Of a stretch of 36,357 nt of DNA, positions 1 to 36,357 are shown piece after piece. Each line of letters starts with the position of its first letter. Positions within the stretch are counted from its first letter, which is position 1. Where the stretch lies: positions 1 through 36,357 of the forward strand of contig JALWSY010000178.1 of the NCBI GenBank assembly GCA_027083035.1, in the 5' to 3' direction. The DNA comes from Sulfurimonas sp. Lineage in GTDB: Bacteria > Campylobacterota > Campylobacteria > Campylobacterales > Sulfurimonadaceae. A program made the position numbers and the translations under genes. A model generated the notes under the pieces. The model was given only the letters and a program-made list of their open reading frames with translations. It did no database searches and had not been told where the DNA came from.

Positions 1-327
1 TTCGCGTCCAACAATTTCTACTATTTTTGCTGAAGGTGTACCTCTTTTACCGAGAAGTCTTTGCGCTATGATGAGGTCTCCCTCTTTTGCATCACCTAGC
101 TCCTCAATCAAAAGGTCACGAACATTTTCACCGATAACATGAAGGTATGCCGTCTCGTTTTGAACTAGACCAAGTGTTCCGGCACGATATTTTGAGTTAA
201 ATTTGTAGATATTCTCTTTTTTTGTGAGGTATTTTTTTGCAAACCATCTATCTACAAACTCTCTTTCATCTGTAGCAATGTCCTGTTCGCTCACACCAAG
301 TGTGAGTCGTATAAGTAAAGATTTCAA
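1..327 (-). CDS. rnr: Ribonuclease R, N-terminal part (cut by window edge)
   Basis: The first 109 codons of an RNase II/RNase R-family 3'-5' exoribonuclease, which degrades structured RNA; the catalytic RNB domain would lie beyond the window. The visible part reads ...KYRAGTLGLVQ..., ...AYLHVIGENVRDLLIEE... and ...KEGDLIIAQRLLGKRG..., matching the N-terminal OB-like region of epsilonproteobacterial RNase R as I remember it. A stop codon lies in frame at 337-339, so the start must be downstream of it; TTG at 325-327 is the first candidate, 9 nt after the HDOD gene, with a weak Shine-Dalgarno. The gene is probably translationally linked to the HDOD gene upstream. Family assignment rests on this short region only. 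Confidence 0.72.
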   Translation of the reverse strand, partial: MKSLLIRLTLGVSEQDIATDEREFVDRWFAKKYLTKKENIYKFNSKYRAGTLGLVQNETAYLHVIGENVRDLLIEELGDAKEGDLIIAQRLLGKRGTPSAKIVEIVGRE

Positions 328-336
328 TGAAGTAGA

Positions 337-1137
337 TTATCTAGCGTTTTCGATGGCCGTATCGAAGCTTTCCATGTCTAAAGAGTATTTCTCAATCAGT
401 TCTTTAGCAGCAGCCTCACTTTCATCTGTGATGACACCATTGATAGGTACTGCTACGCGCACAACGTGTAAAATTTGTGCAGGACGCTGATCAGCCTCTT
501 CTGCTTGTTCAGGGTTTTGACAGTTTCTAATAACATCAACAAGTCCCTCTTCAAATTTCCATTGTGAAAAGATTGTAGCGCTCACTTCAGGTGTATCAAC
601 ACCTACGATTTCTCGCTCAGCAGCTTCTACATCTCCTAATTCGGCAAGTGCTGCTTTAAATTCAGCCTCTTTACCATCTGCAAGTACTTGCTGTGCAATA
701 AGAACTTTCCCTATCTCAACAAGAAATGCCGCAGGAGAGAGTACACCTAAGAGGCGATTCTCTTTTCTTAGACACCATGCTGTCATTAATCCATGCTGCT
801 TTTTAGAGAGTGCTGAGAACATCTCATTTGTTATGCCATATGGAGAGAGGTCAAGTGAAAAACTCTTTTTTACAATAGAAGCAAGTGCAAAGCCACGAAC
901 AGTACCCATACCAAAGAGTCCTACTGCTTGACTAATAGCATTTATCTCACGGCTAAAACCATATAGTGGAGAGTTTGCCGCCTTGAGGATATCTGCAGTT
1001 AAAAGAGGATCTTTCTCTAAAATCTTTACCATATCGTTAAAACTACTGTCAGGGTCTTGATAAACCGCTTCAATCTGCATAGCAGACTCAGGAAGTGGTG
1101 GTAGTTGTTTGATTTTTTTTAATATTGCTTCAGTCAT
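337..1137 (-). CDS. HDOD domain signalling protein
   Basis: A 266-residue protein made mostly of one HDOD domain, a non-catalytic relative of HD phosphohydrolases used in bacterial signalling. The diagnostic stretch is near residues 43-60 (DPLLTADILKAANSPLYG), followed by INAISQAVGLFGMGTVRGF. An open frame runs upstream to 1197, but the ATG at 1137 is preferred: AAGAAGG lies at 1148-1154 and the protein then begins MTEAILKKIKQLPPLP as HDOD proteins usually do. It lies 9 nt upstream of rnr on the same strand and is the first gene of that unit. No output domain is attached, so what it signals to is unknown. A second HDOD gene occurs at 18080-18877. Confidence 0.85.
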   Translation of the reverse strand: MTEAILKKIKQLPPLPESAMQIEAVYQDPDSSFNDMVKILEKDPLLTADILKAANSPLYGFSREINAISQAVGLFGMGTVRGFALASIVKKSFSLDLSPYGITNEMFSALSKKQHGLMTAWCLRKENRLLGVLSPAAFLVEIGKVLIAQQVLADGKEAEFKAALAELGDVEAAEREIVGVDTPEVSATIFSQWKFEEGLVDVIRNCQNPEQAEEADQRPAQILHVVRVAVPINGVITDESEAAAKELIEKYSLDMESFDTAIENAR

Positions 1138-1171
1138 TTTGGAAAACCTTCTTATTGAATTACTTCCTATA

Positions 1172-1177
1172 ATTATA
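1172..1177 (-). promoter_or_regulatory. Putative -10 box for the HDOD-rnr unit
   Basis: TATAAT on the minus strand, 34 nt upstream of the HDOD ATG. No convincing -35 is seen, which is usual for sigma-70 promoters in this phylum. It sits in the 146-nt divergent gap shared with the gene starting at 1284. Confidence 0.45.
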
Positions 1178-1243
1178 GTCATTAGAGATAAATTCATACT
1201 GAATATTTACAAAAAGCTGATATTATTTTTAGAAATAATTACG

Positions 1244-1264
1244 GGTACCTCTATGAGAGGTGCC
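1244..1264 (+). promoter_or_regulatory. Leader hairpin before the 1284 gene
   Basis: An 8-bp stem (GGTACCTC / GAGGTGCC, one G-T pair) with a 5-nt loop TATGA. It ends 5 nt before the AAGGA ribosome-binding site at 1270-1274. It is too close to the gene and lacks a U-run, so it is not a normal terminator. It may affect mRNA stability or ribosome access. Confidence 0.35.
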
Positions 1265-1283
1265 ATTATAAGGAAACTGTCTT

Positions 1284-1610
1284 ATGCTAAGAGAAGCAAT
1301 GCTTACACAACTCGGTTATGTACCTAACCCAGCCCTACTGAAACAACTTGAGGATATTGAAAACAATACTCCGGGTTTTGAAAAAATCAAAAAACATATT
1401 TTAGATCTGCATGAACATCTAAAAGTAGATAAGTCTTATGTGGCACTCTCTAACTCAAACAACCACTTTAAGATAAAGATTGACTCACCGAGTCCTGAAA
1501 TGGTTGCAGAAGCACATGAGAAGGTGAAACGCTTTAGCGAGAAGTTTAAAGTAAAAGTGAAAAAGGTTGAAAACAAAGAGACATACTATATTTTAGGATT
1601 TGAAGATTAA
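1284..1610 (+). CDS. Conserved-looking small protein, function unknown
   Basis: A 108-residue soluble protein that I do not recognise by family. It has no signal peptide, membrane segment or cysteine. The N-terminal half (LGYVPNPALLKQLEDIENN, then EKIKKHILDLHEHLKVDKSY) looks helical. The second half alternates short strands and helices (HFKIKIDSP, EMVAEAHEKVKRFSEKF, YYILGFED) and is rich in Lys and Glu. The ATG is 9 nt after AAGGA at 1270-1274. The next gene, a Gre-type factor, begins 9 nt after its stop with its own AAGGAG, so the two form an operon, suggesting but not proving a role linked to transcription or RNA. Coding is supported by the RBS, codon pattern and tight spacing. Confidence 0.8.
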   Translation: MLREAMLTQLGYVPNPALLKQLEDIENNTPGFEKIKKHILDLHEHLKVDKSYVALSNSNNHFKIKIDSPSPEMVAEAHEKVKRFSEKFKVKVKKVENKETYYILGFED

Positions 1611-1619
1611 GGAGTCTTC

Positions 1620-2144
1620 ATGCTAGAGCCGATGAGCCTTGAGGGGTATGATCTTCTTGTAGAGGAGTTTAAGTATCTCTTAGAAGAGGAGAAACCTAAG
1701 GTGGCTCATGAGAAACTTGTAGCCGCCGCACTTGGTGATAGAAGTGAAAATGCCGACTATCAAGCGGCAAAAGAGAAGCTTCGCTTTATAGACAAGCGAC
1801 TCTTCTATCTCAACAAAATGATCCAAAACTCTAAAATCATTGACCCATCTCTGCACAATCATACAAAGGTCTCTTTTGGAAGTAGCGTTACTATTGTTAA
1901 TATCGATACAGAAGAGGAGGAGTCTTATACACTCTGTGGTGTTTTAGAGAGTGAACCTGAAAATGGACTCATCTCCATCCATTCTCCCTTAGCAAAAGCG
2001 CTACTTGGAAAAGAGGTAGGTGATGAGGTTAAAATAACTCTTCCAAACGGAGTAAAAGAGTATGAGATAGAGGATATCTCCTATAAAAATATATTCTCCC
2101 TAAAGAAAAATATCCGAACAAAAAAAGATTTTGCTTTTCACTAA
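1620..2144 (+). CDS. GreA/GreB-family transcription elongation factor
   Basis: A 174-residue Gre factor, which enters the RNA polymerase secondary channel and stimulates cleavage of backtracked transcripts. The N-terminal coiled coil carries the acidic-tip signature LGDRSENADYQAAKEKL (residues about 38-54), closest to GreB wording. The C-terminal FKBP-like domain has the family hallmark ISIHSPLAKALLGKEVGDEV and ends with a KEYEIEDISY strand. It extends about 15-20 residues past the usual GreA end with a basic tail (LKKNIRTKKDF). AAGGAG lies just upstream of the ATG. It is the second gene of a two-gene unit and converges on infC with a 26-nt gap. Whether it is the only Gre factor of the cell cannot be told here. 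Confidence 0.88.
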   Translation: MLEPMSLEGYDLLVEEFKYLLEEEKPKVAHEKLVAAALGDRSENADYQAAKEKLRFIDKRLFYLNKMIQNSKIIDPSLHNHTKVSFGSSVTIVNIDTEEEESYTLCGVLESEPENGLISIHSPLAKALLGKEVGDEVKITLPNGVKEYEIEDISYKNIFSLKKNIRTKKDFAFH

Positions 2145-2170
2145 GCTAAATCGTGAGAAGTAGTAAAAAA

Positions 2171-2689
2171 CTACTTCTTCGGTACTACATACATATTGTA
2201 GTAGCGTCCCTCAAACTTAGGTGGTTTCTCCATCACGCCAATATCTTCAACCATCGGCCAAACGCGTAATAGCACCTCTTTTCCAGCTTCAGGATGTGCC
2301 ATTTCACGACCACGCAAAAATACTCTAAACTTTACATGGTACCCTTTTTCTAAGAACTCCCTTGCATGTTTTACTTTGTAATTCATGTCGTTTTCCGCAA
2401 TCTTTACAGAGAGTTTAATCTCTTTTACGACAATTTTTACTTGATTTTTGCGCTGCTCTTTGAGTTTTTTCTCCTCTTGATACTTAAACTTACCATAATC
2501 CATGATTTTAGCAACAGGCGGCTTTGCATCTGGAGCGATTAGCACTAAGTCTAAGCCCAGCTCATTTGCTTTTTCCATAGCTTCATCAAAAGAGACAATC
2601 CCTAAAGATTCTCCTCCATCTACATTACATCTTAACTCTGTTGCACGGATATCATCATTCATGATGACGCGGTTTTTGTTTTTACTCAA
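2171..2689 (-). CDS. infC: Translation initiation factor IF-3
   Basis: A 172-residue IF-3, which binds the 30S subunit, prevents premature 50S joining and checks the start codon-initiator tRNA match. The N-domain ([23 protein letters not shown]), linker ([18 protein letters not shown]) and C-domain ([27 protein letters not shown]) are all present and the length is normal. The start is TTG at 2687-2689: an in-frame TGA lies four codons upstream, and GAGGT sits at a good distance. The TTG overlaps the thrS stop by 4 nt (TTGA), so translation is probably coupled. Use of a non-AUG start recalls the self-regulated AUU start of E. coli infC. The order thrS-infC is also the enterobacterial one. Confidence 0.96.
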
Positions 2690-4494
2690 AAATTTACCTC
2701 ATTTATTTTAGTTTGGATAAGCGAGAGGAACTCCTCTTGGCTTAGTGTATATTGCTCTCTAGTTCTTCTATCGCGAATTGAGACTGTTTTGTTCTCTATC
2801 TCTTCATCTCCGACAACAGCTATCATAGGAACACGCGTTTTTTCAGCAGTTCTTATGCGTTTGTTGAGTGAGTCGTTTTTCGCATATATTTCGCTATCAG
2901 CATTAATGTCAATAAGTTTATCGGATAATTCCTTAGCATATTCTTTATGTGACTCAGCAACAGGAACAATTGCTACTTGTGTAGGAGCAATAAACATTGG
3001 GAACTCTCCAGCATAGTGTTCTGTTAAGATTCCGATAAATCTCTCAAAGGAACCTAAAATTGCACGGTGAATCATAACAGGTTGGATTTTTTCATTTCCC
3101 TCGCCGTTATACTCTAGCTCAAAACGAGCAGGAAGATTGTTATCTAACTGTACCGTTCCACACTGCCACTCTCGACCAATAGCATCAAGGATTTTGATAT
3201 CAATCTTGGGACCATAAAAGGCACCGCCACCCTCGTCAATGTCATAATCAAGGTTGTGTTTCTCCATTGCTGATTTGAGTGCAGCCTCTGATTTTTCCCA
3301 AACTTCTGCATCACCAACAGCTTTTTCAGGTTTTGTGCTAATCATCATCTTGTACTCAAAACCAAAGGTAGTCATGATTTTATGTACAAAATCAATAACC
3401 TCTATAATCTGCTCCTCTATCTGATCTACAGTACAGAAGATATGTGCATCATCTTGTGTAAATTCACGCACTCTAAAGAGTCCATGGAGTGCCCCTGTCA
3501 TCTCATGACGATGCACTACACCATACTCAAAATACTTTATAGGCAGATCACGGTAAGAGTGAAGCTCATCCTCATAAACTTTTATGTGACCAACACAGTT
3601 CATAGGCTTTACACCAAACTCAATCTCATCAATATTGGTGAAATACATATTTTCACCATAGTTTTGGTAGTGTCCAGATGTTTTCCATAAGTCACTTCGC
3701 AGCATTTCAGGACCACGCACAGGCTCATACCCACGCTTACGGTGTGCTTTAAAGAGGAGTGACTCTAAACGAGCGCGAAGACGCCCACCCGCTGGAAGCC
3801 AGATAGGGAATCCCGCTCCAACCTCTTCGCGGAAGGTAAAGAGTTTCATCTCGTTACCAAGTTTTCTGTGATCGCGCTTCTCTGCCTCTGCTAACATATC
3901 CATATGTGCTTTGAGTGCATCTTTTGTTGCAAATGCTATACCATATATACGCGTTAGCATCTCATTTTTAGAATCCCCACCAAGATATGCACCAGCAATC
4001 TTTGTAAGTTTAAAGTAGCGAATAAGTCCTATAGAAGGGAGGTGAGGTCCACGACATAAGTCTTCAAACTCTCCTTGTTTATAGATACTTACCGTCTCAT
4101 CAGGGATTCTCTTCATAACAGCGAGCTTTAAAGGATCATCTTTAAACTTCTCTTGCGCTTCTGCTTTAGAGATAGCATACTTCTCTATTTTGTACTTTTT
4201 CTTAGCAAAGGAGAGCATCTGCTTCTCTATCTTTTTAAGGTCTGCTTCTCCTATCTCTGCTTCAGTTTTAAAGTCATAGTAAAATCCCTCTTTTACGGTT
4301 GGTCCTACGAAGAACTGTGCATCAGGATAGAGTGATTTAATAGCTTGTGCCATAAGGTGTGCAGTAGAGTGGCGGAGTACATCAAGTGCTTCAGGAGAGT
4401 TGTCTAACTCTATCTCCTCTCCCTCTATGCCTTGCTCTTGTGCAGTTACTAAATCTACTATTTCATCATTGTGTTTTATTGCTATTGCGCTCAA
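2686..4494 (-). CDS. thrS: Threonyl-tRNA synthetase
   Basis: A 602-residue class II synthetase charging tRNA-Thr. The editing domain shows HSTAH near residue 42 and CRGPH; the catalytic core carries the zinc ligands in MNCVGH, HRHEMTG and MIHRAILGS; the C-terminal anticodon-binding domain ends ...[18 protein letters not shown]. It is about 40 residues shorter than E. coli ThrRS because the N-terminal TGS domain is cut down; this short form is what I know from Campylobacter and Helicobacter. The start is TTG at 4492-4494 with GGAAG 5-9 nt upstream. The gene follows ilvD by 16 nt and overlaps infC by 4 nt. No long leader precedes it, so regulation probably comes from the ilvD promoter. Confidence 0.96.
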
Positions 4495-4510
4495 TATATC
4501 TTCCTATTTA

Positions 4511-6199
4511 TTATAATTCAGTTTTTAATACTGCACCATTTGATGCATTTGATACAAGTAATTGGTATCTCTTTAACCATTTTGATTTTACTTCATTTTT
4601 ATATGGTTTCCAAGCAGCTCTTCTTTTTGCTATCTCCTCTTCACTCACATTGAGTTGGAGAAGATGTGCATCAGTATCTAACTCTATCTCATCTCCATCT
4701 TCTATAAGTGCAATGAGTCCACCCTCAGCAGCTTCTGGTGAGACATGACCTATTGAGGCACCTTTTGTTGCACCAGAGAATCGACCATCTGTGATAAGTG
4801 CTACAGATTCACCTAGACCCATCCCTTGGATGAGTGCAGTAGGTGCTAACATCTCCTGCATACCCGGACCACCCTTTGGACCTTCATATCGGATAACTAC
4901 AACATCACCTGCTTTGACTTTATGTCCCATAATACCGGCGATAGCTTCAGGTTGTGAGTTGAAGCAGATTGCACTCCCTTTGAACTGTCTCATGTTTGGT
5001 GCAATTCCGGCAGTTTTTACTACTGCTCCCTCTAGGGCTAGATTTCCAAAGAGGATAGAGAGTCCACCAACTTGTGAGTAGGCATTTTCATTGGTATGGA
5101 TAATAGATGTATCTTTAATCTGGGCATCTTTGATTCTCTCTGCAAGAGTCTCGCCTGTGATTGTAAGCGCATCAAGTTGTAGAAGCTCACCTCTTCGGCT
5201 CACCTCTTTCATAACTGCATTTACACCACCTGCATCATCAATATCTTTCATGTGAACAGTTGTTAAGGATGGAGAGATTTTTGCAATATGTGCTACTTTA
5301 TCTGCTATTTTATTGATGTTTTCTATCTTAAAGTCAACATCTGCTTCTTTTGCAATAGCTAACATATGAAGTACAGTATTTGAGCTTCCACCCATTGCCA
5401 TATCTACAACAAAGGCATTGTGAACAGCTTTCTCATTTAAGATATTTTTGAAGTTGTACTTTGAGTTATCTTCCATTTTCGCAAGCTCTACGATGCGTTT
5501 TGCAGCTTTTTTTACCATCTCAATTCTCTCTGGTGTCATAGCTAAAACCGTACCGTTACCCGGGAGTGCTATACCCATTGCTTCACAGAGTGTGTTCATA
5601 GAGTTTGCTGTAAACATTCCTGAACAACTTCCTCCACTTGGACATGCTTCACACTCTATCTCATGGAGTTCCTCTTCACTCATTTGGCCATCATTAAACT
5701 GACCAACTGCTTCAAAAGCAGTAGCAAGGTCAATAGGTGTGCCATCTTTTTTGTGTCCGGCAGGCATTGGACCACCTGATACAAAGATAGTAGGAACATT
5801 TACACGAAGTGATCCCATAATCATACCCGGAACAATCTTGTCACAGTTAGGGATACATATCATCGCATCAAGTTTGTGTGCGTTCATTACAGTCTCAATG
5901 GAGTCAGCAATTATTTCACGAGAAGGAAGCGAGTAGAGCATACCATCATGTCCCATTGCTATTCCATCATCAACACCGATTGTATTAAAAACAAAAGGAA
6001 CACCACCAGCCTCACGGATAGCCTCTTTTACAATCTCTCCATACTCATGCAGGAAAAAGTGTCCCGGGATAATGTCGATGTAGCTGTTTGCTATACCGAT
6101 AAATGGCTTGTCAAAATCCTCATCTTTTAGACCCGTTGCACGCAGTAGTGAACGGTGTGGAGCTTTGTCAAACCCCTTTTTTATAGTATCACTTCTCAT
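4511..6199 (-). CDS. ilvD: Dihydroxy-acid dehydratase
   Basis: A 562-residue iron-sulfur enzyme of valine/isoleucine/leucine synthesis, converting dihydroxy-acids to 2-oxo-acids. The signature CDKIVPGM contains Cys119, and [15 protein letters not shown] contains Cys192; [22 protein letters not shown] and GRFSGATKG are also present. At about residue 44 the sequence is IIPGH, as in the oxygen-sensitive E. coli enzyme, not the PCN cysteine motif of the plant-type [2Fe-2S] form, so a labile [4Fe-4S] cluster is likely by inference. The ATG follows AGGAA. It is the first gene of the operon ilvD-thrS-infC, so branched-chain amino acid synthesis is co-transcribed with translation genes. Confidence 0.96.
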
Positions 6200-6243
6200 T
6201 AAAATTCCTATATAGTAGTTTACTCATTTAAAATATGAATGGG

Positions 6244-6249
6244 ATTATA
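6244..6249 (-). promoter_or_regulatory. Putative -10 box for ilvD-thrS-infC
   Basis: TATAAT on the minus strand, 44 nt upstream of the ilvD ATG; the matching -35 region is weak. The 152-nt gap to tRNA-Gly also holds the divergent tRNA promoter. Confidence 0.45.
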
Positions 6250-6290
6250 TCATCTTTTTTCAATTTTTTTGAATTTTTGAGCAAAAACCC

Positions 6291-6319
6291 TTTACAAACA
6301 AAAAAAAAGCAGTTATAAT
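6291..6319 (+). promoter_or_regulatory. Strong sigma-70-type promoter of the tRNA operon
   Basis: TTTACA (6291-6296), a 17-nt spacer and TATAAT (6314-6319), preceded by T/A-rich tracts that could act as an UP element. The expected start, about 6326, lies some 26 nt before tRNA-Gly. This is the best promoter match in the window, as expected for stable RNA. Confidence 0.75.
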
Positions 6320-6351
6320 TCCGGCTCACTTACAAAGCGTAAGCGAAAACT

Positions 6352-6426
6352 GCGGGAATAGCTCAGTGGTAGAGCACAACCTTGCCAAGGTTGGGGTCGC
6401 GAGTTCGAACCTCGTTTCCCGCTCCA
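6352..6426 (+). tRNA. tRNA-Gly (anticodon GCC)
   Basis: A full cloverleaf with acceptor GCGGGAA/TTCCCGC, anticodon loop TTGCCAA, T-loop TTCGAAC and an encoded CCA. It is the first gene of a four-tRNA operon; the spacer to tRNA-Leu is 34 nt. Confidence 0.96.
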
Positions 6427-6460
6427 TTTTAAAATTGTTAAACTGTGAATTTATTCATAT

Positions 6461-6547
6461 GCCCGGGTGGCGAAATTGGTAGACGCAGGGGACTTAAAAT
6501 CCCCCGGTAGCAATACTGTGCCGGTTCGAGTCCGGCCCCGGGCACCA
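6461..6547 (+). tRNA. tRNA-Leu (anticodon TAA)
   Basis: 87 nt with acceptor GCCCGGG/CCCGGGC, anticodon loop CTTAAAA, a long variable arm typical of tRNA-Leu, T-loop TTCGAGT and an encoded CCA. It reads UUA/UUG. Confidence 0.96.
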
Positions 6548-6567
6548 TTGACATAAAAGATAAGACT

Positions 6568-6641
6568 GGTGCCATCGCCAAGTGGTAAGGCCGCAGCCTG
6601 CAAAGCTGCTATCCCCAGTTCAAATCTGGGTGGCACCTCCA
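6568..6641 (+). tRNA. tRNA-Cys (anticodon GCA)
   Basis: 74 nt with acceptor GGTGCCA/TGGCACC, anticodon loop CTGCAAA, T-loop TTCAAAT, U73 discriminator and an encoded CCA. U73 fits the known cysteine identity element. Confidence 0.96.
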
Positions 6642-6673
6642 GTTTACTTTTTTATGTTACACTTACAAATCGT

Positions 6674-6762
6674 GGATCTTTGGCAGAGTTGGTCGAATGC
6701 ACCGGTCTTGAAAACCGGCGAGGGTCACACCTCCCTGAGTTCGAATCTCAGAGGGTCCACCA
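6674..6762 (+). tRNA. tRNA-Ser (anticodon TGA)
   Basis: 89 nt with anticodon loop CTTGAAA, a long variable arm and T-arm CTGAG-TTCGAAT-CTCAG, with CCA encoded. Two details are odd: the acceptor pair GGATCTT/AGGGTCC contains two G-U pairs, and position 73 is A where most bacterial tRNA-Ser have G. It ends the tRNA operon and borders the integration scar. Confidence 0.93.
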
Positions 6763-6881
6763 CTTATTACTCACAACCCCCTAAAACACTTACAATATGC
6801 AAATTTTCAAATAACTAAAACTTATGTTAATATTTCTATATACACTTATTCTATTACTGAAAAATATCATTTTTATGAGAA

Positions 6882-6921
6882 AAAAGACTCATTTGGAGTC
6901 ACACTTTTGACTGAGTCTTTT
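6882..6921 (+). terminator. Terminator-like inverted repeat after the tRNA operon
   Basis: A perfect 10-bp inverted repeat, AAAAGACTCA (6882-6891) and TGAGTCTTTT (6912-6921), whose right arm ends in a T-run; GAGTC/GACT repeats also occur inside the loop. It lies 120 nt after tRNA-Ser and could end that transcript. The stem is A/T-rich at its base and the loop is 20 nt long, so it is only a moderate candidate. Being symmetrical it could act on both strands. Confidence 0.45.
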
Positions 6922-6983
6922 GGTAATAATCTTCTGAGAGTTCGATGATACATAGCTTTGATAAGATTACTGATAATTTTTAC

Positions 6984-7004
6984 ATGCACCGGTCTTCTAA
7001 ACCG
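6984..7004 (+). repeat. Copy of a tRNA anticodon arm (possible attachment-site relic)
   Basis: ATGCACCGGTCTT (6984-6996) repeats exactly 6697-6709 inside tRNA-Ser, and similarity continues through the 3' half of the anticodon stem (AAACCG). The loop reads CTTCTAA instead of CTTGAAA, so it resembles an Arg-TCT anticodon arm. No D-arm, T-arm or acceptor surrounds it, so it is not a working tRNA. It may be a half-site left by an element recombining at a tRNA anticodon arm. Confidence 0.5.
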
Positions 7005-7304
7005 TAGTAGTATCATTAAGGTTATCACTAAAATACTCTCGCCAAATATAGTATCCGGCGAGCCAATCTCTTCTATCAGAGTAGCTCAGAGTATTTGTGG
7101 AGATTGAGCCTTATCAGTGTGTCTTGATTTGTGACTTTTTTGAGTCTTTTGCTTGATAATTTGATGATAAAAGAGGATTTGAAAAAATGGGTGAGTAGTT
7201 TTTGAGAATTTTGAGGGATTTTATTTTACAGAGTATCATAGAGGTGGAGTTGTAGAGTAGTGAGCTAAAAGTACTGCTCACTCACTCCAGTATTTTGATA
7301 GTAG

Positions 7305-7631
7305 CTAAGCTGAAAGAGTCTCCAACTGATTTCTAATATCATTCTGATTAACTTTACCAAACTTGAGGTAATAGCGACTTGTAATCTCTGTAGATTTATG
7401 TTCTAAACGGGACCGTTCAAAAATCTGTGTCAATCGGGTAAAATAACAAATACCTAAAGATATTTTGCTCTCTTTATTATCCAGCTTATATTTTAGCTTC
7501 CAGTACTTACCTCCCGCTTTTGTTACTTGAAGATATAAGCCCCCCCCACCATCACTCAACTTATAATCTTTTTCTTTTGGTTTAGCTTGTTTTATTTGTG
7601 TAGCAGTAAGAGGTATTATAGCCCTAGCCAT
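7305..7631 (-). pseudogene. Tyrosine recombinase (integrase) with internal deletion
   Basis: A 108-codon frame with an ATG at 7631 after AAGGAA. Residues 1-65 (LTATQIKQAKP, KLSDGGGGLYLQVTKAGGKYWKLKYK, ESKISLGI) are the DUF4102 arm-DNA-binding domain of P4-type integrases. The last 35 or so residues (LEHKSTEITSRYYLKFGKVN) resemble the C-terminal end of the same family, with the final His and the tyrosine nucleophile region (HKST...RYY). The catalytic core in between, normally about 300 residues, is missing. It is joined in frame by about 15 codons of foreign-looking sequence. It cannot be an active recombinase. It lies 230 nt beyond the 3' end of ssrA on the same strand, where ssrA-targeted elements keep their integrase. 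Confidence 0.82.
7409..7433. mobile_element. Possible solo insertion-sequence end at the integrase deletion junction
   Basis: The 25 nt beginning GGGACCGTTCAAAAATC and ending TGTGTCAA lie exactly between the two integrase fragments. They look like the terminal repeat style of some IS256-type elements (GGGAC...TGTGTCAA). No partner end or transposase remains nearby. The family assignment is from memory and weak; the location at the junction is the stronger argument. Confidence 0.3.
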
Positions 7632-7652
7632 TGGTATTCCTTTGAATGTTTT

Positions 7653-7745
7653 GGGGCTGATTAAATAAGCCCTTATATTTAGTTTTAGGGGCTGATTTAT
7701 TTTAGGCATAAGGGCTGATTTTAATTAAGCCCCCTAATCAGCCCC
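7653..7745. repeat. Four copies of GGGCTGATT upstream of the integrase
   Basis: GGGGCTGATT occurs at 7653-7662 and 7688-7697, AGGGCTGATT at 7711-7720, and the inverse AATCAGCCCC at 7736-7745. They fill the gap between the integrase start (7631) and the ssrA 3' flank. Spacing and placement fit arm-type integrase binding sites or an autoregulatory operator of a P4-type integrase. That role is inferred. Confidence 0.6.
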
Positions 7746-7860
7746 TAAAATATTAGGATTACTATAACATACATTAGATTAAGTTAGACTAATAAAGTGC
7801 TTTTTAGCTCGGCTGTAAGGGTGTTTGATGGAGTTCTTTGAATTGTGTTAGATTGATACT

Positions 7861-8237
7861 TGGTGGAGACGTGCGGAATCGAACCGCAGTCCTGAAACTA
7901 GCTATTTATGACCTCTACATGTTTAGAAAGGTTGTTTCATCTTATCTTGCTTCACACAACCTGCAAAGCTACACAAGACCAGTCTCGAGGATTCATTTTG
8001 AGCTGAGACAGACTCAAAATATATCTACATAAGGGTTATACTTCAAATCCTACTTATCTAGAGTCCGTAGGTGAAGCAGCCCGTCCTCTTAAAGAGGGGG
8101 TAAAACTTAAGCTACTGCTAAAGCTGGGCGATAATTTGTATTGTTTGCATTTAAGCAATTGTGAGCCGTGTAACGGAGATGCTCAGTCCGACATGCAGTC
8201 ATAAACTACTAGCTCCAGTCGAAGCCATGTCGTCCCC
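7861..8237 (-). ncRNA. ssrA: Transfer-messenger RNA (tmRNA)
   Basis: A 377-nt tmRNA that rescues stalled ribosomes. The 5' end GGGGACGACATGG pairs with the 3' CGTCTCC-ACCA, and the T-arm GGTTCGATTCC is present near the 3' end. The resume frame lies at 8107-8148: GCA AAC AAT ... GTA GCT TAA, encoding ANNTNYRPALAVA. This is the epsilonproteobacterial type of tag, 13 residues long and ending in small residues for proteolysis. The alanine acceptor end follows the usual scheme with CCA encoded. The RNA lies downstream of the two tRNA-Phe genes, with its own -10 box. Its 3' end faces the integrase remnant. Confidence 0.96.
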
Positions 8238-8247
8238 ATGAATTGAA

Positions 8248-8253
8248 ATTATA
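8248..8253 (-). promoter_or_regulatory. -10 box of ssrA
   Basis: A perfect TATAAT on the minus strand, 10 nt upstream of the tmRNA 5' end. A TTTACA lies further up at 8267-8272, but the spacer is only 13 nt, so the -35 is uncertain. Confidence 0.65.
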
Positions 8254-8399
8254 GCAGATATTTTGTTGTAAAGTTCTTTTGTAGGCTATTTTTTCTTCAG
8301 ACGATGCTAAGATGAACGAAGCGAACTCTATTCTGTGAATTTATCGGCAACGAAGTATGTAGGAAAAAGAGTCAATGTACCGCAGGGGCATAAAAAAAG

Positions 8400-8475
8400 T
8401 GGTGGCCAATCTCGGAATTGAACCAAGGACACACTGATTTTCAGTCAGTTGCTCTACCGACTGAGCTAATTGGCC
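8400..8475 (-). tRNA. tRNA-Phe (anticodon GAA), copy 1
   Basis: 76 nt with acceptor GGCCAAT/ATTGGCC, anticodon loop CTGAAAA, T-loop TTCAATT and an encoded CCA. It differs from the other copy only in the T-loop (A instead of G at the purine 57 position). The spacer between the two copies is 40 nt. Confidence 0.96.
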
Positions 8476-8515
8476 ACGGTAAATGTTTGTATAAGTACAA
8501 TCTTTAAAAGTGAAG

Positions 8516-8591
8516 TGGTGGCCAATCTCGGAATCGAACCAAGGACACACTGATTTTCAGTCAGTTGCTCTACCGACTGAGCTAATTGGCC
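8516..8591 (-). tRNA. tRNA-Phe (anticodon GAA), copy 2
   Basis: 76 nt, identical to the neighbouring copy except for T-loop TTCGATT. It is nearest to mraY and presumably the first transcribed. A tandem duplication with one point change is the simple explanation. Confidence 0.96.
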
Positions 8592-8610
8592 ATTACTTTT
8601 AAAGAGCAGA

Positions 8611-8616
8611 ATTGTA
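8611..8616 (-). promoter_or_regulatory. Putative -10 box for the tRNA-Phe pair
   Basis: TACAAT on the minus strand, 19 nt upstream of the first tRNA-Phe and between it and the mraY stop. The -35 region is not clear. Confidence 0.4.
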
Positions 8617-8653
8617 TCTATTTCGTTCTGAAAGTTTGCTTAGTCTATAAATA

Positions 8654-9715
8654 TTATCTGATTTTAAGGCTCATAAGCGCTAAAAGGTTTGAGAGAATGG
8701 CAATAATCCAAAAACGCACAATAATTTTATTTTCAGCCCAATTTTTCATCTCAAAGTGATGATGTATAGGTGCCATTAAAAATACACGCTTTTTACGAAG
8801 TTTAAAAGAACCAACCTGCAGTATGACAGAGAGTGTCTCAATAACAAAAATAGAACCGATAAGAAGAAGTAAAAACTCACTTTTGGAGATGATAGCAAGG
8901 TATCCTAAAAAAGCACCGATGGTCAAAGAACCACTATCTCCCATAAAGACTTCTGCAGGGTGACAGTTGTGCCATAAAAACCCAATAAGCGCACCTGCCA
9001 AGGCACTTGCGATAATAGAAACCTCTCCAACATTAAAGTTTGGCATAAGTAGATAGGCACTTATCTTTGCATGTCCCGTGATGTAGATGATGATGCTAAA
9101 AGTAGAGAGTGCTATGATGGAGGGAACGGTAGCCAGTCCATCAAGACCATCTGTGAGGTTTACTGCATTCGATGTGGCTACAATGACTAAAACCCATAGT
9201 AGTAAAGAAAAAACTCCCATATCAATAATAGGATTTTTTATAAAAGGAAGATAGAGATCTGTATTAAAGTCAGCGACAAAGCATAGAAAAAGAGAAATAA
9301 GAAGGGCTGAACTTATTTGTAAGAAGAGTTTTGTTTTTGCTTTGAGTCCTGCAAGATTTTCATTTTTTTTAATCTTGGCGAAATCATCTTGAAAACCGAT
9401 TAATGAGAAAAGAAGGAGTGTCAAAAGACCTCCTAGTGCGTACATATTTGAGAGTTTAACGGTAAGTAGAGATGCAACAATCGTTGAGCCAATAAAGACG
9501 ATGCCTCCCATAGTTGGAGTGGATGCTTTTGATTTGTGTCTATCGGGTGCCCAGTCATTTATAGGTTGCACACTTGATGTTCTTTGCGCCCAGCGGATAA
9601 AGAGCGGTAATAAGTAGAGTGTGAAACACAGAGCAAGAAAAAAAGCAATACCCGCTCTGACGGTAATGTACCCAAAGAGGTTTATATCTAAAAAAGTGTG
9701 TAACCAATATATCAA
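8654..9715 (-). CDS. mraY: Phospho-N-acetylmuramoyl-pentapeptide transferase
   Basis: A 353-residue polytopic membrane enzyme making lipid I from UDP-MurNAc-pentapeptide and undecaprenyl phosphate at the inner face of the inner membrane. About ten hydrophobic segments are visible. The family motifs are present: STPTMGGIVFI, GFQDDFAKIKK, NAVNLTDGLDGLA, FMGDSGSLTIGAFLG and the cytoplasmic MAPIHHHFE. These contain the aspartates and histidines of the active site. The length is normal. The start is TTG at 9713-9715 with AGGAA at 9721-9725. It is not in a classical mur/fts cluster here but stands at the head of a tRNA-Phe/ssrA strand, divergent from gpmI. Confidence 0.97.
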   Translation of the reverse strand: MIYWLHTFLDINLFGYITVRAGIAFFLALCFTLYLLPLFIRWAQRTSSVQPINDWAPDRHKSKASTPTMGGIVFIGSTIVASLLTVKLSNMYALGGLLTLLLFSLIGFQDDFAKIKKNENLAGLKAKTKLFLQISSALLISLFLCFVADFNTDLYLPFIKNPIIDMGVFSLLLWVLVIVATSNAVNLTDGLDGLATVPSIIALSTFSIIIYITGHAKISAYLLMPNFNVGEVSIIASALAGALIGFLWHNCHPAEVFMGDSGSLTIGAFLGYLAIISKSEFLLLLIGSIFVIETLSVILQVGSFKLRKKRVFLMAPIHHHFEMKNWAENKIIVRFWIIAILSNLLALMSLKIR

Positions 9716-9758
9716 TATTTTTCCTATTATTTAAAATTATTTACAAATTAGAAGTGAC

Positions 9759-9764
9759 ATTATA
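9759..9764 (-). promoter_or_regulatory. Putative -10 box of mraY
   Basis: TATAAT on the minus strand in the 88-nt gap to gpmI, 43 nt before the mraY start. It nearly abuts the plus-strand candidate at 9766-9771, so the two genes may compete for polymerase. Confidence 0.5.
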
Positions 9765-9765
9765 G

Positions 9766-9771
9766 TACAAT
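9766..9771 (+). promoter_or_regulatory. Putative -10 box of gpmI and the fatty-acid genes
   Basis: TACAAT, 32 nt before the gpmI TTG. A TTTACA lies at 9740-9745, with a spacer of 20 nt that is longer than ideal. Confidence 0.4.
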
Positions 9772-9803
9772 AGTAAAACAAAATTAACACAATAGGAACG
9801 AAT

Positions 9804-11279
9804 TTGAGTAAAAAAACAGTTTTAGTCATTACGGATGGTATTGGTTACTCTGACAAAGTGGAGTATAATGCCTTTTATAATGCGAAAAAACCGACCTATG
9901 ATGCACTTTTTAAAGATACACCGCACTCTTTAATTGATACTTTTGGTTTGAGTGTTGGTCTTCCTGAAGGACAGATGGGGAACTCAGAAGTTGGTCATAT
10001 GACCATAGGGAGTGGGCGTATTCTCTATCAAGACCTTGTAAAAATTTCTCTAGCTCTGAGTGAGAACAGACTTGTAGAGAATGAGGCATTGCAAACACTC
10101 TTTGCATCATCACAAAGATTGCATCTTATTGGCTTGATGAGTGATGGGGGTGTACACTCCCATATAGATCATTTTATGGGGATAGCGGATATCGCTGCAA
10201 AAGAGGGAAAGAGAGTCTTTTTACATCTTATTACTGATGGTCGCGATGTCTCTCCTACTTCCGCACAAAAGTATTTAGAGAGAGTAAATGCCCACTTGAG
10301 TGAAAATGTGACTATTGCAACTATCTCTGGTCGTTTTTACTCAATGGATAGGGATAATCGCTGGGAGAGGATTCAGCGTGGTTATGATGCAATTGCTAAT
10401 GCTGAGCCAAAAACCTCAAGTGACCCTATCTCTTACATAGGACACTCTTACTCTTTGGGTGAGACAGATGAATTTGTAGAACCGACTGCCTTTGAGGGGT
10501 ATGATGGGATGCAAGAAGGCGATGCTGTTTTAACTATCAACTTTAGAAGCGATAGGATGCGTGAGATGGTAACTGCACTCGCATCAGAGGAGTTCTCAGA
10601 GTTTCCTCGAAGAGTCTCCAACTTACATCTTGCAACGATTACGGAGTATGATAAAAGTTTTCACTATCCTGTTCTCTTTAGAAAAGAGGCACCGAAAAAT
10701 ACTTTAGCAGAGGTCATTTCAAAAGCGGGACTGAGACAACTACACACCGCAGAGACGGAGAAGTATGCGCATGTGACTTTTTTCTTAAATGGTGGCATCG
10801 ATGAGCCTTATGCAAATGAGACTCGAGTGCTTATTCCCTCTCCAAATGTAAAGACTTATGATATGCAACCAGAGATGAGTTGTGAAGCTGTTGGTGATGC
10901 AGTAGTGAGTGCAATGGATGAAGGGTATGACTTTGTTGTTGTGAACTTCGCCAATGGTGACATGGTAGGACATACGGGTAACTTTGAAGCAGCGAAAAAG
11001 GCGGTTACCGCAGTAGATACACAACTTGGTAAAATTCTCTCTAAATCTAAAGAGAATGAATACTCAGTGGTGATTACCTCTGATCATGGAAACTGTGAGG
11101 AGATGCGTGATGAGGAAGGTAACATCCTGACAAATCATACAGTTGGAAAAGTGTGGTGTTTTGTAGAAGCTGAAGGTGTAAGTAAAGTAGAAGCAGGTGG
11201 TTTGAATAATATCGCTCCAACGGTACTCAAGCTTATGGAGTTAGAGATTCCCGATGAGATGGATCATCCTCTTATATAA
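9804..11279 (+). CDS. gpmI: 2,3-bisphosphoglycerate-independent phosphoglycerate mutase
   Basis: A 491-residue Mn-dependent enzyme of the alkaline phosphatase superfamily that interconverts 3- and 2-phosphoglycerate in glycolysis/gluconeogenesis. Asp11 is in VITDGIGYS and the nucleophile Ser61 is in MGNSEVGHMTIGSG. Further metal ligands lie in NFANGDMVGHTG, TSDHGNCEEM and LTNHTVGKV. The phosphotransferase insert (SDGGVHSHIDH, TDGRDVSP, GRFYSMDRD) is intact. The usual DGWG is DGIG here. The start is TTG with AGGAA about 6 nt upstream. It leads a plus-strand run into fabG, 26 nt downstream, so central carbon and fatty-acid genes may share a transcript. Confidence 0.97.
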   Translation: MSKKTVLVITDGIGYSDKVEYNAFYNAKKPTYDALFKDTPHSLIDTFGLSVGLPEGQMGNSEVGHMTIGSGRILYQDLVKISLALSENRLVENEALQTLFASSQRLHLIGLMSDGGVHSHIDHFMGIADIAAKEGKRVFLHLITDGRDVSPTSAQKYLERVNAHLSENVTIATISGRFYSMDRDNRWERIQRGYDAIANAEPKTSSDPISYIGHSYSLGETDEFVEPTAFEGYDGMQEGDAVLTINFRSDRMREMVTALASEEFSEFPRRVSNLHLATITEYDKSFHYPVLFRKEAPKNTLAEVISKAGLRQLHTAETEKYAHVTFFLNGGIDEPYANETRVLIPSPNVKTYDMQPEMSCEAVGDAVVSAMDEGYDFVVVNFANGDMVGHTGNFEAAKKAVTAVDTQLGKILSKSKENEYSVVITSDHGNCEEMRDEEGNILTNHTVGKVWCFVEAEGVSKVEAGGLNNIAPTVLKLMELEIPDEMDHPLI

Positions 11280-11305
11280 TAATAAATCAAAGGAGAGTAT
11301 ATAGT

Positions 11306-12052
11306 ATGAAATTTAGTGGAAAAAATGTTTTAGTAACAGGTTCAAGTCGTGGTATTGGCGCGGAGATAGCAAGAACATTGGCGGGATTTGGTTTGAAGGT
11401 GTGGATAAACTATAGAAGTGGTGCAGCTGAGGCTGATGCTGTAAAAGAGTCTATAGAAGCTGCGGGTGGCAGTGCTGCCGTGATAGGTTTTGATGTAAGT
11501 GATGAGGCTGCATTTATTGATGCTATTAAGACTATTGTAGATAGTGATGGGGAGCTTTCATACTTGGTAAACAACGCAGGAATTACAAATGATAAACTGG
11601 CACTTCGCATGAAAACAGAGGATTTTATGTCGGTTATCAATGCAAACCTTACATCTGCATTTATTGGGAGTCGTGAATTTTTTAAAGCTGCTAGAAAGAA
11701 AAAGTTTGGTTCGGTTGTAAATATTGCTTCTATTGTAGGTGAAACAGGAAACGCTGGACAGACAAACTATACAGCAAGCAAAGGTGGTGTTATCGCGATG
11801 ACTAAATCTTTTGCACTTGAAGCCGCTACAAGTGGTATCCGTTTTAATTGTATAACTCCGGGCTTTATCTCTACAGAGATGACAGAGGTATTAAGTGATG
11901 AGGTTAAAGAGGGACTCAATGCAAAAATACCGATGAATAGAATGGGAGAGGCTAGAGAAGTTGCTGAAGCAACAGCATTTTTACTCTCAGATTATGCAAG
12001 TTACATCACAGGTGAAACCCTCAAAGTAAATGGTGGAATGAATATGGCATAA
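11306..12052 (+). CDS. fabG: 3-oxoacyl-[acyl-carrier-protein] reductase
   Basis: A 248-residue short-chain dehydrogenase performing the NADPH-dependent reduction of 3-oxoacyl-ACP in fatty-acid elongation. The cofactor motif TGSSRGIG is at residues 11-18, NNAG at 89-92, and the catalytic triad is Ser142, Tyr155, Lys159 (YTASK). The C-terminal TGETLKVNGGMNMA is typical of FabG. AAAGGAG precedes the ATG. It sits 61 nt upstream of acpP in a gene block with fabF and accA, which supports FabG over other short-chain dehydrogenases. Confidence 0.96.
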   Translation: MKFSGKNVLVTGSSRGIGAEIARTLAGFGLKVWINYRSGAAEADAVKESIEAAGGSAAVIGFDVSDEAAFIDAIKTIVDSDGELSYLVNNAGITNDKLALRMKTEDFMSVINANLTSAFIGSREFFKAARKKKFGSVVNIASIVGETGNAGQTNYTASKGGVIAMTKSFALEAATSGIRFNCITPGFISTEMTEVLSDEVKEGLNAKIPMNRMGEAREVAEATAFLLSDYASYITGETLKVNGGMNMA

Positions 12053-12076
12053 TGGCTTTTTTTAAGCTAAATTTGT

Positions 12077-12082
12077 TATAAT
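12077..12082 (+). promoter_or_regulatory. -10 box of acpP
   Basis: TATAAT in the 61-nt fabG-acpP gap, 31 nt before the acpP ATG. A separate promoter would allow the high ACP level cells need. The -35 (TGGCTT at 12053-12058) is weak. Confidence 0.5.
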
Positions 12083-12113
12083 TACCCGATTAAATTAAAA
12101 TACAGGAGCTATA

Positions 12114-12341
12114 ATGGCACTTATCGATGATATTAAAGAAGTAGTAGTAGAGCAATTAAGCGTTAGCGCTGATGAAGTTAAAGAGGATGCAAAGTTCGTA
12201 GAAGATTTAGGTGCGGATAGCCTTGACGTTGTTGAATTGGTAATGGCTCTTGAAGAGAAATTTGATATTGAAATCCCTGATGATGAAGCTGAAAAGATTC
12301 AGACTGTTGCGGATGTTGTTGCTTACGTAGAGAGTAAGTAG
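12114..12341 (+). CDS. acpP: Acyl carrier protein
   Basis: A 75-residue acidic protein carrying growing acyl chains. Ser36 in [18 protein letters not shown] is the 4'-phosphopantetheine attachment site. The four-helix fold is evident from the pattern and the length is typical. AGGAG lies 6 nt before the ATG. It lies between fabG and fabF, its normal partners, and is flanked by its own promoter and a hairpin. Confidence 0.98.
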
Positions 12342-12357
12342 TAATCTATTCGTTAGT

Positions 12358-12377
12358 TTCCAGCCTTTTGGCTGGAG
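12358..12377 (+). terminator. Hairpin after acpP
   Basis: TCCAGCC-TTTT-GGCTGGA, a perfect 7-bp GC-rich stem (12359-12376) extendable by a T-G pair, 17 nt after the acpP stop. The following sequence (GTAATGCTTTTATA) has only a poor U-run. It probably acts as a partial terminator or 3' stabiliser that lets acpP exceed fabF. Confidence 0.55.
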
Positions 12378-12422
12378 TAATGCTTTTATAAGTTAATGTA
12401 GTTGTTGATTTTTAAAAGTATT

Positions 12423-12428
12423 TATAAT
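12423..12428 (+). promoter_or_regulatory. Putative -10 box of fabF
   Basis: TATAAT, 17 nt before the fabF ATG, with TTGTTG at 12402-12407 (15-nt spacer). It would give a very short leader beginning near the GGAG ribosome-binding site. Confidence 0.4.
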
Positions 12429-12445
12429 AATATGGAGTGTTGTGG

Positions 12446-13657
12446 ATGAAAAGAGTAGTAGTAACAGGTTTGGGTATGATTAATTCTGTAGGGAATGATA
12501 AAGAGAGTGCATTTAAAGCTATATGTGAGGGCGAGTGTGGTATTGATACTATTACTCTTTTTAATCCAGAAGCGTATGCAGTAAAAATTGCTGGAGAGGT
12601 AAAAGATTTTGATCCTGCAACAGTTATGCCTCCTAAAGAGGTAAAAAAAGCTGATAGATTTATCCATCTTGGACTCAAAGCTGCTAGTGAGGCTATGGCT
12701 GATGCAAATCTTCCAGAAGATACAGATATGGAGCGTTTTGGTGTGAGTGCCGGATCTGGAATTGGTGGACTTCCTTCTATTGAGAAAAACTCTATCATCC
12801 TAGAGACTCGTGGTCCTCGTCGTATCTCTCCGTTTTTTATCCCGGGAGCGCTTGTTAATATGCTTGGTGGTTTTGTCTCTATTGAGCATGGTACCAAGGG
12901 ACCTAACCTCTCAAGCGTTACGGCTTGTGCGGCTGGAACACATGCGGTGAGTGAGGCATGTAAGACTATTATCTGTAATGGTGCTGATAAGATGTTAGTA
13001 GTATCTGCTGAGTCAGCTATTACAGGTGCCGGTGTTGGTGGGTTTGCAGCAATGAAAGCACTCTCTACAAATAATGATAACCCGAAAGAGGCTTCTCGTC
13101 CATTTGATGCAAATCGTGATGGTTTTGTTATGGGGGAGGGTGCTGCGGCACTTGTTTTAGAAGAGTATGAAGCTGCAGTTGCTCGTGGCGCTCACATATA
13201 TGGTGAAATTATTGGTTTTGGTGAAAGTGGTGATGCAAGTCACATTACAACGCCATCTCTTGATGGTCCGGGACGTGCAATGAAGGCTGCATACAAGATG
13301 GCAGGTGAACCAAAGATTGATTATGTCAATGCGCATGGTACTTCAACCCCGATTAATGACAAAAATGAGACTGCAGCAGTAAAAGAACTGCTTGGTGAAA
13401 ATACACCTCCTATGAGTTCAATCAAAGGACAAATTGGTCACTGTTTGGGAGCTGCAGGTGGTATAGAGGCAGTTACTTGTCTTATGGCAATGCGTGATGG
13501 AATTATTCCTCCTACAATTAACTACACTACACCTGATGCAAATTGTGATCTTGATTATGTAACAGAGGGTGCAAGAGAAGCAGAACTCAATATAGTTATG
13601 AGTAACTCATTTGGTTTTGGTGGAACAAATGGTGTTCTAATCTTCAAAAAAATCTAG
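12446..13657 (+). CDS. fabF: 3-oxoacyl-[acyl-carrier-protein] synthase II
   Basis: A 403-residue condensing enzyme elongating acyl-ACP with malonyl-ACP. The Cys-His-His triad is Cys161 (VTACAAGTH), His297 (NAHGTSTP) and His332 (GQIGHCLGAAGG), with Lys327 in SIKGQ. The frame is open three codons further upstream (GTG at 12437), but ATG at 12446 has GGAG 8 nt before it and gives the family's normal MKRVVVTGLG start. The C-terminal NSFGFGGTNGVLIF is intact. It precedes accA by 14 nt. Confidence 0.97.
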   Translation: MKRVVVTGLGMINSVGNDKESAFKAICEGECGIDTITLFNPEAYAVKIAGEVKDFDPATVMPPKEVKKADRFIHLGLKAASEAMADANLPEDTDMERFGVSAGSGIGGLPSIEKNSIILETRGPRRISPFFIPGALVNMLGGFVSIEHGTKGPNLSSVTACAAGTHAVSEACKTIICNGADKMLVVSAESAITGAGVGGFAAMKALSTNNDNPKEASRPFDANRDGFVMGEGAAALVLEEYEAAVARGAHIYGEIIGFGESGDASHITTPSLDGPGRAMKAAYKMAGEPKIDYVNAHGTSTPINDKNETAAVKELLGENTPPMSSIKGQIGHCLGAAGGIEAVTCLMAMRDGIIPPTINYTTPDANCDLDYVTEGAREAELNIVMSNSFGFGGTNGVLIFKKI

Positions 13658-13671
13658 TTTAAGGATTTAAT

Positions 13672-14607
13672 TTGGCTACATATTTAGATTTTGAAGAGAA
13701 AATAAAATTTATTCAAGAAGATATAATTTCTGCTCAGGTAAGACATGATTATACTGCAGTAGAAGAGCATAAAAAAGCACTTGATAAAGAAGTAGAGAAG
13801 ATTTATAAAAATCTCTCTGACTTTCAAAAGCTACAGCTTGCTCGTCATCTTGATAGACCTTATGCTCTTGATTACATCAATATTATTATGCGTGACAAGT
13901 ACGAGATTCATGGAGATAGGCACTTTCGTGAGGATGCTGCTATTATCTGTTACATAGGTTATATCGGTGATGAGAAGGTGATGGTGATAGGTGAGCAAAA
14001 AGGGCGTGGTACAAAAAATAAGCTCAAACGAAATTTTGGAATGCCGCATCCTGAAGGCTATAGAAAAGCACTACGAGCAGCAAAATTGGCAGAGAAGTTT
14101 GGATTGCCAATTTTAATGCTTGTGGACACACCGGGTGCATATCCCGGTCTTGGTGCAGAAGAGCGTAATCAGAGTGAGGCTATTGCCCGAAATCTTTTAG
14201 AGCTTGCAGAGATTAAAACACCGACGATATCTATAGTGATTGGTGAGGGTGGTTCCGGTGGAGCGTTAGCTATTGGGGTAGCGGATAAATTTGCGATGAT
14301 GCGTTACTCTGTCTTTAGTGTTATTTCCCCTGAGGGTTGTTCTGCTATTCTCTGGAGTGACCCAGCAAAAGCAGAAGCTGCAACAAATGCTATGAAAATT
14401 ATTGCAACTGACCTCAAAGAGTTAGATTTGATAGATGACATTATAGATGAGCCTCTAATTGGTGCACACCGTGAGAAAGAGGCAGCAGCCAAAGCTATCT
14501 CTGAGTATTTTTTAAAAGAGGTAAAAGCGTTAAAATCAATGAGTGAAGAGGAGCGTATGAACGCTCGTTATGAGAAACTCATCAAGCCGGGTGCTTTTAA
14601 AGAGTAA
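13672..14607 (+). CDS. accA: Acetyl-CoA carboxylase carboxyltransferase subunit alpha
   Basis: A 311-residue alpha subunit of the carboxyltransferase that, with AccD, transfers CO2 from biotin to acetyl-CoA, giving malonyl-CoA. Family motifs are [59 protein letters not shown] and [16 protein letters not shown]. The start is TTG with AAGGA at 13661-13665. It directly follows fabF, so the reductase, carrier, condensing enzyme and malonyl-CoA supply are encoded in a row; accB, accC and accD are not in the window. It converges on the exonuclease gene with only 3 nt between stops. Confidence 0.97.
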
Positions 14608-14610
14608 GCT

Positions 14611-15426
14611 TTATTTTTTTTCCTCTTCGTTCGATTCCTCCTCTTTTAAGAGAGGATCAAACTTAGGCCTTTTAAGCCTAGGTGCTTCTTTTGAAAATTT
14701 TATTAAATCTTCTACATTGTTTAAACTCTCATTACAATTTTTGAGACTTAAAAGAAAAAGCCCATAAGTAGTCATTACATCGCTCATAGCTCTATGATGT
14801 GATGGGTTTTCATTGAGGTGAAAGGTATCATTAAGATAGGAGAGTGCATATCTATAGGATGTAAGTGTTCTCTGTGCAAGAGCAAGGGAGCAGAGCGGTC
14901 TGTTAAGTATGGACTCTAAGCCAACTTTCTCCAAGCTTTGAGAGATAAAGGTATAGTCAAATTTGACATCATGTGCCACAAAGACAGCGTCACCTAAAAA
15001 GAGTTTAAACTCCATCATCACCGTCTTTAAATCGGGTGCATCTTGTGTATCTTCTGGTTTTATTCCGGTTAGTTCAGAGATAATTGGGTTAATGTTTTCT
15101 GTATAAACGAGAGTATCAAAAGTATCGATAATTTTAAAGTTTTTTACTTTAACCGCTGCTATCTCTATAATCTGATGTTTCTCAATTTTTGAGCCATTTG
15201 TCTCTATATCTACGATACAAAACTCAGCATCACGGAGTTTTGTAAATTTCGTATCAAAATAGTAGTAGCCCTGCTTCTTAATGATATTTATACCTTGAGC
15301 GCGTGAGAGTTCTAAAAACATATCGAGACTGTTATCAATTTGCTCTTTTAGCACTTCAAGAGGCAGTCCTCTCGAAGCGAGTCTTGAGATGCTTTTTTTA
15401 TCAAGAGGAAAGGATTTATTGAGCAT
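14611..15426 (-). CDS. DnaQ-type 3'-5' exonuclease
   Basis: A 271-residue DEDDh exonuclease of the DNA polymerase III epsilon family. The catalytic residues are Asp73 and Glu75 (IVDIETNG), Asp157 (AHDVKFDYTFI), and His211 and Asp216 (HHRAMSDV). About 65 residues precede the nuclease domain (LDKKSISRLASRGLPLEVL, then GYYYFDTKFTKLRDAEF), an extension I associate with epsilonproteobacterial DnaQ-like proteins. The last 40 residues are charged and end in an acidic/lysine tail. The ATG overlaps the trpF stop by 11 nt. It may be the proofreading subunit or a separate repair nuclease; the sequence does not decide. Confidence 0.88.
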   Translation of the reverse strand: MLNKSFPLDKKSISRLASRGLPLEVLKEQIDNSLDMFLELSRAQGINIIKKQGYYYFDTKFTKLRDAEFCIVDIETNGSKIEKHQIIEIAAVKVKNFKIIDTFDTLVYTENINPIISELTGIKPEDTQDAPDLKTVMMEFKLFLGDAVFVAHDVKFDYTFISQSLEKVGLESILNRPLCSLALAQRTLTSYRYALSYLNDTFHLNENPSHHRAMSDVMTTYGLFLLSLKNCNESLNNVEDLIKFSKEAPRLKRPKFDPLLKEEESNEEEKK

Positions 15427-16000
15427 TTTCTATAAAATCTTCTACTTTTTTTGCATCTTTTATGCCATAACTCTTCTCAACCCCACTACTTACATCAACT
15501 CCAAAAAAACCATATTTTTTAACTTCTGTAACATTGTGAGCATCTAGTCCACCAGCTAAAATTATTTTGGAGCAGTCAACATCTTTAAACCATTCGATAT
15601 TGATTCTTTTTCCCGCTCCGCCATACGCTTCACAGTAAGCGTCAATAAGTCTATACTCATCTTGAAACTTCAGTATATCTTCTGCACTCTTTGCGCGAAT
15701 AACTTTTATATGAGGTGTTTGAAGTGATGCGTAGAGTGCTGCATCTGCATCAAAATGGAGTTGTGCGAGAGTGGCACCTACCTCTTTACAGGTTGTATCT
15801 ATCTCCTCTGCAGATACATTTACAAAGAGTGCAACCTTCTCTACAAAAGGAGGGAGTTTATCTATAATCTCTTTTGCTTGCTTTTTTGTAAGATAGCGTG
15901 GCGACTTGTCATAAAAAACAAATCCAAGAGCATTGGCACCGGCTTCTATTGCTACCATTGCATCTTCGTAAGAAGTGATACCACAGATTTTAGTACGCAT
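15416..16000 (-). CDS. trpF: Phosphoribosylanthranilate isomerase
   Basis: A 194-residue TIM-barrel enzyme catalysing the Amadori rearrangement in tryptophan synthesis. The general-base cysteine is in KICGIT at residues 5-10, and the general acid Asp is in FFGVDVSSGVE near the C-terminus. AGANALGFVFYDKSPRYL and ILAGGLDAHNV are also characteristic. The ATG shares one base with the rpe stop (TAATG), and the 3' end overlaps the exonuclease gene, so rpe-trpF-exonuclease are translated as a coupled unit. No other trp genes are present here. Confidence 0.96.
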   Translation of the reverse strand: MRTKICGITSYEDAMVAIEAGANALGFVFYDKSPRYLTKKQAKEIIDKLPPFVEKVALFVNVSAEEIDTTCKEVGATLAQLHFDADAALYASLQTPHIKVIRAKSAEDILKFQDEYRLIDAYCEAYGGAGKRINIEWFKDVDCSKIILAGGLDAHNVTEVKKYGFFGVDVSSGVEKSYGIKDAKKVEDFIENAQ

Positions 16001-16641
16001 TAGATTTGTAAACTCTCTATAGCTTCTTTTCTATTGGTATGTTTAAAGACATAGCTTCCGGCAACGACTACATCAACACCCGCATCTTTGAGTGCAACTA
16101 TGTTTTTATCACTCACTCCACCATCTACCTCAATAAGACACTCTGGGTTCATCTGCTTTCGCATTGCATCAAGACGTTTTGCTTTTGGCAGCACGGAGTC
16201 GATAAAGCTTTGCCCTCCAAAACCGGGATTGACACTCATAAGTAGAACCATATCCAAATCTTTGAGTAAAAACTCTACAGACTCTGGAGGTGTGTGAGGA
16301 TTTAAAACAATTGCAGGCTTAATCCCATAAGAGCGAATTTTTTGAATTAATCTATGTGGATGCTTCTCCTCTTCAATGTGAAAAGAGATATACTCGGGTT
16401 TGAGAGGAGCAAAAAGTTCTACAAAGAAAGTATTGTTTTCAACCATAAGATGAATATCAAGTGGCTTTGTTGCTGCCTTGGCAACAGCAGAGACAACTAC
16501 AGGCCCGATCGTGAGATTTGGCACAAAGTGACCATCCATGACATCAACATGAACTAAATCACATCCACTATTACAAATCTCTTCCACATCTCGAGCTAGA
16601 TGACCAAAATCAGCCGATAGTATGCTTGGCGCTACTTTCAT
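16000..16641 (-). CDS. rpe: Ribulose-phosphate 3-epimerase
   Basis: A 213-residue TIM-barrel metalloenzyme interconverting ribulose 5-phosphate and xylulose 5-phosphate in the pentose phosphate or Calvin-type pathways. Motifs are APSILSADFGHL, VHVDVMDGHFVPNLTIGP, DIHLMVEN, MSVNPGFGGQSF and EVDGGVSDKN, which hold the metal-binding His and Asp residues and the phosphate loop. The ATG follows TGAGGAAA. It is the first gene of a three-gene overlapping unit with its own -10 box. Confidence 0.97.
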   Translation of the reverse strand: MKVAPSILSADFGHLARDVEEICNSGCDLVHVDVMDGHFVPNLTIGPVVVSAVAKAATKPLDIHLMVENNTFFVELFAPLKPEYISFHIEEEKHPHRLIQKIRSYGIKPAIVLNPHTPPESVEFLLKDLDMVLLMSVNPGFGGQSFIDSVLPKAKRLDAMRKQMNPECLIEVDGGVSDKNIVALKDAGVDVVVAGSYVFKHTNRKEAIESLQI

Positions 16642-16668
16642 AATGTTTTCCTCATAATTAAGTTTGGA

Positions 16669-16674
16669 ATTATA
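16669..16674 (-). promoter_or_regulatory. Putative -10 box of rpe-trpF-exonuclease
   Basis: TATAAT on the minus strand, in the 47-nt gap between the CheX-fusion stop and rpe, 27 nt before the ATG. The -35 is not clear. Confidence 0.45.
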
Positions 16675-16688
16675 AGGTAAAGTAGCTT

Positions 16689-18083
16689 TTATCTTGTTAA
16701 GAAAAAGATAAATTTATCATCATTAAATGATAAATCAACCTGTACACCTTTTTTCCCCTCTACAATTTCTAAAAGACTTTTCACATCTGGGTAGGTTCTA
16801 GGGAGTGTGATATCTACACTAACATCATGATCAGCAAGGAGAGTTTTTACTTTTCCCCCTACAATATTTACAAGTTCTGCAAGAGTATCTAGAATCATCT
16901 CCTTATCATTTGTCTCTTCACCGATTAAAAGCTCACACGCTTTTTTTGCTATCTCTTGAGGAAAGATAAGTACAACCATTCCGTCCATATCTCCATAAAA
17001 ACCGATGGAACTAGCAATAGTATTTTCTTGATTTTTTACTTCGATATTATCAACTTTAGCACTCTCTTTCATTGCTTTAGAGTTTGTCATCATCTCTATT
17101 GTTGCCACAGTAGCATCAATGAAATTAGGTAACTCAGTTACTGTTACCTTGTTGAGAGCGCGTTTGTTTTTTATATTTGCAGCACTACTTGCACCCAGCT
17201 CTTTTAGTAACTCCTTGTCTTGAAGGATATCATCCATATGATTAAAAAACATAATTCCAGAGTCTTCTAAAATCTCTTTGAACTCTTTGGGTGTTTTATC
17301 AAAGCTAAGTCCTACAAAGCAGATAGTAGCATTGTACTCAGCTGCTGAAGTAGAGAGCTTTGAGAAGAAGTTCAGGGCATGAACATTCATACTGACAACT
17401 TTGTAGGCATCAAAGATAAAGAGTCGAAAACCGACATTCAGAGAGTTGTTGTGGTACTCGATATTAAAAGTATTTCCTATTTCTGCATCAAGAAAGGAGC
17501 TTACGGTATAAATGATAGCATTACCTGTAACACGGGTAGCTACCTTTTGACCCATCTGTCCTAAGTAAGTTTCGGTAATGATGATATCATAGGCATTTTC
17601 TGCTTTAGCTTTCTCATCAAACTCCTCTTGTGTTTGTGCAATTATTGGGTTGTGTCCGTTGTCGTGCAACTCTATCGCCATGGCAGCGCGTTGCGACTTA
17701 TCATCACTATAAAGGAGTACATTTTTATTTTGATTTTTGTAGTTACTTGAGAAGAGGGTAGCTATCTCTTGTGTTTTAAAGAGGGAGAAAGAGAGGTCAT
17801 CTTTGTAAAATTTGATTATTGCTTCATACTTTTTTGCATCATAATCACAAAAACCGACGGTAGCATGATTTGCTGCACGAACTTTATGAAACATCTTCAC
17901 AAAAGCATCTAGACCATTACGATTAAAAAAGATGACTTTTTTGAGTGAAACTAACACCATTCCAGCATTTTGTGAAACGGTTGCTTCGATGTCTTCAATA
18001 CTTAAAATTGCTATGCTAGAAGCACCATCTAAAAAGCCTTGTGGATGAAAAACACCTATACCATTTTTTAATACTGCTCTCAT
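16689..18083 (-). CDS. Multidomain signalling protein: STAS-like, pseudo-receiver, STAS-like, CheX-like phosphatase
   Basis: A 464-residue soluble protein. Residues 1-110 follow the STAS pattern (strand, helix, a VSLKKVIFFNRNGLDAFVKM core). Residues 119-205 look like a receiver domain, but the phospho-acceptor position in AYDIIITETYLG is Glu171, not Asp. Residues 215-295 again look STAS-like. Residues 315-464 resemble CheX/CheC phosphatases, with the catalytic ExxN kept as Glu403-Asn406 in LAELVNIVGG. CheX proteins remove phosphate from CheY-type receivers. The ATG overlaps the HDOD stop by 4 nt (ATGA). The CheX part is fairly sure; the two STAS and the receiver assignments rest on fold pattern only. 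Confidence 0.72.
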   Translation of the reverse strand: MRAVLKNGIGVFHPQGFLDGASSIAILSIEDIEATVSQNAGMVLVSLKKVIFFNRNGLDAFVKMFHKVRAANHATVGFCDYDAKKYEAIIKFYKDDLSFSLFKTQEIATLFSSNYKNQNKNVLLYSDDKSQRAAMAIELHDNGHNPIIAQTQEEFDEKAKAENAYDIIITETYLGQMGQKVATRVTGNAIIYTVSSFLDAEIGNTFNIEYHNNSLNVGFRLFIFDAYKVVSMNVHALNFFSKLSTSAAEYNATICFVGLSFDKTPKEFKEILEDSGIMFFNHMDDILQDKELLKELGASSAANIKNKRALNKVTVTELPNFIDATVATIEMMTNSKAMKESAKVDNIEVKNQENTIASSIGFYGDMDGMVVLIFPQEIAKKACELLIGEETNDKEMILDTLAELVNIVGGKVKTLLADHDVSVDITLPRTYPDVKSLLEIVEGKKGVQVDLSFNDDKFIFFLTR

Positions 18084-18877
18084 GAAATCTCCATTAGTTG
18101 TGAAAACTCTTCATAGATATCTTGCACATACTCTATCTGAAAATCGATAAAGTCATTTAAATCTGCTTCAATGTATTGAGGCTGAGAGAGGGTATAAAAG
18201 AGAAGTAGATGCATCCATTTTCCAAGAGTGTTAATATCTGCATCATCAGAAGGTTTTACTCCAGAAGCTGCTTGAATAATCTCACCTATCTCCTCTGGCA
18301 TCTCCCACTTTTGTGCAATTTTCTGGGCAATATCAAAAAGATCCATCCCACAAAGTCTTTTTAAAATAGTATTTAGGTCTATTTCGTGTACACTTCTGAG
18401 AAGGGCAACATCTTTTTTCTTTTCATTAAAGAGCGCTTCGCTTACAATTATGCTTGCAGGAAGCAGAGAGATGGCACTTAGTTTATCTTTGTCCTCAATT
18501 CCCAAATGCTCTAAAATTTTTTTCCAATTCATAGAGAGATCTGCTTGAAGGTTGTAAAAGAGAACACGGTTGAGTTTAAAGAGGTTCCATTTTGAAGGGG
18601 AGAGTAGGGAGAGCATATAATTATATACTGCTTGTTGCGCCCTAGAGACACCTAAAATACCAAAAATCTGAGAAACTTCACTTACTTCATTCTTAAAACC
18701 ATAAATGGGTTTATTAACCAATAATTTAAGGTAGTTATTGAGTGCCTTATCCTCTTTCGCAATAGCCGCAGCCTTGACTAAGTCACCATTGCCTAAATGG
18801 GTCAATGTCGCTTTTAGAATTTTTGGTGCCGGTGGTATTTTATCTATATAGTCTTCTATTTTTTCTTGTGTTATCAA
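18080..18877 (-). CDS. HDOD-domain signalling protein, partner of the CheX fusion
   Basis: 265 residues. The first 200 match an HDOD domain: IDKIPPAPKILKATLTHLG, then ALNNYLKLLVNKPIYGFKNEV and SQIFGILGVSRAQQAVYNY. The rest is helical and acidic, without known motifs. The start appears to be TTG at 18875-18877 with a weak AGAAAG upstream; an ATG at 18887 is in another frame. The stop overlaps the start of the STAS/receiver/CheX gene, so the two proteins are made together and probably act together. It is distinct in sequence from the HDOD gene at 337-1137. Confidence 0.8.
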   Translation of the reverse strand: MITQEKIEDYIDKIPPAPKILKATLTHLGNGDLVKAAAIAKEDKALNNYLKLLVNKPIYGFKNEVSEVSQIFGILGVSRAQQAVYNYMLSLLSPSKWNLFKLNRVLFYNLQADLSMNWKKILEHLGIEDKDKLSAISLLPASIIVSEALFNEKKKDVALLRSVHEIDLNTILKRLCGMDLFDIAQKIAQKWEMPEEIGEIIQAASGVKPSDDADINTLGKWMHLLLFYTLSQPQYIEADLNDFIDFQIEYVQDIYEEFSQLMEIS

Positions 18878-18983
18878 AATTCATACTTTCTCTGTTAAAT
18901 TGGGTAAGCAGTTGTATTTTAACTATATCTATATAAAACGAATATAAAAAAAGGATACTTCTCAAAAAGATATTTGGCTTAAG

Positions 18984-19011
18984 TTGAAGTTTTGCTTTTA
19001 TTTGGTACAAT
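18984..19011 (+). promoter_or_regulatory. Promoter of rpmB
   Basis: TTGAAG (18984-18989), a 16-nt spacer and TACAAT (19006-19011) preceded by TGG as in extended -10 boxes. It lies 33 nt before the rpmB ATG. Confidence 0.6.
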
Positions 19012-19044
19012 TCGCCACTTTAAATATCATTCAAGGATACCAAC

Positions 19045-19233
19045 ATGGCAAGAAAATGTGCTATTAGCGGCAAAGGCCCTATGAGTGGGAATAATGTTTC
19101 TCATGCAAAAAACAGAACAAAGCGTCGTTTTTTATTAAACTTAAGAACAGTGCGTATTACACAAGAAGATGGTACTACTAAAAAAATCAAGATCTCAGCA
19201 AGAGAACTTCGTACGCTTAAGAAAAATTCGTAA
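19045..19233 (+). CDS. rpmB: 50S ribosomal protein L28
   Basis: A 62-residue basic protein of the large subunit. [29 protein letters not shown] is the family signature (shown in part: [17 protein letters not shown]), followed by LRTVRI and an [11 protein letters not shown] end. AAGGA lies 8 nt before the ATG. The only N-terminal zinc-ribbon remnant is Cys5, so this is the zinc-free form. It is followed by the potassium-channel gene at 15 nt and probably co-transcribed with it. Confidence 0.97.
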
Positions 19234-19248
19234 GTAGATAGGAAAACT

Positions 19249-20379
19249 ATGAATCTTTTAGAGAGGATTCGTAGGTTTTTAAATTGGGAGACTGCTCCCA
19301 AACCTGACCCTAAACTTCTTCCTGAAGTTTATCCCCACCTAAAACCTTTTCGTTTACCGCTACTACTTACTGTAACTGTAATGTTACTTGGAACACTTGG
19401 ATATGTTATTATCGAAGATTTTCCAATTTTTGATGCGATTTATCAGACGGCTATTACCTTTACAACCGTTGGATTTGGAGAGGTACATCCTATCTCCGAT
19501 GTAGGAAAAATTTTTACTATAAATCTTATCATTGCAGGTTTTGCAGTCTTTTCAAGTGCTGTGGGTATTTTAGTCTCCGAGCTAAATAAAGGGAAGATAG
19601 TCTCAATTTTAAAGGAGAGAAGAATGTTATATAAAATCGTAAGACTCAAGAAGCACTATGTTGTTTGTTACCATAACGATTATACTATTGAGGTGACTTC
19701 TGAGTTACGCAAAAATCATATACCATTCATAGTAATTGACCCGCGTCCTGAGATACATGAGTGGGCGTTGGAGTATAAGTACCCTTACTATCTGCAAGCA
19801 GAACCTCATGCTGAGTTGGCGATGTTAAAAGCACATCTCTCTTCGGCCAAGGGATTGATAGCACTCTCGGATTTACTTGCAGATAATATTGCCCTTATCG
19901 CTTCTGTAAGACTCTTTGAGAAGGAACACTTTCTGCCGCGTCCTTATTACATCATCTCTTCAGCTGAAAATATGAGTGATGTTGAGAAGCTGAAAAAATT
20001 AGGAGCCGATACCGTCGTAAGTCCAACCAAGCTAACAGCGCAAAGAGTAAGTGCTATGGCAGCGCGTCCAGATATGGAAAATATGCTCGAAGAGTTTTTA
20101 TATAAAAGTGATAATCCTTTAGATATGCAAGAGATTGTAGTGCCAAAATATTCATGGGCGGTGTTGAAAAAACTTAAAGAGACACACATTAGGCAGATGA
20201 CAAATACCTCTGTTGTAGGAATTACAAAAAAAGATGGTAAGTTTATCAGTATGCCAAAGGGTGATGTTCTTGTTACAAGTGAGTGCAGGCTGCTTGTAAT
20301 CGGGACACAAAAAGGAATAGAGACAACCAAAGGGTTGCTAAGACAAAGAGTAAAACCAAAGGAGCTAAAGTTTGTATAA
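19249..20379 (+). CDS. Two-TM potassium channel with RCK (TrkA-like) domains
   Basis: 376 residues. TM1 is at about 36-56, the pore helix and selectivity filter at about 64-80 (TAITFTTVGFGEVHP) and TM2 at about 86-112, giving a tetrameric K+ channel of the MthK/Kch type. The rest is a cytosolic RCK region: a TrkA-N-like Rossmann fold (119-250) and a TrkA-C-like domain (290-370). The dinucleotide-binding loop is unusual: the expected GxGxxG reads VVCYHNDYTI, without glycines, though the acid at the end of the second strand (VIDPRPE) is kept. Gating by nucleotide is therefore doubtful. AGGAAA precedes the ATG. Its end overlaps argJ by 8 nt. Confidence 0.88.
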   Translation: MNLLERIRRFLNWETAPKPDPKLLPEVYPHLKPFRLPLLLTVTVMLLGTLGYVIIEDFPIFDAIYQTAITFTTVGFGEVHPISDVGKIFTINLIIAGFAVFSSAVGILVSELNKGKIVSILKERRMLYKIVRLKKHYVVCYHNDYTIEVTSELRKNHIPFIVIDPRPEIHEWALEYKYPYYLQAEPHAELAMLKAHLSSAKGLIALSDLLADNIALIASVRLFEKEHFLPRPYYIISSAENMSDVEKLKKLGADTVVSPTKLTAQRVSAMAARPDMENMLEEFLYKSDNPLDMQEIVVPKYSWAVLKKLKETHIRQMTNTSVVGITKKDGKFISMPKGDVLVTSECRLLVIGTQKGIETTKGLLRQRVKPKELKFV

Positions 20380-21550
20380 GTTAGTAGAGATAGAGAGTGG
20401 TGTATGTAGTGCAGAAGGCTTTTTTGCTGATGGTGTGAGTGCTGGACTCAAAGCAGATGATGCAAAGGATATGGCGTGTATCTACTCAGAAAAAGAGTGT
20501 GAGATAGCTTCCGTATTTACAACAAACAAGATGCAAGCAGCCCCAATAAAGCACTTTTTGAAAAAGGGAGTATTTACAACAAATTTTATTTTGATAAATG
20601 CTAAAAATGCCAATGCTATGACGGGTGAAGCGGGAGTAGAGGATATTGAAGCTATTCTTGAGACACTTCCATCAGAGGCGTATAACCCTGTGATGAGTTC
20701 CACGGGTGTTATTGGCGTACGACTGCCAAAAGAGAAGATAATAGCTGGAGTAAAACTTTTTGACTTGAGTAAAAAAGAGCCTCATAGTGCAGCAGAGGCG
20801 ATTATGACTACAGACTCTTTTTCAAAAGAGAAAGCGTACAAGATAGTTTTAGAGGATGGAAGTAGTTTTAGTATAGGTGCAATGGCCAAAGGGGCTGGAA
20901 TGATAAACCCCGCTATGGCAACAATGCTCTGCTTTATCACTACTGATGCAGATGTTGATGCTCGCAGTATGCAGGCTATTTTAGATGATGTGACAAAGGT
21001 AACTTTTAATGCAGCAAGTGTAGATGGAGATACCTCGACAAATGACACAGTTATGCTTTTGAGTAACCGAAGTTCAAAAGTGTATCACGCAGAGGCGTTT
21101 AGAGAGGCTTTAGAGAAGATTATGCGTTTTCTTGCTCGTGAGATGGTAAGAGATGGTGAGGGAGCAAGTAAGCTTGTAACTTATAAAATCACAGGTGCGA
21201 AAGATGATGCAGAGGCGGAAATAGTGGCCAAAGCACTCTCAAACTCACTCCTTGTAAAAACAGCACTCTACGGAGAGGATCCAAACTGGGGTAGAATTGC
21301 ATCAACTGTAGGTGCGAGTGGTGTAGTAGCGGATGAGGCTACACTTACAATCTCCTTTAATGATGTGTGTGTTTATGAGAGAGGTACGCCCTATTTTGAT
21401 GCACAGATGGAGCAGAGAGCTTCTGAAGTGATGCAACTTGATAGTTTTACAATAGCTTGTGATTTGGGCATAGCCAATGGTGCATTTGAAGCTTATGGCT
21501 GTGACCTTGGATATGAGTATGTAAAGATAAATGCAGACTATAGAACTTAG
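20372..21550 (+). CDS. argJ: Glutamate N-acetyltransferase / ornithine acetyltransferase
   Basis: A 392-residue enzyme of arginine synthesis that moves the acetyl group from N-acetylornithine to glutamate. It self-cleaves before Thr184 in NPAMATMLCF to give alpha and beta chains; the oxyanion-hole region MSSTGVIG (108-115) and the beta-chain motifs NDTVMLLSN and GEDPNWGRI are present. The start is TTG with a strong AAAGGAG 7 nt upstream, and the first codons overlap the end of the channel gene. Whether it is bifunctional (also using acetyl-CoA) cannot be judged here. Confidence 0.96.
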   Translation: MYKLVEIESGVCSAEGFFADGVSAGLKADDAKDMACIYSEKECEIASVFTTNKMQAAPIKHFLKKGVFTTNFILINAKNANAMTGEAGVEDIEAILETLPSEAYNPVMSSTGVIGVRLPKEKIIAGVKLFDLSKKEPHSAAEAIMTTDSFSKEKAYKIVLEDGSSFSIGAMAKGAGMINPAMATMLCFITTDADVDARSMQAILDDVTKVTFNAASVDGDTSTNDTVMLLSNRSSKVYHAEAFREALEKIMRFLAREMVRDGEGASKLVTYKITGAKDDAEAEIVAKALSNSLLVKTALYGEDPNWGRIASTVGASGVVADEATLTISFNDVCVYERGTPYFDAQMEQRASEVMQLDSFTIACDLGIANGAFEAYGCDLGYEYVKINADYRT

Positions 21551-21572
21551 TAGAGTCTTTTAATACTGCACA

Positions 21573-22274
21573 ATGGGATTTACACTCAAAAATATTATCG
21601 CATCACTTATTATGCCACTCCCTTTAGCTTTTGTTATAGGGGTGGTAGGAGTTATCTTACTCTTTATGCACAAGGAGAGGCTTGCAAAGACTTTTTTGGT
21701 TGTGAGTTTCGCTCTTCTTTTCCTCTTTAGTTATAACCCCGTAGCAAATAGCTTACTCTCTGGACTTGAATTAGAACATCCTGCCATCAAAAAGGTAGAT
21801 AAAGATATCAAGTATGCTCTTTTACTTGGAGGTAATTTTCAATCGAGAGCCTATGGAATTTTGGAGATATATAATCAAAACAGAGATATTATGATTATCA
21901 CATCGGGATATGCAGGGAGCAATCCCATCTCTGAAGCGATGAAAAATAAAAAAGCACTTATAAAACTCGGCATACCTGCATCACACATCATAGCCATAGA
22001 GAGTGCAAGAGATACCATAGAGGAGGCACAGAGTATAAAAAAAGAGTTAGGCGGTGTACCCTTTTATCTTGTAACATCTGCGTACCATATGCCAAGAGCC
22101 TATGCTATTTTTAAAGCGCATCATACAAACCCCATTGCATACCCTGTCGGGAGTATGTCAAAAGGGATAAAATCCCTCTCTTTTATCTCTGCAAAGGATG
22201 CATACAAGAGTGCAGTAGCACTCCATGAATACATCGGCAGACTCTGGTTAAAAGTAAAAACTATCTTCTACTGA
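21573..22274 (+). CDS. ElyC/SanA/YdcF-family membrane protein (DUF218)
   Basis: 233 residues with two N-terminal membrane helices (about 8-30 and 36-56) followed by a periplasmic DUF218 domain: ALLLGGNFQSRAYGI, IITSGYAG, IESARDTIEEA and FYLVTSAYHMPRAYAIF. E. coli ElyC, with this layout, affects undecaprenyl-phosphate use and envelope integrity; the enzymatic activity of the family is not settled. The start follows argJ by 22 nt and has no good Shine-Dalgarno. The 3' end overlaps the convergent gamma-carbonic-anhydrase-like gene by 7 nt. Confidence 0.85.
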   Translation: MGFTLKNIIASLIMPLPLAFVIGVVGVILLFMHKERLAKTFLVVSFALLFLFSYNPVANSLLSGLELEHPAIKKVDKDIKYALLLGGNFQSRAYGILEIYNQNRDIMIITSGYAGSNPISEAMKNKKALIKLGIPASHIIAIESARDTIEEAQSIKKELGGVPFYLVTSAYHMPRAYAIFKAHHTNPIAYPVGSMSKGIKSLSFISAKDAYKSAVALHEYIGRLWLKVKTIFY

Positions 22275-22792
22275 TACTCGTTTTTAAAGCTTACATAGCG
22301 CTTCGCTGATGCGTAGAGTTCTTCTACTTCTGCATCTGTAAGCTCTCGTACAACTTTTGCGGGACTTCCCATAATGAGTGAGCGTGGTGGAAACTTTTTG
22401 TTTTTCGTCACTAAACTTCCCGCACCTACTATCGACTCTTTACCGATAACCGCATTATCTAAGATAGTAGCACTCATCCCTATCAGACAAGCATCTTCAA
22501 TGATGCAGCCATGGAGCATCACTCTATGTCCGATGGTAACATCACTCCCTATGATAGTAGGACTCCCATCACTTCTGTCCGCTTTTTTATGATGCGTAAC
22601 ATGCACCATACTTAAATCTTGAATGCTTGTTCTATCACCTATAGTGATGTAGTGAACATCCCCGCGAATGACTGTTCCAAACCAGATAGAGCAATCCTCT
22701 CCTATGGTAACATCGCCGATAACATCTGCGGAGGGTGCAATCCATGTCCCTTTTTTCATCTTTGGTTCAAAATCTTTAAAACTGTGTAACAT
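22268..22792 (-). CDS. Gamma-carbonic-anhydrase-like hexapeptide-repeat protein
   Basis: A 174-residue left-handed beta-helix protein. Imperfect hexapeptide repeats (VIGDVTIGEDCSI, IIGSDVTIGHRVML, AVIGKESIVGAGSLV) are visible. The three histidines that would bind metal between subunits appear in MVHVTHH, GHRVMLHGC and near them. It is of the YrdA/PaaY class; carbonic anhydrase activity is often undetectable in such proteins. A longer frame to 22807 is possible, but ATG at 22792 follows GGAGT properly. It begins 2 nt after the ppk stop, so the pair is an operon; the functional link to polyphosphate is unknown. Confidence 0.9.
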   Translation of the reverse strand: MLHSFKDFEPKMKKGTWIAPSADVIGDVTIGEDCSIWFGTVIRGDVHYITIGDRTSIQDLSMVHVTHHKKADRSDGSPTIIGSDVTIGHRVMLHGCIIEDACLIGMSATILDNAVIGKESIVGAGSLVTKNKKFPPRSLIMGSPAKVVRELTDAEVEELYASAKRYVSFKNEYQ

Positions 22793-22794
22793 TT

Positions 22795-24897
22795 TTACTC
22801 CTTGCAATCTGTAAAGATAGAGGTCATCAGATTTGCTGTGTGGCTTGCAGAGTCTTTCTTACTAGCCTTTACAATCCTGTTGACATAATCCTCTAGGTGT
22901 TTATGATTATTTATACTTTTATGGTTTTCATTTTTGACTTTTATGTAAGAGCCATCACTCTGTAACTCATGTGCGAGTGTATTGTCACAGCACTGCAGTC
23001 GTAGTATCTGTAGTATCTTCTCTTTTGCCGCATCATCTTTAATGGCTGTAAGCAGTTCAATACGACGCACAAGATTTCTCGGCATCCAGTCTGCACTAGA
23101 GATGTAAACACCGACTGCATCATTTTTAAAGTAGAAGGTGCGAGGGTGCTCTAGGTATTTTCCAAGTATGGAGGTGACACGAATATTTTCACTCACTCCT
23201 TTGATGCCCGGTTTTAAACAGCAGATACCACGGACAATAAGATGAATTTTTACACCCGCCTGACTCGCTTTGTAAAGCGCGCGAATTACATCATCATCAA
23301 CGAGAGAGTTTACTTTAGCGATAATCTCTCCATTTTTTGCCTGTCTTGTCTCGTTATGAATAAGCGAGAGTAGTTTTGGTTTTATTTGAGAGGGTGCCAT
23401 GTAGAGTTCGTTAAGCTTCCCTTTTTTACTAAAACCTGTGAGGAAGTGGAAAAAACGGGTCAAATCATTTGTGACGATATCTTTACTTGTCATATAACTC
23501 ATATCTGTGTAGATTTTCGCTGTTGCCGGATTGTAGTTTCCGGTACCAAGGTGTGCATACTGCTTGAGTTTGCCATTTTTACGGCGTGTGACGAGTGCAG
23601 CTTTTGCATGGACTTTAATGCCTTTGATGCCGTAGATAACATGCGCTCCCGCTTTCTCTAACGCCTTTGCCCAGATAAGATTGTTCTCCTCATCAAAACG
23701 CGCTTTAAGCTCAACCATTACCGTAACTTGTTTACCGCTTTCACTCGCATTCATAAGTGCTTGCACGATAGGGGAGTTTGTCCCTGAACGGTAGAGCGTC
23801 ATCTTGATAGAGACGACATCAGGGTCTTTACTTGCAGTCTGCAAAAACTTCACGACAGGCTCAAAACTCTCATAAGGGTGGTAGAGTAGCAGGTCTTGTT
23901 TCTCTAAGGTTGTAAAGATACTCTCGTTTGTATCGAGTGGTGGCAGATTTTTTGGTTTAAATGAAGGAGCAAGTAGATGTGCGAAATCTTTGTTGCCAAC
24001 TATCTGCCATAGACTAGAGAGATTTAAAAAGGTGTGAAATTTATAGATATCATCTTTGTAAACATTGGTATGACGGTTAAAGAAGTTGATAATCTCATCA
24101 TCAGCATTAGAGCCTATCTCAAGGCGAACCATCTCCCCTTTACGACGAAGCTTTAGACCCTCTTCAAGAATCTCCATAAAGTCATCAGCCTCCTCCTCTT
24201 CTATCTCCAAGTCAGCATTTCTAGTCACGCGAAATGATGCATATTTTAGAAGTGTAAAGCCGGGAAAAAGCTCATCGACATGCTCTGCTACTACACTCTC
24301 AATAGGGATATAAACACCCCCGCCAAGTTCAACAAAACGGTTGAGTACACGAGGCACACGAATAAGTCCAAAACGCTCAATGGAGGTATCATCTGCATCT
24401 TGGAGCTTTACGATGAGTCCAAAGCTCAGGTTGTTGAGATGCGGAAAAGGGTGGGTTGCATCAACGGCGATGGGGATGATAACAGGGTAGATGTTCTCAT
24501 TGAAATACTGGTTGAGTTTATGCTTTTCGTGCGTGTTTACATCGCTGTAAGTTTTAACGGTAATCCCCTCGCCCTCAAGTTTTTTTAAAATAGAGCTGCG
24601 ACAATGCTCAACGACCTGTTGCTCTTGATGCAGATAGAGCCGAATCTCTTTGAGTTGTTGCAGAGGAGTAAGCTTATCTGCACCAGAGACGATGATGCCC
24701 GCAGAGAAGAGCTTCTTTAGCCCCGCCACACGAATCATATAAAACTCATCTAAGTTTGTTCCGTAAATCGCTAAGAATTTTAATCGTTCCAAGAGTGGCA
24801 GCGACTCATCTTGCGCCTGTTTAAGTACTCTTGTGTTAAATTGTAACCATGAGAGCTCACGATTATTGTAAAGATTTGGATTTTTAAGATTTAGCAT
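22795..24897 (-). CDS. ppk: Polyphosphate kinase 1
   Basis: A 700-residue PPK1 that reversibly polymerises the gamma-phosphate of ATP into polyphosphate, usually at the inner membrane. It starts with the N-domain NRELSWLQFNTRVL; the head domain follows. The C1/C2 phospholipase-D-like domains carry IKVHAKAALV with the autophosphorylated histidine, HLGTGNYNPATAKIYTD, the second-site HPRTFYF and SADWMPRNLVRRIELL. The length is normal. The ATG at 24895-24897 has only a weak AGGT upstream. Polyphosphate links to stress survival and energy storage. It is transcribed with the gamma-carbonic-anhydrase-like gene. Confidence 0.97.
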   Translation of the reverse strand: MLNLKNPNLYNNRELSWLQFNTRVLKQAQDESLPLLERLKFLAIYGTNLDEFYMIRVAGLKKLFSAGIIVSGADKLTPLQQLKEIRLYLHQEQQVVEHCRSSILKKLEGEGITVKTYSDVNTHEKHKLNQYFNENIYPVIIPIAVDATHPFPHLNNLSFGLIVKLQDADDTSIERFGLIRVPRVLNRFVELGGGVYIPIESVVAEHVDELFPGFTLLKYASFRVTRNADLEIEEEEADDFMEILEEGLKLRRKGEMVRLEIGSNADDEIINFFNRHTNVYKDDIYKFHTFLNLSSLWQIVGNKDFAHLLAPSFKPKNLPPLDTNESIFTTLEKQDLLLYHPYESFEPVVKFLQTASKDPDVVSIKMTLYRSGTNSPIVQALMNASESGKQVTVMVELKARFDEENNLIWAKALEKAGAHVIYGIKGIKVHAKAALVTRRKNGKLKQYAHLGTGNYNPATAKIYTDMSYMTSKDIVTNDLTRFFHFLTGFSKKGKLNELYMAPSQIKPKLLSLIHNETRQAKNGEIIAKVNSLVDDDVIRALYKASQAGVKIHLIVRGICCLKPGIKGVSENIRVTSILGKYLEHPRTFYFKNDAVGVYISSADWMPRNLVRRIELLTAIKDDAAKEKILQILRLQCCDNTLAHELQSDGSYIKVKNENHKSINNHKHLEDYVNRIVKASKKDSASHTANLMTSIFTDCKE

Positions 24898-24928
24898 TGC
24901 ATAGTGACCTATAGTTAGAGTTGAGATG

Positions 24929-24934
24929 ATTATA
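24929..24934 (-). promoter_or_regulatory. Extended -10 box of ppk
   Basis: CTGTATAAT on the minus strand, 31 nt before the ppk ATG. The same TTCTGTATAAT string recurs in front of yajC, and CTGTATAAT in front of lnt, which suggests a local extended -10 style without a strong -35. Confidence 0.6.
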
Positions 24935-24985
24935 CAGAATTATGTTTAATACAAAATTAGTTTATAAAGTTCGCACTCTATTTTA

Positions 24986-25015
24986 CTCGTTCCACCTCTC
25001 CTGAGGTGGGACGAG
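24986..25015 (-). terminator. Strong hairpin after the toxin-antitoxin genes
   Basis: A 13-bp stem, CTCGTTCCACCTC (24986-24998) with GAGGTGGGACGAG (25003-25015), one T-G pair and loop TCCT. It starts 12 nt after the toxin stop. It is followed on the minus strand by TAAAATAG, not a proper U-run. It is the most stable hairpin in the window and likely ends the toxin-antitoxin transcript or protects its 3' end. Confidence 0.6.
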
Positions 25016-25027
25016 CAAGACTTTCAC

Positions 25028-25300
25028 TTAGTACACATCATTGTGACTTCCTATATCTACAAGGATGATTACGCCATTTTGAATGATAAAATCGATGACG
25101 ATACGGTATTTTATATTGATCGAAACAGAGTGGTAAGTGCTTAACTTTCCTTGCAGTTTATGCAGGCGTAACGAGGGGTGGTGCGGGTTGTGACTTAGAA
25201 TCTCTATGGTCTTTTTATATTGAGGATAGATATCTTTATGTTTTTTGAAAAATTTTACAGCTTTTTTCTCATATCCGTCGCTAAAACGAATTTCAATCAT
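25028..25300 (-). CDS. RelE/YafQ-type toxin of a type II toxin-antitoxin pair
   Basis: 90 residues, a small basic RelE/ParE-superfamily protein. The C-terminal half has the YafQ-like order LRLHKLQGKLSTYHSVSI, then KYRIVIDF and ILVDIGSHNDVY. Members usually cut mRNA on the ribosome. The frame is open to 25327, but ATG at 25300 gives MIEIRFSDGYEKKAVKFFKK, the normal start, and overlaps the antitoxin stop by 8 nt, which is typical of coupled pairs. The exact residues needed for RNA cleavage (a His near the C-terminus) seem to be present in SHNDVY. Whether it is ParE-like instead cannot be excluded. Confidence 0.83.
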   Translation of the reverse strand: MIEIRFSDGYEKKAVKFFKKHKDIYPQYKKTIEILSHNPHHPSLRLHKLQGKLSTYHSVSINIKYRIVIDFIIQNGVIILVDIGSHNDVY

Positions 25301-25553
25301 CTGCGATAGCTTCTTCGATGGTAGCAAAGTGACGGTTTAAATCAGTATGAAAATGTCCTTCATCTATATCTTCCATTACCTCTTTATGTGCTTGTTCAAG
25401 CTTGAAAGCTCTATATACTTCATACTCGTCAAATGAGATAACGCAGTATTTGTCTTTGCCTCTGACATTGATGACAACATCGCTAAATTCATCGAGCAAT
25501 TTGTCAAATATCGAAACTCCTTTGACCTTTACTTCACTTGCTGTTACTGTCAT
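25293..25553 (-). CDS. Phd/YefM-like antitoxin
   Basis: 86 residues. The N-terminal part (TVTASEVKVKGVSIFDKLLDEFSDVVINVRGKDKYCVIS) has the Phd/YefM DNA-binding fold pattern, and the acidic C-terminal half (EQAHKEVMEDIDEGHF...IEEAIADD) would wrap the toxin. AAGGA lies 7 nt before the ATG. It is the first gene of the pair and presumably represses the promoter through the 18-bp palindrome directly upstream. The pair sits between lnt and ppk, both core genes, so it was probably acquired there. Confidence 0.83.
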   Translation of the reverse strand: MTVTASEVKVKGVSIFDKLLDEFSDVVINVRGKDKYCVISFDEYEVYRAFKLEQAHKEVMEDIDEGHFHTDLNRHFATIEEAIADD

Positions 25554-25561
25554 AATGTATC

Positions 25562-25579
25562 CTTAAAAGTACTTTTAAG
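25562..25579. promoter_or_regulatory. Palindromic operator of the toxin-antitoxin operon
   Basis: CTTAAAAGTACTTTTAAG, a perfect 18-bp palindrome. It lies between the -10 box and the antitoxin ATG, covers the predicted transcription start and includes part of the AAGG ribosome-binding site. This is where Phd-type antitoxins bind to repress their own operon. Confidence 0.7.
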
Positions 25580-25582
25580 TGT

Positions 25583-25588
25583 ATTATA
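25583..25588 (-). promoter_or_regulatory. -10 box of the toxin-antitoxin operon
   Basis: TATAAT on the minus strand, 3 nt upstream of the palindrome. The -35 position has only a weak match (TAAGTT). Confidence 0.6.
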
Positions 25589-25672
25589 GCATATTTATGG
25601 TCTCTAACTTATATTGGAAGATTTAGAGTTATTTTCTACTTTTAAAGAAAAAGAGAAACATTGAAATCTTAT

Positions 25673-26881
25673 TTACTGAATAATTCCACTCCCCTTATAG
25701 TTAGCAGCGTGGTATATGGTGACGCCGTTTTTGCGTGCATAGTAGCGCATCAGTAGTCTTTGCAGGGTAGGCTCTATGGAGGGTGCAAACCATGCGTTGT
25801 TACTTGTTGCTATGAGATACTTTACATCTCCCTCATATATCTCTTGACAGGTTGCCTCGTAGCAGATGGCATTTCTAAACTTTACACCTTTGATGGTGAA
25901 ATCAGTCGGGTGTTGCGCTGTTTTAAAATCGCTGTTGCCGCTAAAAAATGTCTCATTGATTATCTTCTGGGCAAATTTTGGCAGAGGTATATACTCTCCA
26001 AAAGGAACAAGTACGAGCTTTTTGGCGATGGTCTGTTTTCCATCTTCAAAGATATAGGTTACATTGTAGCTTTGGTTGTTCTCACGCAGTAGAGCGCCTG
26101 CGATGATAGTTATCTTATAAGAGAGTTGTTTGAGTCTCTGTATGATGGAAGGGTTATAGTTCATGTAAAGTGGAAATACTGACTCTGGAAATACTATTGC
26201 ATCATACTTTGCATCAATAGCCCTGTTTATCTCCTTATAGATAAAGCGGATTGTTGGTGAAAGTGCCTCTTTTGTCCATTTATTTTCTTGCTTGATATCT
26301 GTCTGTACAAGTTTTATCTTTAAGTCACTCATCTGTTGTGTTGGATATCCATAGTTAAAAGCAACAAAGAGGAGAAGGAGGGGGAGGGACTTGTAGGGTT
26401 TTGTCGGGATGAGCTGCGGCAAAGAGAGTGCAAGCAGGGTAGCGGCGAGTTGGTACTTAAAGATACCGATGTAACTATCTACAAAAAGAAGTTCTATCTG
26501 CAGCCAGTTCCAATCAAAAGGCTCCACAAAACTCAGACCAAAGAGAAAAAATGCTCGGATGATGGCTCTATCAGTAAAGGCAAGAGGGAGAAAAAAGAGC
26601 AGATAGATAAAGCCAAAACCGATGGTGACAAAGGGAGTCATATAGCCCACACCTTGATACTTAAAACTATACCCTATCCAGTAAAACCAAAAAAGTCCGA
26701 TGAGAAATCCGGCAACAAGAACGGCGCGTTTTGGAATGTACAAAAAGAGTGCAAGCGCTGCGACACCACAAAGAGTGTTTATAAATCTGTTTGTAAGGTC
26801 ATACTCTGCGAAGTAGATAAACGCAGAGAAGAGAAGAGCAGTAAGGAGTCCAAGAAAAAAAGTTTGTAAATGTCTGTTCAT
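25673..26881 (-). CDS. lnt: Apolipoprotein N-acyltransferase
   Basis: 402 residues. Seven or so hydrophobic segments in the first 185 residues are followed by a periplasmic nitrilase-like domain. The Glu-Lys-Cys triad is visible in FPESVFPLY, AKKLVLVPFGEYIPLP and NAICYEATC. It adds the third acyl chain to the N-terminal cysteine of lipoproteins in the inner membrane. The protein ends soon after TIYHAANYKGSGIIQ and lacks the final membrane helix of E. coli Lnt, so it is slightly short. The ATG has no Shine-Dalgarno, and a TATAAT lies 7 nt upstream, which points to a leaderless transcript. Confidence 0.92.
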   Translation of the reverse strand: MNRHLQTFFLGLLTALLFSAFIYFAEYDLTNRFINTLCGVAALALFLYIPKRAVLVAGFLIGLFWFYWIGYSFKYQGVGYMTPFVTIGFGFIYLLFFLPLAFTDRAIIRAFFLFGLSFVEPFDWNWLQIELLFVDSYIGIFKYQLAATLLALSLPQLIPTKPYKSLPLLLLFVAFNYGYPTQQMSDLKIKLVQTDIKQENKWTKEALSPTIRFIYKEINRAIDAKYDAIVFPESVFPLYMNYNPSIIQRLKQLSYKITIIAGALLRENNQSYNVTYIFEDGKQTIAKKLVLVPFGEYIPLPKFAQKIINETFFSGNSDFKTAQHPTDFTIKGVKFRNAICYEATCQEIYEGDVKYLIATSNNAWFAPSIEPTLQRLLMRYYARKNGVTIYHAANYKGSGIIQ

Positions 26882-26888
26882 AAAAGAA

Positions 26889-26894
26889 ATTATA
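26889..26894 (-). promoter_or_regulatory. Extended -10 box immediately upstream of lnt
   Basis: CTGTATAAT on the minus strand; only 7 nt (TTCTTTT) separate it from the lnt ATG. Transcription would begin at or next to the A of the ATG. Confidence 0.55.
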
Positions 26895-26926
26895 CAGTTT
26901 TTATCAGATTGTTAGTATAAATTCTG

Positions 26927-26932
26927 TATAAT
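26927..26932 (+). promoter_or_regulatory. Extended -10 box of yajC-secD-secF
   Basis: TTCTGTATAAT ends at 26932, 34 nt before the yajC ATG. It is divergent from the lnt promoter within an 85-nt gap. Confidence 0.6.
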
Positions 26933-26966
26933 CGCCCCAATTTTATCAGACAAAGGAAGTTAGTAG

Positions 26967-27233
26967 ATGGAAATAATCTCGCAACTGTTACCGTTCGTAT
27001 TTTTAATTTTAATTATGTACTTCGTAATTATTCGCCCACAACAAAATGAAGTAAAAGCAAAGAATGCTATGATTGAGTCACTCAAAAAAGGGGACAAAGT
27101 TATAACAAATGGTGGTTTTATAGTCACGATTCACAAAGTAGAAGAGAGCTTTTTTAGTGTGAAGATGAATGATGATACTATCGTAAAAATCATAAGAGAT
27201 GCAGTCTCGAAGAAGTATGAGAGTGAAGCTTAA
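26967..27233 (+). CDS. yajC: Sec translocon accessory subunit YajC
   Basis: An 88-residue protein with one N-terminal membrane helix (LLPFVFLILIMYFVIIRPQQ) followed by the conserved cytosolic domain KKGDKVITNGGFIVTIHKVEESFFSVKMNDD. It associates with SecDF in the inner membrane. AAGGAAG precedes the ATG. The end overlaps the start of secD by 17 nt, so the two are translationally coupled. Confidence 0.96.
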   Translation: MEIISQLLPFVFLILIMYFVIIRPQQNEVKAKNAMIESLKKGDKVITNGGFIVTIHKVEESFFSVKMNDDTIVKIIRDAVSKKYESEA

Positions 27234-28788
27234 TTATCGCATAGTGATATTCGCTGCAGCGATTATCTTTGGTGTAGCTTTCTCCATCCCATCGCTTCTG
27301 CAGAGTGAGGGTGGAAAAAAAGTTACTTTGGGACTTGATTTGCAAGGTGGTCTGCATATGCTTTTGGGTGTAAAGACTGAAGAGGCAACAAAATCTCGCA
27401 TCAAATCTATCGCAGCAAGTATCAAACACTTCGCAGAGCGTAATGATATCTTAATAGATGGACTTACATTTGATGATAGTCATGTAGAGTTTGAAGTGCT
27501 TGATAGTGATGAGATAGCACAGTTTGATACTTACCTTAAAGAGATAGATGGTGTGAAGATAGATGTAAAAGGTCAAATTATCTCACTCTCTCTTACGCCT
27601 GAAGAGATAGCAAAGACAAAAAAGGAGGCAGTAGCACAGGCTATAGAGACGATTAGAAATCGACTCGATCAGTTTGGACTTACAGAGCCGGTTGTCGCAA
27701 AACAGGGAAAAGATAAAATTCTTGTGCAGTTAGCGGGGATTAAGACGCAGGCTGAAGAGCAAAGAGCGCGTGAGCTTATCTCTCGCGCTGCAAAGCTTGA
27801 GCTTATGGCAGTAGATGAGGATAGAAATGCCCGTGTTTATAACATGAGTGATGCAGATGCGGCTGAGTATGGCGATGTTATCTTAAGTGATGCAAAAAAT
27901 CCTCAGATAAAGTATCTCGTCCATGAGATTCCTATCTTAGATGGCGGAATGCTTACAGATGCACATATGGGATTTGATAAAAACAACCGTCCGCTTATCA
28001 ACTTCAAACTCAATGCAGAGGGTGCGGAAATCTTTGGAGACTTCACAGGTCGCAATGTCGGCAAGCGTTTGGCAGTTGTTTTAGATGGCAAGGTTTACTC
28101 TGCACCAAATATTAATGAGCGTATCGGTGGAGGTAGTGGTCAGATTTCTGGAAACTATACCGTTATGGAGGCAAAAGATTTAGCGATTGCCTTGCGTTCC
28201 GGAGCGCTTTTAGCACCTATTTTTCTTATGGAGAAGCGCTCTGTAGGTCCTAGTCTTGGGGCTGATAGTATTAAGGCGAGTATGATTGCGCTTATCGGTG
28301 GTTTTGTGATGGTTATCCTCTTTATGATGATCTATTATCGTATGGCTGGAGTTATTGCAAACATCGCACTTATTGCAAATCTTTTTATCCTTTTAGCAGT
28401 AATGAGCCTCTTTGGTGCAACGCTTACCCTACCGGGTATGGCGGGTATAGTCCTCACGGTCGGTATGGCTGTTGATGCAAATGTTATCATCTCGGAGCGT
28501 ATTCGTGAGCTTATCTATGAGGGGAAATCTATGCACAAAGCGATAGAAGAGGGGTATGCAAATGCTATGCGAGCTATCTTGGATGCAAACATCACGACGC
28601 TTATCGCATCGGTTGTGCTGTATGCGTATGGAACGGGAGCTATTAAAGGGTTTGCGGTAACGATGAGTATCGGTATTATGGCTTCTATGCTTACTGCGAT
28701 TTTAGGTACACATGGAATTTACCAAATGCTAGAGCAGAAGATTGCTCACTCTAAAAATAACAAACTTTGGTTTGGGATTAAAGGATAA
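27217..28788 (+). CDS. secD: Protein translocase subunit SecD
   Basis: 523 residues of the proton-driven SecDF motor that pulls secreted proteins through SecYEG. TM1 (RIVIFAAAIIFGVAF) is followed by the D1 motif GLDLQGGLHMLLG, a large periplasmic domain (IETIRNRLDQFGLTEP, IKYLVHEIPILDGGMLTDA) and five membrane segments with GMAVDANVIISERIRE holding the conserved Asp. An ATG at 27199 is also in frame; the one at 27217 gives MRVKLNYRIVIF and has AAGAAG upstream. secF follows at 2 nt. Confidence 0.97.
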   Translation: MRVKLNYRIVIFAAAIIFGVAFSIPSLLQSEGGKKVTLGLDLQGGLHMLLGVKTEEATKSRIKSIAASIKHFAERNDILIDGLTFDDSHVEFEVLDSDEIAQFDTYLKEIDGVKIDVKGQIISLSLTPEEIAKTKKEAVAQAIETIRNRLDQFGLTEPVVAKQGKDKILVQLAGIKTQAEEQRARELISRAAKLELMAVDEDRNARVYNMSDADAAEYGDVILSDAKNPQIKYLVHEIPILDGGMLTDAHMGFDKNNRPLINFKLNAEGAEIFGDFTGRNVGKRLAVVLDGKVYSAPNINERIGGGSGQISGNYTVMEAKDLAIALRSGALLAPIFLMEKRSVGPSLGADSIKASMIALIGGFVMVILFMMIYYRMAGVIANIALIANLFILLAVMSLFGATLTLPGMAGIVLTVGMAVDANVIISERIRELIYEGKSMHKAIEEGYANAMRAILDANITTLIASVVLYAYGTGAIKGFAVTMSIGIMASMLTAILGTHGIYQMLEQKIAHSKNNKLWFGIKG

Positions 28789-28790
28789 TT

Positions 28791-29762
28791 ATGGAGTTTT
28801 TTAAATATACAAGAACCTTTAATTTTATGGGCAAGTCAAAACTTGCCATGATACTTTCTGTTCTTCTTGTACTTGCATCGTATGGGGTACTTTTAACAAA
28901 GGGATTAAATTACGGTGTGGATTTTGCGGGTGGAACAGTTGTTCAGGTAAAGTATGAAACAAAAGCACCTATAAATAAGATGCGTGAAGCACTCAAAGGA
29001 AACAAACTCTTTGAAAACTCTTCTATTAGTGAGTTTGGTTCTCCTGATGAGGTTGTTATTCGTATGAAGACAACAACAGGGAATGTAACGACTGATATAG
29101 GCGATGTAACTAGAGAGGCACTGAAAGGTACGGGTAACTTTGAGATTCGCCGTGTGGATATTGTCGGTCCGACGGTGGGTGCAGAGTTAAAAGAGAAGGG
29201 AATTACCTCTCTTATCTTGGCAATCCTTGGAATTTTAGTCTATGTCGCGTTTCGATTTGAGTGGCGTTTTGCGGTTGCTTCTATCGTTGCCTTGGTGCAT
29301 GATGTCTCCATCGCACTTGGAGCTGTGGCACTTTTTCAGATAGATGTAAACCTTGATGTTCTAGCGGGACTCCTCACTATCTTAGGATACTCTCTCAACG
29401 ATACTATCATCGTCTTTGACCGTATTCGTGAGGGTGTAACAGAAAACAGAAACGCTGGTCTTGAAGAGATAATCAATGAGTCTGTGACAAGAACGCTAGC
29501 GCGTACAACGCTTACATCACTAACGACTTTCTTTGTTGTATTTACACTTTTTGCTTTTGGTGGTGAGATTATCCACCCATTTGCATTTACACTTCTTGTC
29601 GGAGTTGTTGTAGGTACCTACTCCTCTATCTTCGTCGCTTCACCTATTCTTCTCCTCTTTGGTTTTGATGTCAAAGGGTACCATAAAAAACTGGCAGAGA
29701 AAGAGAAGCGTGAACTAGAGAAGCAAAGAATGCGTGAACAGTTCGACCAAGGCGTAGTCTAA
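28791..29762 (+). CDS. secF: Protein translocase subunit SecF
   Basis: A 323-residue partner of SecD. It shows GVDFAGGTVVQVKY after TM1, then RRVDIVGPTVGAELKEKG, and the membrane core with ILGYSLNDTIIVFDRIREG and the SVTRTLARTTLTSLTTFFVV signature. The C-terminal tail is charged (EKEKRELEKQRMRE). AAGGA lies before the ATG, which starts 2 nt after the secD stop. Confidence 0.97.
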   Translation: MEFFKYTRTFNFMGKSKLAMILSVLLVLASYGVLLTKGLNYGVDFAGGTVVQVKYETKAPINKMREALKGNKLFENSSISEFGSPDEVVIRMKTTTGNVTTDIGDVTREALKGTGNFEIRRVDIVGPTVGAELKEKGITSLILAILGILVYVAFRFEWRFAVASIVALVHDVSIALGAVALFQIDVNLDVLAGLLTILGYSLNDTIIVFDRIREGVTENRNAGLEEIINESVTRTLARTTLTSLTTFFVVFTLFAFGGEIIHPFAFTLLVGVVVGTYSSIFVASPILLLFGFDVKGYHKKLAEKEKRELEKQRMREQFDQGVV

Positions 29763-29801
29763 GATAAACCAAGCGTTAGCGTAAAATTAAGGGAGCATAG
29801 G

Positions 29802-30140
29802 ATGGATTGGGGTAAAGTTATATATGTATTTTTCTCATTGATGAGTTTAACATCAATAGCAGGTTTCTTGTATGAAAATACAGCCGTTTCACTCTTTATA
29901 GCGGCGAGTGTAAACTTGATGAGTACCATACTTAAAATCGGTGTAAGAAATCTGCTCTCAGCAGAACTACTTGCATCATCACTTGTGGCGGATTTACACC
30001 TTATCCCTGCCTTGATATTTTTAGTAATCATTGGGGATGACTCATGGGCTATTGCACTTGCTATTGGTGCTTTAATAGCAAATATCTTCTCAATGGGATT
30101 AGTCTATATTGAGAGTTCAAAACAAAAAGAAGAATATTAA
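29802..30140 (+). CDS. Small four-helix membrane protein (DUF6394-like)
   Basis: A 112-residue protein with about four hydrophobic segments: VIYVFFSLMSLTSIAGFLY, an ALF-type second helix with AASVNLMSTILKIG, LIPALIFLVIIGD and WAIALAIGALIANIFSMGLVYI. It resembles the small membrane protein I recall between secF and leuS in Helicobacter and Sulfurimonas, possibly DUF6394; the name is not certain. AAGGGAG-like sequence precedes the ATG. Function is unknown; its constant position next to secDF suggests an envelope role, by inference only. Confidence 0.8.
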   Translation: MDWGKVIYVFFSLMSLTSIAGFLYENTAVSLFIAASVNLMSTILKIGVRNLLSAELLASSLVADLHLIPALIFLVIIGDDSWAIALAIGALIANIFSMGLVYIESSKQKEEY

Positions 30141-30150
30141 CTATTAGTCC

Positions 30151-30270
30151 GATAAATGAGCAAAAGCCCATTTATCTTCGCTGGCGCCGCTTCTATCTTA
30201 AAAGATGATGCAGAAAAAAACTAAATTTTTTTCTGTTAGGCGACTAAAGCTTGACTTCTATCGAAGTCAG
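30151..30270 (+). promoter_or_regulatory. leuS leader with two hairpins
   Basis: The 151-nt gap before leuS contains GATAAATG..GC-AAAA-GC..CATTTATC (30151-30176), which could end the upstream transcript. It also holds TGACTTC-TATC-GAAGTCA (30252-30269), a 7-bp stem extendable by one T-G pair and followed by AATTTT, only 22 nt before the leuS start. I see no T-box specifier/antiterminator consensus and no run of leucine codons. Confidence 0.4.
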
Positions 30271-30291
30271 AATTTTACATCAGGATTTTTT

Positions 30292-32745
30292 TTGGAATAC
30301 ATTTCATCAGATATTGAAAAAAAATGGCAAGAGTATTGGAAGCAAAACGAGAGTTTTGAACCAAGTGAGGATTTTAGTTTAGAGAAGAAGTACATACTGA
30401 GTATGTTTCCATTTCCAAGTGGTCGTTTGCATATGGGGCATGTTCGTAACTACTCTATCTCTGATGCACTCGCGCGTTATCATAGACAGCAGGGGAAAAA
30501 TGTTCTGCATCCTATCGGATTTGATAGTTTTGGTATGCCTGCTGAAAATGCGGCTATTAAAAACGGCTCTCACCCAAAAGGGTGGACTTACGATAACATT
30601 GAGTATATGAAAAATGAATTTTACTCTTTGGGCTTCTCTTTTTCGCGAAAGCGGGAGATGGCAACAAGCGATGAGTTATATACGAAGTTTGAGCAGGCTT
30701 TTATTATAGATATGTATGAAAAGGGACTGCTGTATCGTGAAAAAGGTATGCTTAACTGGTGTCCAAATGATCAGACAGTTTTAGCAAATGAGCAGGTTGT
30801 AGATGGATGCTGTTGGCGATGTGATACTCCGATAGTGAAAAAAGATATGAATCAGTACTACTTTAAAATCACTCAGTATGCTGATGAGCTTTTAGATGAT
30901 CTGAAAAAACTTGAGGGCGGTTGGCCAAAACAAGTGCTTACTATGCAGGAAAATTGGATAGGGAAATCAAATGGTTTGGCTTTTGACCTCTATTTTGATG
31001 ACTCAAGCAAAGAGAAATTAAATGGTGCATTTGAGAGTTTTGATGTTTTTACCACGCGTCCTGATACTATCTATGGAGTGAGTTATACTGCTCTTGCTCC
31101 TGAACACGCCATAGTGACATACATGATAGAGAATAAACTCTTAGATGATGCAACTATTGAAGAGATAGTAAAGATGAAAAATACCTCTTCAATAGATAGA
31201 CAAAAAGAGAAGGCAGGACTTCCTTTGGGTCTAAGTGTCGTGCATCCACTTACAGGAAAAACTATCCCTGTCTGGATAGCAAACTTTGTGCTTATGGATT
31301 ATGGTTCAGGGGCTGTTATGGCTGTACCTGCACATGATGATAGGGATTATGATTTTGCTAAAAAGTATGATCTGCCTATTAATCCTGTTATCAAGCCAAA
31401 AGAGGGGGAGCATGACTTCTCACAATCTGCATACACGGAAGTAGGAGAGTTGATAAACTCTGCGGAGTTTGATGGAATGAACTCGAAAAAGTCTCAATAC
31501 AACATCATTAAGATGTTTGAAGAGAAAAATTTAGGGAAAAAGACGACAAACTATAAGCTGAAAGATTGGGGTGTCTCTCGCCAGCGTTATTGGGGTGCGC
31601 CTATTCCTTTTGTGCATTGTGATGATTGTGGTCTTGTGATGGAGAAAAAAGAGAACCTTCCTATAGCACTTCCTGATGATGTGGAGATAAATGGAGAGGG
31701 GAGTCCATTAGAGAACCACCCTACTTGGAAAAAGTGTAAATGTCCACAGTGTGGCAAAGATGCAACGCGTGAGACAGATACTATGGATACTTTTGTGCAA
31801 TCCTCTTGGTACTTTTTACGCTTTTGTGCATCTCCTGCGACTCTGGAGAAGATGGCATTTACCCCTGAAGAGGTGAAGTACTGGATGAGTGTGGATCACT
31901 ATGTGGGTGGTATTGAACATGCCATACTGCACCTGCTCTATGCACGCTTTTTTACAAAAGTATTTCGTGATTTAGGATACTTGGATTTTGATGAGCCATT
32001 TGATAGGCTACTTACTCAGGGTATGGTACTCAAAGATGGTGCCAAAATGTCCAAATCAAAAGGCAATACAGTAGATCCTGATGCCATCATAGAGAAGTAT
32101 GGGGCAGATACGGCAAGACTCTTTATCCTCTTTGCTGCACCACCAACACAGGAGTTGGAGTGGAATGATAGTGCTGTTGAGGGGGCGCATAAGTTTATTA
32201 AGCGATTTTTTGACAGAAGCTCTCATGTCGTTGCTACAGAGAGCAAACCTGACATAGAGCATAGTTCTCTCTCAAAAGAGGAGAAGTTTGCTCGTAAAAA
32301 AGTCTATGAGGCACTACAAAGAAGCGAAGATGTATTTGCACAGCGTTACACCTTTAACACGCTTATCGCTGGTGTTATGGAGGCACTCAACGCGCTCAAT
32401 GCACAAGATAATAGTGATGTCTGGAGTGAGGGGTACTGGATTCTTAGCTCTATTATGGAGCCAATTATTCCGCATACAGCTTGGGAGATAAGTAATAAAT
32501 ACTTTGGACTTAAAAACCTAAGTAAGCAGGAGATTATTGAAGAGGTCTTTGTTGCAGAGAGTGTAACACTTGGTGTAGCAGTCAATGGAAAACGCCGTGA
32601 TGAGATAGAAGTGGCTGTTGGTGCATCAAAGGAAGAGATTATAGAAGCTGCAAAGGCTCTGGTTGCGAAGTGGCTTGATGGAAAAACCATAGTCAAAGAG
32701 ATTGTCGTTCCAAACAAACTTGTAAACATCGTGATAAAAGGGTAG
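30292..32745 (+). CDS. leuS: Leucyl-tRNA synthetase
   Basis: An 817-residue class I synthetase. The HIGH motif is HMGH in [13 protein letters not shown], the signature KMSKS is in [15 protein letters not shown], and the CP1 editing domain shows [16 protein letters not shown] and [15 protein letters not shown]. Zinc-type cysteine pairs occur in CDDCG and CKCPQCG. The frame stays open to 30205, but the extra residues ([15 protein letters not shown]...) match nothing in LeuRS. TTG at 30292 with AGGA 6 nt upstream gives the normal beginning [15 protein letters not shown]. lptE follows after 2 nt. Confidence 0.96.
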
Positions 32746-32747
32746 TT

Positions 32748-33266
32748 TTGTATATCTTCGCTCACCTTAAGCATTTTTTACTCTTACTACTTGTAGTGGG
32801 AGTGCTTGGTGGGTGTGGTTACAGACCAAGTGCAAAGTCTGCACGCTCTGTTTTGGGTGAGAGGATAAGTACAAGTGTGACTATCTCCTCACAAGACCCA
32901 GAGAATACAGTCATCATAAAAGATGCTGTTGACTTGGCTATAGTGGAGGTTTTTCACGCCTCTTTAGTACCGAAAAAATTTGCAGACACACACCTCTACT
33001 TACAACTCTCCGAACCGAAATATACACCGCTACAGTATAATAACAATGGATATATTATCTCATATCGTGCTACAATTACGTTACATATTACCCGTGAATC
33101 AAACGATATTAAGAAAAAGTACACTACCATAGGCAGTTACGATTTTGCCGTAGAGCCAAATGCTGTGCTTACGGATAAAGAGCGTTTTGATGCGATTAAG
33201 TATAGCTCTATTAAAGCTATTTCTGCCTTTGTAGCTAAGGTATCCGCAGAGGGAATAAGCCAATAA
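32748..33266 (+). CDS. LptE-like LPS-assembly lipoprotein
   Basis: 172 residues with a short signal peptide (HFLLLLLVVGVLGGCGY); Cys23 is the lipid-modified residue of the LGGC lipobox. The mature part (ENTVIIKDAVDLAIVEVF, LYLQLSEPKYTPLQYN, YIISYRATITLHITRE) has the alternating strand pattern of LptE, the outer-membrane plug of the LptD lipopolysaccharide channel. Sequence conservation in LptE is low, so context (between leuS and folC, as in Helicobacter) carries weight. The start is TTG, 2 nt after the leuS stop. The lnt and Sec genes nearby serve the same export route. Confidence 0.75.
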   Translation: MYIFAHLKHFLLLLLVVGVLGGCGYRPSAKSARSVLGERISTSVTISSQDPENTVIIKDAVDLAIVEVFHASLVPKKFADTHLYLQLSEPKYTPLQYNNNGYIISYRATITLHITRESNDIKKKYTTIGSYDFAVEPNAVLTDKERFDAIKYSSIKAISAFVAKVSAEGISQ

Positions 33267-33280
33267 AATAGGAGAGTAGA

Positions 33281-34834
33281 GTGACTATTCAAGCTATCAT
33301 TAACAGTGCTATTAAAAGATTAAAAGCAGAGGGAAAGCTGCTGACACCTGATTTTTATGCTGAAGCCTTTTGTAAAGAGGCAAAAAAAGCAAAGATGAGT
33401 GTTGAGGATTGTAATCACTTAGATAAGTTTACACAGATGCTCAACAAAGAGTATCAAAAAGATTTGAAAAATTATCGCATCAATACGATGCATGAATTTT
33501 TACGCTTTCTTATCTCTAAGTTAAACCGCACAAATCCAAATCAATCAACGCAGATTATAGAGTCTCAAGCACTTCTTACAAAGCGAATTTTACAAGTTGT
33601 AGAAGCACTACATAATAAAGAGGCTGCAGAACTCGCTAAAAACACTATAGATATGTTAAGTACAGGTGCTGATGTGGGTCAATTAGATAACTTCAGGCAG
33701 AGATGGGTTAATTTTCTTACTACTTATGATGACACTTTTTTAGAGAAACTCAAAGCTATCGGTTCTGTAGAAGCAGATGATTTGAGAAAAACTATAGAGA
33801 ATTTAAATCTCTCATCGATGGATGGTTCACTTGTTGATAGTGAAGCGTGTTTAACGAAAGCTTCAAAGCTTTTAGTTGCCTCTTTTGTTCCCTCAATCGC
33901 TTCAAGTGTCAATGAGACTATTGCTGATTTGAGTGAGAAGATATCGAAGGAACCGACACTCTTAGAGAGTGAGAGCATGGAAAAAGAGATAAAACAGGCT
34001 ATCTCTTTGCGTATAGCACTTGATAAAAAGAGTGTCAAAGAGATGATTGAGTCGATTGATGGTGTGCTTGATAAACTCTCCTTGCGTCTCATAGATATGA
34101 TAGAGAAGTCAGATAACTCCAATGAGGAGATTCAGGTTATAAAAAAGGAGTTGGAATCTTATAGCGTTGAGAGTGAGACGAATTTTAAAATTGCGCATAA
34201 AAAACTCTACACGATAGCTATTGCACTTGAGAAGAATACAAATCTTCTTAGTAAGGACTTAAAAGGACACAATGAAGAAGTGAGCGTACTGAGTAAAAAG
34301 GTGCGTGCTTTGGAGAAAGAGCTTGAGCATGTAAAAAAGGAGTCTAAAGAGGATTTTCTAACAAAGCTCTATAATCGTCGCGCTTTAGATGACTTTTTAG
34401 AGATAAAAGAGGCAGAGTTTAAACGCTATGATAGAAACTTCTCGATTGTTATGTTTGACCTCGATAAATTTAAGAGCGTAAATGATACATATGGACATGA
34501 AGCAGGAGATGCCGTACTGAGTGCTTTTGCTAAAATACTTAAAAAAGAGTGTCGTACAGTAGATGTTGTTGGTCGTTACGGCGGTGAGGAGTTTTTAGCG
34601 ATTTTGAGTGAGACAGATACAAAAGGGGGTGCTGTTTTTGCTGAGAAGGTGAGAGTTCATGTTGAGAAGTCCCGCTTTATGTATAAGGGACAAAGGATTA
34701 ATGTTACGGTTAGTTCAGGCGTGAGTGAGAGAAAAAATCATGTCTCCCTTCAAGCTACAATCAACTCAGCAGATGAGTATCTCTACCTTGCTAAAACAAA
34801 TGGGCGTAATCGTGTGGAGTATAAGAAGTCGTAG
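33281..34834 (+). CDS. Diguanylate cyclase (GGDEF domain) with long helical N-terminus
   Basis: 517 residues. A GGDEF domain fills about 355-517: DFLTKLYNRRALDDFL, FDLDKFKSVNDTYGHEAGD, the active-site GGEEF at 434-438, and an RxxD inhibitory site (RTVD) five residues before it. It should therefore make cyclic di-GMP and be feedback-inhibited. Residues 1-350 show no membrane helix and no known sensor; they are helical with coiled-coil stretches, ending SVLSKKVRALEKELEHVKKES. The start is GTG after AGGAG. Its stop shares one base with the folC start, so it is locked into the leuS-lptE-folC run. Confidence 0.92.
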   Translation: MTIQAIINSAIKRLKAEGKLLTPDFYAEAFCKEAKKAKMSVEDCNHLDKFTQMLNKEYQKDLKNYRINTMHEFLRFLISKLNRTNPNQSTQIIESQALLTKRILQVVEALHNKEAAELAKNTIDMLSTGADVGQLDNFRQRWVNFLTTYDDTFLEKLKAIGSVEADDLRKTIENLNLSSMDGSLVDSEACLTKASKLLVASFVPSIASSVNETIADLSEKISKEPTLLESESMEKEIKQAISLRIALDKKSVKEMIESIDGVLDKLSLRLIDMIEKSDNSNEEIQVIKKELESYSVESETNFKIAHKKLYTIAIALEKNTNLLSKDLKGHNEEVSVLSKKVRALEKELEHVKKESKEDFLTKLYNRRALDDFLEIKEAEFKRYDRNFSIVMFDLDKFKSVNDTYGHEAGDAVLSAFAKILKKECRTVDVVGRYGGEEFLAILSETDTKGGAVFAEKVRVHVEKSRFMYKGQRINVTVSSGVSERKNHVSLQATINSADEYLYLAKTNGRNRVEYKKS

Positions 34835-35979
34835 TGTTAACAGATTTCTTAAATGCAAAGCCTCTTTTTTATGATGAGATAGATTACACGCGTATGCCGA
34901 GGGTCTATGCTTCCATAAAAGAGTCTCTAAAACTTCCAAAGATTATACATCTCATAGGAACAAACGGCAAAGGGACAACGGGGCGTTTTTTAGCCTCGGC
35001 ACTTCACTCTTTGGGCTATAGCGTTGGACACTATACCTCTCCGCATATTGTAGAGTTTAATGAGAGAATTTGGCTTAATGGCGAGAGTGTCGATAGTAGT
35101 ATTTTAGAAGAAGCACATCAAAAACTACTAAGACTGCTCTGTGTAGATGATGCAGAGTCTCTTAGCTATTTTGAATATACAACACTTTTAGCACTTATGG
35201 TTTATGAGTCAGTAGAGTTTATTGTATTAGAAGCTGGGCTTGGTGGTGAGTATGATGCAACAGCTGTTTTTGAAAATATACTGACACTCGTAACTCCGAT
35301 AGACAGAGATCATGAAGCTTTTTTGGGAGAGGATATACAAAGCATTGCCACTACAAAACTCAATGCAGTTTACTCTCACGCACTTATGGCATCGCAGAAA
35401 CATCCTGAAGTGCTGCAAGTTGCAAAGAGTATAGAAGAAGCAAAAGGTGTGAAGATTGAGCTGCATGAAGCGCTTATAAATGATGCAGATAGAGAGAAGA
35501 TAGAGCTAGTAGCAACGCGTAATAATCTTGCAGAGTATCTTACAGAGAATCTCTCACTCGCTGTAGCAGCACTCAAGTTTTTAGATATCTCTTATGATGT
35601 AGATGCTTTTGAGAACAGCAGACTCTTTGGAAGGTTAACGGAGTTACAAGAAAATATCATTTTAGACGTGGGACATAATCCTCTTGCAGCACGCTCCATA
35701 CTACAGAGCCTTCAAGGGAAAACTTATACGCTCATCTATAATAGTTACAAAGATAAAAACTATAAAGAGATTTTAGAGATTTTAGCACCAATTATAGAAG
35801 CTATAGAGATTATAGATGTTGATGATGCGCGCATAGAGTCAAAAGAGCAGATGCAGAGTGTACTAGAGGATTTAGGATACAACTATAAAAGCTTTTCTAC
35901 TCTTGATGATGCAAAAGAGTATCTTGTATTTGGCTCTTTTAGTGTCATAGAAGCATTTTTAAAGGGTTATCATGAATAA
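34834..35979 (+). CDS. folC: Folylpolyglutamate synthase / dihydrofolate synthase
   Basis: 381 residues of the Mur-ligase fold. The P-loop is IGTNGKGTTGRFLASAL (about 42-58), followed by YTSPHIVEFNERI and the metal/substrate region EAGLGGEYDATAVF; the C-terminal domain shows FGRLTELQENIILDVGHNPLAARS. It glutamylates folates and may also join dihydropteroate to glutamate. It is shorter than E. coli FolC (422), as usual for this phylum. The start is GTG, sharing its G with the preceding TAG. The 3' end overlaps the next gene by 8 nt. Confidence 0.95.
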   Translation: MLTDFLNAKPLFYDEIDYTRMPRVYASIKESLKLPKIIHLIGTNGKGTTGRFLASALHSLGYSVGHYTSPHIVEFNERIWLNGESVDSSILEEAHQKLLRLLCVDDAESLSYFEYTTLLALMVYESVEFIVLEAGLGGEYDATAVFENILTLVTPIDRDHEAFLGEDIQSIATTKLNAVYSHALMASQKHPEVLQVAKSIEEAKGVKIELHEALINDADREKIELVATRNNLAEYLTENLSLAVAALKFLDISYDVDAFENSRLFGRLTELQENIILDVGHNPLAARSILQSLQGKTYTLIYNSYKDKNYKEILEILAPIIEAIEIIDVDDARIESKEQMQSVLEDLGYNYKSFSTLDDAKEYLVFGSFSVIEAFLKGYHE

Positions 35980-36357
35980 TCACTTTACCGTTACTATTCA
36001 TGATGATAATGGTGTACGACAGTTTAATGTGCATCGTATGGTCAAAAAGGCACTGCTTTATGCACTTCTCTTTATCATCACACTTGTTTTTATAGCAGTA
36101 GGTACGATTCTGTACCTTAACAATAGTGTGCATGAGGTCGAGAAAAAAAAGCGTAGTGTTGAGCTTGCTTATGAGCAGATGCGACAAAACTATGAAGAGC
36201 TGCAACAGAGTATGCAGCTTACACAGGAGTCTCTTTTGCAAAAGAAAGAGGAGCTTGAGGAACTCTCTGATTCCCTCTCTGAGATAGAGACACTTATAGG
36301 ACTCAAACCCATCGAGCATAGCTCTTTGGCAAAGCGTGTAAGCGCAACTAAACTCAC
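35972..36357 (+). CDS. Membrane-anchored M23/LytM-type cell-shape protein, N-terminus (cut by window edge)
   Basis: The first 128 codons. A short cytosolic start (MNNHFTVTIHDDNGVRQFNVHR) is followed by one membrane helix (ALLYALLFIITLVFIAVGTILY, about 28-49) and a long periplasmic coiled coil (residues 55-105, rich in Glu, Gln and Leu), then LSEIETLIGL. This is the layout of bacterial LytM/M23 peptidoglycan endopeptidases; in H. pylori I recall csd2 and csd1 directly after folC. The catalytic domain lies outside the window, so whether it keeps the zinc ligands cannot be seen. Confidence 0.65.
   Translation, partial: MNNHFTVTIHDDNGVRQFNVHRMVKKALLYALLFIITLVFIAVGTILYLNNSVHEVEKKKRSVELAYEQMRQNYEELQQSMQLTQESLLQKKEELEELSDSLSEIETLIGLKPIEHSSLAKRVSATKL

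Follow-up and report, generated by a model that had tools for sequence, protein, structure and literature searches.

How HDOD domains work is unsettled, according to the accessible portions of two papers (PMC6543031 and PMC11004494). In the stretch of Sulfurimonas sp. DNA analysed here (the window, 36,357 nucleotides), the gene for an HDOD protein overlaps one for a protein that combines STAS domains with a CheX-type phosphatase domain, which raises the question of what such a pair does and in which pathway. We use the name STX for this second, 464-aa STAS–CheX protein. An earlier reading made from the letters alone (the sequence-only reading) had proposed a signalling unit in which the phosphatase might be permanently tethered to a built-in mimic of a phosphorylated receiver.

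The HDOD and STX genes form an overlapping pair

Both genes lie on the reverse strand. The HDOD gene (18080..18877) encodes 265 aa and starts with TTG, at a place where relatives show Met. The STX gene (16689..18083) encodes, in order, STAS, half-receiver, STAS and CheX domains. The stop of the first and the start of the second share an ATGA (18080..18083, reverse strand), which can be read directly in the sequence. The two-gene unit of the sequence-only reading is thus borne out in its open reading frames, strands, coordinates and four-base overlap. Divergently upstream of the HDOD gene lie rpmB (identified by eye) and a K+ channel gene (identified by Pfam). STX sits between HDOD and rpe, with trpF and dnaQ also downstream (all three identified by eye). 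These neighbours in the window are all housekeeping genes, with no chemotaxis or stress gene among them.

Named relatives of the window's genome are mostly Sulfurimonas. The HDOD and STX genes overlap in 77 of 80 named loci, at -4 in 76 and at -1 in one; in the remaining three, STX lies at a contig end (two loci) or is read as two ORFs with HDOD just upstream (one locus). STX copies broken by stops or a split frame were seen in genome G131 (contig 1, about 1387914-1388880) and at locus L132 (3943-5337), and may reflect either decay or sequencing error.

The HDOD assignment rests on a PF08668 match of 41.6 bits (cut-off 22.9) and on the fold. The AlphaFold2 model of the protein (pLDDT 92.5) gave Z scores of 18.3 to 3m1t, 17.7 to SadB (9qzk) and 12.0 to Cj0248 (1vqr); of the solved chains, Cj0248 is also the one closest to it in sequence (E 1.1e-8). 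For the HDOD alignment, 80 of the 89 listed non-redundant rows were kept. The window holds a second, canonical HDOD protein at 337-1197 (reverse strand; 117 bits), which falls outside the STX partner class, and two more HDOD proteins score over the cut-off elsewhere in the same genome.

The HDOD partner is found only in genomes with STX

Co-occurrence was surveyed in 298 Campylobacterales genomes of at least 90% completeness; the phylum-level search listed only genomes of this same order. The HDOD partner is a sharply bounded ortholog class, present in 91 of the 298 genomes at 169 bits or more, with the next best match at 67 bits. STX was found in 108 genomes, a set that includes G131, where stops break the frame, and G130, where a contig end cuts the gene; any genome missed at the first search stage counts as absent. 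All 91 HDOD genomes carry STX (Fisher p 1.3e-59, without phylogenetic correction). Since the genomes are related to one another, p-values of this kind overstate the association. Seventeen STX genomes are without the HDOD partner: those of family f14, the partial G130, and G105, G117, G134, G087 and G099. Despite the missing HDOD, STX has kept its place between rpmB and rpe in G134 and G105.

The sequence-only reading had held that the pair would be doubtful if the two genes were unlinked in relatives. They are indeed unlinked in 13 genomes (11 of f16, two of f13), but both genes are still present there, and HDOD never occurs without STX. In the f16 and f13 loci that were read, an rnhA-like and an rnc-like gene flank HDOD with one exception; most STX copies there stand between a trpE-like and an aroE-like gene (names assigned by eye). 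Across L222-L231, from these families, the HDOD ortholog is upstream of rnc-like and aroC-like genes and follows an rnhA-like gene except in L230; in most it overlaps a neighbour by a few bases.

The two proteins also diverge in step. Distances were compared across loci holding all the genes concerned, after near-identical copies had been removed (145 to 116 loci, or 113 to 95 where the K+ channel was included). STX and HDOD distances correlate at 0.94-0.96. The partial correlation is 0.74 with rpe and trpF regressed out (116 loci) and 0.78 with the K+ channel regressed out as well (95 loci); when one of these neighbours (rpe, trpF or the K+ channel) took the place of HDOD, it was just 0.06-0.30. 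An earlier run that regressed out rpe alone and included duplicates gave 0.85. As fast-evolving genes can share rate effects, this co-variation supports, and does not prove, contact between HDOD and STX. Chance adjacency was rejected on the 77 overlaps in 80 loci, the 91/91 co-occurrence and the distance correlation taken together.

Here, then, is an HDOD protein whose apparently obligate partner has a recognisable function; the HDOD protein is conserved in many families of the order and missing where there is no chemotaxis (see below). Because the partner appears obligate, HDOD function becomes directly testable in a single protein pair.

Domain architecture of STX

STX was modelled with AlphaFold2 using 94 relatives as input (pLDDT 82.8, pTM 0.59); the latter value indicates that the model defines single domains better than the way they pack together. 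For the alignment, the 193 copies were reduced to 94 at 80% identity, and loci L132, L159, L172 and L206 were left out. All domain coordinates below are on the reverse strand.

STAS1 spans residues 1-112 (17748..18083). It matches PF01740 at 23.2 bits against a cut-off of 22.6 over residues 5-70, and the SpoIIAA profile (1auz) over residues 5-71 (E 0.0055). As the VIA-align rows did not reach residues 1-112, the assignment rests on Pfam, the SpoIIAA profile and the order of strands and helices. The half-receiver, of b-a-b-a-b topology only, occupies residues 119-178 (17550..17729), by response-regulator profile match and secondary structure. STAS2 covers residues 180-297 (17193..17546) and was recognised by comparing the model with known structures (VIA-align to 3f43 over residues about 174-296, Z 12.8, rmsd 2.9, 113 aligned). 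The CheX domain, residues 312-464 (16692..17150), matches PF13690 at 54 bits against a cut-off of 27 over residues 356-446. Its fold aligns with 3hm4 (Z 18.7, rmsd 2.5, 148 aligned) and with the CheX chain of the CheX-CheY complex 3hzh (Z 18.1). Two STAS-like modules and a CheX domain had been proposed for this protein, and Pfam, the SpoIIAA profile and model comparison support all three, within domain limits that differ from those first suggested.

The STAS folds resemble those of SpoIIAA, RsbS and stressosome chains in VIA-align. This likeness favours a reading in which they are partner-switch or stressosome elements of a stress pathway, and in which CheX and HDOD have a role apart from chemotaxis. 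The acceptor Ser of SpoIIAA-type STAS domains lies in a D-S-S motif. At the corresponding sites STX has N54-R55-N56-G57 (STAS1) and N233-V234-H235-A236 (STAS2), without Ser or Thr, and so lacks the acceptor of a phosphorylatable SpoIIAA-type domain. Asn54 is conserved in 82 and Asn233 in 87 of the 94 non-redundant relatives, whilst Ser or Thr occurs at residue 55 in 3/94 rows and at residue 234 in 3/94. The missing acceptors count against a stress pathway, as do the absence of a switch kinase among the neighbours read and the fact that the pair's presence follows CheA. We therefore consider a stress pathway very improbable.

The half-receiver and Glu171

The sequence-only reading had described a receiver domain with Glu171 (17571..17573, reverse strand) in place of the phospho-acceptor Asp. 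The region is receiver-like, and its best profile match is PhoP (1mvo, E 1.3e-4), in which the acceptor Asp pairs with Glu171. The match ends there: the roughly 60 residues from 119 to 178 correspond to no more than the initial ~56 residues of response regulators, and the strand that follows belongs to STAS2, by the secondary structure of the AlphaFold2 model and by VIA-align. A whole receiver domain was thus rejected, and the segment is only half a receiver. It lacks the complete (beta-alpha)5 fold and the acceptor Asp, and with the second half go the pocket Thr and Lys. Pfam gave no match for the window's middle segment, and Response_reg in just 5 of 61 members (61 of 94 segments were kept for this alignment), at E up to 1.

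Could Glu171 nonetheless mimic phospho-Asp and permanently tether or inhibit the phosphatase? It does align with the acceptor Asp, and in receivers that lack the Asp, Glu takes its place most often, according to the available text of PMC4395418. Against this, the 94 non-redundant relatives have D25, N24, K9, L8, S7, E5, H5, M4 and Q3 among others at position 171, and the 42 close relatives D15, N11, S7 and E3 among others. Such variety indicates that a phospho-mimicking Glu is not what selection keeps. The missing second half leaves no pocket Thr or Lys, and conservation among the four domains is lowest in the half-receiver, with a mean entropy of 2.25 bits against 1.80-2.09. Glu171 as a conserved phospho-mimic is contradicted as a family mechanism (Glu in 5/94), and a permanently tethered pseudo-substrate, in a truncated module with a variable residue 171, is unsupported as a shared mechanism. 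We give this explanation almost no credence.

The CheX catalytic motif and its loss

The ExxN motif of the CheX domain, Glu403 to Asn406 (16866..16877, reverse strand), is intact in the window, as the sequence-only reading had stated, and in 173 of the 188 aligned full-length copies (those over 280 bits and 430 aa, without removal of redundant copies). Members of the CheC/CheX/FliY family place a conserved Asn and an acidic residue in the active site of CheY, as the consulted portion of PMC3035606 describes.

In the other 15 of the 188 copies Asn406 is replaced (by H, Y, S, V, D or G), and 13 of these 15 are still HDOD-linked. The Asn-less HDOD-linked copies belong to families f11 and f20 and make up most of the HDOD-linked copies read from both. 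Among the f20 loci read, seven (L173-L179) have H, Y or S at residue 406 of their full-length HDOD-linked STX, and L180 is intact; in the f11 copies L051, L200 and L202-L205 both catalytic residues are lost. No link was seen between lacking Asn406 and lacking HDOD: 13 Asn-less copies are HDOD-linked, and the aligned f14 copies keep ExxN without a partner. A short paralog of about 345-360 aa, without STAS2, was also found (L050, L052, L053, L054 and L207-L221). All 15 copies read, 12 of them from f20, retain both the Glu and the Asn of ExxN, including where the long copy has lost Asn; in L050-L054 the paralog has no adjacent HDOD. Genome G121 carries a second, divergent full-length STX (L168, 3763-5178, forward strand) with no HDOD neighbour.

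Judged by these residues, the pair appears to outlive phosphatase chemistry in f11 and f20. Its persistence where catalysis is unlikely means that binding has to account for part of what the pair does, and the loss of the catalytic Asn from most HDOD-linked copies of these two families speaks against a purely catalytic role for STX. One possible, though rather unlikely, extension is that STX is mainly a scaffold that binds phospho-CheY or dimerises, with dispensable CheX catalysis, and serves as HDOD's anchor to the chemotaxis machinery. The 13 HDOD-linked Asn-less copies fit this picture, as do the HDOD-free short paralogs of f20, which keep E and N as if catalysis had moved to them. It is harder to reconcile with the intact ExxN of the other 173 copies, the window's and the aligned f16 and f14 ones among them.

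Presence of the pair tracks chemotaxis, not the flagellum

The CheA dimerisation domain was found in 244 of the 298 genomes and in 106 of the 108 with STX (Fisher p 1.4e-9, uncorrected for kinship). In the window's own family, f1, 30 genomes have both STX and CheA, seven have neither and none has one alone, an agreement of 37/37. FliG was tested in 21 of the 54 CheA-lacking genomes; seven matched, one with stops. Three of these genomes, all of the genus Sulfurimonas (G084, G019 and G011), have an open FliG and lack CheA, CheW, STX and the HDOD partner. FliG is thus kept where the pair and chemotaxis are both absent, indicating that the pair follows chemotaxis, not the flagellum, and flagella were rejected as the tracked trait on these three genomes. 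CheA is present in 138 genomes without full STX, so STX is not a core chemotaxis part.

The sequence-only reading had suggested looking for the pair near chemotaxis or stress genes. Proximity in this sense is lacking: the neighbours are housekeeping genes, and no che gene stands beside HDOD or STX in any locus whose neighbours were read. The association is instead one of presence, which tracks CheA. The STX profile gave no match to the CheY and CheB receivers of its own genome.

STX might alternatively act on response regulators other than the chemotaxis CheY, its association with CheA reflecting general genome streamlining. Two genomes, G134 and G181, point this way in keeping STX and FliG without CheA or CheW. 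G134 has lost the HDOD partner and has Tyr at residue 406 of STX, as if the gene were decaying, and the G181 genome is 91% complete. The 37/37 agreement in f1, which includes the three FliG-keeping genomes, further argues against such targets, and we regard them as unlikely.

Proposed role of the pair

Taken together, a conserved, chemotaxis-dependent HDOD/STAS-CheX pair stands, and the Glu171 mechanism does not. The domain architecture, the ExxN motif, the obligate dependence of HDOD on STX, the co-variation of distances and the dependence on CheA were all computed. We think the chances about even that the pair is an undescribed accessory chemotaxis phosphatase of the Campylobacterales with a dedicated HDOD regulatory partner.

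For the substrate, the physical contact between HDOD and STX, the ligand and the direction of regulation, we infer the following. The CheX domain most likely dephosphorylates a CheY-type response regulator through Glu403 and Asn406. The STAS/half-receiver/STAS region would form a non-phosphorylatable docking and regulatory arm. HDOD may bind STX and set its activity or position in response to some signal, for which c-di-GMP is one candidate ligand by analogy with SadB, reported to bind c-di-GMP in the accessible sections of PMC6543031. More tentatively, and as something we find possible rather than probable, HDOD could be an obligate regulatory subunit of a chemotaxis phosphatase, which would make it the first HDOD domain whose protein partner is defined. 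Working alongside the chemoreceptors, it would then let a second-messenger or metabolic signal set how long CheY~P persists; in lineages that lost the catalytic Asn, the pair would have turned into a pseudo-phosphatase device.

Comparison with known systems

HDOD proteins have been tied to motility before. PSPTO_4229 (PMC11813219) and Cj0248, GsmR and SadB (PMC11004494) are motility-linked examples, and the two papers together cover effects in Pseudomonas, Xanthomonas and Campylobacter, as far as their available portions go. A partner that tunes a chemotaxis phosphatase would fit these reports. Cj0248 and SadB share the HDOD fold of the STX partner, and both are linked to motility in the excerpts at hand (PMC11004494, PMC6543031); unlike the partner, SadB has an added YbaK-like domain. 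Those same excerpts make no mention of a phosphatase partner gene for either protein.

The CheX proteins of Thermotoga, Borrelia and Desulfovibrio share the fold of STX residues 312-464 and the ExxN motif. The solved CheX chains, however, are single-domain proteins of about 155 aa, whereas the CheX domain of STX is C-terminal, behind STAS, half-receiver and STAS, and comes with an HDOD partner gene. FliY and CheC likewise have the CheC/CheX/FliM superfamily fold seen in STX. FliY carries the FliN part of the C-ring, and a FliY-like ORF in the window's own genome (L165) follows a fliM-like gene; STX neither has a FliN part nor adjoins such a gene.

This genome encodes further CheX-type proteins. 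The 277-aa protein at L163 (1435-2268, reverse strand) ends in a CheX domain, and its N-terminal helical repeat region resembles MshEN by eye; a CheY-like gene and cheB adjoin it, in a chemotaxis cluster. L164 (contig C84) has a CheX-type match within an 841-aa frame that shows, by eye, a histidine-kinase-like ATPase region and adjoins a SulP-type transporter. At L166 a separate 142-aa CheX-like ORF, without STAS, precedes a fliN-like ORF. STX is distinct from all four of these proteins (L163, L164, L165 and L166). The F3-class cheX of Campylobacterota adjoins fliNO, according to the portion of PMC9321776 consulted. STX has its domain family and phylum in common with F3-class CheX, but its gene does not lie next to fliNO. 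Neither STAS nor HDOD occurs in the main text of that paper.

A limited search of the open-licence literature found no description of a CheX and HDOD pair, and a prior description elsewhere is possible. A STAS–CheX protein is likewise not described in the accessible parts of the open-licence chemotaxis papers found for CheX with STAS, nor the pair in those of the CheX literature on Sulfurimonas, Helicobacter and Campylobacter (including PMC9321776, PMC9239204 and PMC10542144). The remark that no described pathway has this set of domains therefore holds within the open-licence literature searched. For Campylobacterota chemotaxis, the consulted text of PMC9321776 lists CheZ and a different CheX; to these, the HDOD/STX pair adds an apparently uncatalogued phosphatase-like part.
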